Source: Komagataeibacter medellinensis NBRC 3288 (lineage in GTDB: Bacteria > Pseudomonadota > Alphaproteobacteria > Acetobacterales > Acetobacteraceae). Taken from it: 64,000 nt of DNA. A program made the translations under genes and the position numbers. Of this stretch, positions 1 to 64,000 are shown in pieces (the first letter of the stretch is position 1; every line of letters starts with the position of its first letter). The stretch lies in contig NC_016027.1 of NCBI RefSeq assembly GCF_000182745.2, positions 1,603,501 through 1,667,500 of the forward strand. The letters are read 5' to 3'. Under the pieces are notes generated by a model. It searched no databases. It had not been told where the DNA came from and saw nothing but the letters and a program-made list of their open reading frames with translations.

Positions 1-1160
1 TCGACCATGCCCTGCGCACTTTTACGCGTGGCGTAGCGTTCCAGCACCGGCTGGGCCACGGAGAGCAGGGCGCAGGTCAGTTCAAACACCGTAATGGCAC
101 GCAACTGTCGGTCAATGCCGATCACGCGCGTGGCTTGCGCCATAAGCTGGTCAGCAAGTTCAGGACGCTCGGCCGCCAGTTTGGCATTCAGCCCCCCACG
201 CTGGCGGGGTTCGCCTTTCTGGGTCAGCAGGCTGGCACGCCATGTGGACCAGCCTGCCGCACGGGCCGCCGTGTCCTGTCCCAGCCATGCCAGCATGGTT
301 TCGGCCTGCGCCCGCACGGTGGGCGAACCTTTCTGCGCTACAAACCGCAGGCCATCACGCAGGGCGTCCTCATCGGGAATAGTGGCGCAGGCATTATGCA
401 GCACGTCCTCCGCATTGCGGCCCCTGATGCCCAGCAGACGCATCAGGGCAGCCTCTACCGTAGCGGGATCACTCTGCCAGCGCCGCGCCACGGGCAGAAT
501 ACGGCGCGACTGGGCCTGCAGGCGGCCGATCAGGGTCGTAAACTCCCCCACCCCGATCTGGGCGGCCAGAATGGACACGGCCGGGCCGTCCTGTCCCACC
601 ACATCCTCCACCGCCGCGCGCTGGGCCAGACGGGCGTCGGTTTCCTCGATCAGGGTGAAATGCGGGCTGATCGCGGCCTCAATGGGAAAACGCCGCAGCA
701 GCGACTGGCAGAAGGCATGGATGGTGCCAATGCGCATGCCGCCGGGCAGGTCGAGCACGCGGGCGAACAGTTCACGCGCCACCTGCCTTGTCTGGGCCCC
801 AGTGGGCACCGACAGGCGGGCCAGTTCCATATCCAGCGCATCATCGGCCAGCATGACCCACTGACCCAGCCGGCTTTGCAGGCGGATGGACATTTCTGCC
901 GCCGCCGCCTTGGTAAAGGTCAGGCACAGGATGCGCGCGGGATCACTGCCGGGCACACGGGTCATGACGCCATCGCGGTCGGGCACATCGCGCGGCAGCA
1001 TGAGGCGCAGCAGGCGGTCGATCAGTAGCTTGGTCTTGCCACTGCCCGCCGAGGCCGAGACGAATACGGAAGCCTGCGGGTCGGATGCCTGCGCCTGGCT
1101 GCGGTTGGCCAGGCCGATAGCATCCACCATGCCTTCCCCTTTCATGACGGGTCGGTTCAT
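1..1160 (-). CDS. addA: Double-strand break repair helicase AddA, N-terminal part (runs off the window)
   Basis: UvrD-like helicase/nuclease subunit of AddAB, which processes double-strand breaks for RecA. Only about the first 386 residues are inside the window; the reading frame stays open to base 1. A Walker A motif (ASAGSGKT) lies near residue 35, followed by LTFTKAAAAEM and GTIHAFCQSLLRRFP, both typical of UvrD/AddA helicase domain 1. The start ATG at 1160 overlaps the addB stop in an ATGA junction, so the two subunits are probably translationally coupled. The C-terminal nuclease domain cannot be seen. Identification rests on the motifs and on addB directly upstream. Confidence 0.93.
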   Translation of the reverse strand, partial: MNRPVMKGEGMVDAIGLANRSQAQASDPQASVFVSASAGSGKTKLLIDRLLRLMLPRDVPDRDGVMTRVPGSDPARILCLTFTKAAAAEMSIRLQSRLGQWVMLADDALDMELARLSVPTGAQTRQVARELFARVLDLPGGMRIGTIHAFCQSLLRRFPIEAAISPHFTLIEETDARLAQRAAVEDVVGQDGPAVSILAAQIGVGEFTTLIGRLQAQSRRILPVARRWQSDPATVEAALMRLLGIRGRNAEDVLHNACATIPDEDALRDGLRFVAQKGSPTVRAQAETMLAWLGQDTAARAAGWSTWRASLLTQKGEPRQRGGLNAKLAAERPELADQLMAQATRVIGIDRQLRAITVFELTCALLSVAQPVLERYATRKSAQGMV

Positions 1161-4100
1161 CCGGCGGTCTCCTCGCGTGCGGCGCTCCATTCCGCCACCC
1201 GGGCCAGGTGGGCATAATCGGCAAAGCGCGGTTCCTCGCCGGGCCATGGATGGGACAGATAAGGCTGGTCAGGGCTGTCATAGGCCGCAACAAGGGTGCG
1301 CAGCCCATCACGACAGCGCGCGATCAGGTCGCTCAGTTCGGCCCCGCGCGCCACGTCCAGCACCTGGGCCGGCACATGGCCGCCGGTCAACCGCCAGTAC
1401 ACCAGTTCCGCCACATTGCCCGCCACGGGGGGTGGGAAACCACCACTTTCAATCATTGCGGCCTCCAGCACCAGTTGGGACTGCCAGCCCTCGATCACGC
1501 TGCGCCGCAATGGCAGGGTGCCGGTCTTGTAATCGAATAGGCTCAGACTGCCCTCACCATACAGGTCAATGCGGTCAGCCCGCCCGCGCAGGGTAAAGGG
1601 GCCGCCGGGAAGGTCGGTCAGCACCATCCGACCCGTAAGCTCCGTCAGCACCGTGCGCGGACCGCCAGTGGTGCGGCGCGCCTGCTCGGTCCGGGCGCAC
1701 CATGTGGCAATCCGCTCCAGCCGTGGCCCCCACCATGCGGCAAGGGCCGGGCGCAGGTCGGCTTCACGCAGCACATCGGCAAAGACCGCCTGCATCTGCA
1801 CGGCACCATCGGCGGGCCAGTCAGCAGGATGGGCATGGAACCAGCGTTCAAGGGCCGCATGCACGATCTGGCCGTAATCGGCGGCATCGGCCTGTTCCTC
1901 CAGATCCGCCAGCCTGTTCAGCTTCAGGATCCGCCGCGCATAAATGGCGTAAGGATCACGCATCCATGTCTCGATCTCGGTCACCGACAGGCTGCGCGGG
2001 CGCAGGCCAACCACAGGCCGCGGCTGTGGGGGGGCAACCGGAGTGGCCGCGCCCTCGGGCCGGTCAAGGCTGTCCAGCCAGCGCAGGGCGGGATGGGCGG
2101 GCAGCGCGTGGCCATGCCCGGCCAGATAGGCATCCAGCCGCACCAGCCAGCGCGCGGGCACCGTAGGCGCACCCTGCCGCCGCCCTGCTACCGACAGCAC
2201 GACCTGTGGTGCCGCACACGCACAGGAGACGAAGTCATGCGCCGCCTGCCCGATCGCCCATTCTGGCAGGGGCAGGCCCACGCGCGTGCGCATGGGGCGG
2301 CTCATCCATGGCCCCGGATCGGTGGCGGGGGGCCATACGGTTTCGGCCAGGCCGCCCAGCACGATCAGGTCTGCCGTCTGTAGCCGGGCTTCCAGCAGGC
2401 CCCAGATGAACACGCGCGGGTGGACCGTGCCCGAGCGCCCGCGCAGCGCCCTGCGCCCCTGCACGCTCATACCCGCAAGCGAGGAGGCCAGCAGACCATC
2501 CAGCGCGCCCAGCCGGGCATCGGGCAGCACATCGCACCAGGCCAGCATCGCACTCATGTGCTGACCCAGCGCATTGCCTTCCTCACCCGCCCATAGGCGC
2601 TCGGCGCCATCGGCCGTATCCGTGGTGGCAAGGTTCTGCGCAACCTCGACCAGCGCGGAAAGCAGGGTGGAAACCGGCACCAGCGCACTGCGCGGCAGGG
2701 ACAGAAGGGGACCGAAGGCAGTCTCCAACCGGGTCAGGAAGGCATTGATCTCCTCCGGTGCATCAGGTGCGTCGGCCATGGCGCCATGGGGGTCGTCTGC
2801 GGCCCGCACCAGCGCGCGACGCAGCCCCGTAATACCGGGCGGGGGGGCCGGGCCACGCAGGACCAGCCGCTCCAGCTGGCGGGCACTGGCGCGGCAGTTG
2901 CCCGGTGTCAGGCCACACGCCGCCAGCGGGTGCTTGATGACGGACAGGAGTGCAACCGGCCCAAGGCCACCATCAACCGCCTGCACGATCAGGCGCAAAA
3001 AGGCGGTCTGCGGTATGGCCAGCAGGCTTTCACCCGCGCTGTCATCGGCAATCACGCCCCAGCGCACCAGTTCCGTCGCCACGCGCCCGGCCAGCGCCCG
3101 GTCGGGGGTGACAAGGGCCGCACGCTGGCCAGGCCGTTCGAGGACCTGCCGCAGCACCATGGCGATGGCGGCGGCTTCCTCCTGTTGGTCGGTGCTGCGC
3201 AGCACCGACAGACCATCGGCCGCCACCGGCGCATCGGGCGCGCGCCACTGTTCCAGCGCATGGGCAGGCAGGAGCGCGCGCGCCAGCAGGCCCGCGCGCG
3301 AGGCCGGGCTGCTGGCGTTGCAGCCGGGGGGCAGGCTGTCCCACTGTTCCATGCTTTCACGCCCGATACCCAGTTCAGCCAGCATGCGGGCGGTACCAGC
3401 CTGCGGATGGTCAGGCGGCAGGCGCTGCCATACCGCCCCGGCACAGGCCATATCCACACCGGGCAGGACCAGCAGCCCGTCGGGCAGGGACAACACGGCA
3501 CGCAGCATGGCGATGGTCGAAGGCACGGCATCGGCAAAACCGGCGGCCCATATGGGGGTGCCCGGCGGCGGGGGATGATCTTCCCACCGTTCTGCCTGCG
3601 CGTGCAGCAGTGCGGCCTGCCGGGCCACGGGGTTCATCACTCCCTGTTCCTCCAGCCATGCAGGCCACACGCTGGTCACGATGGAGAGGAACCTGAGCGT
3701 CTGGTGCCAGTGCTGGGCAAAATCACCTTCCGCCGCATGGGGCAGGCGTTCGCGCAGGTCGCATTCGGCCCATTCGGCCTCATCCATCAGGTCTGCCAGC
3801 GCGCGCGCCAGCGGCCAGGCCTGATCCACGCCCTGCACATCGCCAAACGCACGTCCCGCCTGCATGACCAGCAGGCTGAGCGTAGCCAGCCGCCGCACCG
3901 GGTCCACCGCTGGCGGCAGATCAAGCGCATTGCGGCCAGACAGGGCAAGCGCTGCCTCATCAAGGGCGGCAATCGGGGCAATACGGGGCAGCAGGATGGG
4001 GCGGCCATCGACCTGGCGCACGAACGCCTCGGTCAGGGCGCGGGCGGCACGGCGGCTGGGCAGCAGGATCAGGCCGGTGCCGCTGGCCTGCGGGTCATGC

Positions 4101-4207
4101 CTGGCCTGTTCAAGCCAACGGGCCGCGATCTGGTCCACAAAGGGCACATGTGACGGCACCATGGCCACGCGCCCCCGTGGGCAGGGACGTTCCCGGCTTC
4201 CGGTCAT
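1157..4207 (-). CDS. addB: Double-strand break repair protein AddB
   Basis: 1016 residues, the usual size for alphaproteobacterial AddB. It is the partner of AddA, with an inactivated helicase-like front and a RecB-family nuclease at the C-terminus. The nuclease is visible near residues 860-940: GQIVHAALERWF, then an LFDYKTGT segment carrying the D-x-K catalytic pattern, and QSQLVLEAAM. The start overlaps the stop of the upstream nucleotidyltransferase (ATGA) and its own stop overlaps the addA start, so four genes (tsaE, nucleotidyltransferase, addB, addA) form one compact operon. No cysteine set of the B. subtilis iron-sulfur type was sought in detail. Confidence 0.93.
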   Translation of the reverse strand: MTGSRERPCPRGRVAMVPSHVPFVDQIAARWLEQARHDPQASGTGLILLPSRRAARALTEAFVRQVDGRPILLPRIAPIAALDEAALALSGRNALDLPPAVDPVRRLATLSLLVMQAGRAFGDVQGVDQAWPLARALADLMDEAEWAECDLRERLPHAAEGDFAQHWHQTLRFLSIVTSVWPAWLEEQGVMNPVARQAALLHAQAERWEDHPPPPGTPIWAAGFADAVPSTIAMLRAVLSLPDGLLVLPGVDMACAGAVWQRLPPDHPQAGTARMLAELGIGRESMEQWDSLPPGCNASSPASRAGLLARALLPAHALEQWRAPDAPVAADGLSVLRSTDQQEEAAAIAMVLRQVLERPGQRAALVTPDRALAGRVATELVRWGVIADDSAGESLLAIPQTAFLRLIVQAVDGGLGPVALLSVIKHPLAACGLTPGNCRASARQLERLVLRGPAPPPGITGLRRALVRAADDPHGAMADAPDAPEEINAFLTRLETAFGPLLSLPRSALVPVSTLLSALVEVAQNLATTDTADGAERLWAGEEGNALGQHMSAMLAWCDVLPDARLGALDGLLASSLAGMSVQGRRALRGRSGTVHPRVFIWGLLEARLQTADLIVLGGLAETVWPPATDPGPWMSRPMRTRVGLPLPEWAIGQAAHDFVSCACAAPQVVLSVAGRRQGAPTVPARWLVRLDAYLAGHGHALPAHPALRWLDSLDRPEGAATPVAPPQPRPVVGLRPRSLSVTEIETWMRDPYAIYARRILKLNRLADLEEQADAADYGQIVHAALERWFHAHPADWPADGAVQMQAVFADVLREADLRPALAAWWGPRLERIATWCARTEQARRTTGGPRTVLTELTGRMVLTDLPGGPFTLRGRADRIDLYGEGSLSLFDYKTGTLPLRRSVIEGWQSQLVLEAAMIESGGFPPPVAGNVAELVYWRLTGGHVPAQVLDVARGAELSDLIARCRDGLRTLVAAYDSPDQPYLSHPWPGEEPRFADYAHLARVAEWSAAREETAG

Positions 4208-4965
4208 ATATCGTTGTCCCGGTCCGGATTGAGGGCGGAATGCAGAACCTGCTCGGCGGCCGTGATGTCAGCCGGGCGGGAGAGATGGAACCATAGCGAA
4301 TCATGCACGATCACCCCCAGTCGGCCCGCCGCCATGGCCTGGTCCCACAACCTGTTCATGCTGAACGCACCTTCAGGCGCGCCCGCGAACAGGGCGGGCG
4401 AGACGATCTGCACCCCGGTAAAGACATAGGGCGTGATTTCACCCGCACGCGGGCGGCGTGGGTTACCATGGGTATCAATGGCAAAATCGCCCTGCCCTAC
4501 CTCCCCCACTGCCCGCGTCATGGCACCAAGCAGCAGCATGGCATCCATGCGCGCAGGATCAAAAGCCGCCGCCAGCCGCCGCAGGGCGGGCACGGGACCA
4601 TTGAGCCACATACCATCACCATTGAGCAGGAAAAACGACCCCGACCCCAGCCGTCCCGCCCGCAGCGCAGCAGCGGCACTACCACCGGTCTCCAGCAGGG
4701 TGGTTTCAACCTGTTCGGTCGTATGCGGCCCCCGCCCGCTGGCGGCGCGCGCGCCCAAGGCTGCATGAATGGCTTGCGGCTGCCAGTGGGCGTTGACCAC
4801 GACTTCGGGCACGCCCGCCGCCTCCAGCCGGTCCAGCACATGATCCATGATCGGCTGCCCCGCAACCTGCAGCAGCGGCTTGGGCACCTGCTCGCTCAGG
4901 GGTCGCATGCGTTGCCCCATTCCCGCTGCAAAAACCATGGCGACACGCGGCATGTCTACGCTCAT
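4204..4965 (-). CDS. Sugar-1-phosphate nucleotidyltransferase, MurU-like
   Basis: About 253 residues. The N-terminal signature VFAAGMGQRMRPLSEQVPKPLL is that of NTP-transferases, and FLLNGDGMW supplies the metal-binding aspartate region. The best family match by eye is MurU, which makes UDP-MurNAc from MurNAc-1-phosphate in cell wall recycling. The start at ATG 4965 is chosen because a GGGGAGGGGAG ribosome binding site precedes it and the ATG overlaps the tsaE stop; a longer frame upstream lacks such a site. In many alphaproteobacteria a kinase gene of the AmgK type sits between tsaE and this gene; here there is no room for it. Substrate is inferred, not shown. Confidence 0.8.
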   Translation of the reverse strand: MSVDMPRVAMVFAAGMGQRMRPLSEQVPKPLLQVAGQPIMDHVLDRLEAAGVPEVVVNAHWQPQAIHAALGARAASGRGPHTTEQVETTLLETGGSAAAALRAGRLGSGSFFLLNGDGMWLNGPVPALRRLAAAFDPARMDAMLLLGAMTRAVGEVGQGDFAIDTHGNPRRPRAGEITPYVFTGVQIVSPALFAGAPEGAFSMNRLWDQAMAAGRLGVIVHDSLWFHLSRPADITAAEQVLHSALNPDRDNDI

Positions 4966-5429
4966 GACTGTTCTCCCCTCCCCATATTGCCAAGCTGCGC
5001 CAACCGCGCGCCCCATCCCCCAAGCCGGGCCACACGTCCGCCATCCGCCCCATGCAGCAGGTGAATACGCAACGCATCCGGGGGGGCAAGCGTGCCAAGG
5101 CGATCAGGCCATTCCACCACAACAATGCCCTCGCACGCATCATCCCAGCCCAACTCAAACAGGGCGCCCGGCCCGTCCAGCCGCCACAGGTCGAAATGCG
5201 CGACCTCTGCCACCGGTGCATCATAGACCTGCACCAGGGTGTAGGACGGGCTTGGCACTTCCATGTCCGGGTCGGCGCACAGCGCGCGCAGCAGGGCGCG
5301 TGCCAGCGTGGTTTTGCCAGCACCGAGATCGCCTTCCAGCAACACGGCGTCACCTGCCGTCAGCAACCGCGCCAGGGCCTGACCCAGTCGGTGGGTGGCA
5401 GTTGTGTCGGATAGCGGAATTTCCAGCAT
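4962..5429 (-). CDS. tsaE: tRNA threonylcarbamoyladenosine biosynthesis ATPase TsaE
   Basis: 155 residues. TsaE hydrolyses ATP within the TsaB-TsaD-TsaE complex that makes t6A37 in ANN-decoding tRNAs. The P-loop LEGDLGAGKTTLARALLRAL (near residue 33), SPSYTLVQVY and the HFDLWRL segment are family hallmarks. ATG 5429 is preceded by AAGAAGG at 7-nt spacing; an alternative ATG at 5468 would add 13 residues but has a weaker site. It is the first gene of the tsaE / nucleotidyltransferase / addB / addA operon and is divergent from the oxidoreductase beginning at 5577. Some Rhodospirillales fuse TsaE to a phosphotransferase; this copy is the stand-alone ATPase. Confidence 0.92.
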   Translation of the reverse strand: MLEIPLSDTTATHRLGQALARLLTAGDAVLLEGDLGAGKTTLARALLRALCADPDMEVPSPSYTLVQVYDAPVAEVAHFDLWRLDGPGALFELGWDDACEGIVVVEWPDRLGTLAPPDALRIHLLHGADGGRVARLGGWGARLAQLGNMGRGEQS

Positions 5430-5576
5430 GGCGCTGCCTTCTTCCGCCCTTGTGGGGTTGTCTTGCATTGGCTGATTGTGCCCCTGCCCCACCGCCATGC
5501 ACAAGGGGGTTGCACCATTGCGGGCAACAACGCAAAACCGCAGCCAACATATGCCTTTGACCTGATGGATCGCGGG

Positions 5577-6617
5577 ATGACAGAGCCGGACATGACCACC
5601 CCTTCCCCCACCCACACCACGGATGTGGCCATTATCGGCGCAGGCCCGGCCGGGCTGTTCGCCGCCTTTGAGTGCAGCATGCTCAAGCTGGGCTGCATCC
5701 TGATCGATGCACTCGATGCCGTTGGCGGCCAGTGCACGGCGCTGTACCCCGAAAAGCCGATTTATGACATTCCGGGTCACCCTGCCATTGAAGGCGGCGC
5801 GCTGATCGATGCACTCGACCGCCAGATCGCACCCTTTGACGTGCCCCGCCTGCTGGGCCGCCGGGTGGAAAGTCTGGAGGGCACGCGCGGCAGTTTTCGC
5901 CTGGGTACCAGCAACGGTGACACCATCCATGCCCATGCGGTCATCATTGCGGCGGGTGCTGGCGCATTCGGCCCCAACCGCCCCCCGCTGGAAGGGCTGG
6001 AAGCATTCGAGCGCAGTGGGGGCGTGCAGTATTTCGTGCGCCGCCGCGCCGACTTTGCCAACCGCGACGTGCTGATCGCAGGTGGAGGCGACTCGGCTGT
6101 GGATTGGGCGCTTTCCCTGCGCGAGGTCGCGCGCAGCGTAAAGCTGGTGCACCGGCGCGACCGCTTCCGCGCTGCTCCCGAAAGCCTGCGCCAGCTTGAC
6201 GAAGCGGTGGCGCGCGGCGAGGTCGAGAAGATCATCGGCTACCAGCTGCACGGCCTGCACGGCACGGACGGGCAGCTTGCAGGTGTGGACCTGGCCACAC
6301 TGGATGGCACGGTGCGCCATGTCGCGTGTGACCACCTGCTGCCCTTCTTCGGGCTGGCAACCGACCTTGGCCCCATCGCGCAATGGGGGCTGGACACTGT
6401 GCGCGGGACCATTCCCGTCACCCCCTCGACATGCGAAAGCAGCCTGTCCGGCATTTTTGCCGTGGGTGATGTCGCGACCTATCCCGGTAAGCTCAAGCTG
6501 ATCTTGCAGGGCTTTAGCGAAGGGGCCATGGCCGCACACGCCATCCATCCCATCGTACACCCCGAAACCGCGCTACATTTCGAATATTCAACCAGCAAGG
6601 GCGTGCCCACCACCTGA
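5577..6617 (+). CDS. Thioredoxin-reductase-type ferredoxin-NADP(+) reductase
   Basis: 346 residues from ATG 5577, a flavoprotein of the TrxR-like ferredoxin/flavodoxin-NADP reductase family. The FAD-binding motif IIGAGPAGLFAAFE is near residue 20, VGGQCTALYPEKPIYDIPG matches the family, and a second dinucleotide fold IAGGGDSAVDWAL lies in the middle. FAVGDVATYPGKLKLI near the end is the C-terminal FAD site. No CxxC redox motif of true thioredoxin reductase (CATC type) is present at the usual place, which favours the FNR reading. The frame is open further upstream to 5463, but that part overlaps tsaE and does not look like this family. Confidence 0.85.
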   Translation: MTEPDMTTPSPTHTTDVAIIGAGPAGLFAAFECSMLKLGCILIDALDAVGGQCTALYPEKPIYDIPGHPAIEGGALIDALDRQIAPFDVPRLLGRRVESLEGTRGSFRLGTSNGDTIHAHAVIIAAGAGAFGPNRPPLEGLEAFERSGGVQYFVRRRADFANRDVLIAGGGDSAVDWALSLREVARSVKLVHRRDRFRAAPESLRQLDEAVARGEVEKIIGYQLHGLHGTDGQLAGVDLATLDGTVRHVACDHLLPFFGLATDLGPIAQWGLDTVRGTIPVTPSTCESSLSGIFAVGDVATYPGKLKLILQGFSEGAMAAHAIHPIVHPETALHFEYSTSKGVPTT

Positions 6618-6711
6618 ATTTACCGCACCCCCTGTTATGACACAGGCGGTTGACCATTGCTTCCGCTTGGCGCATCCCCGCAGTGTTGATGACGGAAGTA
6701 AGGATGAAACT

Positions 6712-7977
6712 GTGAAGGTTATCGTTCTGGGCGCGGGCGTGGTGGGTGTTACCGCCGCATGGTACCTGGCAAAGGAAGGCCATGAGGTTACGGTCGTGGA
6801 CCGCCAGCCTGCAGCCGCGCTGGAAACATCCTTTGCCAATGCGGGCCAGATCTCACCGGGGTTTTCCGCACCCTGGGCCGAACCTGCCCTGCCGCTCAAG
6901 GTGCTGCGGTGGATGAGCGGCCGCCACGCTCCCATCACTATCCGTCCCCGCCTCGACCTGGCCATGCTGCGCTGGATCGGACAGTTGCTGGCTAACTGCA
7001 ATGCACATGATTACGGGATCAACAAGGCCCGCATGCTGCGCGTGGCGCAGTACAGCCGCGACTGCCTTGATACGCTACGCCAGGATACCGGCATTACCTA
7101 TGATGATGAACAGCGCGGCCTGATTCAGCTTTTCCGCACGCAGGCGCAACTTGATGGCGCCAGCCGTGACATGGCGCTGCTGGAACAGGCGGGCATTGCC
7201 CACGAACTGCTGGACCGCGACGGGATTGCCCGGCACGAACCGGGCCTTGCGGCAAAGCGACACCTGTTCAGTGGTGGCCTGCGCCTGCCAGGTGACGAGT
7301 CGGGAGACTGCCACATGTTCACCCAACGCCTGGCCCAGAAGGCGGAAGCGGAACTGGGCGTCACGTTCCATTATGAGACAGTGGTGGAGGCACTGGACGC
7401 CGCCGCCACCGAGATACTGGGCGTACGCACATCGCACGGGCGCCTGACAGCAGATGCCTATGTTGTTTCCATGGGCAGCTATTCCCCCCTGCTGCTGCGC
7501 CCGCTGGGACTTGCTCTGCCGGTTTATCCTACCAAGGGCTATTCCCTGACGCTGCCGGTCATCAATGCGATGCACGCACCGCTCTCGACGGTCAATGACA
7601 CGAGCCACAAGGTTGCTATCACCCGTCTGGGTGGGCGCATCCGCATTGGTGGTACGGCAGAACTGACCGGCTACAACCTGCGCCTGAGCCGCGACCGGCG
7701 CGCATTGCTGGAACTCTCCTTCTCCGAACTGTTTGGCGGCAGCGGCGACCTGTCACAGGCCACTTACTGGACCGGCCTGCGTCCGAGCACGCCTGATGGC
7801 ACGCCGGTCATCGGGCCGAGCGGACGGTTCTCCAATCTGTGGCTCAATACCGGGCATGGCACGCTGGGCTGGACCATGGCCTGTGGTTCGGGCCGTATCC
7901 TGGCAGACCGCATGAGCAACAGACCGACTGAAATCCCCAGCCTTGACCTGTCACTGGACCGTTACGCCAGAGGCTGA
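6712..7977 (+). CDS. dadA: D-amino acid dehydrogenase (DadA family)
   Basis: 421 residues, close to the 432 of E. coli DadA. This membrane-associated FAD enzyme oxidises D-amino acids, typically D-alanine, and passes electrons to the respiratory chain. The protein opens with the FAD motif VIVLGAGVVGVTAAWYLA and ends with WLNTGHGTLGWTMACGSGR, both diagnostic for the DadA subfamily of DAO-fold enzymes. The start is GTG 6712: AAGGA stands 8 nt upstream and the FAD motif then starts at residue 3; an ATG at 6637 would add 25 unrelated residues. No alanine racemase lies next to it. Confidence 0.9.
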   Translation: MKVIVLGAGVVGVTAAWYLAKEGHEVTVVDRQPAAALETSFANAGQISPGFSAPWAEPALPLKVLRWMSGRHAPITIRPRLDLAMLRWIGQLLANCNAHDYGINKARMLRVAQYSRDCLDTLRQDTGITYDDEQRGLIQLFRTQAQLDGASRDMALLEQAGIAHELLDRDGIARHEPGLAAKRHLFSGGLRLPGDESGDCHMFTQRLAQKAEAELGVTFHYETVVEALDAAATEILGVRTSHGRLTADAYVVSMGSYSPLLLRPLGLALPVYPTKGYSLTLPVINAMHAPLSTVNDTSHKVAITRLGGRIRIGGTAELTGYNLRLSRDRRALLELSFSELFGGSGDLSQATYWTGLRPSTPDGTPVIGPSGRFSNLWLNTGHGTLGWTMACGSGRILADRMSNRPTEIPSLDLSLDRYARG

Positions 7978-8010
7978 CAGAACTGGTGCCCTACCTTGCA
8001 GACAATAAAA

Positions 8011-8032
8011 AAGCCCGGTGTAAACCGGGCTT
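8011..8032. terminator. Bidirectional intrinsic terminator
   Basis: AAGCCCGG-TGTAAA-CCGGGCTT: an 8-bp stem with a 6-nt loop, preceded by a run of A and followed by TTTT, placed between the 3' ends of dadA (+) and the His-rich exported protein gene (-). Confidence 0.85.
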
Positions 8033-8095
8033 TTCCATCTGGCTGCCATGACCGGCCCCACCATGGCGGCGGGGCCGGTCGGCATGCGGCAGTGA

Positions 8096-8362
8096 TTACT
8101 GTGCGGCCGGAGCAGCAGGGGCTTCTGCGCCCGCAGCAGCCTTTTTCGCACCATGGTGATGGCCACCGTGGTGGCTGCCGCTGTGGTGCTTCTTCGCACC
8201 AGCTTCCGGAGCAGCGGTGCCAGCAGCGGCGTCCGGTGCGTGTTCCGGGGCAGAAACGGCCGGAGTTGTGGGCTCAGCCGTCTGCGCCATGACAGGTGCG
8301 GCAACGCCCATGATGGCAACAGCGGACATGGCGGCAAGAAAACGACGGGGGGAAACGATCAT
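8096..8362 (-). CDS. Small exported histidine-rich protein, function unknown
   Basis: 88 residues from ATG 8362, with GGAG 9 nt upstream. Residues 1-28 form a signal peptide (two Arg, then a hydrophobic run ending APVMAQ). The mature part is rich in Ala and Pro and carries a His cluster, KKHHSGSHHGGHHHGAKK, near residues 56-73. It is therefore probably secreted to the periplasm and could bind a transition metal, but no enzyme or family signature is visible. The frame is open to 8530; those extra 56 residues precede the signal peptide and are unlikely to be translated. Confidence 0.7.
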   Translation of the reverse strand: MIVSPRRFLAAMSAVAIMGVAAPVMAQTAEPTTPAVSAPEHAPDAAAGTAAPEAGAKKHHSGSHHGGHHHGAKKAAAGAEAPAAPAAQ

Positions 8363-8589
8363 ATAAAAATACTCCACAGACCGGGACTTTTCATCCCAAT
8401 ACGTCCACCAGGAGAGCGAATCGCTACACCCGGACTGACCCCCATGCTGTAACATGCCGCATGGGGAGTGTCTCGAATTAAAATTTCTAAATTTATGGAA
8501 AGCATCATCTAATTGCCGCATGGGGACCACAATCTCAAGAACTGAAACATTACTAAAGATTGCAGTCCCACACGGGGCAGGGCAGGAAA

Positions 8590-10413
8590 TCAGTCAACCG
8601 TGCCCGAACGTTCGCGCTTCTTGCGCTCGTGCGGGTCAAGGTAACGCTTGCGGATACGCACGGCAGACGGTGTGACCTCAACCAGTTCATCATCCTCGAT
8701 ATAGGCGATGGCCTGCTCAAGGTTCATCTTGCGCGGCGGAATCAGCAGCAGGGCCTCATCCTTGCCGGCGGCACGGATATTGGTCAGCTTCTTTTCACGG
8801 ATCGGGTTCACTTCCAGGTCATTCTCACGCGAATGCTCGCCAATGATCATGCCCACGTAAACCTTCTCGCCCGCATCGACGAACAGCGTGCCACGGTCCT
8901 GCAGCGAGAACAGCGAATACTGCGTGGTCGCGCCATCTTCGGACGAGATCAGCGAACCGTTACGGCGGCCGGCAATCGGGCCGACATAGGGCTGATAGCC
9001 CGAGAACAGGCGGTTCATGATGCCCGAACCGCGCGTGTCGGTCAGGAATTCGCCGTGATAGCCGATCAGCCCGCGCGAGGGGATCTGGAATGTCAGGCGC
9101 ACCTTGCCACCGCCAGAGGGCTGCATGTCCTGCATGATGCCCTTGCGCAGCGCCATCTTTTCAACCACAACGCCCGAATACGGCTCGTCCACGTCAATCA
9201 GGACTTCCTCGAACGGCTCTTCGCGCTCACCGGTTTCCTCATTGGTGCGGAACAGCACGCGGGGGCGACCGATGGTCAGCTCGAAACCCTCGCGGCGCAT
9301 CTGCTCGATCAGCACGCCAAGCTGCAGTTCGCCACGGCCGGCTACCTCGAAAGCCTCGCTCTCGGGGCTTTCGGATACGCGGATGGCGATGTTGCCTTCC
9401 GTTTCCTTGAACAGGCGGTCACGGATCTGGCGCGACGTGACCTTCTTGCCTTCACGGCCACCCAGCGGGCCATCGTTGAGGCGGAAGGTCATGGACAGCG
9501 TCGGCGGGTCAACCGGGGTGGAGGGCAGCGGTTCCTTGACTTCAAGGGCAGCGATCGTCTCGGGAATCGTCGCATCCGACAGGCCGGCCACGGCCACGAT
9601 GTCACCGGCTTCGACTTCTTCCACCGGCACGCGGTCCAGGCCACGGAAGGACAGCAGCTTGGTCAGACGGCCAGTTTCCACAACCGAACCATCGGGACGC
9701 AGCACATGCACCGGCATGTTCATCTTTGCCGTGCCCTGTTCAACACGACCGGTCAGCACGCGACCGAGGAAGTTGTCGTTTTCAAGGATGGTGGCGACCA
9801 TCGCGAACGGCGCGTCCTTGTTCACCTTCGGCGCCGGTACGTGGCGCAGGATCAGGTCGAACAGCGGGGAAAGGTCCTTGCGCGGTCCCTCGATTTCCGT
9901 ATCGGCCCAGCCCTGACGGCCCGAGGCGTACAGCATGGGGAAATCAAGCTGTTCGTCATTCGCGCCCAGGGCGGCGAACAGGTCAAAGATCTCGTTATGG
10001 ACTTCGTCGGGACGGGCATCGCCACGGTCGATCTTGTTGACGACCACGATCGGCTTCAGGCCGCGCGCCAGCGCCTTGCCCACCACGAACTTCGTCTGCG
10101 GCAGCGCGCCTTCGGCGGAGTCGACCAGCACGACCGCGCCGTCAACCATGCTCAGGATACGCTCGACCTCACCACCGAAATCGGCATGGCCCGGGGTGTC
10201 AATAATGTTGATGCGGGTATCTTTCCACACAACCGACGTACACTTGGCCAGGATGGTGATGCCACGCTCACGCTCCAGGTCATTGCTGTCCATGGCGCGT
10301 TCGGCAACGTGCTGGTTGTCACGGAAGGAACCGGACTGTTTGAGAAGCTGATCGACGAGTGTGGTCTTGCCATGATCGACGTGCGCGATAATGGCGATAT
10401 TGCGGATATCCAT
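8590..10413 (-). CDS. typA: Translational GTPase TypA/BipA
   Basis: 607 residues, the same length as E. coli BipA. This ribosome-binding GTPase is needed for 50S assembly and stress growth. The P-loop AHVDHGKTTLVDQLL begins at residue 10, DTPGHADFGGEVERI gives the G3 motif and VVNKIDR gives G4. The domain order is G, beta barrel, two EF-G-like alpha/beta domains and the BipA-specific C-terminal domain. ATG 10413 puts the G domain at the N-terminus as in the family; 18 further open codons upstream look non-coding. It is transcribed alone, with the adenosine kinase gene upstream on the same strand. Confidence 0.96.
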   Translation of the reverse strand: MDIRNIAIIAHVDHGKTTLVDQLLKQSGSFRDNQHVAERAMDSNDLERERGITILAKCTSVVWKDTRINIIDTPGHADFGGEVERILSMVDGAVVLVDSAEGALPQTKFVVGKALARGLKPIVVVNKIDRGDARPDEVHNEIFDLFAALGANDEQLDFPMLYASGRQGWADTEIEGPRKDLSPLFDLILRHVPAPKVNKDAPFAMVATILENDNFLGRVLTGRVEQGTAKMNMPVHVLRPDGSVVETGRLTKLLSFRGLDRVPVEEVEAGDIVAVAGLSDATIPETIAALEVKEPLPSTPVDPPTLSMTFRLNDGPLGGREGKKVTSRQIRDRLFKETEGNIAIRVSESPESEAFEVAGRGELQLGVLIEQMRREGFELTIGRPRVLFRTNEETGEREEPFEEVLIDVDEPYSGVVVEKMALRKGIMQDMQPSGGGKVRLTFQIPSRGLIGYHGEFLTDTRGSGIMNRLFSGYQPYVGPIAGRRNGSLISSEDGATTQYSLFSLQDRGTLFVDAGEKVYVGMIIGEHSRENDLEVNPIREKKLTNIRAAGKDEALLLIPPRKMNLEQAIAYIEDDELVEVTPSAVRIRKRYLDPHERKKRERSGTVD

Positions 10414-10602
10414 AACTGCTCTTGACCTGACTTTCCTTGGCGGATGCCATAAGGGGCGCAGCGGCACATTACGGGCGGATACCCGTGCGTGCAGCGGCGG
10501 AATGGGTGGCTGCTGGGTGCGTAGATAACGGGGAAAGGGCGGGATTGCACGCGAAACTTCGCGTACTCCCCCCTCACACCCGCATGATGGGGGCGGCCCT
10601 GC

Positions 10603-11613
10603 TCAGAAATCCATGTCCTGGCGCATGTTCATGAGCGGGCGCGCGCCGTAATGCGAAATCACTTCCGATGCGGCAACACTGCCCAGACGCCCGCATTCGG
10701 CCAGCGTGCGGTCCGATGTCCACCCCGCCAGGAAACCCGCCGCATAGGCATCGCCCGCCCCGGTCGTGTCCACCACCTGCGTGCGCACGCTGTCGATCAC
10801 GATACGCTTGCTGTCCTGTATGATCACGCTGCCCTGTTCGGAGCGGGTCAGGACAGCGAAGTGCGTCTCGGTGGCGACGCGGCGGGCCGCCTCCTCGAAA
10901 TCATCGGTCTCGTACAGCGCGCAGATCTCGGTCTCGTTGGCGAACAGGATATCGACATGCCCGCGCACAAGGTCATGGAAAGCCTTGCGGTGACGGTCCA
11001 CGCAGAAACGGTCGGACAGGGAAAGGGCAACCTTGCGCCCCGCCTCGTGCGCGATGCGTGCGGCCGTGCGGAAGGCTTCCTGCGCATCTGGCGGGTCGAA
11101 CAGGTAACCTTCCATATACAGCACCTTTGATGCGCACACGACATCAGCCAGCACATCGGCCGGACTGAAGGTGACGCAGGCGCCCAGATAGGTGTTCATG
11201 GTCCGCTGCCCGTCGGGTGTGACAAGGATGATGCAGCGCGCGGTGGGGCTGTGCTCGCTGGCATCGCCCTGCAGCGGGGATGAGGGGAAATACACACCAG
11301 CCGCCTGCATGTCGGCCGCAAAGGCGCGGCCCGGCGCATCATCCGCCACCTTGCCCAGATAGGCCACCCGCGCCCCCATGTTGGACGCCACCACACAGGT
11401 ATTGGCAGCCGACCCGCCGCCCATTTCCTTCTCGCGCGTGATCTGGTTGTACAGCGCCTGGGCACGCGCGGCATCAATCAGTGTCATGCTGCCCGGCGTC
11501 ATGCCATTGCTGTGCGGGAAATCGGCTTCAACCGGCGCCAGAACATCGACAATCGCATTGCCGATGCCCAGCAGGTCGAACCGGCATTCCGCCGTCTGTC
11601 CCGAATTTTCCAT
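10603..11613 (-). CDS. Adenosine kinase (PfkB family)
   Basis: 336 residues of the ribokinase/PfkB sugar kinase family. MGGGSAANTCVVASNMGARVAYLGKVADD is the N-terminal PfkB signature (near residue 65). VDTTGAGDAYAAGFLAGW near residue 290 is the C-terminal signature with the catalytic aspartate. The subfamily resembles bacterial adenosine kinases that convert adenosine to AMP. The exact nucleoside or sugar substrate cannot be read from sequence alone. Start ATG 11613; 189 bases separate its stop from the typA start. Confidence 0.85.
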   Translation of the reverse strand: MENSGQTAECRFDLLGIGNAIVDVLAPVEADFPHSNGMTPGSMTLIDAARAQALYNQITREKEMGGGSAANTCVVASNMGARVAYLGKVADDAPGRAFAADMQAAGVYFPSSPLQGDASEHSPTARCIILVTPDGQRTMNTYLGACVTFSPADVLADVVCASKVLYMEGYLFDPPDAQEAFRTAARIAHEAGRKVALSLSDRFCVDRHRKAFHDLVRGHVDILFANETEICALYETDDFEEAARRVATETHFAVLTRSEQGSVIIQDSKRIVIDSVRTQVVDTTGAGDAYAAGFLAGWTSDRTLAECGRLGSVAASEVISHYGARPLMNMRQDMDF

Positions 11614-11896
11614 ATCCTGGCTCCTTGCCCCATCTTTTCCACGCGGGCATGGCGCCGGACGCCATGAAATAACCCATTTGTCCCCACATGATGCAGCGCA
11701 TCGCTATCATTGGCCGGTAAGCGGCGCAACGGATGATATTTTAGCACCGTTGTTCCCCTTAACGCCCTTGTCCACCTGATCGGGGCAAGTATAACCGATG
11801 GAAGGGGGCTGCGGCCTGCAACCAGCCCGAGAGCGTAAGTATCTTCCAGTCCGGAGCGTTCTGTGTTCCGATGCAGCATAACCAAGCGGGGTAATA

Positions 11897-12517
11897 TTGT
11901 TTAAAAGACGCAAGCCAGCAGCAACCCAGCCATCTGCTCCCACTCCGCCCCCCGCGCAGCAGCCGGGCCGTCCGGCCGCCGCCGGTGGCACTTCCTCCCC
12001 CTCCCTACCTGCCAGCAAGGAAAACGCATCCATGGCCCGTCCTCCCTTCCCGCCCACGCCCTCCCCCGTTCCGGGTGGCGCACCGCGCCCCGGTGCCCCG
12101 GGCGCACCTGCAGCCAAGAAGGAAAATGACCGCCGGACCCTGGTCGTTGGCCGTGGCATCAGCGTACAGGGCACCATTCAGGACGCCGAGCGTCTGGTCG
12201 TGGAAGGAACGGTTGAATCCTCGCTGATCAACGCATCCGAACTACAGATTGCACAGGGCGGCATCTTCAAGGGTGAAGTTGAAGTCGAGGACGCGGAACT
12301 GGCCGGCACCATCGACGGCACGCTTACGGTACGCGGCAGCCTGACCATCCGCTCCACCGGGCGCCTGCTGGGCAAGGCGAAGTGCCGTCGCCTGAAGGTG
12401 GAAGATGGCGGACAGGTTACCGGTCAGCTGGAAATGATCACCACTCCCGCAGCCCCTGCAACCCCCGCTCCGGCTACCCCTGCGGCCCAGCCCGCCCCGC
12501 GTCCGGTCGCAAGCTGA
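11897..12517 (+). CDS. Bactofilin (polymer-forming cytoskeletal protein)
   Basis: 206 residues. The first 75 are a low-complexity Pro/Ala tail; residues about 78-180 form the bactofilin beta-helix with repeated short strands (VGRGISVQGTIQDAERLVVEGTVESS..., LTVRGSLTIRSTGRLLGKAKC). Bactofilins self-assemble into filaments that position cell-wall or envelope machinery. The apparent start is TTG 11897, with GGGG 6 nt upstream; no in-frame ATG precedes it, and the next ATG (Met46) would remove half of the tail. The gene stands alone between the divergent adenosine kinase and the convergent gcrA. Confidence 0.85.
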   Translation: MFKRRKPAATQPSAPTPPPAQQPGRPAAAGGTSSPSLPASKENASMARPPFPPTPSPVPGGAPRPGAPGAPAAKKENDRRTLVVGRGISVQGTIQDAERLVVEGTVESSLINASELQIAQGGIFKGEVEVEDAELAGTIDGTLTVRGSLTIRSTGRLLGKAKCRRLKVEDGGQVTGQLEMITTPAAPATPAPATPAAQPAPRPVAS

Positions 12518-12554
12518 ACAGCTTATGTTCCGCCCGGCATGCCGGGCGGGATAT

Positions 12555-12592
12555 AAAAAACGCCAGTGGCAGTCATGCCCTGGCGTTTTTTA
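12555..12592. terminator. Bidirectional terminator between bactofilin and gcrA genes
   Basis: AAAAAACGCCAG ... CTGGCGTTTTTT: a perfect 12-bp arm pair around a 13-nt loop, with U-tract potential on both strands, between convergent genes. A separate palindrome, CCGCCCGGCATGCCGGGCGG at 12530-12549, lies just upstream and has no T-run of its own. Confidence 0.85.
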
Positions 12593-12619
12593 ATGGGAGC
12601 AACCAAACAGCGTGAACGA

Positions 12620-13252
12620 TCAGGCCACGTTATCGCGCCGGTCACGCAGCTTGACATAGGCCAGTTGGGCATGTTCAGCGCAGTAGGGCTTGCCCGGTAG
12701 TGGGGTAGCCCCACAGAAATGGAAGCCCGGCGTGCCGGGATCACCCAGCGGCCAGCAGCAGGACTGGCTGCTGCGGCGGCGCGGTTCACTGACCGGCCGC
12801 AGCGCTGCGGCCGCAGCGCGCGTTGCACGGGCGGAAGGACGGGGCGCACGCGGTTCTACCGCCGGCTCCTGCGCGGTAGCGGCAGGCGTTGGCGCAGTGA
12901 CTTCCACCTTGGGCCGGGATGCCTCGACCGGAACCACGGGGGCGGCCTGCGGCACAGGGGGCGGGACAGCTGCGGCGGCAGGCGCGGCTTCCACCTCTGC
13001 CGGGGCTGGCGAAGAGGGCGCTGCCTGGGCCGAGGCCATCGCTGCGGCAGATTCAGCCGCAGGCGCCGCCGTTACGGGCTTCGCCGCCCTGCGGATAGGC
13101 GACGGACGGGGCTTGAGGCCAAGGCGATGCGCCTTGCCCACAACCGCGTTCTTGGTAACCGACAGTTGGCGGCCGATTTCCGCAGTCGACAAACCCTGCT
13201 GCCACAGATCACGCAGGCGCGCGATCGTCTCCTCGGTCCATTCCATCGCCAT
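12620..13252 (-). CDS. gcrA: Cell cycle regulator GcrA
   Basis: 210 residues. GcrA is an alphaproteobacterial transcription factor that binds RNA polymerase sigma-70 and activates promoters containing methylated GANTC sites. The N-terminal helix-turn-helix MEWTEETIARLRDLWQQGLS followed by TAEIGRQLSVTKNAVVGKAHRLGL is diagnostic. A long Ala/Pro linker (residues 60-155) leads to the C-terminal Cys-rich part: SCCWPLGDPG, FCG, YCAEH. ATG 13252 is favoured by AAGGAG 9 nt upstream. The linker is longer than in Caulobacter GcrA, which accounts for the extra length. Confidence 0.92.
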   Translation of the reverse strand: MAMEWTEETIARLRDLWQQGLSTAEIGRQLSVTKNAVVGKAHRLGLKPRPSPIRRAAKPVTAAPAAESAAAMASAQAAPSSPAPAEVEAAPAAAAVPPPVPQAAPVVPVEASRPKVEVTAPTPAATAQEPAVEPRAPRPSARATRAAAAALRPVSEPRRRSSQSCCWPLGDPGTPGFHFCGATPLPGKPYCAEHAQLAYVKLRDRRDNVA

Positions 13253-13393
13253 CGTTCAGCACTCCTTACGCGGAATGGGGGGAAACTAGGCGCATCCCCT
13301 ATCCGGCTCAACTCCCAATGCACAGAATCTTGTGGACAGTTCTGCGCATAACCTGTTTGCAACCCCGGTAAAACGCGCAAGGCCGGCGCTGGA

Positions 13394-14581
13394 TCAATCG
13401 TGGATCAGCTTTACCTTGCCTTCCTCGACCCCCATGACCAGACGCCCTGCCTTGAGTTCGCGCGCCAGCTTGCCAAAAACTTCGTTACGCCAGCCATGGA
13501 AGGCAGGAATATCCGCTGCGTCATCCAGTGCAAAACGGTCCAGGTCTTCTGATGAGGCCACGAGCTTGGGAGCCACACGATGCGTCTCGCAACAGGCAGC
13601 CAGCAGCACCTTGAGCAGCGCGATCAGCGCGGGCGAAGGACGCTGCGTATCCTTTGCACGCCCCTTGGGCAGGCGCGGCAGGTCCGCTTCGGGTATGGTT
13701 TGAGCCTGCGCCACGGTTTCCAGCAGGGTCTGGCCGCTCCGCCCTTCGGCAAAGCCGCGCGAGACACCGCGTACACGGGCAAGAGCCTCTATGGTCGCCG
13801 GCATGGTGGCCGCGATTTCCATCAGGCTTTCATCCTTGAGCAGGCGCTGGCGCGGCACGTTGATACGCTGGGCCTCCCCTTCCCGCCACGCCACGATGGC
13901 ACGCAGAATGCCCAGCATACGGCGGTTGTTGGTGCGCGGACGCATCTTTTCCCACAATGTAAACGGGTCGGGGCGGAAGGTGGCGGGGTTATTGAGCACA
14001 TCCAATTCGGCCGCAACCCACTCCAGTCGGCCTTCCTGCTGCAACTGGGTCAGCAGTTTGTCATAGACCAGCCGCAAATACGTGACATCCGCCGCCGCAT
14101 ACCCGATCTGGGCCGGGGAAAGCGGGCGGGCCGACCAGTCGGAAAAGCGATGTGACTTGTCGATCTGCACACCCAGCAAGGACCAGACAAGATTGTCATA
14201 CCCCACCTGGTCGCCATGCCCCGCCACCATGGCCGCGACCTGGGTATCGAACAGGGCGGCAGGCAGGCGATCAAACAGGTGCAGGAAAATTTCAAGGTCC
14301 TGCCGCGCGGCATGAAAGACCTTGACCACACCCGCATCATCCAGCAGTTCCCCCAGGGAAGACAGATCAATACCCGGGGCGGTCGTGTCGATCACCACCA
14401 CATCATCTTTCCCGGCCAGCTGTACCAGGCACAGTTCGGGCCAGTACGTACGTTCGCGCACGAACTCGGTATCAATCGTGACAAACGGCTCACCGCGCAG
14501 TCGCGTAGTGACAGCCTCAAGCTCCGCCGTGGTGGTTATCAGAACAGGAGCAGGAAATTCGGGTCGGGATACACGTGCCAT
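13394..14581 (-). CDS. rnd: Ribonuclease D
   Basis: 395 residues. This 3'-5' exoribonuclease acts in tRNA 3' maturation. It has a DEDDy exonuclease domain at residues 15-190: [14 protein letters not shown] (first D and E), [12 protein letters not shown] (second D), and [16 protein letters not shown] (last D with the catalytic Tyr). An HRDC-type region follows at about residues 210-300 and a second helical segment at the end. Start ATG 14581. It is divergent from queF and stands alone. Confidence 0.93.
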
Positions 14582-14719
14582 AGCGTGCAGTTATCACGCC
14601 TGCCCCCTGTTGCGAAAGCCGGGAAAACCGCATGCCGACCCCCTGTATTTCCGTTGACGCAAGCCACACCAATCCTGCATGAGCCATGCAACCCTATTCC
14701 AGTGCTGATGGATCCCTTC

Positions 14720-15199
14720 ATGAACACCCGCCCTATCCCTGATGACGGCAGTCGGTCCCTGACCCAGCTTGGCCAGAATGCCACCCAACCCTCCAGCCCC
14801 GAAGAAGCCAGACTGGAACGCGTACCCGCCCCCGAACGCGGGCAACACTATGTTATCCGCTTTACGGCGCCAGAGTTTACATCGCTCTGTCCGGTTACCG
14901 GGCAGCCGGATTTCGCACATATCGTGATTGACTATATTCCCGATGAATGGATCGTAGAAAGCAAGTCCCTCAAACTGTTCCTGACCAGCTTCCGCAATCA
15001 TGGTGCATTTCACGAAAAATGTTCAATGCAGATCGCGCTGACACTGGTTGACCTGCTCAAGCCTGTCTGGCTGCGGATCGGGGCCTACTGGTACCCCCGT
15101 GGCGGCATACCGATCGACATATTCTGGCAGACCGGCACCGCGCCCGATGGCGTCTGGGTTCCTGCGCAGGATGTACCTGGCTATCGTGGACGCGGCTGA
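14720..15199 (+). CDS. queF: NADPH-dependent preQ0 reductase QueF (short, type I)
   Basis: 159 residues. QueF reduces 7-cyano-7-deazaguanine to preQ1 in queuosine synthesis. The thioimide-forming Cys is in [13 protein letters not shown], followed by the conserved Asp; the QueF motif [20 protein letters not shown] is intact, as is the final DIFWQTG. The start could be ATG 14708 or ATG 14720; 14720 has GGA about 8 nt upstream. No other queuosine gene is nearby and I see no preQ1 riboswitch in front. Confidence 0.93.
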
Positions 15200-15221
15200 G
15201 CAATCAGCCGTGATTTTCATG

Positions 15222-15325
15222 CCTTGATAAAAAAATAATAAAGTTTTGTTTGGTATCGCTTTTTTAGAAGACGGTATTCTCTGAAGTTTTTTGGAAAAAG
15301 ATTCACCAAAAACTTCCTATTATTT
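15222..15325. repeat. MITE-like intergenic repeat, copy A (degraded)
   Basis: AT-rich element starting CCTTGATAAAAAAATAATAAAG and ending CACCAAAAACTTCCTATTATTTT, so its ends are imperfect inverted repeats. It aligns along its length with the element at 23591-23696. The internal hairpin arms clear in that copy are eroded here. It lies directly downstream of queF. Confidence 0.7.
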
Positions 15326-15336
15326 TAAAAACAAAA

Positions 15337-15364
15337 AAAGCGCCCCAAACAGGGCGCTTTTTAC
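15337..15364. terminator. Bidirectional terminator between queF and atpC
   Basis: AAAAGCGCCC-CAAACA-GGGCGCTTTT hairpin with A-run before and T-run after, able to end transcription from either side. Confidence 0.9.
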
Positions 15365-15412
15365 GGATCAATTACCTGGTCCCATGCCCTTACGGGCATG
15401 AAACATAAAGCA

Positions 15413-15838
15413 TCAGATCGATGAAATCGGCACGACAGACTGCGCGGCCTCGATCTCGGCACGGGCAGACTGGATCTTGCCCATGAGGATATCCAGCGCG
15501 GGCACGTTCATCTTGTCCGCCGCCTCATAGGACTTTTCCAGGCCTTCCAGTCGTGCTTCCGCATCGTCAACCGAAAGATCTTCAACCCGCAGCGCCCGGT
15601 CAGCCAGAATGGTGCAGTGGGTAGGTGCCATATCGGCAAACCCACCCGCCACGAAGAAGCGGTTTGTAACTGCCGCCCCTTCATAAACATCAACCACACC
15701 ACCGCGCAGCATCAGCATGAGCGGCGCATGATCCGGCATTGCCGCGATATCACCTTCCGACCCTGGCATGACGACCATATCGGCATCATGCGCGAACATG
15801 ACCTTTTCCGGACTGACAATCTTGACCTTAATGGACAT
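15413..15838 (-). CDS. atpC: ATP synthase F1 epsilon subunit
   Basis: 141 residues, the last gene of the F1 operon. Epsilon couples the central stalk and inhibits ATP hydrolysis. The N-terminal beta-sandwich is evident: IKVKIVSPEKVMFAHDADMVVMPGSEGDIAAMPDHAPLM is the epsilon signature, followed by FVAGGFADM and the two-helix C-terminal part (LSVDDAEARLEGLEKSYEAAD). Start ATG 15838, 32 nt after the atpD stop. Confidence 0.96.
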   Translation of the reverse strand: MSIKVKIVSPEKVMFAHDADMVVMPGSEGDIAAMPDHAPLMLMLRGGVVDVYEGAAVTNRFFVAGGFADMAPTHCTILADRALRVEDLSVDDAEARLEGLEKSYEAADKMNVPALDILMGKIQSARAEIEAAQSVVPISSI

Positions 15839-15870
15839 GGTCTATCTTCCTTGCGTCAGGGGGGCGGGGT

Positions 15871-18260
<2,390 letters not shown>

Positions 18261-18276
18261 GGTTGCCCGATCTTCC

Positions 18277-19815
18277 TCAGTTGGCGAACTGACGGCCGAA
18301 TGTCGTCAGGAAATCATTCAGACGGCTTTCGATATCCTTGCTCAGCTGACGCTGGGTGCGGATCGATTCCAGAATGTCCTTGCCCGACGTACGGACATCA
18401 TCCAGCAGGCGCTTTTCATAGGTCGTGACCTTATCGACCGGCACGGCATCAATGTAGCCACGCGTGCCGGCAAACAGCACCACAACCTGCTCTTCAACCG
18501 ACAGCGGTGAAGTTTCGGGCTGCTTGAGCAGTTCTACCAGACGTGCGCCACGGGCCAGCTGCTTCTGGGTGGCGGGGTCCAGATCAGATGCAAACTGCGA
18601 GAACGCAGCCATTTCACGATACTGGGCCAGTTCCAGCTTGATCTTGCCGGCAACCTGTTTCATCGCCTTGATCTGTGCCGCTGAACCAACGCGGGACACG
18701 GAACCACCTACGTTCACGGCAGGGCGGATGCCACGGTAGAACAGGTCGGTTTCAAGGAAGACCTGGCCATCGGTGATGGAAATCACGTTGGTCGGGATAT
18801 AGGCGGACACGTCGCCTGCCTGCGTTTCGATCACCGGCAGAGCAGTCAGCGAACCGGCACCGAACTTGTCGGACATTTTCGCTGCGCGTTCCAGCAGGCG
18901 GGAATGCAGGTAAAACACGTCCCCCGGATAGGCTTCACGTCCGGGCGGGCGGCGCAGCAGCAGCGACATCTGGCGGTAAGCAACGGCCTGCTTGGACAGG
19001 TCATCATACACGATCAGGGCATGCATGCCATTATCGCGGAAATACTCGCCCATGGAGCACGCGGCGTAGGGCGCCAGGTACTGCATCGGCGCCGGGTCGG
19101 ACGCGGTAGCCGCCACGACGATGGAATACTCCATCGCGCCGGTCTCTTCCAGCGTGCGCACCAGTTGTGCCACGGTTGAGCGCTTCTGCCCGATCGCGAC
19201 ATAGATGCAGTAGAGCGACTTGCTCTCGTCACCCAGGGCATTGACGTTCTTCTGATTGACGATGGTGTCGATCAGGATGGCGGTCTTGCCGGTCTGACGG
19301 TCACCGATAATCAGTTCACGCTGGCCACGTCCGATGGGTACGAGCGCGTCAATGGCCTTGATGCCGGTCTGCATCGGTTCGCTCACGGACTGGCGCGGCA
19401 TGATGCCGGGGGCCTTGAGTTCCGCACGCTTATTGATGACTTCACCAACCAGCGGCCCCTTGCCGTCGATCGGGTTGCCAAGACCGTCAACCACGCGACC
19501 GAGCAGCGCCTTGCCGGTGGGCACTTCCACCACCTTGCCGGTACGGGCAACGACATCGCCTTCGCGCATGGAGGAGTCATCACCAAAAATGACAACACCG
19601 ACATTGTCATTTTCAAGGTTCAGCGCCATGCCTTTCTGGCCACTGGCGGGGAAGTCCAGCATTTCGCCGGCTTCAACATTCTGCAGGCCGTAGACACGCG
19701 CAATACCGTCGCCCACGGACAGGATGGTACCTGTCTCGGCAACGTCGGTCGCCTTGTCGAACGTGGCGATCTGCTGCTTGAGGATATCCGAAATCTCGGA
19801 GGGGCGGATTTCCAT
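18277..19815 (-). CDS. atpA: ATP synthase F1 alpha subunit
   Basis: 512 residues, the non-catalytic nucleotide-binding subunit. P-loop [18 protein letters not shown] is near residue 169, and [23 protein letters not shown] with [22 protein letters not shown] are hallmarks. ATG 19815 shares one base with the atpH stop (TGATG); a GTG directly before it would add one residue. The N-terminal [16 protein letters not shown] binds delta, as in other species. Confidence 0.97.
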
Positions 19816-20396
19816 CACGCGGCTCCCTTCATGGCATGGTGCAGGCGGGTAAGGCGGGATCTGAGGCTGGTATCATACAGGCGGGCGCCAATGCGCACGA
19901 CCAGACCGCCCAGCAGGGCCGCGTCAACACGCTCCTGGATATTGACTTTGGAATAGCCGGCCTCGGTAAGGCGGCTGCGAAGCTGGACACGCTGCAGGTC
20001 GGTCAGGGGGTGGGCGGAGACGATATCCGCCACCACTTCCCCCCGCCGTGCCGCAGCGATAGCCGCCAGCGCGGCAAGAATTTCACGCAGGCGCGGAAGG
20101 CGGCGGTTATCCGCCACCACGCCAACAAAATCATTCATGAGGGGGCCGAACCCTTCGGCAACCAGAACAGCGGCGACACCGCGGCGGCTGTCACGGATAT
20201 CGAGTGTCCGGTCCGTCAGCACAGTGCGCAGATCGGCACTACTGTCGATCATTGCGGCAAGGCGCGTAGCCTCATCCAGAACTGGGTCAAGCTGCTGGCG
20301 TTCCGCCGCAAGCTCATAGAGCGCCGTCGCATAACGACCGGGAAGGCCATTGGCAATGGAGGCGATCGGTATTGAGGTCGTTCCACCCGAATCCAC
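19815..20396 (-). CDS. atpH: ATP synthase F1 delta subunit
   Basis: 193 residues from GTG 20396, matching the family (about 180-190); it forms the peripheral-stalk connection between F1 and F0. [13 protein letters not shown] near residue 20 and the C-terminal [20 protein letters not shown] with [21 protein letters not shown] are typical of OSCP/delta. The frame is open about 37 codons further up, but that part is not delta-like, and GGAAAAGCGGACA precedes the GTG. It is first in the atpHAGDC operon; no F0 genes are in the window, consistent with the split operons of alphaproteobacteria. Confidence 0.92.
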
Positions 20397-20715
20397 TGTC
20401 CGCTTTTCCAATCCAGAATCTTGATTCAAACACACGCTGCCTGCTCGGAAACCGCAGGTCCCGTGCGCTGCTGGCGCGGCTCTAGCACGCAGCGCAGGCA
20501 CACGCAACAGACCTGACAGCAGGCGGACACAATACCAATGCCGCCAAGCCGACCGCTTTCCCGTGCCTGCGCACGCCCCCGTTACAGGTTGGCGGGATCA
20601 TACATGTCCGATGCCATTTCGGAAACAGCAAAGCGGCGATTTTGTAGCCGCGCGACGCAGCCGGGCGGCGGATTTCTCGGAAAGTGGCATGCAAAAACAG
20701 CATATCAGTGGTGCG
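20397..20715. other. Intergenic region upstream of the F1-ATPase operon
   Basis: 319 bases without a convincing gene. A possible sigma-70-like promoter for the atp operon on the minus strand has -35 TTGCGT (20502-20507) and -10 CTAGAG (20480-20485) with a 16-nt spacer. This is weak evidence. The 3' end of the MFS gene lies at the far side. Nothing else is recognisable. Confidence 0.35.
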
Positions 20716-22146
20716 TTATCTTGAATCCAATAATGCCGCCACATCCTGCCCGCTTTTGCGGGCACGGATTCCGGTCGAAACCATACCCAGAACCGCAATA
20801 CCCAAGGCGGCGGCAATCATGCACCACCACACCACATGTGTAGCCTGTGCAAATGTGCTCCACTGCACCCCATCCGCGCGCACGCTGCCCGCGCTCAGCG
20901 CGCCCCCCAGCGCAATGCCCAGAAGTGCGCCCACCTGCCTGCTAGTGGAGGCGATAGCCGCGGCGACCCCCGCCTGCGCGCGCGGCATGCCGGAAATGGC
21001 GGAATTGGTAATGGGAGCATTGCACATACCAAACCCACACCCGCACAACCCGTAGGAAAGCAGCAGCATCCCCAACGGGGTTGTGGTGTCCAAACGGGTC
21101 AGCAGGATGGCGCTCAGCACGAATCCAGCGGATGAGAGCACCAGCGGCAGGCGCGCGCCATACCGCCCCGTCAGCCGCCCCGAAAGTGGGGCGCACAGCA
21201 TGCTGCCAAAGGCGAAGGGCAACGTACACAGCCCCGCCTGCAGGGCGGGCAGGCCACGCACGCCCTGCAGGTAGAGCGTGTTAAGGAACAGAAACGCGCT
21301 AAAGATGGCAAACGCCAGCACCGCAATCACGATTGCCCCGGAAAAGGGCCATGCCCGAAAAAACCGCAGGTCAATCAGCGGGGTCGCCGCACGCTGCTCG
21401 ACCAGCACAAAAGCCACGATAGACAGGAACCCGAAACCTAGGAATCCGAAAATGGTTGGAGAAGCCCAGCCATAATTATGCGCCTCGATCAGACCTGAGG
21501 TCATCATGGCCAGCGCCACGATGGCCAGCAATTGTCCCGGCGCGTCGATTGCCCGTTTTGTCCCACCAAGGGATTCCGGCACAAAGCGCAGGGTCAGCGC
21601 GATCGCGATCAACCCGATCGGCACATTGACCCAGAATACCGCCTGCCAACCCACCCAGTGCACCAGCACGCCACCCACGATCGGCCCCAGCGCCAGCGCC
21701 ACACCGGACGTGGCACCCCATGTGCCGATGGCCTGCGCGCGGGCGCGCGGTTCGACATAGACGCTGGTCAGGATGGAAAGAGCCACGGGATTGAGCATGG
21801 AGCCGCCAATGCCCTGCACCGCGCGCGCCATGACCAGCATGTCCACGCTACGCGCAAGACCGCACAGGGCCGACCCGCCGCAGAACAGGCCGATACCCAA
21901 CAGGAACATCCGCCGCCGCCCAAAGCGGTCAGCCAGCGAACCGACCAGCAGCATGAGACTGGCCACCATGAGGGTATAGGCGTCCACCACCCATTGCAGG
22001 GTAGAGAAACTGCCATGCATTTCCGCACGGATCGAGGGAAGCACGACATTAACCACCGTCACATCCATCATAACCAGCAGAAGGCTGAGGCAGCACGTTG
22101 CCAGCACGATACGCGGATAAATGGTGACGGAGGGACTAACTGCCAT
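20716..22146 (-). CDS. MFS drug exporter, DHA2 (14-TM, EmrB/QacA) family
   Basis: 476 residues, an inner-membrane proton antiporter likely exporting drugs or other small molecules. Motif D1 LLLVMMDVTVVNVVLPSI is in TM1, motif A GSLADRFGRRRMF lies between TM2 and TM3, and motif C (GALGPIVGGVL-like, here ALALGPIVGGVLVHWVGWQAVFWVNVPIG) is in TM5, all characteristic of antiporter MFS proteins. Length and hydrophobic segments fit 13-14 helices. No adaptor gene (EmrA type) adjoins it, so it may act alone. Substrate unknown. Confidence 0.88.
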   Translation of the reverse strand: MAVSPSVTIYPRIVLATCCLSLLLVMMDVTVVNVVLPSIRAEMHGSFSTLQWVVDAYTLMVASLMLLVGSLADRFGRRRMFLLGIGLFCGGSALCGLARSVDMLVMARAVQGIGGSMLNPVALSILTSVYVEPRARAQAIGTWGATSGVALALGPIVGGVLVHWVGWQAVFWVNVPIGLIAIALTLRFVPESLGGTKRAIDAPGQLLAIVALAMMTSGLIEAHNYGWASPTIFGFLGFGFLSIVAFVLVEQRAATPLIDLRFFRAWPFSGAIVIAVLAFAIFSAFLFLNTLYLQGVRGLPALQAGLCTLPFAFGSMLCAPLSGRLTGRYGARLPLVLSSAGFVLSAILLTRLDTTTPLGMLLLSYGLCGCGFGMCNAPITNSAISGMPRAQAGVAAAIASTSRQVGALLGIALGGALSAGSVRADGVQWSTFAQATHVVWWCMIAAALGIAVLGMVSTGIRARKSGQDVAALLDSR

Positions 22147-22245
22147 GACGGATCACCCCTGACCTGAACGCCATGGCCCATGGCGGGGGCCGCCGCGCTT
22201 CCGGCAGCAAAGGACCGGAAAAAATATCTGTTTCAAGGGGCTGTA

Positions 22246-22319
22246 TGGAGCGGGCGAAGGGAATCGAACCCTCCTCAGAAGCTTGGAAGGCTACTGCATT
22301 ACCACTATGCTACGCCCGC
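22246..22319 (-). tRNA. tRNA-Gly (anticodon TCC)
   Basis: 74 bases including encoded CCA. The acceptor arms GCGGGCG/CGCCCGC pair perfectly; the D stem is GCAT/ATGC, the anticodon loop CTTCCAA, and the T arm AGGGTTCGATTCCCT. One U-U mismatch appears in the anticodon stem (GTAGC against GCTTC). Confidence 0.95.
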
Positions 22320-22542
22320 CCACAGGTTGTCAGACCTATAGCGTTTCTGCCCCGCCGGTTGCAAGCCATAAACCAGCGCCAGCCCTAATAGGAACAAAAC
22401 TTTTGCTTTTTATGCCATACCCCCTTGACTTTCGACGCGAGTCATACTTTTTTCCGCTTCCTGTGCCGGGTTCGCATGGATGACCCGAAACGGTGTGGTT
22501 TACGCCACACCAGATGTTTCGGGGTTTCGCAGGCGGCTTTGC

Positions 22543-22619
22543 AGGGGTGTAGCTCAATTGGCTAGAGCGCCGGTCTCCAAAACCGGAGGTTGCGGGTTCG
22601 AGACCCTCCACCCCTGCCA
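22543..22619 (+). tRNA. tRNA-Trp (anticodon CCA)
   Basis: 77 bases with encoded CCA. Acceptor AGGGGTG pairs with CACCCCT, the anticodon stem GGTCT.../...ACC surrounds CTCCAAA, and the T arm is GCGGGTTCGAGACCCTC-like. It directly precedes secE-nusG, the usual order in bacteria. Confidence 0.96.
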
Positions 22620-22755
22620 TTCTACCGGTCGGGCATTACCCTTCCGGCCTGGCACCCGATGGGTCGGGCCACAATGGTCCGCACCGGATTCTTAGGCCCC
22701 GCACTGGCTGGAGCAGTCCAGTTGGTGCGCCGTGGCGTTGCAGGAAGGGTATTTC

Positions 22756-22950
22756 GTGTCGGTCAGTCCCGCGAAATTTGTTGAAGACGTACGTGCCGAA
22801 GCCAGAAAAATCACCTGGCCGACACGACGCGCCACCCTGATGACAACGGGTGCGGTCCTGGCCATGGCCGGTCTTGCATCGGTTTTCTTTTTCCTCGTCG
22901 ACGAGGTGATCGGCCTTGCCGTACGGAAACTCTTCGGACTGGGAGGCTGA
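22756..22950 (+). CDS. secE: Preprotein translocase subunit SecE
   Basis: 64 residues with a single transmembrane helix, stabilising SecY in the Sec translocon. SPAKFVEDVRAEARKITWPTRRATL is the conserved amphipathic helix and hinge; residues about 28-55 are the membrane span. The start is GTG 22756 with AGGAAGG 7 nt upstream. It is followed by nusG after 8 nt. Confidence 0.94.
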   Translation: MSVSPAKFVEDVRAEARKITWPTRRATLMTTGAVLAMAGLASVFFFLVDEVIGLAVRKLFGLGG

Positions 22951-22958
22951 GTTCAGCC

Positions 22959-23489
22959 ATGGCCAAGCGGTGGTATGTGATCCACGTCTATTCGGGCTTC
23001 GAGAAGAAGATAGCCCAGCACATCACGGAACAGGCCGCCCAGAAGGGTCTGGCCGATCATTTCGGTGAAATCCTTGTCCCCTCGGAAGAGGTGACGGAAG
23101 TGCGTCGGGGCCAGAAGGTCAACTCCGAGCGCAAATTCTTCCCCGGTTATGTGCTGGTCAACATGGAACTGACCGATGAGGCGTGGCACCTGGTCAAGGA
23201 CACGCCCAAGGTTACCGGTTTCCTGGGCAGCAAGACGCGCCCCTCGCCCATCCCCAAGGTCGAGGCCGAGCGGATCATGAAACAGGCGCAGGAAGGCGTG
23301 GAGCGCGTGCGCCCCTCCGTCACTTTCGAGATTGGCGAGCAGATCCGCGTGGCCGATGGTCCCTTCACCTCGTTCAACGGCACGATCGAGGAAGTAGACG
23401 AGGAACGCGGTCGCCTGAAGGTCAGCGTTTCCATCTTTGGCCGGTCAACACCGGTGGATCTGGAATACAATCAGGTGGAGAAGGTCTGA
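22959..23489 (+). CDS. nusG: Transcription termination/antitermination factor NusG
   Basis: 176 residues. The N-terminal NGN domain (KRWYVIHVYSGFEKKIAQHI, FPGYVLVNMELTDEAWHLVKDTPKVTGFLG) binds RNA polymerase; the C-terminal KOW domain (GEQIRVADGPFTSFNGTIEEVDEERGRLKVSVSIFGR) contacts Rho or NusE/S10. ATG 22959 has a GGAGG about 16 nt upstream. The ribosomal protein genes rplK-rplA-rplJ-rplL that usually follow are absent; a terminator and a repeat follow instead. Confidence 0.97.
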   Translation: MAKRWYVIHVYSGFEKKIAQHITEQAAQKGLADHFGEILVPSEEVTEVRRGQKVNSERKFFPGYVLVNMELTDEAWHLVKDTPKVTGFLGSKTRPSPIPKVEAERIMKQAQEGVERVRPSVTFEIGEQIRVADGPFTSFNGTIEEVDEERGRLKVSVSIFGRSTPVDLEYNQVEKV

Positions 23490-23505
23490 TCCTTCCCCAT
23501 TTCTG

Positions 23506-23533
23506 AAAAAAGGGTGCCTCCGGGCACCTTTTT
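23506..23533 (+). terminator. Intrinsic terminator after nusG
   Basis: AAAAAAGGGTGCC-TCC-GGGCACCTTTTTT hairpin followed by a T-run, 17 nt after the nusG stop. Confidence 0.88.
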
Positions 23534-23590
23534 TATTGTCCGGTCACTTTTCAGGCTGCCAACAGTGCGTTTGCACGGTTCACAGCAAGC

Positions 23591-23696
23591 CCTTGATAAA
23601 AAATAATAAAGGTTTTTGTCTGCTGCCTTTTTTCAAAAAGGCAGCAGCCTTTGAAGCTTCTTGAACAAGCTTCACCAAAAACTTTCTTATGATTTC
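23591..23696. repeat. MITE-like intergenic repeat, copy B (intact hairpins)
   Basis: Ends CCTTGATAAAAAATAATAAAG and CACCAAAAACTTTCTTATGATTT form imperfect terminal inverted repeats. Inside are two hairpins: CTGCTGCCTTTTT (23620-23632) pairing with 23635-23647, and GAAGCTT (23653-23659) pairing with AAGCTTC (23667-23673). It lies between the nusG terminator and the 3' end of pqiC and matches copy A at 15222-15325. Confidence 0.75.
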
Positions 23697-23702
23697 AGGT
23701 TT

Positions 23703-24350
23703 TTACCGGCGAGTCTGAGCGGGCGCAGGCGGCAGGGCCTGCAGCCTCTCTGCCGCCATATCCGCCACCTGCCCCGCAAGCTGGCTCAGGGCCGCCACCA
23801 TGGCGCGTGTACCGCTATCGGCAGGTGTAGCCGTAAGCGCAAGCGGCACGGACAGCGCATGCTCGGCATCTCCCGCCCTGTGCACAGATAGGCTGCCGCC
23901 CAGATGCACCACGCCGCTCGCATCACGGGCAAAGCGGGTGATCTCTACTTCCACAAAACCCTGTGCGGGCACGGTGGTCGCATCGTTCTGGGCAAAGACG
24001 CTACGGCCGGGCAGGCGCTGCTGCAGGTCAGTGGCCAGCACATGCCCCAGCATGGGGGCAAGCGGCTCGCTCCAGGCCGCCCCCGCCAACGGGGTCAGGC
24101 TGTAGTCATCCTGCGTGCCGACAATGTTCTGCCGGTCCAGCGAGGGCGGTACGCCGGGCGTGCGGACCTCGATTACGGCGGGCACCTGCCCCCCCATACC
24201 GGTCGGCTGCGTGCTGGCAATGGGGGCCAGGGAGTACAGCGTCGGGTCGGATGAACCGCAGCCTGCCAGTGCCAGCAGCCCCGCCACTGCGGCACATGCC
24301 ACCACGCGCGGCGGCCGGGAAGGAGTGAAATGCCAGAAGGGGCGTTGCAT
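23703..24350 (-). CDS. pqiC: PqiC-like outer-membrane lipoprotein (ABC-type transport auxiliary)
   Basis: 215 residues. A signal peptide with lipobox LLALAGC (Cys near residue 31) anchors it to a membrane, probably the outer one. The mature part matches the ABC_trans_aux family (LYSLAPI, VIEVRTPGVPPSLDRQNIV, WSEPLAPMLGHVLATDLQQRLPG). With PqiA and PqiB it should form a lipid-transport bridge across the periplasm. It starts 3 nt after the pqiB stop. Confidence 0.85.
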   Translation of the reverse strand: MQRPFWHFTPSRPPRVVACAAVAGLLALAGCGSSDPTLYSLAPIASTQPTGMGGQVPAVIEVRTPGVPPSLDRQNIVGTQDDYSLTPLAGAAWSEPLAPMLGHVLATDLQQRLPGRSVFAQNDATTVPAQGFVEVEITRFARDASGVVHLGGSLSVHRAGDAEHALSVPLALTATPADSGTRAMVAALSQLAGQVADMAAERLQALPPAPAQTRR

Positions 24351-24353
24351 GTC

Positions 24354-26018
24354 TTATCGTCCCGTAATCAGTGCGGAAGGGTGATGGGTCAGGAAATCCG
24401 ACAGGAAGCGCAGCGAACGCGCGGCATCGTTAAGCTGCTGCATCATCTGCTGCAGGTTGCGCTGGAAGTCCGTATCCCCGCCATAGCTGGACAGCACGGA
24501 ATTCGCATTCTTGAGTGTCTTGTCCATGCCACTGAGCAACTGTGGCATTTCAGAGCGCGCATCATGCGATATGACCTGCAGGTTCTGTAGTGAACTCCGC
24601 AGCGCGGTCAGCGCCTGCTTGGTATCGGGGCTATTGATCCGGGCATCGGCATGGGCCAGCAGGCTGTTCAGGTTTTCACCCATCTGGGTCAGGGGCATCG
24701 CAGCGATCTTGTCACTTACGGTAGAGAGCGAATCCATAATCCCGGCCATGCCGCCCGCCTGGCCCGGCAGCACCATGGCATCGCCTTCCATCTGAACCTG
24801 GGCAGGTTTGGCATTCTTGACGAAGGTCAGCCCGATTTCGGATTCGCCGGTCAGCATGCTGGTGCTCTGCACCGAAGCCCGCAGTCCGTCCGCTACCTGC
24901 GTGCGCAGCAGGGCCGCCAGCGCCTTGGGCGAGACCTGCTGGTTATCGAGCACACGCTCGGGCTGGAGTTCCATCGCAACCCGTACCTGCGCCTTACCCG
25001 TTGCCGGATCGACCTGCAGGCGCACATCATCAATCATGCCGACCTGTATGCCGAACATGGTCAGCCTGCCGCCCTTGGTCAGGCCAGTGACGGAACTGGT
25101 GATATAAGTGACAAGCGGAATCCGCTCACGGTAGCCCGCACTGTTGGCTTCCTCGGCACTGTCATAAAGCTGGAAGGTGGTATCCGGCCCGGCGGTGATG
25201 GGCAGGGTATTCTTCTCGTTACGCACATCGGGCGGGTCAAACGCCACGCCACCGGACAGCAACGCCTGCAGGGACTGCAACTTCACCTTCAGGCCGCCCG
25301 CGCCAAGGCCCACCTGCACGCCCGATACGTTCCAGAAGCGCGTATTGGTGCGCAGGTAGTGGTCGTACGGTGCCTGAACGAAAATCTGCACCTTGATCGG
25401 CCCGCGTCCTTCGGGGGGCATGGTGTAGCCCAGCACTTCGCCCACCACCACATCGCGGAAGAAAATCGGCGCCCCCTGCCCCAATGAACCAAGGGACTGG
25501 GTAATGAGCGTATAGGTATGTCCCGGCTGGTCGGAGCGCACACCCGGCGGAGATTCAAGCCCGGTAAAGTGGGTGATGTAGCGGCCACCGGGTTCACCCG
25601 CATCCATGGCGATATACGCACCTGACATGACGGTTTCCAGACCTGTCACGCTGGCACCGTTGATGCGCGGGCGCACGACCCAGAAGCGGGCATGGTCAGT
25701 CAGCATGCGGCCTGCCGCCGAGGTCATGCGCACGCGGACTTCCACATGGTGAAAATCATCGCTCAGCCGGATGGAATCAACCGTGCCGAGCGAGACCGCC
25801 TTGTTCTTGACCTCGGTCTGACCACTGGTCAGGCCATCGGCGGTATCGAAGGTGATGACGATCAGCGGCCCGCGCCCGGTTATCCCTTTCCAACCCAGGT
25901 AGCCTGCAATCAGTAGCGCCACGATCGGCACAAGCCAGACCACTGAAAAACGGTATTTCCGTGCACGGGCCTGTGGCACCGCACCGTGCGGATCATTGGA
26001 TGGAAAATCGTCATTCAC
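24354..26018 (-). CDS. pqiB: MCE-domain lipid transport protein PqiB
   Basis: 554 residues, near the 546 of E. coli PqiB. One N-terminal transmembrane helix (residues 25-45) is followed by three MCE domains; the first begins ITFDTADGLTSGQTEVKNKAVSLGTVDSI, and the others start around residues 160 and 290. The long C-terminal helical region (residues 400-540) would form the needle across the periplasm. Its ATG overlaps the pqiA stop (ATGA) and pqiC follows, giving a complete pqiABC operon. Confidence 0.92.
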   Translation of the reverse strand: MNDDFPSNDPHGAVPQARARKYRFSVVWLVPIVALLIAGYLGWKGITGRGPLIVITFDTADGLTSGQTEVKNKAVSLGTVDSIRLSDDFHHVEVRVRMTSAAGRMLTDHARFWVVRPRINGASVTGLETVMSGAYIAMDAGEPGGRYITHFTGLESPPGVRSDQPGHTYTLITQSLGSLGQGAPIFFRDVVVGEVLGYTMPPEGRGPIKVQIFVQAPYDHYLRTNTRFWNVSGVQVGLGAGGLKVKLQSLQALLSGGVAFDPPDVRNEKNTLPITAGPDTTFQLYDSAEEANSAGYRERIPLVTYITSSVTGLTKGGRLTMFGIQVGMIDDVRLQVDPATGKAQVRVAMELQPERVLDNQQVSPKALAALLRTQVADGLRASVQSTSMLTGESEIGLTFVKNAKPAQVQMEGDAMVLPGQAGGMAGIMDSLSTVSDKIAAMPLTQMGENLNSLLAHADARINSPDTKQALTALRSSLQNLQVISHDARSEMPQLLSGMDKTLKNANSVLSSYGGDTDFQRNLQQMMQQLNDAARSLRFLSDFLTHHPSALITGR

Positions 26019-27502
26019 GCCTGATCTGGCTCCATGCGGGCTGGAACAATACCAGCCGGGGTAAGGGAAGAAGAAGATACGGCACCGTCGCGCCCGGCCT
26101 GCGCGCGCAGCACGGCTGGCGGCAGGCCGTCAGTTACCGGGCCGTTGCGCCCTGCCGCATCCCACATGATGCGCGGGTCAAAGCTCCACGCCGCCAGCAG
26201 GGTCAGCACCACCACGGCGGCAAACGCCACCATGCCCGCATTGGCGGTGACACTGGCCATGGCATTGAAGCGCACGACCGCCACAAGGATTGAAATCATG
26301 AACACATCAATCATCGACCACCGACCCACCATGTCGACCAGCCGGAACAGCCGGGTGCGGGCCACCAGATGCCCCCGCGCGCCACGCCAGGTCTGGCCAA
26401 TCATCCACCCCAGGCTGAGGATCTTGAGCATGGGCACGGTGATGGAGGCAAAGAACACGAGCAGCGAGAGCGGGATCATGCCATCCACCCACAACTCGAT
26501 CGCGCCTTCGATGATGGTATGCCCCCCGCCGCCGCCCATGCGCAGGAAGGTCATGACCGGGTAAAGGTTGGCGGGGATGTAGAACACGATGGCCGCGATC
26601 AGGAAGGCGGTGGTGCGGGTGAGCGACTGCGGCAGGCGGCGCCATACCTTGTGCTCGCAGCGCGGGCAGATGCCTACGCAGTGCATGTTGGTAACCGGTT
26701 GCGCCAGTTCCCCCACCAGTCCGCACGATGTGCAGGCGACCAGATGGTCTACCGGCGGCAGGCCGGTCTCGTCCACATGGGCGTAATCCACCACCACCTT
26801 CTGGCCGTTTTCGTTACGGGTGACACGGTCGATCCGGCGGTGGCGCCAGATCATCTCGGTATCCAGTGTCGAATCGGTAGCGGCCATGGTCAGCATCAAT
26901 GCACCAATCAGGTACACCGCAGGCCCCACGTCCACATGCGCCATATCAGTCAGTTTGGTGTAAGCCACGAAGATGCCAAGAATATAGACCTCGACCATCG
27001 ACCATGGCCGCAGCTTGTCGTACCACACCAGCACGCCCGGCGCCCAGTCGGGCAGACGTGTGCACGAAGCGGCATACAGGATGGCGAACATGAACCCGAT
27101 CGCAACCGCAGGCGCCAGAATCGTAACCGCGCCAACCAGCAGCCCTGCCTCTCCCCAGCCTTCATGCATGAGTTCCATCGGCCCGGTCAGCAGGTCCACC
27201 GTGCGCTGGCGGCCATAGACATCCAGTGTCATGAGCGAGGAGGCAAGGGCCGCAAGGTAGAACGCGGCCGAACTGATACAGAAGGCCAGCGGCGTTGCCA
27301 GCGGGGCGGTGCGCCGCCTGCGCGCAAGCTTCTGCCCGCAACGCGTGCAGGTGGCCTGCTGGCCTGCCTCCAGGTCCGGCACGCGCTGGTACAGCCCGCA
27401 GCCGGGGCATTCCGACAGGCCGCCAATAATGCGCACATGCGGGACGTGGCCCAGCCCCGCATCATCACAGCGCAGCCGTGTGGAGAAAGGTGACATGCTC
27501 AT
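26015..27502 (-). CDS. pqiA: Inner-membrane protein PqiA
   Basis: 495 residues with two repeated PqiA domains of four membrane helices each. Each repeat begins with a zinc-ribbon pair: CPGCGLYQRVP...CTRCGQKL (residues 34-59) and CTSCGLVGELAQPV...CPRCEHKVWRR (around residues 256-285). It is the inner-membrane partner of PqiB. MSMSPF at 27502 and MSPF at 27496 are both possible starts. The C-terminus extends about 60 residues past the last helix. Confidence 0.92.
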   Translation of the reverse strand: MSMSPFSTRLRCDDAGLGHVPHVRIIGGLSECPGCGLYQRVPDLEAGQQATCTRCGQKLARRRRTAPLATPLAFCISSAAFYLAALASSLMTLDVYGRQRTVDLLTGPMELMHEGWGEAGLLVGAVTILAPAVAIGFMFAILYAASCTRLPDWAPGVLVWYDKLRPWSMVEVYILGIFVAYTKLTDMAHVDVGPAVYLIGALMLTMAATDSTLDTEMIWRHRRIDRVTRNENGQKVVVDYAHVDETGLPPVDHLVACTSCGLVGELAQPVTNMHCVGICPRCEHKVWRRLPQSLTRTTAFLIAAIVFYIPANLYPVMTFLRMGGGGGHTIIEGAIELWVDGMIPLSLLVFFASITVPMLKILSLGWMIGQTWRGARGHLVARTRLFRLVDMVGRWSMIDVFMISILVAVVRFNAMASVTANAGMVAFAAVVVLTLLAAWSFDPRIMWDAAGRNGPVTDGLPPAVLRAQAGRDGAVSSSSLTPAGIVPARMEPDQA

Positions 27503-27597
27503 ACACCGCCCAGCATATAGACCAAATTAAAATGGGGAATGGCACATTTGAGATATTGCATCATGCCAGCCCATCGTTTATCAGACCCCACAGGTTT

Positions 27598-27672
27598 GCC
27601 GACATAGCTCAGGGGTAGAGCAACTGATTCGTAATCAGTAGGCCCTCGGTTCAATTCCGAGTGTCGGCACCA
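27598..27672 (+). tRNA. tRNA-Thr (anticodon CGT)
   Basis: 75 bases with encoded CCA. Acceptor GCCGACA pairs with TGTCGGC, anticodon stem ACTGA/TCAGT surrounds TTCGTAA, and the T arm is CTCGGTTCAATTCCGAG. Confidence 0.96.
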
Positions 27673-27782
27673 CCTTTTCTTCCTGATATATATTGATTTT
27701 CTGTTACCCCTCCTGGCTACGGCTGCATGGTTATAGGGTAACAGGTGGCAGGCAGATGCCACAGCTGACCAAAGTCATGCCC

Positions 27783-29129
27783 CTACAGCCCGCACCACCC
27801 CAGAATCAGGCACATCACCAGCCCCGCGACCCCGATCAGGGTCTCGATGACCGACCAGGTCCGCAGGGTCTGCGCAACACTCAGCCCCAGCGCATCACGC
27901 ACCTGCCAGAAGCCGGAATCATTCATCGGGCCGAACATGACCGCCCCCGCCCCGGTGCCCAGCACCATCAGTTCGGGCGAAACACCCTGCCCATGCGCCA
28001 TGATGGGGGCGACAATCCCTGCCGTGGTACTCATGGCCACGGTGGCCGATCCCACCGCAAGGCGCATTCCTGCCGCCAGCCCCCATGCCAGGATGAGCAG
28101 CGGCACATGCATGTCCACCGCCGTGCGCGCAATCGCATCCGAAATGCCGCTATCCATCAGTTCCGCGCCAAAGCCACCCCCTGCACCGATCATAAGCAGT
28201 AGGCCAGCCAGCGGGCCAAGGCATTCACTGGAATAGCCAAGCACCTGCTCACGCGTAAGCCCGCGCCGCAGCCCCAGCGTCCAGAACGACAGCAGTGCCG
28301 CCAGCGCCAGTCCCACATTGGGGTCACCCGCAAAACGCAGCATGACTGCCCACCACGCCGCCTGAGATCCCATGAATCGCGTGGCCGATCCTGCCAGCAT
28401 GAGCACCATGGGGGCCAGGATGGTGAACAGCGTGATGCCAAAACCAGGCAGGTCGCCACTGGCACGCGGTGCCGTGGCATGCTGGCTGGCGGCCTGCGCC
28501 CCGGCATCAGACGGCAGACGGGGCACGATAAAACGGGCATAGAACGGGCCGGACAGGATCGCCACTGGCACGCTGACCAGCGCGCCCAGCCAGATCAGGC
28601 GGCCAGTATCGGCATGGTAGGCCGCAAGGGCGAACATGGTGCCGGGATGGGGCGGCATGTAGCCCTGCACCACGGACAGCGCCGCCGTAACCGGCAGCGC
28701 CACATGCAGAAGCGGCGTGCCTGTCCGCCGTGCAATGGAAAAAGCCAGCGGCACCAGAATGACAAAACCGACGGTAAAGAATACCGAAAGCCCGACCAGC
28801 AGCCCGATCACCATCATCGCCCAGTCCAGCCGCTTCGGCCCGGCCAGTGACACCACGGTCATGGCAATGCGGTCTGCCCCGCCCGAGACCTCCAGCATCT
28901 TGCCCAGCATGGTGCCCAGCGCGATGACGGACGCAATCTGGCCCAACACCTGCCCTGCCCCGCTCTCAAACGAGGTCACGACCTTTGCCGCGGGCATGCC
29001 TGCGGCAAATCCCAGCAGCATGGACGCGATGAACAGGGCAAGGAAGGGGTTGAGCTTGGTGCGCTCAATCAGGAAAACAACAATACAGATGGCCATGACA
29101 GCCAGTAACAGGGCCATGCCGACCGACAT
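27783..29129 (-). CDS. Gluconate:H+ symporter, GntP family
   Basis: 448 residues with about 12-14 hydrophobic segments, an inner-membrane permease for gluconate or a related sugar acid. Family features are LNPFLALFIASMLLGFAAGMP near the N-terminus, ALSVVQGYMPPHPGTMFAL in the middle, and GAGGGFGAELMDSGIS with SATVAMSTTAGIVAPIM near the end. Gluconate uptake fits an acetic acid bacterium that oxidises glucose outside the cytoplasm. GGGAAAGCAGCA precedes the ATG. No gluconate kinase is adjacent. Confidence 0.88.
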   Translation of the reverse strand: MSVGMALLLAVMAICIVVFLIERTKLNPFLALFIASMLLGFAAGMPAAKVVTSFESGAGQVLGQIASVIALGTMLGKMLEVSGGADRIAMTVVSLAGPKRLDWAMMVIGLLVGLSVFFTVGFVILVPLAFSIARRTGTPLLHVALPVTAALSVVQGYMPPHPGTMFALAAYHADTGRLIWLGALVSVPVAILSGPFYARFIVPRLPSDAGAQAASQHATAPRASGDLPGFGITLFTILAPMVLMLAGSATRFMGSQAAWWAVMLRFAGDPNVGLALAALLSFWTLGLRRGLTREQVLGYSSECLGPLAGLLLMIGAGGGFGAELMDSGISDAIARTAVDMHVPLLILAWGLAAGMRLAVGSATVAMSTTAGIVAPIMAHGQGVSPELMVLGTGAGAVMFGPMNDSGFWQVRDALGLSVAQTLRTWSVIETLIGVAGLVMCLILGWCGL

Positions 29130-29147
29130 TGCTGCTTTCCCTTCTGT

Positions 29148-30581
29148 TCAGCGCGAGAGCGGTGTCGCCTGCTCCCACCCGCCACCCAGCGCGCGGGCCA
29201 GTTGTATGGTGGCGGTGGTACGGCTGTCCTGGTTGGCCAGCACGGTGCCCTGCGCGTCCAATGCCATCATGCGGGCATGCAGCACATCGCCCAGCGTACG
29301 CTGACCACCCGCATACAGCCCGGCCATATCATGCGCAACCCGCTCGGCCTGCGCCTGCGCGCGGGTCAGGTCCTTATCCCGGCTATCCAGGCTTAAGCGG
29401 TTTTCATACCCGTCCTCCACCTCCGCCAGCGCACGCAGCAGGCTCTGGTCATAGCCTGCCACCGCCGCATCCAACCTGGCACTGGCGGCATGGATGCGGG
29501 CCTGCACGCGGTTGGCAGTAAAGATGGGCAGGTAAGTGGTCAGCGCAATCAGCCCACCCGTGCCGGACATGCCGGGAATGCCATCAAAACGCAGCCGCCC
29601 GTCGCCACCAAAGAACTCCAGCCCGAAGCGGGGCAACAGGTCGGTCTTGGCACTTTTGAGCCGGTTGAGCGCCGCATCGACCTGATCGCGTCGGGCACGG
29701 ATGTCCGGCCGACGTTCCAGCACGGTATCGGGCATCTGCCCCACCGGTGCGGGGGGCAGGTAATAGGCAGGCGGCGGCGGCAGGTCGGGCAGCCCCTCGG
29801 GCACCTGCCCCGACAGTACGGCCAGCCGCCTGCGCACAAGATCCAGCCCGGCTACCAGCATAGGCCTGCGCGCCCGCAGGTCGGAAAGCTTCTGGTCAAT
29901 TTCCGTCACATCCGCCGCCGTGGCCTGCCCGGACGTAAAGCGCGCCTGCCCATAGCCGCGCAACTGCCCCAGCAGGGCAATTGAGCGATCGGTCAACGTG
30001 ATCTGACGTTGCAGCCCCTGAGCCTGCAGGTAGTTGCTGGCCGCGTCGGCGGCGATGACCATCTGCACGCCGTGGAAGTATTCCTCCTCTGCCTTCACGC
30101 CCGCCTTTGCCGCCTTCACATCCGCATGGCGGCCACCAAACAGGTCCGGCTCCCACGATGCGGTGATACCGGCCAGATGCCCGTCCGTACCCGGATCATT
30201 GGCGGGCAGGCTGTACGGGTTGCGCCAGTCCATACCGCCCCCCAGCATGTTGCCCGTAGCACCCACGGTAGGATACAGCGCCGATTTTGCCACCGTATGC
30301 AGCGCACGCGCCTCACGCACCCGGTCACGGGCCATGCGGATATCAGGGCTGGCAGCAAGGGCCGTTTCCACCGCGCGGGTCAGGTCAGGGTCGTGCCATG
30401 CCTCCCACCAGCGTGTCAGGTCGGTTGCGGGCATACCCGCCACTTGCTGCTGCGTAAACTGCCTGGGCAGCCTTACATGCGATGGCGGCACATGCGTATG
30501 AAAGGGCGTACACCCCGCCACCAGCCCCACGCCCACCACAAGGCGGGCCATGCAGGCAACCTGCGTCAATCTGTTCCTCAT
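29148..30581 (-). CDS. Outer-membrane efflux channel lipoprotein (NodT/OprM family)
   Basis: 477 residues, a TolC-like channel for the ABC exporter encoded upstream. A signal peptide with lipobox GLVAGC (Cys near residue 24), then two repeated OEP domains: WWEAWHDPDLTRAVETALAASPDIRMARDRV and, later, ERRPDIRARRDQVDAALNRLKSAKTDLLPRF. The ATG at 30581 overlaps the permease stop (TAATG). It is last in the HlyD / ATPase fusion / permease / channel operon; the gluconate permease gene follows after only 18 nt, so some read-through is possible. Confidence 0.88.
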   Translation of the reverse strand: MRNRLTQVACMARLVVGVGLVAGCTPFHTHVPPSHVRLPRQFTQQQVAGMPATDLTRWWEAWHDPDLTRAVETALAASPDIRMARDRVREARALHTVAKSALYPTVGATGNMLGGGMDWRNPYSLPANDPGTDGHLAGITASWEPDLFGGRHADVKAAKAGVKAEEEYFHGVQMVIAADAASNYLQAQGLQRQITLTDRSIALLGQLRGYGQARFTSGQATAADVTEIDQKLSDLRARRPMLVAGLDLVRRRLAVLSGQVPEGLPDLPPPPAYYLPPAPVGQMPDTVLERRPDIRARRDQVDAALNRLKSAKTDLLPRFGLEFFGGDGRLRFDGIPGMSGTGGLIALTTYLPIFTANRVQARIHAASARLDAAVAGYDQSLLRALAEVEDGYENRLSLDSRDKDLTRAQAQAERVAHDMAGLYAGGQRTLGDVLHARMMALDAQGTVLANQDSRTTATIQLARALGGGWEQATPLSR

Positions 30582-31708
30582 TATTCCTGCCTTGCCAACA
30601 TGGACCTGAAGCGCGAGAGCGCGAATGCCAGAAATACAATACCCGTCACCGTTACCGTCAGCAGCGGCAGCATGATCGCACCCAACCCCGCGCCACGGTA
30701 CAGGATGGCCTGTGACAGGTTGACGAACTGCGTGGTGGGCAAAAAGCGCACCACCACCTGCATGAGCCGCGGCATGCTTTCCACCGGGGTAGCGGCACCT
30801 GACAGCAGGTACGCCACCGCATAGACCGGCACCACCAGCAGCCCGAACTGCGGCATGGTGGGGGCCACCGTGGCCAGCATGATGCCCAGCGCCGTGGCCG
30901 AAAACAGGTACAACAGCGCGCACGCGCCAAACAGCGTGACCGACCCCGCCAGCGGCACGCCCAGCCACACATGCACCACCAGCCACAGCGACAGCATGGC
31001 ACCGACGAATATGACCAGCCCGTTGGTCACGATCTTGGCCACCGCAATTTCACTGGCGCTGACAGGCATGACCAGCAGGTGTTCCAGCGTGCCATGCTCG
31101 CGCTCACGGATCACCGCCGCCCCCACCAGCACGATGGAGAGGATGGTGATGTTCGTCACGATCTGCATGACCGAAGTGAACCAGCTGGATTCACTGTTGG
31201 GATTGAAGCGGACACGGCTGGCCGCCTGAAAGGGGATCTGGTCCACCACCGCAGGCGCATGCAGCATGTCGTCCACTTCACCCAGCAGTATCTCGTTCAG
31301 GTATTCGGTGCCCAGCCCCGCCTGTGTCATGGCCGTGGCGTCCACACGCAGTTGCACGGCGGGTGTGCGGCCCGCCAGCACGTCCGCCTCGAAACGCGGC
31401 GGGATATCGACCACGAAGATATAGTCCCCCCGGTCCATACCCCGCAGCGCCTGTGCCCGGTCCACCAGCACGGCAGGCTTAAAATAGGGCGGCAGGACCG
31501 CATCGTGCATGCGGCGCGACAGGCCGGAATGGTCTTCGTCGATAAAGGCGATAGTGGCGTTGGAAACCTCCACCTTCACCCCGTTGGCCACCAGCAGCAC
31601 GCCTGCGGTAAAGGCGAACACGATCAGCCCCAGCAGCACACGATCATGCACAAGGCTGCGCAGCTCCTTGCCGCACAGCAGACCGACATTGACCAGCCAG
31701 CGCATCAT
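30581..31708 (-). CDS. ABC-2 type transporter permease
   Basis: 375 residues from ATG 31708, the YhhJ-type permease that accompanies RbbA-like fusions. An N-terminal helix (LLGLIVFAFTAGVLLVA) is followed by a large periplasmic domain and five to six C-terminal helices. REREHGTLEHLLVMPVSASEIAVAKI is the ABC-2 permease coupling signature. The start follows the RbbA-like stop by 4 nt, with AGGAAG placed inside the end of that gene. A tandem ATG at 31705 is also possible. Confidence 0.9.
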   Translation of the reverse strand: MMRWLVNVGLLCGKELRSLVHDRVLLGLIVFAFTAGVLLVANGVKVEVSNATIAFIDEDHSGLSRRMHDAVLPPYFKPAVLVDRAQALRGMDRGDYIFVVDIPPRFEADVLAGRTPAVQLRVDATAMTQAGLGTEYLNEILLGEVDDMLHAPAVVDQIPFQAASRVRFNPNSESSWFTSVMQIVTNITILSIVLVGAAVIREREHGTLEHLLVMPVSASEIAVAKIVTNGLVIFVGAMLSLWLVVHVWLGVPLAGSVTLFGACALLYLFSATALGIMLATVAPTMPQFGLLVVPVYAVAYLLSGAATPVESMPRLMQVVVRFLPTTQFVNLSQAILYRGAGLGAIMLPLLTVTVTGIVFLAFALSRFRSMLARQE

Positions 31709-31712
31709 GGCT

Positions 31713-34487
31713 TTACGCTTCCTGTTTCTTGAGCAGGAGCCGGGCCGCCAGCATGTAGCCTGCGGCAAACAGGCCCAGCACAAGGTACATGGCCCAGAAG
31801 CTGCCGGTCCCCAGCCCCTTGGTAAAGCAGCCAAGGCTGATCAGCTGGTACCACGCCGCCGGAAACCCCAGTCCCACAAGGCGACTGCCCCCCGTAAGGG
31901 TGGAGGCCGGATAGAGCAGGCCGGAAAAGTTGACCGCCGGGATCAGGCACAAAATCGACGTGCCGAAAATGGCCGCAACCTGTGAACTGACAAAGGTCGA
32001 GATCAGCAGCCCCAGCCCCGTAGCCGAGAGCACAAACAGCACGCCGCCTATCGTCAGCGCCAGCAGTGACCCCTTGAGCGGCACCCCCAGCACCACCACG
32101 GCCACAAGCACCAGCAGGAAGTAGCTCAGCGTGGCCAGCGCAACATAAGGCGCCTGCTTGCCCATGAGGTACTGCCCGACCGAGGCGGGTGATGCATAGA
32201 GATTGACAATGGAGCCCACTTCCTTCTCGCGCACCACACCCAGCGCGGTGAGCATGGTGGGGATCAGGATCAGGGCCAGCATGATCACGCCCGGCGCCAT
32301 GGCGTAGATGCTGCGGAATTCCTGATTATAGGAAAAACGGGGCTCCACCGTAATCGGCAGCCCGACCTGCTGTGGCAGTGCGCGGCCCAGAGTGGTGGCG
32401 TAGCCCGCTAACACTCCGGTGGCATAGGCCCGCACGTTGGCCGCAAGGAACGGGACCGCGCCATCAACGATCACCCCGATCTCCGGCCTGCGCCCGGCTT
32501 CCATGTCGCGCGCGAAGCCTGCGGGAATATCCAGCGCCATCTGGGCATGGCCATTGCGTATGGTCCGGTCCAGCGCATCCGCATCGGCCACGGGGGCCAG
32601 TTCATGGAAATAGGCCGAACCCCGGAAGCTGTCGATCAGGTCGCGGCTGATCGTGGTGCGGTCATGATCCAGCACGGTAAAGCCCACACCCTCCACATCG
32701 AACGAGATGCTCGACGCCGCCACCACCAGCAAAATCAGCGGGCCGACCAGCGCGAAGGTCAGCCGCAGCCGGTCACGCAGCAGTTCAACCGCCTCGCGCC
32801 GGGCAAAAGCCCAGGCGCGTGGCAGCCATCCGCCACCCCCCACGCCCCCAAAGCGGGCAGCAAGGCGTGTGGCCACCGCGTGCCAGCGCGTGGGGGGCGG
32901 GGGCGGTACAGGGTGGGCCTGCGCATCCGTTGCCGCCTCGGCATCCTGCAGATAGGCGATGAAGGCGGCTTCCAGCGTGGGGGCACCACGTTTTTCCACC
33001 AGCCCGGCAGGCGTACCCACGGCCAGAACATGGCCCCGGTGCATGAGCGAAATCCGGTCACACCGCGCGGCCTCGTTCATGAAATGGGTGGAGACGAAAA
33101 TCGTCACATGCCCTTCGCGTGAAAGGCGGATGAGGTGCCGCCAGAACATGTCGCGCGCGGCAGGGTCCACGCCCGATGTCGGCTCGTCAAGGATCAGGAT
33201 CTCGGGGTTGTTGATGCACGCCGCAGCCAGTTGCAGACGCTGGCGTATGCCCAGCGGCAGGGAGGCGGGGCTGACATCGGCACATTCACGCAGTTCAAAT
33301 GAATCGAGCGACTGCTCGACCATCCGCGCAGCCTTTATCGCCGGGATGCGGTACAGCCGCGCCTGTAGCATAAGGTTCTGCCGTACGGTCAGTTCCTCAT
33401 ACAACGAGAACGCCTGCGACATGTACCCGATCCGCATGCGGGTTTTCATGTCGCCTGCCGTGATCTGCTCGCCAAACAGCTTGGCCGTACCGCTGGTCAC
33501 ATCCAGCAGGCCGGTCAGCATCTTCATGGTGGTGGACTTGCCGCAGCCGTTGGAGCCAAGAAAGCCGAATATCTCGCCCCGACTGATGGTGAAGCTTACA
33601 TCGCTCACCGCCGTGAAGCTGCCGAAGCGGCGGGTCAGGTGAGCAGCCTCGATGGCGGGCGGGCCGCCGGGATTGGCGTAAGGGGGGATGGAAAAGCCAC
33701 CTTCCTGCGGGCGGCGGCCCTGCGGCAGGAGCGCGATATACGCCTCTTCCAGCGATGTCGTATGCATGCGTTCAAGCACATGCTGCGTGCGGTCACTGAC
33801 CAGCACCCGGCCAGAATCCATGGCCACCAGCCATGAGAACCGCTCCGCCTCCTCCATATACGCGGTCGAGACGATGACCGTCATGGACGGGCGCTCGGCG
33901 CGCAACTGGTCCACCAGTGTCCAGAACTGCTGGCGCGACAGCGGATCGACACCGGTTGTCGGTTCATCAAGGATCAGCAGGTCCGGGTCATGCACCAGCG
34001 CGCAGCACAGGCTGACCTTCTGTTTCATGCCACCCGACAGGTGACCCGCCGCCCGGTCGGGAAAGGGGGCCAGCCCCGTGGCATCGAGCAGGCGCTGGAT
34101 ACGTGCGTCACGCGCACTGGCATCCATGCCGAACAGACGGGCAAAAAAGTCGATATTCTCCCGCACCGACAGGGTCGGGTACAGGTTGCGCCCCAGTCCC
34201 TGCGGCATGAAGGCGGTGCGCGGCAAAAAATCCTCACGCTCATGGCGGTCGCCCATGTCCGCTCCCAGCACCCGCACCGTACCGGACTGGAGCTTGCGCA
34301 CGCCCGCGATCAGCCCCAGCAGGGTGGACTTGCCCACCCCGTCCGGCCCGACAAGGCCGATGGTGGTGCCCGCCGGCAGGTCCAGCGTCACATTATCCAG
34401 CGCCGTAACCGCGCCGTAGCGGTGCGTGACCCCCGTAATGACAATGCCCGGTACGGGCGGCGGCTGGGATGGGACCTGCCCGGTCAT
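31713..34487 (-). CDS. ABC exporter: two ATPase domains fused to an ABC-2 permease (RbbA/YhiH-like)
   Basis: 924 residues. Two nucleotide-binding domains come first: NBD1 (P-loop GPDGVGKSTLL, signature LSGGMKQKVSL, Walker B LLILDEPTTGVDP) and NBD2 (GSNGCGKSTTMKML, LPLGIRQRLQLA, ILILDEPTSGVDP). A permease domain follows from about residue 570 to the end, with REKEVGSIVNLYASPASVGQYLMGKQ as its coupling motif. NBD2's signature reads LPLGIRQ rather than LSGGQ, so the two ATP sites are not equivalent. In E. coli the homologue RbbA has also been linked to ribosomes; the context here (HlyD, permease, channel) points to export. Confidence 0.9.
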   Translation of the reverse strand: MTGQVPSQPPPVPGIVITGVTHRYGAVTALDNVTLDLPAGTTIGLVGPDGVGKSTLLGLIAGVRKLQSGTVRVLGADMGDRHEREDFLPRTAFMPQGLGRNLYPTLSVRENIDFFARLFGMDASARDARIQRLLDATGLAPFPDRAAGHLSGGMKQKVSLCCALVHDPDLLILDEPTTGVDPLSRQQFWTLVDQLRAERPSMTVIVSTAYMEEAERFSWLVAMDSGRVLVSDRTQHVLERMHTTSLEEAYIALLPQGRRPQEGGFSIPPYANPGGPPAIEAAHLTRRFGSFTAVSDVSFTISRGEIFGFLGSNGCGKSTTMKMLTGLLDVTSGTAKLFGEQITAGDMKTRMRIGYMSQAFSLYEELTVRQNLMLQARLYRIPAIKAARMVEQSLDSFELRECADVSPASLPLGIRQRLQLAAACINNPEILILDEPTSGVDPAARDMFWRHLIRLSREGHVTIFVSTHFMNEAARCDRISLMHRGHVLAVGTPAGLVEKRGAPTLEAAFIAYLQDAEAATDAQAHPVPPPPPTRWHAVATRLAARFGGVGGGGWLPRAWAFARREAVELLRDRLRLTFALVGPLILLVVAASSISFDVEGVGFTVLDHDRTTISRDLIDSFRGSAYFHELAPVADADALDRTIRNGHAQMALDIPAGFARDMEAGRRPEIGVIVDGAVPFLAANVRAYATGVLAGYATTLGRALPQQVGLPITVEPRFSYNQEFRSIYAMAPGVIMLALILIPTMLTALGVVREKEVGSIVNLYASPASVGQYLMGKQAPYVALATLSYFLLVLVAVVVLGVPLKGSLLALTIGGVLFVLSATGLGLLISTFVSSQVAAIFGTSILCLIPAVNFSGLLYPASTLTGGSRLVGLGFPAAWYQLISLGCFTKGLGTGSFWAMYLVLGLFAAGYMLAARLLLKKQEA

Positions 34488-35470
34488 TGCGGGGTATCAG
34501 CCACATCAAGCCCGGCAGGCCAGTGAACGGCAGAATCGGTGCGGACATAGCCATCACCCGTCATGCCCGCCTTGAGCACACTGCCGTACCGTTGCGCTGT
34601 GGCAGGGTCGATCCGCAGCTTGACGCGATAGACCAGCTTGTCGCGCTCGGTCGTGGTCTCGACATATTTGGGAGTGAACTGTGCCTCAGGCGAGACGAAG
34701 GAGATGGTAGCCGGGATCACCTGCTGGTGCAGCGCATCCAGCGCTATGCGAGCCTGGTCACCTACATGCAGTTGGCCCGCCTGCTGCGATGGGTAGAAAA
34801 TGGTCAGGTACATGTCGGTCGGGTCCAGCAGCGAGGCTACGCGGCCGCCACCGGGCAGCACGGCACCTTTCTCCACGATCCGGTATTCGATCCGGCCCGC
34901 AACCGGGGCGCGGATGGTCATGTCATCCTCGACGGACTGCGCCTGGGCTACCTGCGCGCGGGCACCCTGCTCTGCCGCAGTGGCCGCATCGACCGCGCGG
35001 GCGGCCGCACTTTCGGCAGCGGTGGCGGTATCGAGGCTGGTCTGGTGCTGGGAGAGTTCCATGTCCGATACCAGATGCTGGCGGAACATGGTGCGCGCGT
35101 GCTCAAGGTCAAGCTGGGCCAGATGCAGGCCGGCCTGCCGGGCTTCACGCTCTGCACCAGCGCGGGCCACATTGGCCTGTGCCGCAAGCAGTTGGGCGCG
35201 GGCGGCATCAAGGCTGGCCCGCGTGCTCACATCGTCCTCGCGCGCCAGAACCTGACCCGCCGCAACCACATCGCCTTCATGGAACTCAAGTGCGGTAATC
35301 CGACCGGGATACTTGACCGCCACATCAATGCGGGCCAGTTCCAGCCGCCCGTTGGCGCGCGCCAGACCTGGCGGCAGTTCCCCACGGTGCTGGACCACAT
35401 ACCAGCCCACAGCACACCCTACCGCCACAACAGCCGCGCCCGCGCCGACCGCAACATCACGCCACTTCAT
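34484..35470 (-). CDS. HlyD-family periplasmic adaptor
   Basis: 328 residues from ATG 35470, which has AGGCGG just upstream. One N-terminal membrane helix (residues 6-26), then a biotinyl-lipoyl-like half (RITALEFHEGDVVAAGQVLARED), a long coiled-coil hairpin (residues 75-190, heptad-rich Ala/Gln/Leu), the second lipoyl half (IRAPVAGRIEYRIVEKGAVLPGG) and the beta barrel. It links the inner-membrane ABC exporter to the outer-membrane channel. Its stop overlaps the start of the ATPase fusion (ATGA), making it the first transport gene of the operon. Confidence 0.9.
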   Translation of the reverse strand: MKWRDVAVGAGAAVVAVGCAVGWYVVQHRGELPPGLARANGRLELARIDVAVKYPGRITALEFHEGDVVAAGQVLAREDDVSTRASLDAARAQLLAAQANVARAGAEREARQAGLHLAQLDLEHARTMFRQHLVSDMELSQHQTSLDTATAAESAAARAVDAATAAEQGARAQVAQAQSVEDDMTIRAPVAGRIEYRIVEKGAVLPGGGRVASLLDPTDMYLTIFYPSQQAGQLHVGDQARIALDALHQQVIPATISFVSPEAQFTPKYVETTTERDKLVYRVKLRIDPATAQRYGSVLKAGMTGDGYVRTDSAVHWPAGLDVADTPQ

Positions 35471-35612
35471 ACCGCCTGTTTCTCCCTGCCCAACGCACAG
35501 GCCGGCACGGAGCCGGAACACTACATCATGCACACTTAGCATCCGCCCGGTACGGGCACCTTCGTGTTCCGTCCTATACCAATGCGGGACGCAGCGAACT
35601 GATGCAGGTCAT

Positions 35613-36122
35613 TTACAGCGCCTGTCCGGTACAGGGGGGACTATCCCCCTCCTCCATCACGGCCTCGGCCCGACCCAGCACCCCGGCGAGCACCTGCATC
35701 ATGGCCTGTACCTGTCCCGGTGCCAGGCTGCCAAGCACGCGGGCTTCCATGGCGGCACAGGTGGTGTGAAAAGTCTCGCACTTGCGCCTGCCGCGCACGG
35801 TCAGGACCAGACTCTTGGCGCGGCGGTCCTCGTGGTCGGGATGGCGTTCAACCAGCCCTTCGCCTTCCAGCAGGTCAAGCACACGCACCAGGGCGGAACT
35901 ATCGGTATTCATGGCGTGGGCAAGGGTGCGCTGGCTGACCCTGTCGGGTAGCATCATCAAGTACGCGAGCGGGCGCATCATGGCCATACTCATCCCCTCC
36001 GCCCGCAGGGCACGGTCCAGCACGAGCCGCCATGTATTGGCCAGCCGCATGGTGAGGAAAGTCATCCTCATGTCCTCAAAGCCCGCACCCTTGATATCGG
36101 GCAATGGTGAACGTCCGGTCAT
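35613..36122 (-). CDS. MarR-family transcriptional regulator
   Basis: 169 residues from ATG 36122 (AGGGG 6 nt upstream); ATG 36128 would add two. The winged helix is at residues about 55-115: VSQRTLAHAMNTDSSALVRVLDLLEGEGLVERHPDHEDRRAKSLVLTVRGRR, a clear MarR signature with the DxRxK-like wing. It lies 142 nt upstream of the HlyD gene on the same strand and diverges from the FUSC gene, with a shared promoter region at 36246-36279. It probably represses both, releasing on binding a small aromatic ligand, as is common in the family. Confidence 0.9.
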   Translation of the reverse strand: MTGRSPLPDIKGAGFEDMRMTFLTMRLANTWRLVLDRALRAEGMSMAMMRPLAYLMMLPDRVSQRTLAHAMNTDSSALVRVLDLLEGEGLVERHPDHEDRRAKSLVLTVRGRRKCETFHTTCAAMEARVLGSLAPGQVQAMMQVLAGVLGRAEAVMEEGDSPPCTGQAL

Positions 36123-36245
36123 GTTCATCCCCTGCTGGTACCGGGCCACGACACCTGGACCCCTCCCTGCCCGATAGCATGGCGGTCCGGGACGATCATG
36201 ACCCCTTTATGCGATGGCTGCCCGGCGGGCAGGCTGTATGGCGTA

Positions 36246-36279
36246 GATATAATTGACATAGCACTAATTGTCATACAAT
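36246..36279. promoter_or_regulatory. Overlapping divergent promoters with MarR-type operator
   Basis: Plus strand: -35 TTGACA (36253-36258), 15-nt spacer, -10 TACAAT (36274-36279), toward FUSC. Minus strand: -35 ATGACA (36274-36269), 17-nt spacer, -10 TATATC (36251-36246), toward MarR. The two -35 boxes form the inverted repeat TGACA-N10-TGTCA (36254-36273), a likely operator that could block both promoters at once. Confidence 0.55.
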
Positions 36280-36315
36280 ACATTAGCAGGCCCAGCCTTT
36301 TTATCTTCGCGCGGC

Positions 36316-38520
36316 ATGCGTTATCAGGGAGCGCTCACGCCGCCGCCGGGAGTCCGCACCCAGATGTTGTCCAGCCTCATGCGCAGTTTCGCCAGCGATA
36401 CCCAGTGGGCCGCTACGCGCACCACGGCGGCCTTCAGCGCGCGTGCCCTGCTGTCGGTCGGCATTGCGCTGTTCCTTGCTTTCGCCTTCCAGCTCCAGTC
36501 CCCCATGAGTTCGGTCACAACGGTCATGATCGTGGCCAATCCAACCGTAGGGGCGCTAGTCTCCAAAAGTGTGTGGCGCGTGATCGGCACCATTATTGGC
36601 GCATCCATAAGCGTGGGGCTGATGGCGGTGTTCGTGCAGTCACCGGTGTTGTATTTCATGGGACTGTCGGTGGTGGTGGGGCTGGCCTGCATGGCGGCCA
36701 CCTTCCTGCGGCTGTTCCGCGCCTATGCCGCCGTGCTGACGGGGTATACCATCGTCATCATCTCCGCTCCCGCCTTTGGCGATCCTGACGGCATCTTCCT
36801 CAGCGCCATGTCGCGGCTTTCCGCCGTGGTGGTGGGAATCGTGACGACCGCGACCGTCTTCATGGTCACATCACCACGCCGCTCGGACACGCTGTTTACA
36901 CAAATCCACACCCTGTTCCGCGATACGGTCAGCTACATCCTGGCCTTCCATGAAGGCTATGCCGACCTTGCGGCGCGCGAAGCCGACGGGCCACCGACTA
37001 CGACGTTCCGCTCCCTGCCCTCGGATTTTCATGACAGCCGTGCGGCCATGCTGGCGCGGATCGGCCGCCTGTCGGATGCGGTGGAATATGCCGCAACCGA
37101 CAATTACGACATAAGCGTGCGCCAGCGCGAGATCCGCGCGGGGTTGGCGCGGCTTTCAGGCATTGTGGCCTCCTATCACCCGCACACCATCACGGCACCC
37201 GACACCACACAGGACCGCGCCGTGCATGGCGAGATCGTGGCCATGTTGCGCCACCTGATGGACCTGACCGAGAACCGCGCGCTCGAATCCGCCTGGCCGG
37301 AAGGCTGCGCGCGCATCCGCCTTACGCGTGATGCCATGATCGCGCGCGCGCGGCAGAGCATCTCGCCCCAGTCACTGCTGTTCCTTGATGATATTCAGGA
37401 TCTTGTTGGCCAGATCGAAACCGCGCTACTTGACCTGTCCCGCCGGGGGAGTGCCGGGCGCAGGCTGCGGCTGCAACCCTATCTGGAATGGCCCACGGCC
37501 CTGCGCAATGGCGCACGCGGCGCCCTGATCACCATGCTGACGGCCCTGATCTGGTACGTGCTGCACTGGACGGCGGGACCGACGATGATGCTGTATGTGG
37601 TGGCGGCGGCGAGCCTGCTGTCCACCCTGCCCTCCGCCTCACGCGCGGCCGGGCTTATGGCTACGGGCACGGCGCTGGGAGTGCCGGCGGGGCTTGCGTG
37701 CCATATCTTCCTGCTGCCCCAGATTGATGGCTATCCGCTGCTGTGGCTTTCACTGTGTATCATGCTGCTGCCGGGCGTGTGGCTACAGTTCCACCCCAAA
37801 TTCGGCATTGGCGCGTTTGGGTACGGTGTGTTCGCCACCGTGATGCTACAGGTGAACAACCCGATTCATTATTATAACGACATCGGCCTGTTCAACGGCT
37901 GGATGGCGCTGCTGATGGGCTGTATCATGCTGGTGCTGTCGTTCAGGGTCATCCTGCCGCCCAATCACCGGCTGGATGCCGCCCGCCTTGTCTCCTCACT
38001 TACGCGCAGCCTGCGCAGGCTGGCGCTATCGGGCCGCAGGCAGGGCACGGAGTGGCTGGTATGGGAAAACCTGCAGTTGCAGAAGGTGATCCGGCTGGCC
38101 ATGCGCCTGTCGTTCTTTGCCCAGCCCGGCGTTATCCACCAGTATATTGACGCGGCACTGGCCACGCTGTCCCTGGGGCGACTGGTCGAGCGTATCCGCA
38201 CCCTTGCCACCAGCCCGGACATAGACAGTACCCAGCGCAGGGCCATTTATGATGCGCTGGATACCTTTACCGAACTGGCGCACAACCCGCTGCTGACCGC
38301 CGCCGCCCTGATCCGGGCCGCAGGCATACTATGCCCGCCCGATGCGATTGCCCAGCGCCCCCCCGCCCAGGTGGAGGCCATGGCCTGCCTTGAACAGGCG
38401 GGACGGATCATCCGCGATATCCCCGGCTTCCTGGACCAGCGCGGGCCGCTGCAATGGGCGGAGGGCTATCCCGCCGCCCACAGGCCGCCGCTGGCCGCCG
38501 TCAGGCCGGAAGTCGGCTGA
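36316..38520 (+). CDS. FUSC-family inner-membrane protein (aromatic acid/fusaric acid exporter-like)
   Basis: 734 residues from ATG 36316. The protein has two repeats, each a group of membrane helices followed by a cytosolic region: helices at about residues 40-180 (ARALLSVGIALFLAFAFQLQSPMSSVTTVMIVANPTVGALVSKS is the FUSC signature) and again at about 400-560. Relatives (AaeB, FusC) export aromatic acids or resist fusaric acid with a HlyD partner. Divergent from marR. The start is uncertain: ATG 36364 (MLSSLMRSF) is an alternative, and TTG 36268 lies inside the promoter. The last 20 bases overlap the convergent gene at 38501. Confidence 0.85.
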   Translation: MRYQGALTPPPGVRTQMLSSLMRSFASDTQWAATRTTAAFSARALLSVGIALFLAFAFQLQSPMSSVTTVMIVANPTVGALVSKSVWRVIGTIIGASISVGLMAVFVQSPVLYFMGLSVVVGLACMAATFLRLFRAYAAVLTGYTIVIISAPAFGDPDGIFLSAMSRLSAVVVGIVTTATVFMVTSPRRSDTLFTQIHTLFRDTVSYILAFHEGYADLAAREADGPPTTTFRSLPSDFHDSRAAMLARIGRLSDAVEYAATDNYDISVRQREIRAGLARLSGIVASYHPHTITAPDTTQDRAVHGEIVAMLRHLMDLTENRALESAWPEGCARIRLTRDAMIARARQSISPQSLLFLDDIQDLVGQIETALLDLSRRGSAGRRLRLQPYLEWPTALRNGARGALITMLTALIWYVLHWTAGPTMMLYVVAAASLLSTLPSASRAAGLMATGTALGVPAGLACHIFLLPQIDGYPLLWLSLCIMLLPGVWLQFHPKFGIGAFGYGVFATVMLQVNNPIHYYNDIGLFNGWMALLMGCIMLVLSFRVILPPNHRLDAARLVSSLTRSLRRLALSGRRQGTEWLVWENLQLQKVIRLAMRLSFFAQPGVIHQYIDAALATLSLGRLVERIRTLATSPDIDSTQRRAIYDALDTFTELAHNPLLTAAALIRAAGILCPPDAIAQRPPAQVEAMACLEQAGRIIRDIPGFLDQRGPLQWAEGYPAAHRPPLAAVRPEVG

Positions 38521-39103
38521 GCACCGAGAACGACACCGCATCCATCACGGTGGTGTCCACCTCATCGCCCGGCTTGAGGGTCTTGAGGAATTCCTGCATC
38601 GGCTTCTGGCGCACCAGCACGACGCGGGTGATGTCATCGGGATCGACAAACACCACCTGGTTGCGGGTGGTGTCCACGCCCGTCACCTTCACGCGCTCAC
38701 GCTTGAAGGAGACCATCATGCCATGCGGGTGCGGGCCGGTGCGGGTGCCGGCAGCATTCTCGGTCGATTCGGGCAAGGGGGAGCCGGGCGGTGCGATGGA
38801 AGCATCGATGGTACGGACAATGCGCAGGCCAATCTTGTCACCGGGATGCAGGACCGGCAGCTTGGCGCGCTGGTCGGCATCCACGCGCACGGTGTCCAGA
38901 TTGCCCGCCTTGTCACGCAGCAGAATCATGCCCGCGTCATGATCCACGCTTTCGACAATGGCGGTTGCCGTCTGGTTGCCCACGATAACCGGTGCCTGCG
39001 CCATGGCGGGCACGGATGGCACGGACAGGGCGGCAACGCTCCCCACCATGGCGGCAGCAAGGGCGACCGCCGCGCGGCGGGGTGCAAACAGCTTTACGTT
39101 CAT
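38501..39103 (-). CDS. Exported protein of unknown function
   Basis: 200 residues. A signal peptide (RRAAVALAAAMVGSVAAL... cleavage near AMA-QA, residue 36) sends it to the periplasm. The mature protein contains two similar beta-rich stretches: ATAIVESVDHDAGMILLRDKAGNLDTVRVD followed by LHPGDKIGL, and VKVTGVDTTRNQVVFVDPDDITRVVLV followed by LKPGDEVD. This suggests a duplicated small beta-barrel. No catalytic motif is visible and I do not recognise the family. It converges with the FUSC gene, their 3' ends overlapping by 20 bp, so a shared role is possible but unproven. Confidence 0.75.
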   Translation of the reverse strand: MNVKLFAPRRAAVALAAAMVGSVAALSVPSVPAMAQAPVIVGNQTATAIVESVDHDAGMILLRDKAGNLDTVRVDADQRAKLPVLHPGDKIGLRIVRTIDASIAPPGSPLPESTENAAGTRTGPHPHGMMVSFKRERVKVTGVDTTRNQVVFVDPDDITRVVLVRQKPMQEFLKTLKPGDEVDTTVMDAVSFSVLSRLPA

Positions 39104-39240
39104 GTTTATTATTCTTCCCTACAATACTTAACAGATATGAAACGCGGCTGGCGGGCCTGCGCCCGGTCCAGATTCCCTATCCCATAACGCATGCGATCAG
39201 TCATGTATCCAGACATCTGCGTGCATAGGTGGCACGGCCA

Positions 39241-39858
39241 TCAGGCATAGTCTGGCACACCGGGCATGACGGCAAAACCCGGCAGGTGCCGCACCCCGCG
39301 CGCCCAGCGCCGCAGCGCGGGGCAGGTATCACGCTCCACCCCCAGATCCGCCGAAAGCGCGAACACGACAAACAGCACCACATCGGCAATACTGGGGGCC
39401 GGTGCCGCAAACCATGCCTCCCCCGCCAGAACACGGGCGGCCATATGGTCTTCCATCCGGCGAAGCAGGAGCATGAGGGGGCGCGTATCCGGCATAACCG
39501 GCAGCGTGGCGCCAAAAGCCGCATGGCGCAACGTGACCAGCGTATCGAGTGCCGTGGCGCCAAAATCCAGCCAGTCCATGATCGCCCATGCATGAACGGG
39601 GTCGAGCCATGCGGGTTCCACACCGGGCAGGCGGGCAGCAAACACCAACATCGTGCACGGGCGTGACAGGCGCGTGCCGCCTGCCTGCAACACGGGGGGA
39701 CGGAGGCCATCTGCCAGCGCCGCAGGACGCTGACCAGGGGGGAGGTCCGTGTCCACCGCGCGGGTGGTACAAGACAGTCCCATCAGCGACAGGCCAAGGC
39801 GCACAGCGTAACAGCGCACATCCGGCATCCAGTCGTACAGGAGCAGTTCCACGCTCAT
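39241..39858 (-). CDS. Glutathione S-transferase-like protein, divergent
   Basis: 205 residues. The N-terminal ELLLYDWMPDVRCYAVRLGLSLMGLSCTTRAVD has the length and pattern of a GST thioredoxin fold, and GGLRPPVLQAGG would be the VPVL cis-Pro region. The all-helical C-terminal part ends in APAPSIADVVLFVVFALSADLGVERDTCPALRRWARGV, matching the ADI-LF motif of GSTs. The usual catalytic Ser/Cys is not clear. Its ATG overlaps the stop of the Rieske-protein gene, so it is probably co-translated with it and related to the oxygenase pathway. Confidence 0.7.
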   Translation of the reverse strand: MSVELLLYDWMPDVRCYAVRLGLSLMGLSCTTRAVDTDLPPGQRPAALADGLRPPVLQAGGTRLSRPCTMLVFAARLPGVEPAWLDPVHAWAIMDWLDFGATALDTLVTLRHAAFGATLPVMPDTRPLMLLLRRMEDHMAARVLAGEAWFAAPAPSIADVVLFVVFALSADLGVERDTCPALRRWARGVRHLPGFAVMPGVPDYA

Positions 39859-40541
39859 GGCCGTGCCCCCATGGCCAGTTCTTCCATGATCGGGGCGGTA
39901 TCGCTGCCGGATTCCACCCCGTCACGCAACCGCTCCGCCCAGTGCGACAGCGCGGACGCGGACAGTCCCGGCCCATGCGCACGCACCACATGCAGCATGG
40001 CATGCCCCGCCACCGGCGCATGCACCGCAAGCCCGACCGGGCCGCACCAGATCATGGTTTCATCCGCTGGCATGCCCAGCGCATGACGCAGCAGCGCGAC
40101 ACCGACCGCCACATGCACGCTGCGTACCGGCATGACCCGCGACCACTGGCCGGACAGACCGGCCGGAAAATCTTCCGCCCCTTCCAGACTGACCCATGCA
40201 AGCCCTGCCTGTTCACGCACCGCATATGCCCGTACCTGAATGGCGGCGGGCACGCGCACATTCGGGTGGGCCGGGATCAACCTGCACCGCGCCGTACCAC
40301 CAAACTGCCAGCCGTGGTACAGGCATCCCAGCGCCCCATCACGCACAAAGCCGAAACTCAGCCGCATGCCGCGATGGGGGCAGCGGTCCTCCCATGCATG
40401 TACGGTGGCACCGGGCACATCCTCACGCCACAGCACGATCTCGTGCCCCTCAACCCGCACACCCACGACCTCGCCACGACCTATGTCGGACAGGACACTG
40501 ACCGGATGCCATCTTTCCATGTCTGTCGTGTTCTCCTTCAT
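39855..40541 (-). CDS. Stand-alone Rieske [2Fe-2S] protein
   Basis: 228 residues. The Rieske ligands are complete: CPHRG (Cys54, His56) and CLYHGWQF (Cys73, His76), spaced as in VanA-type ring-hydroxylating oxygenases. The domain covers residues about 10-110. The remaining 115 residues (from GLSGQWSRV) do not show the 2-His-1-Asp mononuclear iron motif. The protein may supply electrons to the iron-containing protein encoded divergently at 40653. The start could be ATG 40541 or ATG 40520 (MERWHP); AAGGAG lies within the first codons. The GST-like gene overlaps its stop. Confidence 0.82.
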   Translation of the reverse strand: MKENTTDMERWHPVSVLSDIGRGEVVGVRVEGHEIVLWREDVPGATVHAWEDRCPHRGMRLSFGFVRDGALGCLYHGWQFGGTARCRLIPAHPNVRVPAAIQVRAYAVREQAGLAWVSLEGAEDFPAGLSGQWSRVMPVRSVHVAVGVALLRHALGMPADETMIWCGPVGLAVHAPVAGHAMLHVVRAHGPGLSASALSHWAERLRDGVESGSDTAPIMEELAMGARP

Positions 40542-40652
40542 ATGGCTTACGGTCTTTCATGCACCATCATGGCATGCCATCGTGGCGGTCGTGAACCGTG
40601 CGGCACATCCTCTGACCGCGCGGCAGGACAGACCGCAGGCAGGAACCGGGCC

Positions 40653-41507
40653 ATGACACAGATCCCCCATCCCGATGCAGCCGTTGCAGATGAATGGCAT
40701 GTGATCACCCCGCTCTCGCAGTTACGCAGCATGCCCACCGATACCATGTTGTTTGACCGGCACCTGACCTTCGGCCATGACGCACAGGGCAGGCCATTTG
40801 CCTGTGATGTGGAACACAGGCGCCTGCTACCCGTACGCGCGCGCCATGGCTGCTTATGGACCTGCCCCGGCACACCGAAAGGGGACATTCCCGTCATTAC
40901 TGAAGCCCTGGAGCCCGACCGCAGGCTGGTTGACTGTGGGGTGTTCACGATCCACACCTCTGCGCCACGCATTGTCGAGAATTTCCTCGACATGGCACAT
41001 TTCCCCTTCGTTCACACCAACATACTGGGGGCCGAGCCGGATACGGAAGTCGCCCGTTACACCCTGGAACTGCGCGATAATGGCCGCGAACTGTGGGCCA
41101 CGGACTGCCATTTTTACCAGCCAAAGGCCGCCCTTTCGGCAACCGGGGGGATTGATACCGCATACAGCTACCGCGTGGCCGGCCCTTTCGTGACCCTGCT
41201 GTACAAGACCTGTCCCACCCAGCCCGACCGTTCTGACGTAATTGCTTTGTTCGTCCAGCCGATGACACAGGAATGCGCGCGCGCGCACCCGGTCATGTTC
41301 CTGCTCGACGAAACAGCCTCCCAGACCGACCTGGTGGAATTCCAGCAGACCATTTTCCTCCAGGACCGCATCATACTGGAAAACCAGCGTCCGCGCCGCC
41401 TGCCACTGGCTGCCGGGGTCGAGATCCCGACCATGGCGGATCGCATGTCCGTCGCCTACCGCCGCTGGCTGCGTGACCGTGGCATGACCTATGGCACCAC
41501 GACCTGA
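40653..41507 (+). CDS. Rieske-less oxygenase catalytic subunit (VanA-like mononuclear iron domain)
   Basis: 284 residues. NFLDMAHFPFVH (Asn110, Asp113, His116, His121) is the mononuclear Fe(II) motif of aromatic ring-hydroxylating oxygenase alpha subunits, and LQDRIILENQRP near residue 250 supplies the Asp ligand and the E-x-Q pattern. Residues 15-75 resemble a shrunken Rieske fold, but the C-x-H and C-x2-H cluster ligands are absent. AGGA stands 8 nt before ATG 40653. Substrate unknown; VanA relatives demethylate methoxy-aromatics. The frame is open far upstream, but that is antisense to the Rieske and GST genes. Confidence 0.82.
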   Translation: MTQIPHPDAAVADEWHVITPLSQLRSMPTDTMLFDRHLTFGHDAQGRPFACDVEHRRLLPVRARHGCLWTCPGTPKGDIPVITEALEPDRRLVDCGVFTIHTSAPRIVENFLDMAHFPFVHTNILGAEPDTEVARYTLELRDNGRELWATDCHFYQPKAALSATGGIDTAYSYRVAGPFVTLLYKTCPTQPDRSDVIALFVQPMTQECARAHPVMFLLDETASQTDLVEFQQTIFLQDRIILENQRPRRLPLAAGVEIPTMADRMSVAYRRWLRDRGMTYGTTT

Positions 41508-41618
41508 ACACATCTGCGCCCAGCGCATTACCCCCCCACCACCATGCGGGGCTGCGGGCAGGGGGCACATGGTGTAAGCCTGCCATACAGATCAGGCAGA
41601 CATGTCAGGAACCACCAC

Positions 41619-41795
41619 ATGACCGACCAGAACACGACCGACGCCTTTGAACAGGGCAAGGCCGCCGCAACAAAGGGCGAGCCGCTGATCGAGAACCCGT
41701 TCGATGAAACGCTGCCCGCCTATGAACAATGGAACAAAGGCTGGTGGAGCGTACGTGAGAACGACGGCGACTTCGACCCCTTTGCCGAGAAATAG
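41619..41795 (+). CDS. Small RMF-like protein (ribosome modulation factor family)
   Basis: 58 residues. The pattern AFEQGKAAATKGEPLIENPFDETLPAYEQWNKGWW matches the ribosome modulation factor layout A-x2-x-G-x2-A-x3-G-x4-x-NP(Y/F) ... W-x2-G(W). RMF dimerises and silences ribosomes in stationary phase. The C-terminal tail is acidic (ENDGDFDPFAEK), unlike basic E. coli RMF, so ribosome binding is not assured. ATG 41619 follows CAGGAACCACC. A terminator at 41921 lies about 125 nt downstream. Could also be one of the RMF-related small proteins with other roles. Confidence 0.65.
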   Translation: MTDQNTTDAFEQGKAAATKGEPLIENPFDETLPAYEQWNKGWWSVRENDGDFDPFAEK

Positions 41796-41920
41796 GTCCA
41801 TATCCACAATGGCGTGAGGTCATTCAAACGTGAGTCACCACCCATTGTGCATGCTCCCCACCCATGGGATGAAAAGCACTGACGGTGCGTTACAGCAGAT
41901 AATGCGACTGTCCTCAGGAT

Positions 41921-41951
41921 AAGGCGGCATCGGCAACGGTGCCGCCTTTTT
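41921..41951 (+). terminator. Intrinsic terminator after the RMF-like gene
   Basis: AAGGCGGCA-TCGGCAACGG-TGCCGCCTTTTT hairpin with a T-run, on the plus strand; also close to the 3' end of the convergent ClC gene. Confidence 0.8.
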
Positions 41952-41964
41952 CTATGCTGCCCTT

Positions 41965-43296
41965 TCAGGACCGTGCCGACATGCTGCCCAGCGTCGAGGG
42001 CCGCAGCATGGGAGCAGGCTGGCCATCAAGCCGCGCGCACACCCGCATCCCCAGCAGCGCCCCAGCCGAGACCAGCAGCACGGGCACCCACAGGTCATGC
42101 TCCATCTGCGTAAATTCGATACCAAGGGCTATGGCCGTAAGCGGCATGGACATGAACGTACCCAGAAAGGCGATCCCCCCCAACAACGCCACCGTGCCCA
42201 TGGCAACCGGCGGCAGAAACAGGTTCCACACCCCCGCCAGCACGGTAGACAGGAGCGCACCCATGGCCAGGCTGGGCGTAAGCAGGCCACCGGCCGCACC
42301 GGCGCGCATCGCCCCCATGATCACGACAAGCTTGAGCGCCAGCACCACGGCAGCCGTCTGCACCCCCATCTGGTCGGATAGCGCAAGCTGCATCGGTCCC
42401 CGCCCGTTGCCCGGCAGCTGCGGATAGAAGCAGGTCAGCACCCCAAGCAGCGGAAATACCACCAGACACCAGCCGATGCGTGACACCCCCTTCGCCGCCC
42501 GGCTCTGCACAACGGCCATCATGCGCTTCACCCCATGCGCCACCACACCCACGATCGGCCCGGCACAGAGCGCCCACAGCATGACCGGGGCGGTGAGGGC
42601 CATCGTCCCGATCGCATACTGGTGCACATTGCCCAGCACCGCCCACGGCACGCAGGCCCCGATGGCCGAAGCTCCAATCGCGCACAGCACGGCACGCTGG
42701 CCCATTGTGCCCAGCAGCACTTCCAGTATGAACAGCGCACCACCCAGCGGCACATTATACACCGCTGAAAGCCCGGCCCCGGCCCCGCACGCGATGATGA
42801 TGCGCCGGTCTGCCGGTACGAGTCCCAACATGCGGCCCGTGCCGGTGGCCATGACCGCACCCAGTTCACGTGGCGCCACCTCGCGCCCCAGGGGAGAACC
42901 AAGGGCCACGGTCACGATCTGGAGCAGCAGGTGCACAACGGTGGAAAGCGGCGGCATGGGCCGCCCCAGTTCCGTCTTGCCCACGGCGGCACCAATCCCG
43001 ACCAGCGGCCTGCCAAACCGCCCCAGCGCCCACCATCCCACACCCGCAACAAGACCCGCGCCACACAGCGCGGCAATCCGCCGCCACGGTGCGGCGGCAC
43101 TGACCCCCTGCTCAAAGGTATGTGGCCCGCCAGGCTGGCCGTAGCCATAGGCCAGGTGCTGGATCATATGCAGCAGCAGAGACAGCACTGTCCCCCCCAC
43201 CCCGGACAGGATGCCCGTAACCATGACCGCCACGACCATCACCGGCCACGGAGTAAGCGATGCAGGGGCAGGAGGGAGGGAAGCAGGTGCTGGCAT
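41965..43296 (-). CDS. Voltage-gated ClC-type chloride channel/antiporter
   Basis: 443 residues with about 10-12 hydrophobic segments. GSPLGREVAPRELGA near residue 133 is the ClC GREGP filter motif with the gating glutamate, though Val and Ala replace the usual Gly. AGLSAVYNVPLGGALFILEVLLG and AGAAGGLLTPSLAMGALL are also typical. The GSGIP filter loop is not evident near the N-terminus, so anion selectivity could differ. It is transcribed alone and its 3' end meets the RMF-like terminator. Confidence 0.86.
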   Translation of the reverse strand: MPAPASLPPAPASLTPWPVMVVAVMVTGILSGVGGTVLSLLLHMIQHLAYGYGQPGGPHTFEQGVSAAAPWRRIAALCGAGLVAGVGWWALGRFGRPLVGIGAAVGKTELGRPMPPLSTVVHLLLQIVTVALGSPLGREVAPRELGAVMATGTGRMLGLVPADRRIIIACGAGAGLSAVYNVPLGGALFILEVLLGTMGQRAVLCAIGASAIGACVPWAVLGNVHQYAIGTMALTAPVMLWALCAGPIVGVVAHGVKRMMAVVQSRAAKGVSRIGWCLVVFPLLGVLTCFYPQLPGNGRGPMQLALSDQMGVQTAAVVLALKLVVIMGAMRAGAAGGLLTPSLAMGALLSTVLAGVWNLFLPPVAMGTVALLGGIAFLGTFMSMPLTAIALGIEFTQMEHDLWVPVLLVSAGALLGMRVCARLDGQPAPMLRPSTLGSMSARS

Positions 43297-43675
43297 GACG
43301 GTATGAGAGGTAGGCCAGATCAGGGACCGGGCGCAAGCAGGCTTTCACACATGCTGGGAACACGATGGGCACATCCGCCATGACCCAGCCAGGCATGCCC
43401 TTTCCATGCCTGGCCACGGCAACGGAGGTCGCATGCGGGGCTGCGGGACAGGCCGGATCGTTTTCGTTACAATGAAATATCAATACTCCCTGCTACCATC
43501 GTGATACCCCCCGCCAGAAGTACGGTCAGGGCATGCAGAATGGCAACACCTGACGTTCGAGACATATTGGAAGGCAAAAGACAGTAGCCAGTTCATATTG
43601 CTTCCAGATATGGTTGCCTTTGCGGAACAGAGACAGCAAAATGGCATTTCTGGGGCACGGCAGGAAGGGAACGAA
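43297..43675. other. Intergenic region upstream of glnK
   Basis: 379 bases between the divergent ClC and glnK genes with no convincing ORF. I looked for a sigma-54 -24/-12 pair (GG-N10-GC) in front of glnK and found no good match. The ribosome binding site AGGAAGGGA lies directly before glnK. No further structure was recognised. Confidence 0.4.
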
Positions 43676-44014
43676 ATGAAATTCGTCATTGCCATCATCA
43701 AGCCATTCAAGCTGGATGAGGTACGCGAGGGGCTGAACTCCATCGGTGTGGACGCCCTCACGGCAACCGAAGTGAAGGGCTATGGCCGCCAGAAGGGTCA
43801 GACCGAGATCTATCGTGGTGCCGAGTACAACATCCAGTTCCTGCCCAAAATCAAGCTGGAGATCGCAGTCCCTGCCGCCCAGTGCGACAAGGTCGTGGAC
43901 GTGATCCAGACTGCCGCATGCACCGGCAAGATCGGAGATGGCAAGATTTTCGTGCTCGACCTGCAGCAGGCCATACGTATCAGGACACAGGAAACCGGAG
44001 AGAACGCGCTGTGA
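43676..44014 (+). CDS. glnK: Nitrogen regulatory PII protein GlnK
   Basis: 112 residues. PII trimers sense 2-oxoglutarate, ATP/ADP and glutamine (through uridylylation) and gate AmtB. The T-loop YGRQKGQTEIYRGAEYNIQFLPK includes Tyr51, the uridylylation site, and the C-terminal signature TGKIGDGKIFV is intact. ATG 43676 has AGGAAGGGA upstream. Its stop overlaps the amtB GTG start (GTGA). Being coupled to amtB argues for GlnK rather than GlnB. Confidence 0.95.
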   Translation: MKFVIAIIKPFKLDEVREGLNSIGVDALTATEVKGYGRQKGQTEIYRGAEYNIQFLPKIKLEIAVPAAQCDKVVDVIQTAACTGKIGDGKIFVLDLQQAIRIRTQETGENAL

Positions 44015-45390
44015 TCAAGAAGATTGGCAAGATCGGACGCCATGCGGGGCTGGTGGCGGCCGTTGCAGCCGCGTCCCTGCATGGTCTGCCCGCCATGGCG
44101 GCGGATGCGCCCCCTCCTGCGGTCGATACAGGTGATACCGCATGGATGCTGGTCAGCACGGCGCTTGTGCTGCTCATGACCATTCCCGGCCTTGCCCTGT
44201 TCTATGGGGGCATGGTCCGCAAGAAGAATGTGCTGGCTACACTGATGCAGTCCTTCAGCATATGCTGCATCATGACGGTGGTGTGGATGGTAGTGGGCTA
44301 CAGCCTCACCTTCACATCGGGCAACGCATTCATCGGCGGCCTGTCGCGTGTCATGCTTAATGGTCTGGGTGCCGGCATCAGCAAGGGTGTTGACGTACCC
44401 TTCACCATGGCTGCGGGCACCGATGCCGCAACCACCATGACCATTCCCGAAAGCGTGTGGATGACGTTCCAGATGACGTTCGCCATCATCACGCCCGCCC
44501 TGATTACCGGCGCCTTTGCCGAACGCATGAAATTCAGCGCCATGTGCGTATTCACCATCCTGTGGGGCCTGCTGGTCTATGTGCCGGTTGCCCACTGGGT
44601 CTGGGGGCCGGATGGTTGGGTTGCCAGCAAGATTGGCGCGATCGACTTCGCCGGTGGCACCGTCGTGCATATCAATGCTGGTATTGCAGGACTGGTTGCG
44701 GCCCTGGTACTGGGGCGGCGCAAGGGATATGGGGAAGAAGACCTCTCTCCCTATAACCTGACCTATGCCGTCATCGGCGCCTCCCTGCTGTGGGTAGGCT
44801 GGTTCGGCTTCAATGCAGGTTCAGCAGGGGGCGCCAACGGCCGTGCGGGCATGGCCATGGCCACCACCCAGATCGCGGCGGCAGCGGCCGGTGTTTCGTG
44901 GATGTGCGCCGAATGGATGAAGACCGGCAAGCCAACCGTGCTGGGCATCATTTCCGGTGCCGTGGGTGGACTTGTAGCCATTACGCCTGCAGCGGGCTTC
45001 GTGCTGCCCGGTGGCGCGCTGGTGATCGGGCTTCTGGCTGGTGTGATCTGCTTCTGGGGTGCGACAGGGCTCAAGCACATGATGGGCTACGATGACAGCC
45101 TTGATGCTTTTGGCGTGCATGGCATTGGCGGTATTGTCGGCGCATTGCTGACCGGCGTGTTTGCCTACGGTCCCCTTTCCGCCACTGATGCCAGCCCCGA
45201 AGGGGTGAGCGGCTCCTTCCACCAGTTCCTGGCACAGGCGGAATCCGTGGGTGTTACGATCATCTGGTGCGCGGTGATCAGCTTCATCCTCCTCAAGGCC
45301 ATTGACCTGACCATCGGGTTGCGCGTCAGCCGTGATGAAGAAATGGAAGGTCTGGACATGAGCCTGCATGGCGAGCGGATCAATTCCTGA
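44011..45390 (+). CDS. amtB: Ammonium transporter AmtB
   Basis: 459 residues. A cleavable signal peptide (residues 1-30, ending HGLPAMAADA) precedes 11 membrane helices. AFGVHGIGGIVGALLTGVFA and DFAGGTVVHINAGIAGLVAALVLGRRKG are the ammonium-transporter signatures, including the two pore histidines. The start is GTG 44011, inside the end of glnK with GGAGAG upstream. GlnK would block the channel when nitrogen is plentiful. Confidence 0.96.
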   Translation: MIKKIGKIGRHAGLVAAVAAASLHGLPAMAADAPPPAVDTGDTAWMLVSTALVLLMTIPGLALFYGGMVRKKNVLATLMQSFSICCIMTVVWMVVGYSLTFTSGNAFIGGLSRVMLNGLGAGISKGVDVPFTMAAGTDAATTMTIPESVWMTFQMTFAIITPALITGAFAERMKFSAMCVFTILWGLLVYVPVAHWVWGPDGWVASKIGAIDFAGGTVVHINAGIAGLVAALVLGRRKGYGEEDLSPYNLTYAVIGASLLWVGWFGFNAGSAGGANGRAGMAMATTQIAAAAAGVSWMCAEWMKTGKPTVLGIISGAVGGLVAITPAAGFVLPGGALVIGLLAGVICFWGATGLKHMMGYDDSLDAFGVHGIGGIVGALLTGVFAYGPLSATDASPEGVSGSFHQFLAQAESVGVTIIWCAVISFILLKAIDLTIGLRVSRDEEMEGLDMSLHGERINS

Positions 45391-45417
45391 CCCTTTCCCC
45401 TGCCTTGATCCTGTAAC

Positions 45418-45452
45418 AAAAAAGGGCGACCCTTACGGGTCGCCCTTTTTTT
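45418..45452. terminator. Strong terminator after amtB
   Basis: AAAAAGGGCGACCC-TTAC-GGGTCGCCCTTTTTTT: a 12-14 bp stem with a 4-nt loop and T-run; usable from both sides, serving amtB (+) and the GNAT gene (-). Confidence 0.92.
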
Positions 45453-45467
45453 ATGCGCAATCGGGCT

Positions 45468-45989
45468 TCAGCCCGTAACATCACGGCGCATCGCGCAGCG
45501 TGTGCCGGGACCAAAACCTGCTTCAGCCTCCTGCCGCAGCCGTGCCGCAAGATGCGGCTCTAGCGCGGAGGGTGCAATAATATGAAAACCTGCCTTCCGG
45601 TAAAACGGGGCATTCCACGCAACCGTGCAAAAGGTGGTCAGCGTCAGCCCTGACAGACCATGCTCGCGTGCGCCTGCAACGGCACAGGCAAGCAGCCGGT
45701 ACCCCAGCCCCCTACCCTGCACCTGGCGGGCTACCGACATTTCAAGAATATGCAGGTCCCGCCCGCAACGTTCGGCACTCAGGAAACCCAGCGGTCGGTC
45801 ATGTCCATCCACCGCGACCCAGCAGGCATGCTGTTCCATACATGCGTGATGCGCTTCGATGGGCAGAACTTCACCTTCCGCCAGCCATGCCAGTTCTGGC
45901 ACGGTGCGGAAAACCTGCGCGGCCGAGCGTTCAACGCCCGGGAGGTGACATGCATCGGCAGGGGTTGCAGGACGGATGGAAAAAGTCAT
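45468..45989 (-). CDS. GNAT-family N-acetyltransferase
   Basis: 173 residues of the GNAT fold. The acetyl-CoA site QVQGRGLGYRLLACAV (Q/R-x-x-G-x-G/A) is at about residues 91-104, preceded by LHILEMSVA (beta 4) and followed by GLTLTTFCTVAWNAPFYRKAGF, typical of the last part of the fold. A small-molecule substrate is likely but cannot be named. Transcribed alone, converging with amtB. Confidence 0.88.
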   Translation of the reverse strand: MTFSIRPATPADACHLPGVERSAAQVFRTVPELAWLAEGEVLPIEAHHACMEQHACWVAVDGHDRPLGFLSAERCGRDLHILEMSVARQVQGRGLGYRLLACAVAGAREHGLSGLTLTTFCTVAWNAPFYRKAGFHIIAPSALEPHLAARLRQEAEAGFGPGTRCAMRRDVTG

Positions 45990-46052
45990 ACCGCTTTATG
46001 GCATACAGGCCACAACAGGTCTGCCACCTTGTGCAGCCTGCATCCATGTCAG

Positions 46053-48242
46053 TCAGAAAGACTGCGAGATACCGGTCAGGATGGTACGGCGCAGCCCGTA
46101 TTGCGGCGCACCCACGCCAATGCCCGTGCCGCTGCGCAGCATATAGGGGTGATCGAACAGGTTGGTCACATCCAGCCGCAACTGCGTGGTACGCAGGAAG
46201 CAGGAATGAAACAGGTCACGGAAAGACTGCACGACCGACATGTTGAAGGTGGCGTATTGCGGGATCACGCCCCCGTTGGGTATATCCGAATCCTGCCGCA
46301 GCCCGCTACCGTACACCATGGTGGCCGAAAGACGTGTCGGGTGCCCGGTACGGTGAAAGAACGTGTAGGCGCCCCCTGCCGAGGCCGTCCACCGCTGGTC
46401 ATGATCGAGGTGAATCCAGCGCTGGCTGATATAGGCCAGATCATCGGACGCGAAATTGAACTGGGCGCTGGTAATATCCTTGCCGATGGCGCGCGACCAC
46501 GCAAAATTGCCATAAAGCGAAAATGGCCCACGGTCATAGGCGGTCGAGAATTCGTAGCCATTGACCTGTCCGCGCCGGTAATTGAAGCCTGACAGGATGA
46601 TCGGCGCGCCGAACTGCCCCTCGTCAATCAGGTTATGGGCAATCTTGTAATAGGCATCGAACGACACGCGCCATCCGGGCAGAATGGTCTGCTCGAAGCC
46701 TGCATCAAAATAATGGTCGCGCTCGGCCTTGACCGTGCTGCTGCCATTTGATGCCGCGGCACCGGATGTATTGGTGAACTGCTGCAGGTCGGAACCACCC
46801 ACCACCTCGAACGGCGGCGGGGTGAAATAGCGTGAATACCCCGCATGCAGCACGCCGCCTTTCCACGCGCGCCACACCACGTTGATACGCGGGCTGAGTT
46901 GGTGTTCGTTGGTGTATTCGCCCACACCATCGAAGCGCAGGCCGTAATTGACCGTGACGTTGCGCAACGGTCGCCATTCATCCTGCACATACAGGCCATA
47001 GATATCACCTGTGCGGCCATTACCCGTGTGGATGCTGACCTGCTGGTCATTAGCATCGAACACCGTGGCATCCGCCTTGGTGATGTTGCGCTCGGCAAAG
47101 ACCTGGAAGCCAAAGCGAATGGTATGGTCGGGGCGCACCCGCCATGTCACGTCACTCTGGGTACCGGTTGACATGACCGAACGCTCGGCATGCTGGCTTA
47201 TGCCCATATAGGCCAGATCGCCCATGTTGGGATCGGGGCTGTAGCCAAGGCTGCTGTAGCGCGAGAAGACCGATGTCTGTAGTGAGAACGCACCGATTTC
47301 CTTCTGCAGCGACAGGATGGCGAAATCGGTGATTTCCTTCTGGTGTTCATTCAGGTCGCCACTGGCCGGCGCGTTGGGCAGCAGTGCCGTGTAGTTCTGG
47401 TCAAACATCGGCTGGCCGCCGTTGTTGGGCAACTGGTATTCGGCATTCGATACCCCGGCAATCAGGCTGAGACGCGTGTTCTCATCCACCGTGTACCGCA
47501 GGTGCCCCAGAAAATGGTACTGGTTGCTCAGGTCATGCGGTGCATTGAACGATGCGGTCGTGTTCTCGATGCCCACCCGGTCATGCACATAGTCGGCGGT
47601 AAAGAAGTAATCCCACTTGCCATGCTGCCCGCCATACTGGACGGAGGGGAAGAAATAGTCCCGTGCACCGCCATAGATCGACACATTGCCGCCCTGGTTG
47701 GTTGTGCCATTCTTGGTGGTGATGTCCACCACAGCCGCCTGCAGGAAGCCGTACTGCACCGGCAACGCCCCGGTGGAAAGCGACAGGTTATCGGCAAAGC
47801 GGGTCATGAGCGTCTGGCCGAACACGTTCATGCCTTCGGGCAGTTGCACGCCATCGAGGCGGAACTGCACCTCGTTATGATCACCACGCACATGGATCTG
47901 GCCATAACTGTCCTGTGCCACGCCGGGAGCCTGCAGCAACACGCTGTTTAACCCGGCATTATCGCCACCGGGAATGGTTTCCAGCGCCTTGCGGCTGAAG
48001 GCATGCACCGTGGCCCCGGTAGAGGGCTGGAGTTGTACCCGCGCGCGGTCAAGCCGGGCGGTTACGGTCATGGTTTCAGGTGCGGAGGACAGATGGGTCA
48101 ACCCCTCTTCCTGTTCCGTAGTGGTGGGGGTGGCAGTGGTCATGACATCCTGCCCCATTGCGCTGGCAATGGGGGTGAGAATGGTCATGGCCAGCAGCAT
48201 GGCAGGCGAATGGGAACGGGTGGAAAACCGTAAGCGCATCAT
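46053..48242 (-). CDS. TonB-dependent outer-membrane receptor
   Basis: 729 residues. A signal peptide (to about residue 30) leads to the plug domain: TVHAFSRKALETIPGGDNAGLNSVLLQAPGV, DGVQLPEG and VDITTKNG. The 22-strand barrel follows, ending with Phe as outer-membrane proteins do (RRTILTGISQSF). ETMTVTARLDRAR near residue 56 may be the TonB box. The ligand is not evident; no siderophore, vitamin B12 or sugar uptake genes adjoin. MMRLRF gives two possible ATG starts, 48242 and 48239. Confidence 0.88.
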   Translation of the reverse strand: MMRLRFSTRSHSPAMLLAMTILTPIASAMGQDVMTTATPTTTEQEEGLTHLSSAPETMTVTARLDRARVQLQPSTGATVHAFSRKALETIPGGDNAGLNSVLLQAPGVAQDSYGQIHVRGDHNEVQFRLDGVQLPEGMNVFGQTLMTRFADNLSLSTGALPVQYGFLQAAVVDITTKNGTTNQGGNVSIYGGARDYFFPSVQYGGQHGKWDYFFTADYVHDRVGIENTTASFNAPHDLSNQYHFLGHLRYTVDENTRLSLIAGVSNAEYQLPNNGGQPMFDQNYTALLPNAPASGDLNEHQKEITDFAILSLQKEIGAFSLQTSVFSRYSSLGYSPDPNMGDLAYMGISQHAERSVMSTGTQSDVTWRVRPDHTIRFGFQVFAERNITKADATVFDANDQQVSIHTGNGRTGDIYGLYVQDEWRPLRNVTVNYGLRFDGVGEYTNEHQLSPRINVVWRAWKGGVLHAGYSRYFTPPPFEVVGGSDLQQFTNTSGAAASNGSSTVKAERDHYFDAGFEQTILPGWRVSFDAYYKIAHNLIDEGQFGAPIILSGFNYRRGQVNGYEFSTAYDRGPFSLYGNFAWSRAIGKDITSAQFNFASDDLAYISQRWIHLDHDQRWTASAGGAYTFFHRTGHPTRLSATMVYGSGLRQDSDIPNGGVIPQYATFNMSVVQSFRDLFHSCFLRTTQLRLDVTNLFDHPYMLRSGTGIGVGAPQYGLRRTILTGISQSF

Positions 48243-48573
48243 GGCAGGGCGGCCTCACATCCAGAAAAGTGATTTCGGGAGGCGCAGCCTTATTTGGTAC
48301 AATATAACATAACAATCAAAAAAAGCCGTCAGCCGCATGCCTTTTACGCAATGTTGTATTTATGCAACACAAACCCTGCTCGACCCAGTGCGTGCAGCCG
48401 GCACCAGCCCCGAAACCAGAATTTTCATTGTCATGATGACCGGATGGAACACCGCATGACAGCCCGGCCTTACGCCTGTGGCACAAGGCGGACGGAGGTC
48501 ATCATCGGCAGTCCGGTGCAGGAAGGGGATAAAAAATGTAATGGAAACTGCCAGTCAGGACCGGCAGCAGGGT
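48243..48573. other. Intergenic region between the TonB receptor and TetR genes
   Basis: 331 bases with no convincing gene. An inverted repeat TGTTG-TATTTATG-CAACA (48352-48369) lies upstream of the receptor and could be an operator, but there is no regulator match. The AT-rich stretch at 48290-48325 (minus strand TTGATT...TATATT) may hold the receptor promoter. Both readings are weak. Confidence 0.3.
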
Positions 48574-49272
48574 TCAGTCTGGCGCGTGTTCCATGACAAG
48601 GGGGGGCAGGCGCGGGTCTTCACGCATATAGGCGTTGAGGAATGTCCTGACAGCGGAACGGGCGATGAAGGTGATGTGCGCCTCATCCGTATTGACCGGC
48701 AGTTGCATGCGCGCGCGCGCCGCGATACGCGTCTGGCACAGCGCGTAAAACTGTTCTGCCGCGAAAACGGGGTCGGGAATGTTCAGCACACCCGCATCGT
48801 TATGCTGCATAAGCCATGCGGAAAGGATGTTGATGGCCTTCTGCGGGCCATGTTTCCAGAATGTCTCCGCCAGGGCAGGAAAATTGCCTGCTTCCGAGAT
48901 GATGATTCGGTTAAGCATGAGCGAAAGCGGCGATGTGAACAGGCGAACCATGGCTACGGCCAGATGGTCGAGCGATTCCGTAAGGTTTGCCCCCTCATCT
49001 ATCCGGCTGAACAGAAGCGGCATCTTCTCGCATGCGCACTGTTCTACAAAGGCGGAGAACAGCGTGGCCTTGCTATCAAAATAATTGTACAATGTTCCCT
49101 TCGAGACCCCGGCATCACGTGCAATGCCCGACATGCTGGCTCCCTCGTAGCCATGTTCGGCAAAAACGCGCGCGGCACCCGCCAGTATCTGCGCGCGTTT
49201 GGCGGCCGAAGCCCCCGAAAGCACGCAATCTTCCGCCTGTACCTGACGTGGCCGGTCTGCCGTGGTGTCCAT
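48574..49272 (-). CDS. TetR/AcrR-family transcriptional regulator
   Basis: 232 residues from ATG 49272; ATG 49281 would add three. The N-terminal helix-turn-helix is clear: ILAGAARVFAEHGYEGASMSGIARDAGVSKGTLYNYFDSKATLFSAFVE. The ligand-binding half is all-helical. It is divergent from the outer-membrane channel gene at 49443, and a perfect palindrome lies at 49348-49366, making that channel the likely target together with its own gene. Confidence 0.9.
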   Translation of the reverse strand: MDTTADRPRQVQAEDCVLSGASAAKRAQILAGAARVFAEHGYEGASMSGIARDAGVSKGTLYNYFDSKATLFSAFVEQCACEKMPLLFSRIDEGANLTESLDHLAVAMVRLFTSPLSLMLNRIIISEAGNFPALAETFWKHGPQKAINILSAWLMQHNDAGVLNIPDPVFAAEQFYALCQTRIAARARMQLPVNTDEAHITFIARSAVRTFLNAYMREDPRLPPLVMEHAPD

Positions 49273-49312
49273 TGAAATCATCCTGCTCCCAGTAGTCGGT
49301 GCGTACTTTCGA

Positions 49313-49366
49313 TTGACCCCGTGCGGAAAGCCGATAGGCTAGGGGACTGACCGAACTGATCGGTCA
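49313..49366 (+). promoter_or_regulatory. Promoter and TetR-type operator before the channel gene
   Basis: -35 TTGACC (49313-49318), 16-nt spacer, -10 TAGGCT (49335-49340). Directly downstream, TGACCGA-ACTGA-TCGGTCA (49348-49366) is a perfect 7-bp inverted repeat with a 5-bp centre, placed where a bound TetR dimer would block transcription start. Confidence 0.65.
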
Positions 49367-49442
49367 TTTCAGCCATGGTAGCGAAACCATGCACTGGAAT
49401 ACAGATTTATATTAACCATTTCAGGCACGACAGGGGGCCGCG

Positions 49443-51083
49443 TTGACAGGTAGGGGAATTTCATGGCGCACGGCTGTGGTTGGGTTGTCGGTCATGACCG
49501 CCGGGTGCGCGGTTGGCCCGAATTTCCACAAGCCCACACCGTGGACACCCAAGCAGTACAACGGTCCGGCCCATATAGCAGCCAATGGCAAGGACAGCCC
49601 CGCGCAAGTTGCAAGCCAGACCACACCCGATGACCCCGATACCGCATGGTGGACCCTGTTCCACGATGCCGAACTGAACAAACTAGAACAGCGCGTGGCC
49701 ACCGATAACCTTGATGTGCGCGCCTATGCCTACCGCATGGCCCAGAGCCGCGCGGAACTGCGCATTGCGGGCGCCGAGCGCTATCCCGGCCTGTCGGCCA
49801 GCGGCTCCTACGCCCGCCAGCAGTACAGCACCAAGATGCTGCAACGCATCGTGACCGATGTGGAAAGCGACCCCCAACTCGCCAACACCCCCGGCTTTTC
49901 CCAGTTTGCCCCCCAGCCCGGCGAGGCCAAGATCCCGCTGTTCAACCAGTGGCGCGACAGCGTGGATGCCACGTGGGAACTGGACCTGTGGGGCCGCGTA
50001 CGCCGTGAATACGAAGCCGCTGCCGCCAACACCCAGGCCGTGAACGAAGCCCGGCGCGGCATGCTGATCTCGCGCCAGTCGGAAGTGGCGCGGGACTACA
50101 TGGACCTGCGCAACACGCAGGAACAACTGCGCATTGTCATGGAAAACCGTGATGTGGCCAAATCCATGCTGGACCTGAACCAGCAGCGCTACACCAAGGG
50201 GCTGGCCAGCAATCTGGAAGTGGAGCAAGCTCGCGCGCAGTATGAAAATACGCTGGCACAGATCCCCCAGCTTGAGCAGCAGCTTGTGCTGCAGGTCAAC
50301 GCGCTAAGCCTGCTCATGGGCGCGCCCCCCCGCGCGCTGTCCGATGAACTGCTGAATGCTTCTGCCATTCCGCCCGTGCCGCCACGCGTGCCCGTGGGTG
50401 TGCCTTCCGAACTGGCACGCCGCCGCCCCGATATCCGCCGCGCGGAAGCCAACCTGCATGCCGCCATCGCCCAGGTGGGCGAAGCCGTGGCCGAGTTCTA
50501 CCCGCGCGTGACCATCAATGCAGGCTTTGGCTTTGAATCCCTGTCCTTCCGTGACCTGGGGTTCTGGAATGCCAAGGCATGGAATGTCGGCCCGTCCATC
50601 ACGCTGCCCCTGTTTCAGGGTGGCCGCCTGCGTGGGCAGTTGGAACTGCGCAAGGCCGCCCAGAAGGAAGCGGCCATCACTTACCAGAAAACCGTGCTCG
50701 GCGCCTGGCATGACGTGGATAATGCCCTGACCGCCTATACCGATGAACAGGTCCGCCATGATGATCTGGCCCAGCGCGTGGAAGCCAGCCACCACGCGCT
50801 GGCACTGGCGCAGGACCAGTACCGCAACGGCATGGTGACCTACCTGAGCGTGCTGGATACGCAACGCCAGTACCTGGCGGCTGAATCCGACCTGACCACC
50901 AGCACGGCCACCATATCGGGCAATCTGGTACGACTGTACAATGCATTGGGCGGCGGGTGGGAAACCACCTACCCCGAACCGGTCCCCCACGCAAAACGAG
51001 GCAGCGCACCAACAGCCCACCCAGCAGTCACGCCGACCCCGCAGGCGGCCGCTGGATCACCTTCCGTGCACCAGCGGGCCTGA
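49443..51083 (+). CDS. RND-type outer-membrane efflux channel (NodT family)
   Basis: 546 residues. A signal peptide with lipobox VMTAGC (Cys at 22) is followed by two OEP repeats: WWTLFHDAELNKLEQRVATDNLDVRAYAYRM and later ELARRRPDIRRAEANLHAAIAQVGEAVAEFYPRV. It ends with a Pro/Ala-rich tail of about 45 residues not usual in the family. The start is TTG 49443 with AGGGGG 6 nt upstream; no ATG precedes the signal peptide. No adaptor or pump gene is adjacent, so it must pair with a system encoded elsewhere. Confidence 0.85.
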   Translation: MTGRGISWRTAVVGLSVMTAGCAVGPNFHKPTPWTPKQYNGPAHIAANGKDSPAQVASQTTPDDPDTAWWTLFHDAELNKLEQRVATDNLDVRAYAYRMAQSRAELRIAGAERYPGLSASGSYARQQYSTKMLQRIVTDVESDPQLANTPGFSQFAPQPGEAKIPLFNQWRDSVDATWELDLWGRVRREYEAAAANTQAVNEARRGMLISRQSEVARDYMDLRNTQEQLRIVMENRDVAKSMLDLNQQRYTKGLASNLEVEQARAQYENTLAQIPQLEQQLVLQVNALSLLMGAPPRALSDELLNASAIPPVPPRVPVGVPSELARRRPDIRRAEANLHAAIAQVGEAVAEFYPRVTINAGFGFESLSFRDLGFWNAKAWNVGPSITLPLFQGGRLRGQLELRKAAQKEAAITYQKTVLGAWHDVDNALTAYTDEQVRHDDLAQRVEASHHALALAQDQYRNGMVTYLSVLDTQRQYLAAESDLTTSTATISGNLVRLYNALGGGWETTYPEPVPHAKRGSAPTAHPAVTPTPQAAAGSPSVHQRA

Positions 51084-51173
51084 AAACCGCGTTAAACGCT
51101 TGGCGTGTGTGCGCCATGCTAGTATAAGCCGCCCCGTTCCCCACTGGCTGGACCAGACCCGCCACAGGGAACC

Positions 51174-51608
51174 ATGGCGCAGGGACCAGTCATCATGATT
51201 ACATTGCCCCCCGATTATCGCCCTTCGGATGATGAGGAATTCATGAATCCGCAGCAGGTGGAATATTTCCGCCTCAAGCTGCTGAAATGGCGAGCCGACC
51301 TTCTTAAGGAAGCAGACGAAACACTTGCCAGCCTGTCCGAAGGTGGCATTCACGAAGCCGACATTACCGACCGGGCCAGCGTCGAGACTGACCGCGCACT
51401 TGAACTGCGCACCCGCGACCGGGCCCGCAAGCTGATCTCCAAGATCAACCAGGCCCTGCTGCGTATTGAGGCCGGCACCTATGGCTATTGTGAGGAAACG
51501 GGCGAGCCGATCGGCCTGAAACGGCTGGAAGCCCGCCCCATCGCCACCCTGTCGATTGAGGCGCAGGAACGCCACGAACGCATGGAGCGCATCCACCGCG
51601 ACGACTGA
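51174..51608 (+). CDS. dksA: DksA-type RNA polymerase-binding regulator with degenerate zinc finger
   Basis: 144 residues (ATG 51195 would give 137). The coiled-coil stem includes the loop DITDRASVETDRALELRTRDR, carrying the paired acidic residues placed in the polymerase secondary channel. The zinc-finger segment YGYCEETGEPIGLKRLEARPIATLSIEAQERHE keeps only one Cys (Cys106); the other three positions are Thr, Ser and Ala. Alphaproteobacterial DksA proteins with one Cys are known to work without zinc. It is located just upstream of tRNA-Thr. Confidence 0.9.
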   Translation: MAQGPVIMITLPPDYRPSDDEEFMNPQQVEYFRLKLLKWRADLLKEADETLASLSEGGIHEADITDRASVETDRALELRTRDRARKLISKINQALLRIEAGTYGYCEETGEPIGLKRLEARPIATLSIEAQERHERMERIHRDD

Positions 51609-51704
51609 CCTCGCCCCTGCCCCGGCCAGGCTCCCCAATTTGCCAAAAGGTGAGAAAAGGGGTTGCCAGCCGGGTCAGGAAAAGTTAGGAAGCGCGCATA
51701 CAGT

Positions 51705-51780
<76 letters not shown>

Positions 51781-51843
51781 TTTTTCTTTGGTTTTCAACG
51801 ACTTAGCCAAAGACTTTTTTCTCCAACCTTTTGAAAATACACT

Positions 51844-51921
51844 AGCACAGTCCTAGCACAGGATTTTTGGGCTTAGTAAAATCAAAGGGTTAGCGGTGGA
51901 AAAGCACAGTTTTAAGCACAG
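51844..51921 (+). promoter_or_regulatory. Possible integrase arm-type binding sites
   Basis: AGCACAG occurs at 51844-51850, 51855-51861, 51903-51909 and 51915-51921. The first two are in an 11-bp tandem repeat (CTAGCACAG) and the last two lie in the start of the integrase gene. The same heptamer stands at 57356-57362 near the right end, where it is followed by TTTTA as at 51903. Spacing near a turn of the helix suggests protein binding. Confidence 0.4.
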
Positions 51922-53131
51922 CCCCGAAGCACTCTCGAAAAAAGAGTGGGTTATTTTCCAAAGGTCAGGCACACAAAACTGGTCTGTGAGATTCTCTTTG
52001 CCGGGTCAGGGCCAGATACGCGAATCGCTTAAAACAGCAGATGAAGCTGAAGCCCATAGACGCGCAGCCAAGACATATTATGCGGCATTAGCCCGTGCGG
52101 AGGCTGGCCTTGAAGCCCGCGCGAAAACAGTCACACAGGTGATAGAGGAATACGTTAAGGCCAAGAGTCCTAAAGACACTCATGCCGCCTACCTCCGCCG
52201 CTATGTGGCTGATTTTTGTGGACGTAAAGAGGCGTCACACCTAACCACAAAGACATTGAGTAATTTCATCCCGTGGCGCAAAACCTACTGGATTACTGGC
52301 CCCGGTAAGGATTGTGATTTCATCACTTACATGCGGGCTGGCAAACGGATATCCCGACCAGTTCAACGAGTCGCTCCTAGTGATGCCACCCTTTATGGGG
52401 AAATGATTGTCCTCAAAAAGTTCCTCACCTATTGCCGGGATTTCGGCTATATCGTCGCGATTCCAGTTTTAGACCGGATAAAACCGAAGGATAATGCCAG
52501 GCCCTCTTTCTCCACACCTGAAATCGAAACGCTAATGGCAACAGCCTACAGGCGTATATTAGAAGCCCAGCCGCATCCGCGCGTAAGATATGACCGCACG
52601 ATGCTTTATGCCTTCATAGGCATAATGGTGGGCACAGGGATGCGGCCTACAGAGGCCCAAAAGCTGAAATGGGGGGATGTGCTTGGTTTTGACGCGAACA
52701 GCCCTTATGAGGGCCAGAAAGTCACTTTACGGGTATCAGGCAAAAACAAGCATAGGGCATTTATCCCTCAAGATAGCATCCTAACGGACCTTGGTTTGAT
52801 ATGGGGAATCCAGTCAACCATATGGGGTAGGCCACCTAACCCGTCTGACTACGTGTTTGCGGATGAACAAGCACAACACGTAAAGTCCTTTTCCGGGGGA
52901 CTTAATGCCCTGTTAGAGGCTTGCCATCTAAAAAAGGATTACAGAGGGGCAGATAGGACAGCCTATTCCTTCCGACATTATCACATAACACATATGCTTA
53001 ATATGAATGTGCCGATTTATAAATTAGCTAAAAACTGCGGGACATCCGTAGATATGATTGAGCGGTTTTATTCCCATGTGACCCTTGAAGGCATTAGGGA
53101 TGACTTGAGAATCAAAACGAGTTCATTTTGA
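51896..53131 (+). CDS. Tyrosine recombinase (integrase) of the tRNA-Thr element
   Basis: 411 residues. Catalytic residues are visible: Arg in GTGMRPTEAQKLKWGD (near residue 250), the YSFRHYHITHML box (His/Arg region near 360) and the final Tyr in MIERFYSHVTLEG (near 392). The N-terminal part has an arm-binding-like segment (WVIFQRSGTQNWSVRFSLPGQ) and a SAM-like core-binding domain. The start is GTG 51896 with AAAGGG upstream. It is transcribed away from the tRNA, the usual layout for tRNA-targeting integrases. Confidence 0.92.
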   Translation: MEKHSFKHSPEALSKKEWVIFQRSGTQNWSVRFSLPGQGQIRESLKTADEAEAHRRAAKTYYAALARAEAGLEARAKTVTQVIEEYVKAKSPKDTHAAYLRRYVADFCGRKEASHLTTKTLSNFIPWRKTYWITGPGKDCDFITYMRAGKRISRPVQRVAPSDATLYGEMIVLKKFLTYCRDFGYIVAIPVLDRIKPKDNARPSFSTPEIETLMATAYRRILEAQPHPRVRYDRTMLYAFIGIMVGTGMRPTEAQKLKWGDVLGFDANSPYEGQKVTLRVSGKNKHRAFIPQDSILTDLGLIWGIQSTIWGRPPNPSDYVFADEQAQHVKSFSGGLNALLEACHLKKDYRGADRTAYSFRHYHITHMLNMNVPIYKLAKNCGTSVDMIERFYSHVTLEGIRDDLRIKTSSF

Positions 53132-53253
53132 CACAAAGCCCCACACAAAGGTCATGTCAGAAACACTTTTCAAAAAACGACGCATACAGAAAAATAAGAG
53201 GTGGTTGCGTTAGGAGGTCGGGCTTTTTGGATTTTACCCCTATACCCCTACAG

Positions 53254-53410
53254 GTTATGAGCGTTCATTCTCAAGGGATTGAACCAACACCTGGTAAAAG
53301 GTTAGGGTGTTATCACCCTTAAATTCTTCCCAAAACCCCCTATTATATATAGGGGTTTCGGGGGGTTTTTAAGGGCCATTTTGTGTGGGTAACACCTAGA
53401 GGTTGAACGC
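53254..53410. repeat. 157-bp direct repeat, copy 1
   Basis: Matches 55936-56092 with only two substitutions (53332 A/G and 53339 C/A) and no indels. It contains hairpin potential at TAGGGTG-TTAT-CACCCTTA and at the ACCCC...GGGGT arms, and a 21-codon reading frame starting MSVHSQG. It lies between the integrase and the helicase/primase gene. Confidence 0.93.
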
Positions 53411-53416
53411 TTTTTT

Positions 53417-53548
53417 ACTAAATAAACATAACACCTATGCTGGCCGCATATAGGTTCTACTAAATAAGAGTGAATAATCGTTCTTTAGAACCCAGAAGTC
53501 GGCCAGCCTTCTGGGTTTTTTTTAACTTCTAACAAGAAAGATTATTCA
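53417..53548 (+). promoter_or_regulatory. Structured leader of the helicase/primase gene (candidate attenuator)
   Basis: Three elements. Hairpin 1, TATGC-TGGCC-GCATA, spans 53436-53450. An intrinsic terminator has the 10-bp stem AACCCAGAAG/CTTCTGGGTT (53489-53498 and 53508-53517) and a T8 run to 53523. An outer stem pairs 53471-53485 with 53534-53548 (TGAATAATC with GATTATTCA plus TTCTT with AAGAA) and covers the AAGAAAG ribosome binding site. The loop of hairpin 1 and the terminator loop are complementary over 8 nt (GCTGGCCG with CGGCCAGC). TACTAAATAA occurs twice (53417, 53458). Confidence 0.7.
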
Positions 53549-55942
53549 ATGGCACAATACTTTAAGATAAATGCTCCATGTGGAGCCGGTAAAACTTACG
53601 CCCTCCCTCGTATTATCAACTACATACATGACAAGGACAAAATAGCTGTCATTTCTCAACCAAAGATTGACAATCTCAAGGAAACCGAAACTACATTAAG
53701 TGGCTTGGGTTTTAGTGTATTCCGCTTTGATAGTGAAAAAAATACAAGTCCTGTATCTGATATCATTGGATTTTTAAGCGGATCACCTAAAAAAACAGAT
53801 ATCCTTTTAGTGACCCATGCTGGTCTTATGGAAGCCATATCAGGATTAGGACACACAAACACATGCCTTGACCGCTTCGTGCTTATTATAGATGAAGCAC
53901 CTGCTATTTTCGGGACTCACAACATCCAGCTAAAACAACACTTCCGATTAATAACAGACAATGTGAGTCTTGTTAATGACAAAAAAACCATTTCGGAATG
54001 TAATGTAAAAAACCCACAACCACTAAAGAAATTCAGAGATGATCAAACAAGAGATGATATTAATGCGGTAATGGGTCCAATATCAAAAATTCTACTTGAC
54101 CCAACAATCGAAGTTAGCACCTTAACATCTAACTTTAAAAATCCAACAACCTCGCATTTAGAGTTTTTCTGGCATAGAACACCAGAGATTTTTGATAGTT
54201 TTAATGCGGTTATTATGATGAGTGCGGATTTTGACCAGTCCATATGTCATAATGTATGGAGTAAGAAATATAATGTCACATTTACGGATATGACCAGTAA
54301 GGTTCAGCTTAGATACGACAAACACACCAACACTGATAACACAACTATACACTTTTTTATGGCAAGGAAATATAGCAAAAAGTTAGGAAGTTCTGATAAT
54401 TATAACGTCCATAACCAAATGGTTGGAATAATTGAACGTATAATTAATGGTCAAGACTGTCTTACCATTCTAAACAACGACATTAATACAGATGTTGAGG
54501 AAGCTATAAGGCTTCCGACTCATTTTATTGTTAAGAATGTAACCATTCCTAACCCGGATTCCACTTCTGTTATATCCAGTTATGTTCATGGTCTAAACCA
54601 ATACCAACATATTAACAATGTAGCTTTTCTAGCGAGTCTTAATCTACCAGATCAGGCCGAAACTTATCTAATGGGGCTTGGTTTGAATGAGGTTGAAATC
54701 GAACAAGGTATCCTGTTGGCTTCAACCTATCAGGCTGTTAGTCGAACCTCTATCAGAAATCCCGACAACAACGCGGAACGCCATATCTTTGTGCCTGATT
54801 CCCGAAGTATGGATTTTCTACAAGAACGTTTCCCGCAGGCTTCCATTGTCTGTCATGAGTCTGAAATGTTTTTACCAGAAGAAAATCACGGAGGTAGACC
54901 TCCGCTTTCATCTTCAGGTGCTATGACACAAGCACAACGCGATGAACAAAAACAAGAAAGAAAACGCATTAAAGATGAATGTCAGTGGTTGTTGAATGAA
55001 ATAGAGTGGAATGATTCTAGTAAATTTGATGCGTGTATAATTGATGACATAAAAACAACTGGTATTGTTAAAAGACTTGAGTTCAATGATGCGGACGAAA
55101 TTATAGACTTCTTTAAAAAAGAAGAAAACTTTACATCATATGATAAAAAAACACCCAATCGTTTGATTTGGCCTGCCTTGGTTGATACTAATCCTTTAGA
55201 TTCAGGGACAAGGTTTGGAAAAAACAACGTGTTGTTTTCTTCATTCATTATGTTGGACAAGGATGAAGGGTATCCCGGTCATGACATGACTATGGATGAT
55301 TTCAGGCAAACATTCCCTGAAATCAAGATGTGTATGTATCAAACCTATTCTGGCCCCGGAAATTTCCGTGTGGTTATTCCTTTGGAACGTCCGGTTACAG
55401 GAGAAGCATGGGAGGTGCTTACCCGTGAAATCAGTCGCATAATGTATGAAAAGGGATTCAAAGATAAGGGAGGGAATCTGCCTTTTGATGACAGCAAATA
55501 TAACTGTGCCAGTAAGTTTTACCTACCGAATCACGAACCAATGACGGACATGGATTTTCGTTTATATGACGGTGAAGTCCTTGATCCCTTTGATATCATA
55601 GATAAAGCCTTGGTCGTGGATAAAAAGCATAAAGACCAGCCATTAACCCCAGAGGAAAGGGTTGTTGCCCTTAATGCTTTCAAAGCAAGATTGAGTTCAG
55701 AGGGGAAAAATCAGGGCGATTATATCCAAAGCAAGATTGAGGATTTTGAATCCCTACCTGATGGGTCAGGCCGTTATGCTAAGTTTTTCGGACTAGGTTG
55801 TATTCTCGCACGTAACGGGTTCGATGAAACCGAAATCAGGGACACATTAATGGCGTGTAGATACACGGGCTTGATTGCCAAAAATAAAGCACAGAGAATT
55901 GAGAGCATTATCAAGTCCCTCCGTAAAAGGGGCCTGTTATGA
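53549..55942 (+). CDS. Helicase-like plus primase-like replication protein of the element
   Basis: 797 residues. The N-terminal third resembles a superfamily 2 helicase: P-loop APCGAGKT (Lys15), LLVTHAGL, and the Walker B VLIIDEAP (Asp115, Glu116). STYQAVSRTSIRNP near residue 400 recalls motif VI arginine fingers. After a charged linker (residues 455-485), the C-terminal third looks like an archaeo-eukaryotic-type primase: FIMLDKDEG (Asp570, Asp572), GNFRVVIPLERPV (605-617), FDDSKYNCASKFYLPNH, then a PriCT-like end from about 730. Probably the element's replication protein. Family names are by pattern only. ATG 53549, with AAGAAAG 8 nt upstream. Confidence 0.7.
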   Translation: MAQYFKINAPCGAGKTYALPRIINYIHDKDKIAVISQPKIDNLKETETTLSGLGFSVFRFDSEKNTSPVSDIIGFLSGSPKKTDILLVTHAGLMEAISGLGHTNTCLDRFVLIIDEAPAIFGTHNIQLKQHFRLITDNVSLVNDKKTISECNVKNPQPLKKFRDDQTRDDINAVMGPISKILLDPTIEVSTLTSNFKNPTTSHLEFFWHRTPEIFDSFNAVIMMSADFDQSICHNVWSKKYNVTFTDMTSKVQLRYDKHTNTDNTTIHFFMARKYSKKLGSSDNYNVHNQMVGIIERIINGQDCLTILNNDINTDVEEAIRLPTHFIVKNVTIPNPDSTSVISSYVHGLNQYQHINNVAFLASLNLPDQAETYLMGLGLNEVEIEQGILLASTYQAVSRTSIRNPDNNAERHIFVPDSRSMDFLQERFPQASIVCHESEMFLPEENHGGRPPLSSSGAMTQAQRDEQKQERKRIKDECQWLLNEIEWNDSSKFDACIIDDIKTTGIVKRLEFNDADEIIDFFKKEENFTSYDKKTPNRLIWPALVDTNPLDSGTRFGKNNVLFSSFIMLDKDEGYPGHDMTMDDFRQTFPEIKMCMYQTYSGPGNFRVVIPLERPVTGEAWEVLTREISRIMYEKGFKDKGGNLPFDDSKYNCASKFYLPNHEPMTDMDFRLYDGEVLDPFDIIDKALVVDKKHKDQPLTPEERVVALNAFKARLSSEGKNQGDYIQSKIEDFESLPDGSGRYAKFFGLGCILARNGFDETEIRDTLMACRYTGLIAKNKAQRIESIIKSLRKRGLL

Positions 55943-56092
55943 GCGTTCATTCTCAAGGGATTGAACCAACACCTGGTAAAAGGTTAGGGTGTTATCACCC
56001 TTAAATTCTTCCCGAAACCCACTATTATATATAGGGGTTTCGGGGGGTTTTTAAGGGCCATTTTGTGTGGGTAACACCTAGAGGTTGAACGC
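55936..56092. repeat. 157-bp direct repeat, copy 2
   Basis: Starts within the last codons of the helicase/primase gene, whose TGA overlaps the ATG of the 21-codon frame (ATGA). Offset from copy 1 is exactly 2,682 bases throughout. Confidence 0.93.
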
Positions 56093-56185
56093 CTTACTAG
56101 ACCGCATTTCCATGTATTCGTTTTCGATGCGTCAGTCATATGATGAATATATCATGATAAAAAACGAAATATTATCACTTTTTCC

Positions 56186-56214
56186 TTGACATTAACATGT
56201 ATTTTTGTTAATAT
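56186..56214 (+). promoter_or_regulatory. Strong promoter with internal palindrome
   Basis: -35 TTGACA (56186-56191), 17-nt spacer, -10 TAATAT (56209-56214), near consensus. TTAACA-N8-TGTTAA (56192-56211) fills the spacer, as expected of a repressor site. It serves the small ORF at 56277. Confidence 0.7.
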
Positions 56215-56276
56215 TACTTTGTATTTTAGGGGATTATCCGCTGAAACCAAAGAAACAAAAATTCTGAAAGGAAAAA

Positions 56277-56495
56277 ATGAAAGAATCTAATATCGAAAAC
56301 GGGACAAGAAATCTCATAGGAGATGACTGGTCATCTCTTGACCTGGAAGAAATCAATGATGTTTCCAGTTACTATCCCGGTTGTAGGGCTTGGTTTGATG
56401 GACGCAACCAAACCATTGTTATACACGACCGGAACACGAGGCATGTTGTCAATCTTCTCTCAAAAGAGATTGACGATAAACCAGCCACGTTCTGA
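56277..56495 (+). CDS. Small acidic protein of the element, function unknown
   Basis: 72 residues with an AAAGGA ribosome binding site 6 nt before the ATG, a near-consensus promoter upstream and a strong terminator just after it. This makes it a real and probably well-expressed gene. The N-terminal half is acidic (DDWSSLDLEEINDVSSYY); the C-terminal half (WFDGRNQTIVIHDRNTRHVVNLLS) may form beta strands. I see no helix-turn-helix and do not recognise a family. Possible roles for a small protein here include copy control or an anti-host factor, but nothing in the sequence decides this. Confidence 0.75.
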   Translation: MKESNIENGTRNLIGDDWSSLDLEEINDVSSYYPGCRAWFDGRNQTIVIHDRNTRHVVNLLSKEIDDKPATF

Positions 56496-56502
56496 TAAAC
56501 CC

Positions 56503-56540
56503 AAAAACACCCTGTGTGACAAAAACACAGGGTGTTTTTG
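56503..56540 (+). terminator. Strong intrinsic terminator after the small ORF
   Basis: AAAAACACCCTGTGT / ACACAGGGTGTTTTT arms of 15 bp around a short loop, with T-run. Confidence 0.92.
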
Positions 56541-56610
56541 TAGCTAGCAGCTAACTTTGCCTTTCACGAAAGCCGCCCAAGGTAGACACGTGGGCGGCTT
56601 GGGATATCAG

Positions 56611-56730
56611 TGTCACTTTAGCCCTTGCTCTAAAGTTACTGATCGGATGTGACATTTTTGTGTAACTTTAGAATTATTTTTACATTTATGTTACATACAT
56701 TTGTCAGGGTTTAAGATTCTAAAGTTACAC
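56611..56730. promoter_or_regulatory. Palindromic sites upstream of the serine recombinase (res-like)
   Basis: Four copies of an 11-mer close to GTNACTTTAG in two inverted pairs. Pair 1: TGTCACTTTAG-CCCTTGCT-CTAAAGTTACT (56611-56640), 9 of 11 positions symmetric. Pair 2: GTGTAACTTTAGAAT (56660-56674) and its exact reverse complement at 56716-56730. Resolvase recombination sites normally lie directly upstream of the gene in this way. Confidence 0.55.
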
Positions 56731-56745
56731 ATTCGGAGGTGGGAT

Positions 56746-57309
56746 ATGTTTATCGGCTACGCACGGACCAGCACAACGGATCAAGTGGCGGGTTTGGAAG
56801 GTCAGGTCAGAGACTTGGAAACCAAGGGTTGTGCCAAGGTGTATGCGGAACAGATATCAGCTACCTCCACCCATAGGTCAGAACTGGCAGCCTGTATGGA
56901 TAACTTACGGGCTGGCGATGTGTTGGTGGTTACAAAGCCTGATCGTCTGGCCCGATCAACGGCTGATCTACTTGCTTTGGTTAAGGATATTGAAGGCAAA
57001 GATGCTGCCCTGTTGATCCTTTCAATGGGAGGACAGGAGTTAGATACCCGCAATCCGACAAGTAAGCTGATGCTAACCATGCTTGCCGCTGTGGCGGAGT
57101 TTGAACGCGATCTTATGAAGGAAAGACAGTCAGAGGGGATTGCTAAGGCTAAGGCCTTTGGCCGCTATAAAAGGCGCAAGCCCTTAGCTGATTCCATCTG
57201 TAAACAGGTTACAGAACGACATAAAGCGGGGATAGGGGCAACAGCCCTTGCCCGTGAATTGGGCATCAGTCGTATGACGGTTTATCGAATCTTACGACGC
57301 AAACATTAA
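56746..57309 (+). CDS. Serine recombinase (resolvase/invertase family)
   Basis: 187 residues. The N-terminal catalytic domain starts MFIGYARTSTTDQ with the nucleophile Ser near residue 8; TKPDRLARSTADL and LTMLAAVAEFERDLMKERQSEG (helix E) are typical. A C-terminal helix-turn-helix reads GIGATALARELGISRMTVYRILRR. Size and layout fit the small Tn3-resolvase/Hin group. GGAGG 7 nt before ATG 56746 fixes the start. It may resolve dimers of a circular form or invert a segment. Confidence 0.93.
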   Translation: MFIGYARTSTTDQVAGLEGQVRDLETKGCAKVYAEQISATSTHRSELAACMDNLRAGDVLVVTKPDRLARSTADLLALVKDIEGKDAALLILSMGGQELDTRNPTSKLMLTMLAAVAEFERDLMKERQSEGIAKAKAFGRYKRRKPLADSICKQVTERHKAGIGATALARELGISRMTVYRILRRKH

Positions 57310-57421
57310 AAAGTTTTCACATTACAATACGGTTAGCAACTAACTGCCAAAATGTAGCACAGTTTTATCACACACTTTTTAGTGATCAATAATATCAATG
57401 TGTTATTATGCTTTTGTCATT

Positions 57422-57467
57422 TTGGTAAGGGAGAGGTCGACAGTTCAATCCTGTCCAGCAGCACCAT
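57422..57467 (+). repeat. Right attachment site (attR core)
   Basis: Exact copy of the last 45 tRNA-Thr bases plus one. It is not a functional tRNA because the 5' half is missing. Confidence 0.93.
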
Positions 57468-57567
57468 GATTTCCCTATATTTTTGATCTGTATCCCCATA
57501 TTGCCTGTCTCAGGTGAACCATAGGATACACGCAGTCCACCCGCCTGTATTCAGGCTGCCCGGACAT

Positions 57568-57592
57568 AAAAAAGGGGGCTGACGCCCCCTTT
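57568..57592 (-). terminator. Terminator for the gene at 57596
   Basis: On the minus strand AAAGGGGGC-GTCA-GCCCCCTTTTTT, a 9-bp stem followed by six T, right after the stop. Confidence 0.85.
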
Positions 57593-57595
57593 CGT

Positions 57596-57886
57596 TCATG
57601 CCTCATGAAATGTAACGCGCCGGTCATGATCAAACATGGCACCCAACCCGTTCGGGTCCTTGGTCAGGACCAGCAGGGCACCTGTCTCGACATCACGCAC
57701 ATGGAATTCAATCGCCTGCTCTGCGGCATGCAGCTTCTTGGGCGGGTCGATTTCCCTACCGTGCAGATACCAGCCCACCACCTGGTAGACGCCTTGCATG
57801 CTCTCGGTCTTCGAATTGTTCCGGTCCCACTTCCACAATGCGTAGTTCGTTCTTTTCTTTAGCTTTTTGATATTGATGCTGGGCAT
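57596..57886 (-). CDS. Small conserved-looking protein, function unknown
   Basis: 96 residues from ATG 57886 (GGAG 9 nt upstream); a GTG at 57892 would add two. The N-terminus is basic (INIKKLKKRTNYALWKWDR), and the rest resembles a small mixed alpha/beta fold with AAEQAIEFHVRDVETGALLVLTK. I do not recognise the family. It ends at a proper terminator and lies between the right end of the island and the c-di-GMP genes, on the strand of the latter, with host-like base composition. Confidence 0.65.
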   Translation of the reverse strand: MPSINIKKLKKRTNYALWKWDRNNSKTESMQGVYQVVGWYLHGREIDPPKKLHAAEQAIEFHVRDVETGALLVLTKDPNGLGAMFDHDRRVTFHEA

Positions 57887-57960
57887 GGTCACGTACTCCG
57901 GTCAGCCTGTTGCAATGCCTGTCCTGTCTCATGACGCCCGCACCGGCCTCTCTGCCGGTC

Positions 57961-58428
57961 TCAGGCAGGTGTGCCGGAAGCCTTGTCCAGCCCAAGAGCT
58001 GCAATATCCGACGGCGGCCCAGCCAGCATGCAGGCGACGCCGGTGTTCTGGTCTACCACCATGCGGATATCCACCGGCGCCTCCCCCTCCTCAAACAGGT
58101 CGGAGGTTACGCCATAGGCCGGACGCAGTGGCTCATCATGTGCTGCATCATGGCGGACGATCTCGGTCATGATCCGGCCAAGGGCACGCTCCAGCCCATC
58201 CATGACGCGTGAAGGCGCAAGCCGGGGCTGGTCTGCTGTCTCTTCCCCGGTGCAATGCCGCTCCAGCAGCCTTGCCCACGAAGCAGTAGGGATGAACAGG
58301 GGCATGCGCGTGCCATCATTGTGACGTTCGGCATGCATGATGCGACGGGTATTGGCCAGTGCGATCACATCAATCCGAGGCAGGTCATCACCAATACGGG
58401 CCGTGATGGTATGGGAGACACCGGTCAT
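57961..58428 (-). CDS. Unknown protein coupled to the diguanylate cyclase gene
   Basis: 155 residues. The ATG at 58428 overlaps the stop of the GGDEF-EAL gene (ATGA), so it is co-translated with it. The sequence alternates predicted helices and short strands (RIDVIALANTRRIMHAERH, RVMDGLERALGRIMTEIVRHDAA), with no motif I can name. In Acetobacter xylinum one c-di-GMP operon (cdg1) has an extra gene after dgc; a counterpart is possible but untested. Confidence 0.65.
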   Translation of the reverse strand: MTGVSHTITARIGDDLPRIDVIALANTRRIMHAERHNDGTRMPLFIPTASWARLLERHCTGEETADQPRLAPSRVMDGLERALGRIMTEIVRHDAAHDEPLRPAYGVTSDLFEEGEAPVDIRMVVDQNTGVACMLAGPPSDIAALGLDKASGTPA

Positions 58429-60158
58429 GGGCGCATCACCCCATCAAAGCGCTCCGGCAGGGTCAGGATATCCCGTGACGACAGGGCGGACGAAATGTAG
58501 AAGCCCTGAATCCGTTCGGGTTTCATCTGCATGACCAGATCAAACTGCTCGCGGTTTTCCACGCCCTCGACCGTAACCTCCATCCTGAAGCCCTGCCCCA
58601 TCTCGATCAGGCTGGACAGGACCATGCAGGCATCGGGGTTGCCGACAATGCCCGCAACCATGCTCTGGTCGATCTTGATCTGCGAGAAAGGCAGTTCGCG
58701 CAGATGGTTGAGCACGGTAATGCCCTTGCCGAAATTATCGAGTGCTATGCGAAAGCCCGAGCGCGCCAGTTCGCGCAGGTTACGGATACCCTGATCGGCC
58801 CGACGCCCGTGCAGCATCGCTTCCGTCACTTCCAGCACGAAGTTCTCGGGATGCATGTTGAAGCGCTTGAGCGATTCTTCAAGCTCGCGCTGGTAGTCAT
58901 CACGGATCAGGTCCATGCGCGAGAGATTGATGGCAAGCTGGCGCTGTGGGTGACCGTTGCTGTCCCACATACGCACGTCATGGCGGAAGGCCTCGATCAT
59001 GCGCGGCCCCATGGCCTGTGCCAGCCCCGCATCGGTAAACACATCCGAAAAGTCTTCCGCCGCCAGCAGGCCGCGTTCAGGGTGCTGCCAGCGCAGCAAT
59101 GCCTCGATCTGGTCCGCCTGCAGCGTGCTGCAATTCAGGATGGGTTGGTAATACACCTCGAACTGGTTGCGCTCGACCCCACAACGGGCCTCACTTAATA
59201 TGGAGACACGCGCCTGCGCGCGTTCGCGCAGGTTCTTGGTGAACATCTGCGACTGCTTGCCGCCCGCGCGCTTGGCGGCGTACATCGCCATGTCAGCGTT
59301 TTTCTGCACATCTTCCATCGTATCGGTGCCATCAAGCAGGACCGCGCCGATACTACCCGCCACACTGACCGTGACCGTCTCGATATCGATGGGCCGTTCC
59401 AGAATGGCCTGCAGTCGGTCCATGTACCGCTCCAGCGAGATATCTTCCAGCGTGCGATGCAGAATGACGGCGAATTCATCCCCCCCCAGTCGGCTGACCG
59501 GATCATCAGGATGGGTCAGTTCAATCAGGCGTGAGGCAATGGCCCGCAGCACGATGTCACCCGCATGGTGGCCATGCACGTCATTGATCTGCTTGAAACC
59601 ATCAAGGTCGAACATGACCAGTGCCGGGGCATGCTGGCCGGTGCTGCCGGGCTCGCGGCAAAGCGCCAGTTCATCGGCCAGCGCCGTATTGAAGCCCCCG
59701 CGATTGAGCAGGCCGGTCAGGGTATCCGTCTCCGCCAGTTCACACAGGCGGTCGCGGGTATTCATGAGTTCGGTAATCTCGAAACGACTGGCGACATACC
59801 CCTGGATCACGCCCTGGCGGTCCAGCTTGGGAATGATGGTGGTGGCCACCCAATAAAGCGAACCATCCTTCGCCCGGTTGCAGATATTGCCTTGCCACAA
59901 CTGTCCCGCCTGGATCGTGCGGTACAGGTCACGAAAGAAATCCGCATCATGATAGCCGGAATTGACGATCCGGTGCGTGGAGCCGATCAACTCCTCACGC
60001 GAGTACTGACTGATCTCACAGAAGAGGTCATTGACGTAAGTAATGACCCCCGCACTATCCGTAATCGCGACAATCAGGACACTATCAACCAGATCAGCCC
60101 AGAAATCCGCATCCTGATGCGTCAGGGCCCGCAGCCGATCATCATGTTGCAATGCCAT
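58425..60158 (-). CDS. PAS-GGDEF-EAL protein, probable diguanylate cyclase
   Basis: 577 residues from ATG 60158. PAS domain at about 20-130 (TYVNDLFCEISQYSREEL, HRIVNSGYHDADFF, NRAKDGSLYWVATTI), resembling redox/FAD-type PAS such as that of AxDGC2. GGDEF at about 145-300 with an intact RLGGDEF active site. EAL at about 320-570: IEALLRWQHP and VEGVEN are present, but the loop that should read DDFGTGYSS reads DNFGKGITV. Phosphodiesterase activity is therefore doubtful, and the protein is more likely a cyclase making c-di-GMP, the activator of cellulose synthase in this group. Partner gene upstream at 60282. Confidence 0.88.
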   Translation of the reverse strand: MALQHDDRLRALTHQDADFWADLVDSVLIVAITDSAGVITYVNDLFCEISQYSREELIGSTHRIVNSGYHDADFFRDLYRTIQAGQLWQGNICNRAKDGSLYWVATTIIPKLDRQGVIQGYVASRFEITELMNTRDRLCELAETDTLTGLLNRGGFNTALADELALCREPGSTGQHAPALVMFDLDGFKQINDVHGHHAGDIVLRAIASRLIELTHPDDPVSRLGGDEFAVILHRTLEDISLERYMDRLQAILERPIDIETVTVSVAGSIGAVLLDGTDTMEDVQKNADMAMYAAKRAGGKQSQMFTKNLRERAQARVSILSEARCGVERNQFEVYYQPILNCSTLQADQIEALLRWQHPERGLLAAEDFSDVFTDAGLAQAMGPRMIEAFRHDVRMWDSNGHPQRQLAINLSRMDLIRDDYQRELEESLKRFNMHPENFVLEVTEAMLHGRRADQGIRNLRELARSGFRIALDNFGKGITVLNHLRELPFSQIKIDQSMVAGIVGNPDACMVLSSLIEMGQGFRMEVTVEGVENREQFDLVMQMKPERIQGFYISSALSSRDILTLPERFDGVMRP

Positions 60159-60281
60159 TTTCCCGCCTGGAAACAATAATAAAGAGCAGACTAACGTATT
60201 TCATAAAATCAAACCGATTGCCCGGCCAGTCCACCGCCGCGCAGAACGCGCAGGAGGCAACCGGCCACAACCATACCCCTA

Positions 60282-62540
60282 TCATGCCGAAGGAATAACG
60301 AACGATCCCTTGGCCTGGCGTTCACGGAACCATTTCTCCAGTTCGGCAGGCGGGAGCGGTCTGGCAAACAGATAGCCCTGCATTACGTCACAATGCAATT
60401 CCTCCAGAAGCCGCCACTGCTGCTCGGTCTCGACCCCTTCGGTCACGACGGTCATGCCCAGGCGCGAGCCGATGCCGATCACAGCCATGGTCACGGCCTG
60501 GGCATTGGTATCCGTTTCAAAATCATTGATGAAACTGCGGTCTATCTTGATCTCGGTCAGCGGCAGGCGCGTAAGCCGCGACAGCGAGGAATAACCAGTG
60601 CCGAAATCATCCATTGACAGCCCCACCTCCAGCCTGCGGATGGCGTGCAGCACCTCTTCGGTCTCGCTGCTGCTGTCCATCATCACACTTTCGGTAATCT
60701 CCACCGTCAACCGGTCGGGTGTCAGGCCGTGATGGCTGAGCAGATTGGCGATATATTCAGGCAGTGAGCGGTTGCGGAAATGCACGGCCGAGAGATTGAC
60801 CGCAACTGTGGGCACACGCACGCCATCGCGGTCCCAGCGCACCATCTGGCTGCACGCCTCCTGCAGCGACCACCGGCCGATCGCTTCGATCTGCCCGGTT
60901 TCCTCCGCCACGGCAATGAAGCGGGAGGGATAGATGTTACCCAGTGTCGGGTGGTGCCAGCGCGACAGGGCCTCCACACCATACAGGCCACCGGTCATGG
61001 TTTCCACCTGCGGTTGGTAATGCAGGTTCAGCATGCCCTTGGAGAGCGAATCCCGTAGCGCCGAACCCAGCATCAGGCGCTCCTGCGCCACCAGGTTCTT
61101 CTCATGGCCTGCAAAGCGGTACAGGCCGCGCCCGTCTTCCTTGGCCTGCCGGGCGGCGGCATCGGCAAGGCTGAGCAGGGATTCGCTGTCCGGCCCGTTT
61201 TCGGGAAAGGTGCTTATGCCTACACAACACGAGATGGTGAGGGTGTTCTCCTCGACCTGCAGTGGCTTTGCGATGGCATTGATCAGCTTTTCGGCAAACT
61301 GTTCGGCCTTGGCATGCGAACAGTCGGGCACGATAATGATGAACTCATCCCCACCCGAACGGCTGACGATGTATTCATCATTGACCAGCGCACGGATACG
61401 CCGCCCGATCTCAATGAGGAAACGGTCAGCATTCACATGGCCCAGAGCGTCGTTGATATCGCGGAAGCGGTCAATATCCACCATGAACAGCGAGAACTGA
61501 CTGTCACCACCGCGCATGATCAGGCGCTCGATGACATTATGCAGCGACGTACGGTTAAGCAGACCGGTCAGGCTGTCGAAATTGGAAAGCTGGGCGATAT
61601 GCTGGCGCGTCTCGTTCTGTTCGATCGCCAACGCGCAGAATGGCATGGACGTGGTAACTACGCGCTTCGGCCATGCCAGGTCGGCTTCATCGCCACGCAG
61701 GTAGAGGGCAAAAATCCCCATGACCTGACCGGTGCGTGAGATGATGGCCGACGAGCAGCACCACTGCAGTCCCAGTGAACGGGCGAGCGAGGAATAGCCA
61801 TCCCACACCAGCTTGTTGCTGCTACCCGGTTCCGTGCGGAGTAATTCGACCTGTTCGGTACTCAGTTCCATGCTGTCCAGGGCCGTACGGTACCGGTTGG
61901 GCATGCCCGGAGATGCCACAATGGACAGCCCGCGCCTTGAACGGTCAAGCAGCATGAACGCCGCGACCCCGCCCGGCACGAATCCGTCTACCCTGCGGCA
62001 CAGCAGGTCGCCCATTTCCTGCACGGTCAGGTCGGCCGCAAGCGCCTGAAGCACGTCATTCTGCAAGATCAGGATCTTGCGCTGACGGCTCTGCTCCGTC
62101 ACATCCTTCATGACGGCGATGTAGTAAATCTTGTGCGAATCAGCCAGTTGTACGCGGGAAATGGACAACTCCCCACACACATACTCACCGTTGGCGCGCG
62201 TGAACTCCACCTCGCGCGAGGTGCCGACAATCCGGCCTATCCCTGTCTCGCGGTTACGGTCGATGTAGCTGTCGTGCTGCGCACGCTCGGCCTGCGGCAC
62301 AAGGCAGCTTACATTGCGGCCCATCACATCCGTGCGCGGCAGGCCCCATATACGCTCGGCGGCAGCGTTGAAGAGGATGATGTTGTTGTGCTCATCAATC
62401 ACGACCATGGGGTCAATGGCCTGCTCCATGGCAGAAAGCAGGACATCGGCACTAATTTTCGGCTGATCCACCGTAGACTCCAGAGCATCGGCACGGCAGC
62501 CCGCGCCATGTGAGATCACTTTTCTGGCGTTGCCAGACAT
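60282..62540 (-). CDS. Heme-PAS-GGDEF-EAL protein, probable oxygen-sensing c-di-GMP phosphodiesterase
   Basis: 752 residues from ATG 62540; the frame is open to 62615. The architecture and sequence follow E. coli DosP and A. xylinum PDEA1: N-terminal PAS at about 35-145 with RAQHDSYI, whose His89 aligns with the heme ligand His77 of DosP and His200 of FixL. A GAF-like region (about 165-310), GGDEF (SGGDEF intact) and EAL follow. All EAL catalytic motifs are complete: VEALSRW, NLSAVHF, EITES, DDFGTGYSS, KIDRSF, EGVE. The distal residue equal to DosP Met95 is Thr107. It sits directly upstream of the probable cyclase gene. Confidence 0.9.
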   Translation of the reverse strand: MSGNARKVISHGAGCRADALESTVDQPKISADVLLSAMEQAIDPMVVIDEHNNIILFNAAAERIWGLPRTDVMGRNVSCLVPQAERAQHDSYIDRNRETGIGRIVGTSREVEFTRANGEYVCGELSISRVQLADSHKIYYIAVMKDVTEQSRQRKILILQNDVLQALAADLTVQEMGDLLCRRVDGFVPGGVAAFMLLDRSRRGLSIVASPGMPNRYRTALDSMELSTEQVELLRTEPGSSNKLVWDGYSSLARSLGLQWCCSSAIISRTGQVMGIFALYLRGDEADLAWPKRVVTTSMPFCALAIEQNETRQHIAQLSNFDSLTGLLNRTSLHNVIERLIMRGGDSQFSLFMVDIDRFRDINDALGHVNADRFLIEIGRRIRALVNDEYIVSRSGGDEFIIIVPDCSHAKAEQFAEKLINAIAKPLQVEENTLTISCCVGISTFPENGPDSESLLSLADAAARQAKEDGRGLYRFAGHEKNLVAQERLMLGSALRDSLSKGMLNLHYQPQVETMTGGLYGVEALSRWHHPTLGNIYPSRFIAVAEETGQIEAIGRWSLQEACSQMVRWDRDGVRVPTVAVNLSAVHFRNRSLPEYIANLLSHHGLTPDRLTVEITESVMMDSSSETEEVLHAIRRLEVGLSMDDFGTGYSSLSRLTRLPLTEIKIDRSFINDFETDTNAQAVTMAVIGIGSRLGMTVVTEGVETEQQWRLLEELHCDVMQGYLFARPLPPAELEKWFRERQAKGSFVIPSA

Positions 62541-62672
62541 GGCCCCGGCCCTGTGGCGGAATGAACCCACCCGGGCCGACCACAGGCCAGCATGGACCTG
62601 TGGGTTCGTACCCAAGCCTAGTCAACACCATGCCTGCTGAACATGATATGCCTCAATCTTGACACAAACCCC

Positions 62673-63806
62673 TCAATCGCGGCTGCGTTCAAGATCCTGC
62701 GGCAGCATACCCGCCAGCGGACGGCAGGCGTAAGCACTTTCATTTTCCGGCTGGGCCACGTTCTGGCGCAGTTCGGCCGCGCCTGCCGCCACAGCCCGCC
62801 AGGTCGCCTGTGCCAACGCCTTGCGGCTGGGGAAATCATTGGGATCAAGTGCCGGGTGCAACAGGACCGTCGCCCGCATCGAACGCCACCGGAGCAGTTG
62901 CCAGACATGCGGGCCGAGATCCATATCCCCGTACCAGGCAAAGACCGGCCTGCGCGCGCGGTTGACCGGCAGGCCCTCCAACTGGTCATACACGACCGAT
63001 ATGGGCTGGATCAGCGGTGTCATGCCGGGGCGGGCGGCAATGAGCGCCGCCTCGCTGTCCGGTTCGGCCGGTGCCCGGCCCGGCGGCAGGCGTGGCGGCT
63101 TGGCAATGGCGAAAAAGGCCGACAGGAAAGGCAGTACGCGCGAACCGTCCGAGGACGTCCCCTCCGGGAACAGGATCAGGTTATCACCTTCCACCATCAA
63201 CCGGTGCAGCATTTCGTCACGCTCGCGCCCGGTCGTGCTGCGCTGACGACTGACGAATATGGTCCGGCCAATGCGAGAGACCAGCCCCATGATGGGCCAG
63301 CCCTCGATATCGCCCTTGGCCACGAAATTCGATGGTAGGACAGTGCCCAACACCGGCACATCAAGCCATGTGGAATGGTTGGAAACGTAAATGACCGGCC
63401 GCTCGCCACACTGGCGGGCCTTGCGGCCACCAACACCCCCTGCCCTGCGCCCCACAACCCGGATGCGCAGCGACAGCAGCAGGCACAACCCGCCCCAGAC
63501 CATGCGCGTCCACCGGATCTTGGCGGTACCGGGCACCAGCAGCAGCACGGCCTCGAAACCGACCGACAGCGGCACCCATACGGTAATGGCCGCAAGCCTG
63601 CCCACCGCGCGCGCGGTACGCACGCATTCACGCACCCTCCCCGAGGGCATAACCGTCACGGTGGCAATCGCATGGGCCGCATCCGAACCGGATTCGGGCG
63701 CGATCACCTGCCGCGCGGCACGTGACACGGACCGGGACTGGACAGGTGATGATGAACGGCGCCGGATGAAACGGCGGATGAAATCGGCGATCATGCGCCT
63801 ATCCAT
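62673..63806 (-). CDS. PlsC-type 1-acylglycerol-3-phosphate acyltransferase
   Basis: 377 residues. The acyltransferase motif H-x4-D is in SNHSTWLDVPVLG (near residue 143), followed by SRIGRTIFVSRQ and LILFPEGTSSDGSRVLPF, the acceptor-binding motif. A hydrophobic segment at about 70-115 would anchor it. The roughly 60-residue N-terminal extension rich in Arg and Ser is unusual. It may make phosphatidic acid or, as OlsA, ornithine lipids; the sequence does not decide. ATG 63794 is an alternative start. It lies 132 nt upstream of the phosphodiesterase gene. Confidence 0.87.
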   Translation of the reverse strand: MDRRMIADFIRRFIRRRSSSPVQSRSVSRAARQVIAPESGSDAAHAIATVTVMPSGRVRECVRTARAVGRLAAITVWVPLSVGFEAVLLLVPGTAKIRWTRMVWGGLCLLLSLRIRVVGRRAGGVGGRKARQCGERPVIYVSNHSTWLDVPVLGTVLPSNFVAKGDIEGWPIMGLVSRIGRTIFVSRQRSTTGRERDEMLHRLMVEGDNLILFPEGTSSDGSRVLPFLSAFFAIAKPPRLPPGRAPAEPDSEAALIAARPGMTPLIQPISVVYDQLEGLPVNRARRPVFAWYGDMDLGPHVWQLLRWRSMRATVLLHPALDPNDFPSRKALAQATWRAVAAGAAELRQNVAQPENESAYACRPLAGMLPQDLERSRD

Positions 63807-63815
63807 AGACCGTCA

Positions 63816-64000
63816 TCAGGGCGTGCGACAATATGGAGCAACCGGAGCAGAGGGCTGGCGTGCCCTGCGCGCAACGCCTCCGCCGTATTCGTCCATCCCC
63901 AGCCTGCCCCGGATTGACCGACGCATGGCATGGCGGCTGGTGACCTGGCACAGATGGGGCAGAAACGGATGCTCAGCCGTAGCGCACGGACGGACGGGCC
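63816..64000 (-). CDS. 3' end of a gene extending beyond the window (unidentified)
   Basis: An open frame of about 60 codons runs in from the window edge to two consecutive stops (63813-63818). It is just 9 nt before the plsC-type start, which suggests an operon. HPFLPHLCQVTSRHAMRRS and GMDEYGGG are recognisable as protein-like sequence, but too little is present to name the family. Confidence 0.4.
   Translation of the reverse strand, partial: PVRPCATAEHPFLPHLCQVTSRHAMRRSIRGRLGMDEYGGGVARRARQPSAPVAPYCRTP

What the first reader, a model, noticed from the sequence alone, without database searches (positions are those of the whole stretch)
53417..53551. Leader RNA with terminator, complementary loops and RBS-covering stem in front of the element's replication gene
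The 130 bases before the helicase/primase gene can form a terminator (10-bp stem, T8 run) only about 25 nt before the start codon, an upstream hairpin whose TGGCC loop is complementary to the terminator loop (8 nt when extended), and a 14-of-15-bp outer stem (53471-53485 with 53534-53548) hiding the AAGAAAG ribosome binding site. Plasmids such as pT181 control the Rep gene by transcription attenuation in a leader of this kind. This would be copy-number control in a tRNA-integrated element of an acetic acid bacterium, and I know of no description of it.
Basis: partly seen in the sequence, partly recalled or inferred. Interest (0 to 1): 0.75.

Follow-up and report, generated by a model that had tools for sequence, protein, structure and literature searches.

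The report
Paired-loop attenuator of mobile replication genes
In front of a replication gene in a small integrated DNA element there is an RNA switch whose stop-signal hairpin carries a loop that matches an earlier hairpin in the same RNA; the same switch, with different matching letters, recurs in distant phages and elements of related bacteria, so it looks like a real regulator that I did not find described.

Summary
Relatives of the downstream helicase gene show that the architecture is not chance. In 10 of 11 leaders whose strongest hairpin near the start is T-tailed, the terminator loop (X') has an unusually long exact complement (X, 6-11 nt) upstream (test framed after I had seen several cases). 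Members met later mostly agree. X and X' change together: two Sinorhizobium prophage leaders in 92% identical surroundings differ by a matched insertion and a matched substitution. A TAAATA box precedes X in 14 of 15 terminator-type elements. One S. meliloti prophage region carries three such elements with different keys. So this is a conserved RNA attenuator of alphaproteobacterial phages and integrated elements. The pT181 reading is only partly supported: no antisense promoter found, pre-emptor not clearly kept. Most likely working, inferred: the terminated short RNA exposes X', pairs with X of nascent leaders and favours termination, as in phage P4 immunity. No Rfam family matched a leader; the listings of ten literature searches showed no description.

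The parts
51705..51779 (+). tRNA-Thr(GGT), attachment site; its 3' part is repeated at 57422-57467 (element spans about 51.7-57.5 kb)
51896..53131 (+). tyrosine integrase of the element
   Evidence: Pfam PF00589, PHROG integrase
53254..53413 (+). 160-bp direct repeat, upstream copy, with an AT-centred palindrome; ends 3 bases before the first box
   Evidence: N. cocois has an equivalent pair of different sequence
53417..53425 (+). ACTAAATAA box (TAAATA core 53419-53424), core ends 14 nt upstream of X; role unknown
53433..53455 (+). hairpin I
   Evidence: RNA folds
53437..53463 (+). short ORF MLAAYRFY; same peptide in N. cocois, not in the other leaders; probably incidental
53439..53446 (+). 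X: GCTGGCCG, complementary to the terminator loop
53459..53467 (+). second ACTAAATAA copy, conserved in N. cocois
53471..53485 (+). 5' arm of the RBS-covering outer stem
53489..53523 (+). intrinsic terminator (arms 53489-53498 / 53508-53517, T8 53516-53523)
   Evidence: compensatory stem changes in N. cocois
53500..53507 (+). X': CGGCCAGC in the terminator loop
53534..53548 (+). 3' arm of the outer stem, holds the AAGAAAG ribosome binding site (53534-53540)
53549..55942 (+). helicase-like protein with primase-like C-terminal part (797 aa), the controlled gene
   Evidence: phrog_31024 (2.2e-88), phrog_2467 (3e-47), primase phrog_9765 (3e-9) and helicase phrog_256 (1.9e-7) over residues 553-706; DEAD/ResIII below Pfam's cut-off
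55936..56095 (+). 160-bp direct repeat, downstream copy

Best explanation
The stretch is a leader RNA that works as a transcription attenuator with a second lock on translation. An intrinsic terminator lies just before the helicase gene; its loop (X') is complementary to a site (X) in a hairpin made 53 nt earlier (53-130 nt in the family), and an outer stem covers the ribosome binding site. Shown: the architecture, its recurrence in distant relatives and the joint change of X and X'. Inferred: the RNA released at the terminator is stable, exposes X' in its loop and pairs with X on nascent leaders of the same element before their own X' is made; with X occupied the terminator forms freely, whereas a free X can pair in cis with X' and let polymerase through. 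The element would thus limit expression of its replication gene in proportion to its own leader RNA, as copy control or prophage immunity, with X/X' as the specificity key.
For: Loop-terminator complementarity beyond shuffles in 10 of 11 leaders with a T-tailed strongest hairpin (p 0-0.014; miss L044, p 0.78). I had seen most of these by eye before framing the test. Leaders located later, same procedure: L089 p 0.013 (7/7 loop bases), L086 p 0.058 (6/6; seen by eye first), L100 and L101 p 0.0015-0.002 (close to L070; L099 has the same leader as L070), L090 no T-tailed hairpin and no match. Scan of all T-tailed hairpins in all loci held at that time: 13 of 63 had an upstream loop complement of 8 nt or more; all 13 lie in leaders before genes of such elements (10 before helicase homologues, among them the new L046; 3 before other genes). 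Covariation in Sinorhizobium: 25 pairs, 100% paired, 5 with two-sided changes (1 in X:X', 4 in the terminator), slid controls 0-1, plus a matched insertion in X and X'. N. cocois: 3 two-sided changes in the terminator stem (shuffle control weak, 47 of 500). TAAATA box 9-26 nt before X in 14 of 14 elements measured, shuffled probability 0-0.055 each; the L050 element, not among the 14, has none. Three elements with different X/X' in one S. meliloti prophage region fit self-specific control.
Against: No RNA has been mapped and no promoter is identified in the window. Diversity of X/X' is also expected if the pairing acts only within one molecule. Cis pairing may outcompete a trans partner once a leader is complete. 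Short fully paired loops (6-7 nt in L032, L086, L089) could keep the terminator stem intact, so pairing need not antiterminate. L005 and L006 have X/X' in hairpins without a T-run, so any action there would be on translation. The earlier hairpin-pair test gave no signal for L032 (109 of 200) and picked parts of the terminator itself in L031. The outer stem is significant (p < 0.05) in 9 of 23 leaders tested; not in L031, L063, L070, L086, L089 and nine others, and in L065 the helix found is not the one of L062. 16 of 27 leaders have no terminator of this kind and no match.
Confidence: 0.45

Rival explanations
1. Antisense-RNA control: an RNA transcribed from the opposite strand of hairpin I binds X; X otherwise pairs with X' and blocks the terminator (pT181 logic) or opens the ribosome binding site (IncI-alpha pseudoknot logic).
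For: X lies at least partly in a hairpin loop in the 11 leaders folded, and antisense-controlled replicons use loop targets of this kind (passages of PMC10724649 and PMC5703833). L005/L006 carry CTTGGCG/CGCCAAG without a terminator, resembling the I-complex pseudoknot sequences as I recall them. In S. meliloti two overlapping minus-strand terminator-like sites (L102 13387-13370; 0.3 expected) lie some 45 nt left of X, where they could end an antisense RNA.
Against: No promoter-like site on the antisense strand to the right of X in the leaders of the window, N. cocois, S. meliloti or the K. nataicola plasmid; the scan is crude for Alphaproteobacteria. No minus-strand terminator-like site left of X was listed for the other three.
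Confidence: 0.25
2. Purely intramolecular switch: X pairs X' only in cis and a third input (a protein, a ribosome, transcription speed) decides whether the terminator forms.
For: X and X' are on the same RNA, 53-130 nt apart in 14 elements, with duplex energies of -6.3 to -18.9 kcal/mol in 11; several elements with different keys in one prophage need no trans partner.
Against: No input is identified; leader ORFs are not conserved even between similar Sinorhizobium leaders, which speaks against a translated leader peptide as the general input.
Confidence: 0.2
3. Leader-peptide control (RepY/Tap type): translation of MLAAYRFY over hairpin I opens the outer stem or the terminator.
For: ORF 53437-53463 ends 7 nt before the outer stem; N. 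cocois keeps the peptide with one synonymous change.
Against: No Shine-Dalgarno-like sequence before its ATG by inspection; one synonymous change in 27 nt is weak evidence; no such peptide is shared by the other 12 leaders listed (three Sinorhizobium leaders share an ATG after the box, but their frames diverge).
Confidence: 0.06
4. Ordinary terminator of upstream transcription plus an incidental inverted repeat; the loop match is chance.
For: Terminators between integrase and the next gene are common (general knowledge); the 8-mer itself is frequent in the flanking GC-rich DNA.
Against: Recurrence with changed sequence in several independent lineages and joint change of both partners.
Confidence: 0.03

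Closest known systems
Satellite phage P4 immunity (CI RNA, seqA, seqC)
   Same: Replication genes kept off by premature termination in a leader; an RNA made from the same transcript pairs with complementary target sites in it (one passage of PMC4825925).
   Different: In P4 the CI RNA is made by processing and has two targets around it; here the complementary sequence is the loop of an intrinsic terminator next to the start codon, with one upstream target in the element and an RBS-covering stem. Homology to P4 was not searched beyond Rfam and protein families.
pT181 / pIP501 antisense attenuators
   Same: Terminator-like stem immediately before the rep start codon in a structured leader (passages of PMC5703833).
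   Different: Those need a counter-transcript; no antisense promoter or clearly conserved pre-emptor found here, and the terminator loop itself is the pairing partner.
IncI-alpha / IncB / IncL/M pseudoknot control of rep translation
   Same: A loop pairs with a distant site in the same leader near the RBS; loop sequence sets specificity (RNAI-SLI kissing: passages of PMC10724649; pseudoknot details recalled).
   Different: There the pairing activates translation and depends on a leader peptide, with no intrinsic terminator (recalled); here the partner is in a terminator loop and no leader peptide is general.
RepABC repC leader of Alphaproteobacteria (recalled)
   Same: Small RNA, attenuation and RBS masking before a replication gene in the same bacterial class.
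   Different: Antisense RNA within repABC operons; no RepABC genes were seen in this element.

Membership tests
pT181-type antisense attenuator | intrinsic terminator just before the rep start codon | tested here: met
pT181-type antisense attenuator | counter-transcribed RNA with its own promoter | tested here: inconclusive
   no promoter-like site in the antisense position in four leaders; minus-strand terminator-like sites in S. meliloti; crude scan, no RNA data
pT181-type antisense attenuator | pre-emptor that pairs with the 5' arm of the terminator | tested here: inconclusive
   GGTTCTA/TAGAACC in the window, imperfect in N. cocois
P4 CI-type immunity RNA | complementary sites on the same transcript in a leader of the replication gene | tested here: met
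P4 CI-type immunity RNA | two targets flanking the RNA | tested here: not met
   X occurs once on the + strand of the element, upstream of X'
P4 CI-type immunity RNA | RNA made by processing, acts in trans and confers immunity | not testable with these tools
   needs RNA mapping, reporter and superinfection assays
IncI-alpha/IncB pseudoknot control | leader peptide whose translation opens the RBS stem | tested here: not met
   no ORF shared by the 14 leaders; window and N. cocois alone share MLAAYRFY
IncI-alpha/IncB pseudoknot control | loop pairs with a distant complementary site in the leader | tested here: met
Rfam RNA families (release 15) | match over the leader | tested here: not met
   gathering score: window, 4 tRNAs only; seven loci, one hit, the sRNA Atu_L1 at L102 38310-38465; E up to 1: eight loci, six hits, none on a leader

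The most novel reading that the evidence does not exclude
An undescribed class of self-sensing attenuator: the RNA released at a terminator is itself the trans-acting repressor of its own transcript, with the terminator loop as seed and a TAAATA-headed hairpin as target; phages and integrated elements of Alphaproteobacteria use it as a swappable immunity key, with up to three keys in one prophage.
Probability: 0.35. Interest if true: 0.9.

Novelty: new variant of a known kind. Interest (0 to 1): 0.76.

Why it matters
RNA control of replication and immunity is known from a few model plasmids and from P4-like phages. A recurrent leader with a changeable pairing key in phages and elements of acetic acid bacteria, rhizobia and other Alphaproteobacteria would extend it to a class where such control is known to me mainly from repABC plasmids (recalled). 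Because X and X' can be read from sequence, compatibility or immunity groups become predictable and directly testable with reporters.

Tried and rejected
Close relatives of the element: of 299 and then 397 family genomes searched only G073 (N. cocois, by its contig) had a near homologue of the helicase, 67% identical; none of the other 18 genomes of the own genus that were searched had the leader; no match in plasmids at E 1e-5 or, with the window protein, in viral contigs. An exact DNA pattern of the leader in viral contigs gave 0.

Leader peptide as the general mechanism: rejected. TAAATA as a -10 box: no conserved -35 before it, left open; the K. nataicola plasmid leader has a good consensus promoter further upstream. 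In one search, 16 of 27 helicase homologues (L005-L008, L019, L021, L022, L024, L025, L039, L042, L050-L053, L056) have no terminator of this kind. Flanking direct repeats were found in the window and N. cocois and in none of eight other loci compared, so they are not part of the regulator. Structure prediction of the helicase could not be run.

Limits of the statistics: the procedure was written after I had seen several of the matches by eye. Prospective in the strict sense are L089, L090, L100 and L101 and L046 (not put through the test). X was sought in 150 nt of upstream sequence and compared with shuffles of the same stretch. Related leaders (window and N. cocois; L062, L063, L065, L067; L070 and L099-L101) are not independent; by my count the independent groups are window/N. 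cocois, L031, L032, L043, the L062 group, the L070 group, L086, L089 and L046. The hairpin-pair test gave low values (4-11 of 200) for other hairpin pairs in L019, L022 and L051, which I did not follow. Start codons of distant homologues were my choice. Pseudoknots cannot be folded by the tools used, so cis pairing was judged by duplex energy only.

Full report
The element. The window holds an integrated element of about 5.7 kb between a tRNA-Thr(GGT) at 51705-51779 and a copy of its 3' part at 57422-57467. It encodes a tyrosine integrase, a 797-aa protein with a P-loop helicase-like part and a C-terminal part that matches phage primase and helicase families, a 72-aa ORF without match and a serine recombinase. 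The host is probably Komagataeibacter (inference: G222, a genome of the same genus, carries a protein 100% identical to one on a K. nataicola plasmid). The leader lies directly before the helicase gene.

The observation. Every item in the finding is there at the stated place. The RNA 53400-53560 folds to -38 kcal/mol (shuffles -27.05, sd 3.55; none of 200 as good); 53400-53527 folds to -35.3 (z -3.84). The loop match GCTGGCCG/CGGCCAGC was reached by 0 of 200 shuffles over all hairpin pairs and 0 of 1000 with the terminator loop fixed. The RBS-covering helix had p = 0.002. Against this stands that the 8-mer is frequent in the GC-rich flanks, 17 in 64 kb, so the window alone would not prove the pairing; the relatives do that.

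The nearest relative. Novacetimonas cocois has the same kind of element at the same tRNA with a 67% identical helicase; its helicase gene is interrupted by an in-frame stop. Its leader keeps X, X' and the box. The terminator stem differs by three two-sided changes, all paired; the outer stem has a matched extra A and T, and as aligned 90% of its cells pair. X and X' do not vary between the two, so they say nothing here. With two sequences the shuffle control is weak (47 of 500 reach the value).

Distant relatives. For 27 leaders of helicase homologues the strongest hairpin in the last 140 nt before the start was taken and the longest exact complement of its loop sought in the 150 nt upstream, with dinucleotide shuffles. 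I wrote this test after noticing several of the matches by eye. In eleven leaders the strongest hairpin was T-tailed or ended in a T-run. Ten had a significant match: window 8 nt, N. cocois 8, L031 10, L032 6 (p 0.014), L043 10, L062 11, L063 11, L065 11, L067 11, L070 9; L044 was the miss (p 0.78). The 16 others showed none. L005 and L006 have CTTGGCG/CGCCAAG loops in non-terminator hairpins (7 and 3 of 200 shuffles) together with a strong RBS-covering helix (p 0.002 and 0 of 500).

Later tests. Loci found afterwards were put through the same procedure: L089 matched 7 of 7 loop bases (p 0.013); L086 6 of 6 (p 0.058; X is the loop of GGG[CGGCAA]CCC); L100 and L101, close to L070, matched 9 nt, and L099 repeats L070; L090 had no such terminator and no match. 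A scan of all T-tailed hairpins in the loci then held gave 63; the 13 with a loop complement of 8 nt or more all lie in leaders of these elements. Three of them stand before other genes: the gene after the helicase in L062 and in L070 (same key, different genes) and a gene downstream of the helicase homologue in L050. L031 was outside that scan because its loop is 15 nt. The scan also brought up a new leader, L046, with a 9-nt match and the box, before a protein with primase and helicase matches.

Covariation of the key. L065 is 92.2% identical to L062 over 241 bases around the leader, yet X/X' read GGCTTGGTAAC/GTTACCAAGCC in one and CGGCTGGAAAC/GTTTCCAGCCG in the other: one insertion and one substitution in X, each answered in X'. 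Over four Sinorhizobium leaders, 25 pairs of terminator and X:X' are 100% paired, five have two-sided changes (one in X:X'), and slid controls have none or one. The column pair with the matched insertion was left out of that count.

The box. TAAATA lies 9-26 nt before X in 14 of 14 elements measured, with a shuffled chance of 0 to 0.055 each. It also heads the second and third elements of the S. meliloti prophage. In L005 and L006 it is 30 and 31 nt away. The L050 element, not among the 14, has none. No -35 element is conserved before it. Whether it is promoter or RNA signal is unknown. In the window and in N. cocois the flanking direct repeat ends about three bases before the box.

Several keys in one phage. 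In 40 kb around L062 on S. meliloti M270 pSymB, 15 T-tailed hairpins were found, and three had a loop complement of 10-12 nt; all three carry the box. They stand before the helicase, before a small gene and before a GIY-YIG nuclease gene. Over this region, the window, L011 and 45 kb of the K. nataicola plasmid, 68 T-tailed hairpins were scanned; six combine a loop complement of 8 nt or more with the box. Related loci are listed in IMG/VR as viral contigs of 33-36 kb. The K. nataicola plasmid carries terminase, portal, capsid and tail genes besides a relaxase and a replication initiator.

Mechanism. Shown: terminator, pairing key, conservation, RBS stem in part of the family. Inferred: X emerges 53-130 nt before X', which leaves time for a trans partner. 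The released terminator RNA exposes X' in its loop and is the obvious partner; if it occupies X, the terminator of the nascent leader forms unhindered; if X is free, X and X' (duplex -6.3 to -18.9 kcal/mol) can pair in cis and hinder the terminator. Expression would fall as leader RNA accumulates. An antisense RNA could do the same job on X; no promoter for it was found, but S. meliloti has minus-strand terminator-like sites about 45 nt left of X. A purely cis switch remains possible.

Comparison with the known. pT181 and pIP501 use an antisense RNA and a terminator before rep (passages of PMC5703833). I-complex plasmids use kissing between RNAI and a leader loop (passages of PMC10724649; pseudoknot details recalled). 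P4 uses CI RNA from its own leader (one passage of PMC4825925). The present leader shares features with all three and is a demonstrated member of none. Rfam has no match on a leader. That it is undescribed rests on ten searches of an open-access library, of which I saw the listings (0 to 15 papers each, some of very long hit lists) and the passages named; subscription papers and preprints are not covered.

Noticed in passing
window 53254-53413 and 55936-56095: A 160-bp direct repeat (98%) flanks the leader-helicase module; N. cocois has its own pair (L011 about 4697-4860 and 7394-7570, 97%) that is nearly identical within the element but largely unlike the window's, which suggests concerted evolution. 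Recombination between the copies would free a 2.7-kb circle carrying leader and helicase.
   Followed up: partly
L102 15096-15260 and 17395-17595 (S. meliloti M270 pSymB): Two further box/X/X' attenuators with different keys, before a small gene and before a GIY-YIG nuclease gene of the same prophage region.
   Followed up: partly
L050 5570-5720: A paired-loop terminator (GATGACAG upstream, loop CCTGTCAT) before a gene that follows the helicase homologue, without a TAAATA box.
   Followed up: no
L102 13370-13387; window 53316-53375 and 55998-56057: Different palindromes some tens of bases upstream of the box in several elements, possibly operator or origin sites; the one in L102 reads as a terminator on the minus strand.
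   Followed up: no
L011 5951-5991: The N. cocois helicase gene is interrupted by an in-frame stop although its leader is intact.
   Followed up: no
window 56659-56674 and 56716-56731: A perfect 16-bp inverted repeat (TGTGTAACTTTAGAAT) before the serine recombinase gene, with similar sequence before the recombinase of N. cocois; possible binding site.
   Followed up: no
window, 17 places: The 8-mer GCTGGCCG is over-represented in the 64 kb (17 matches, 7.9 expected), mostly outside the element.
   Followed up: no
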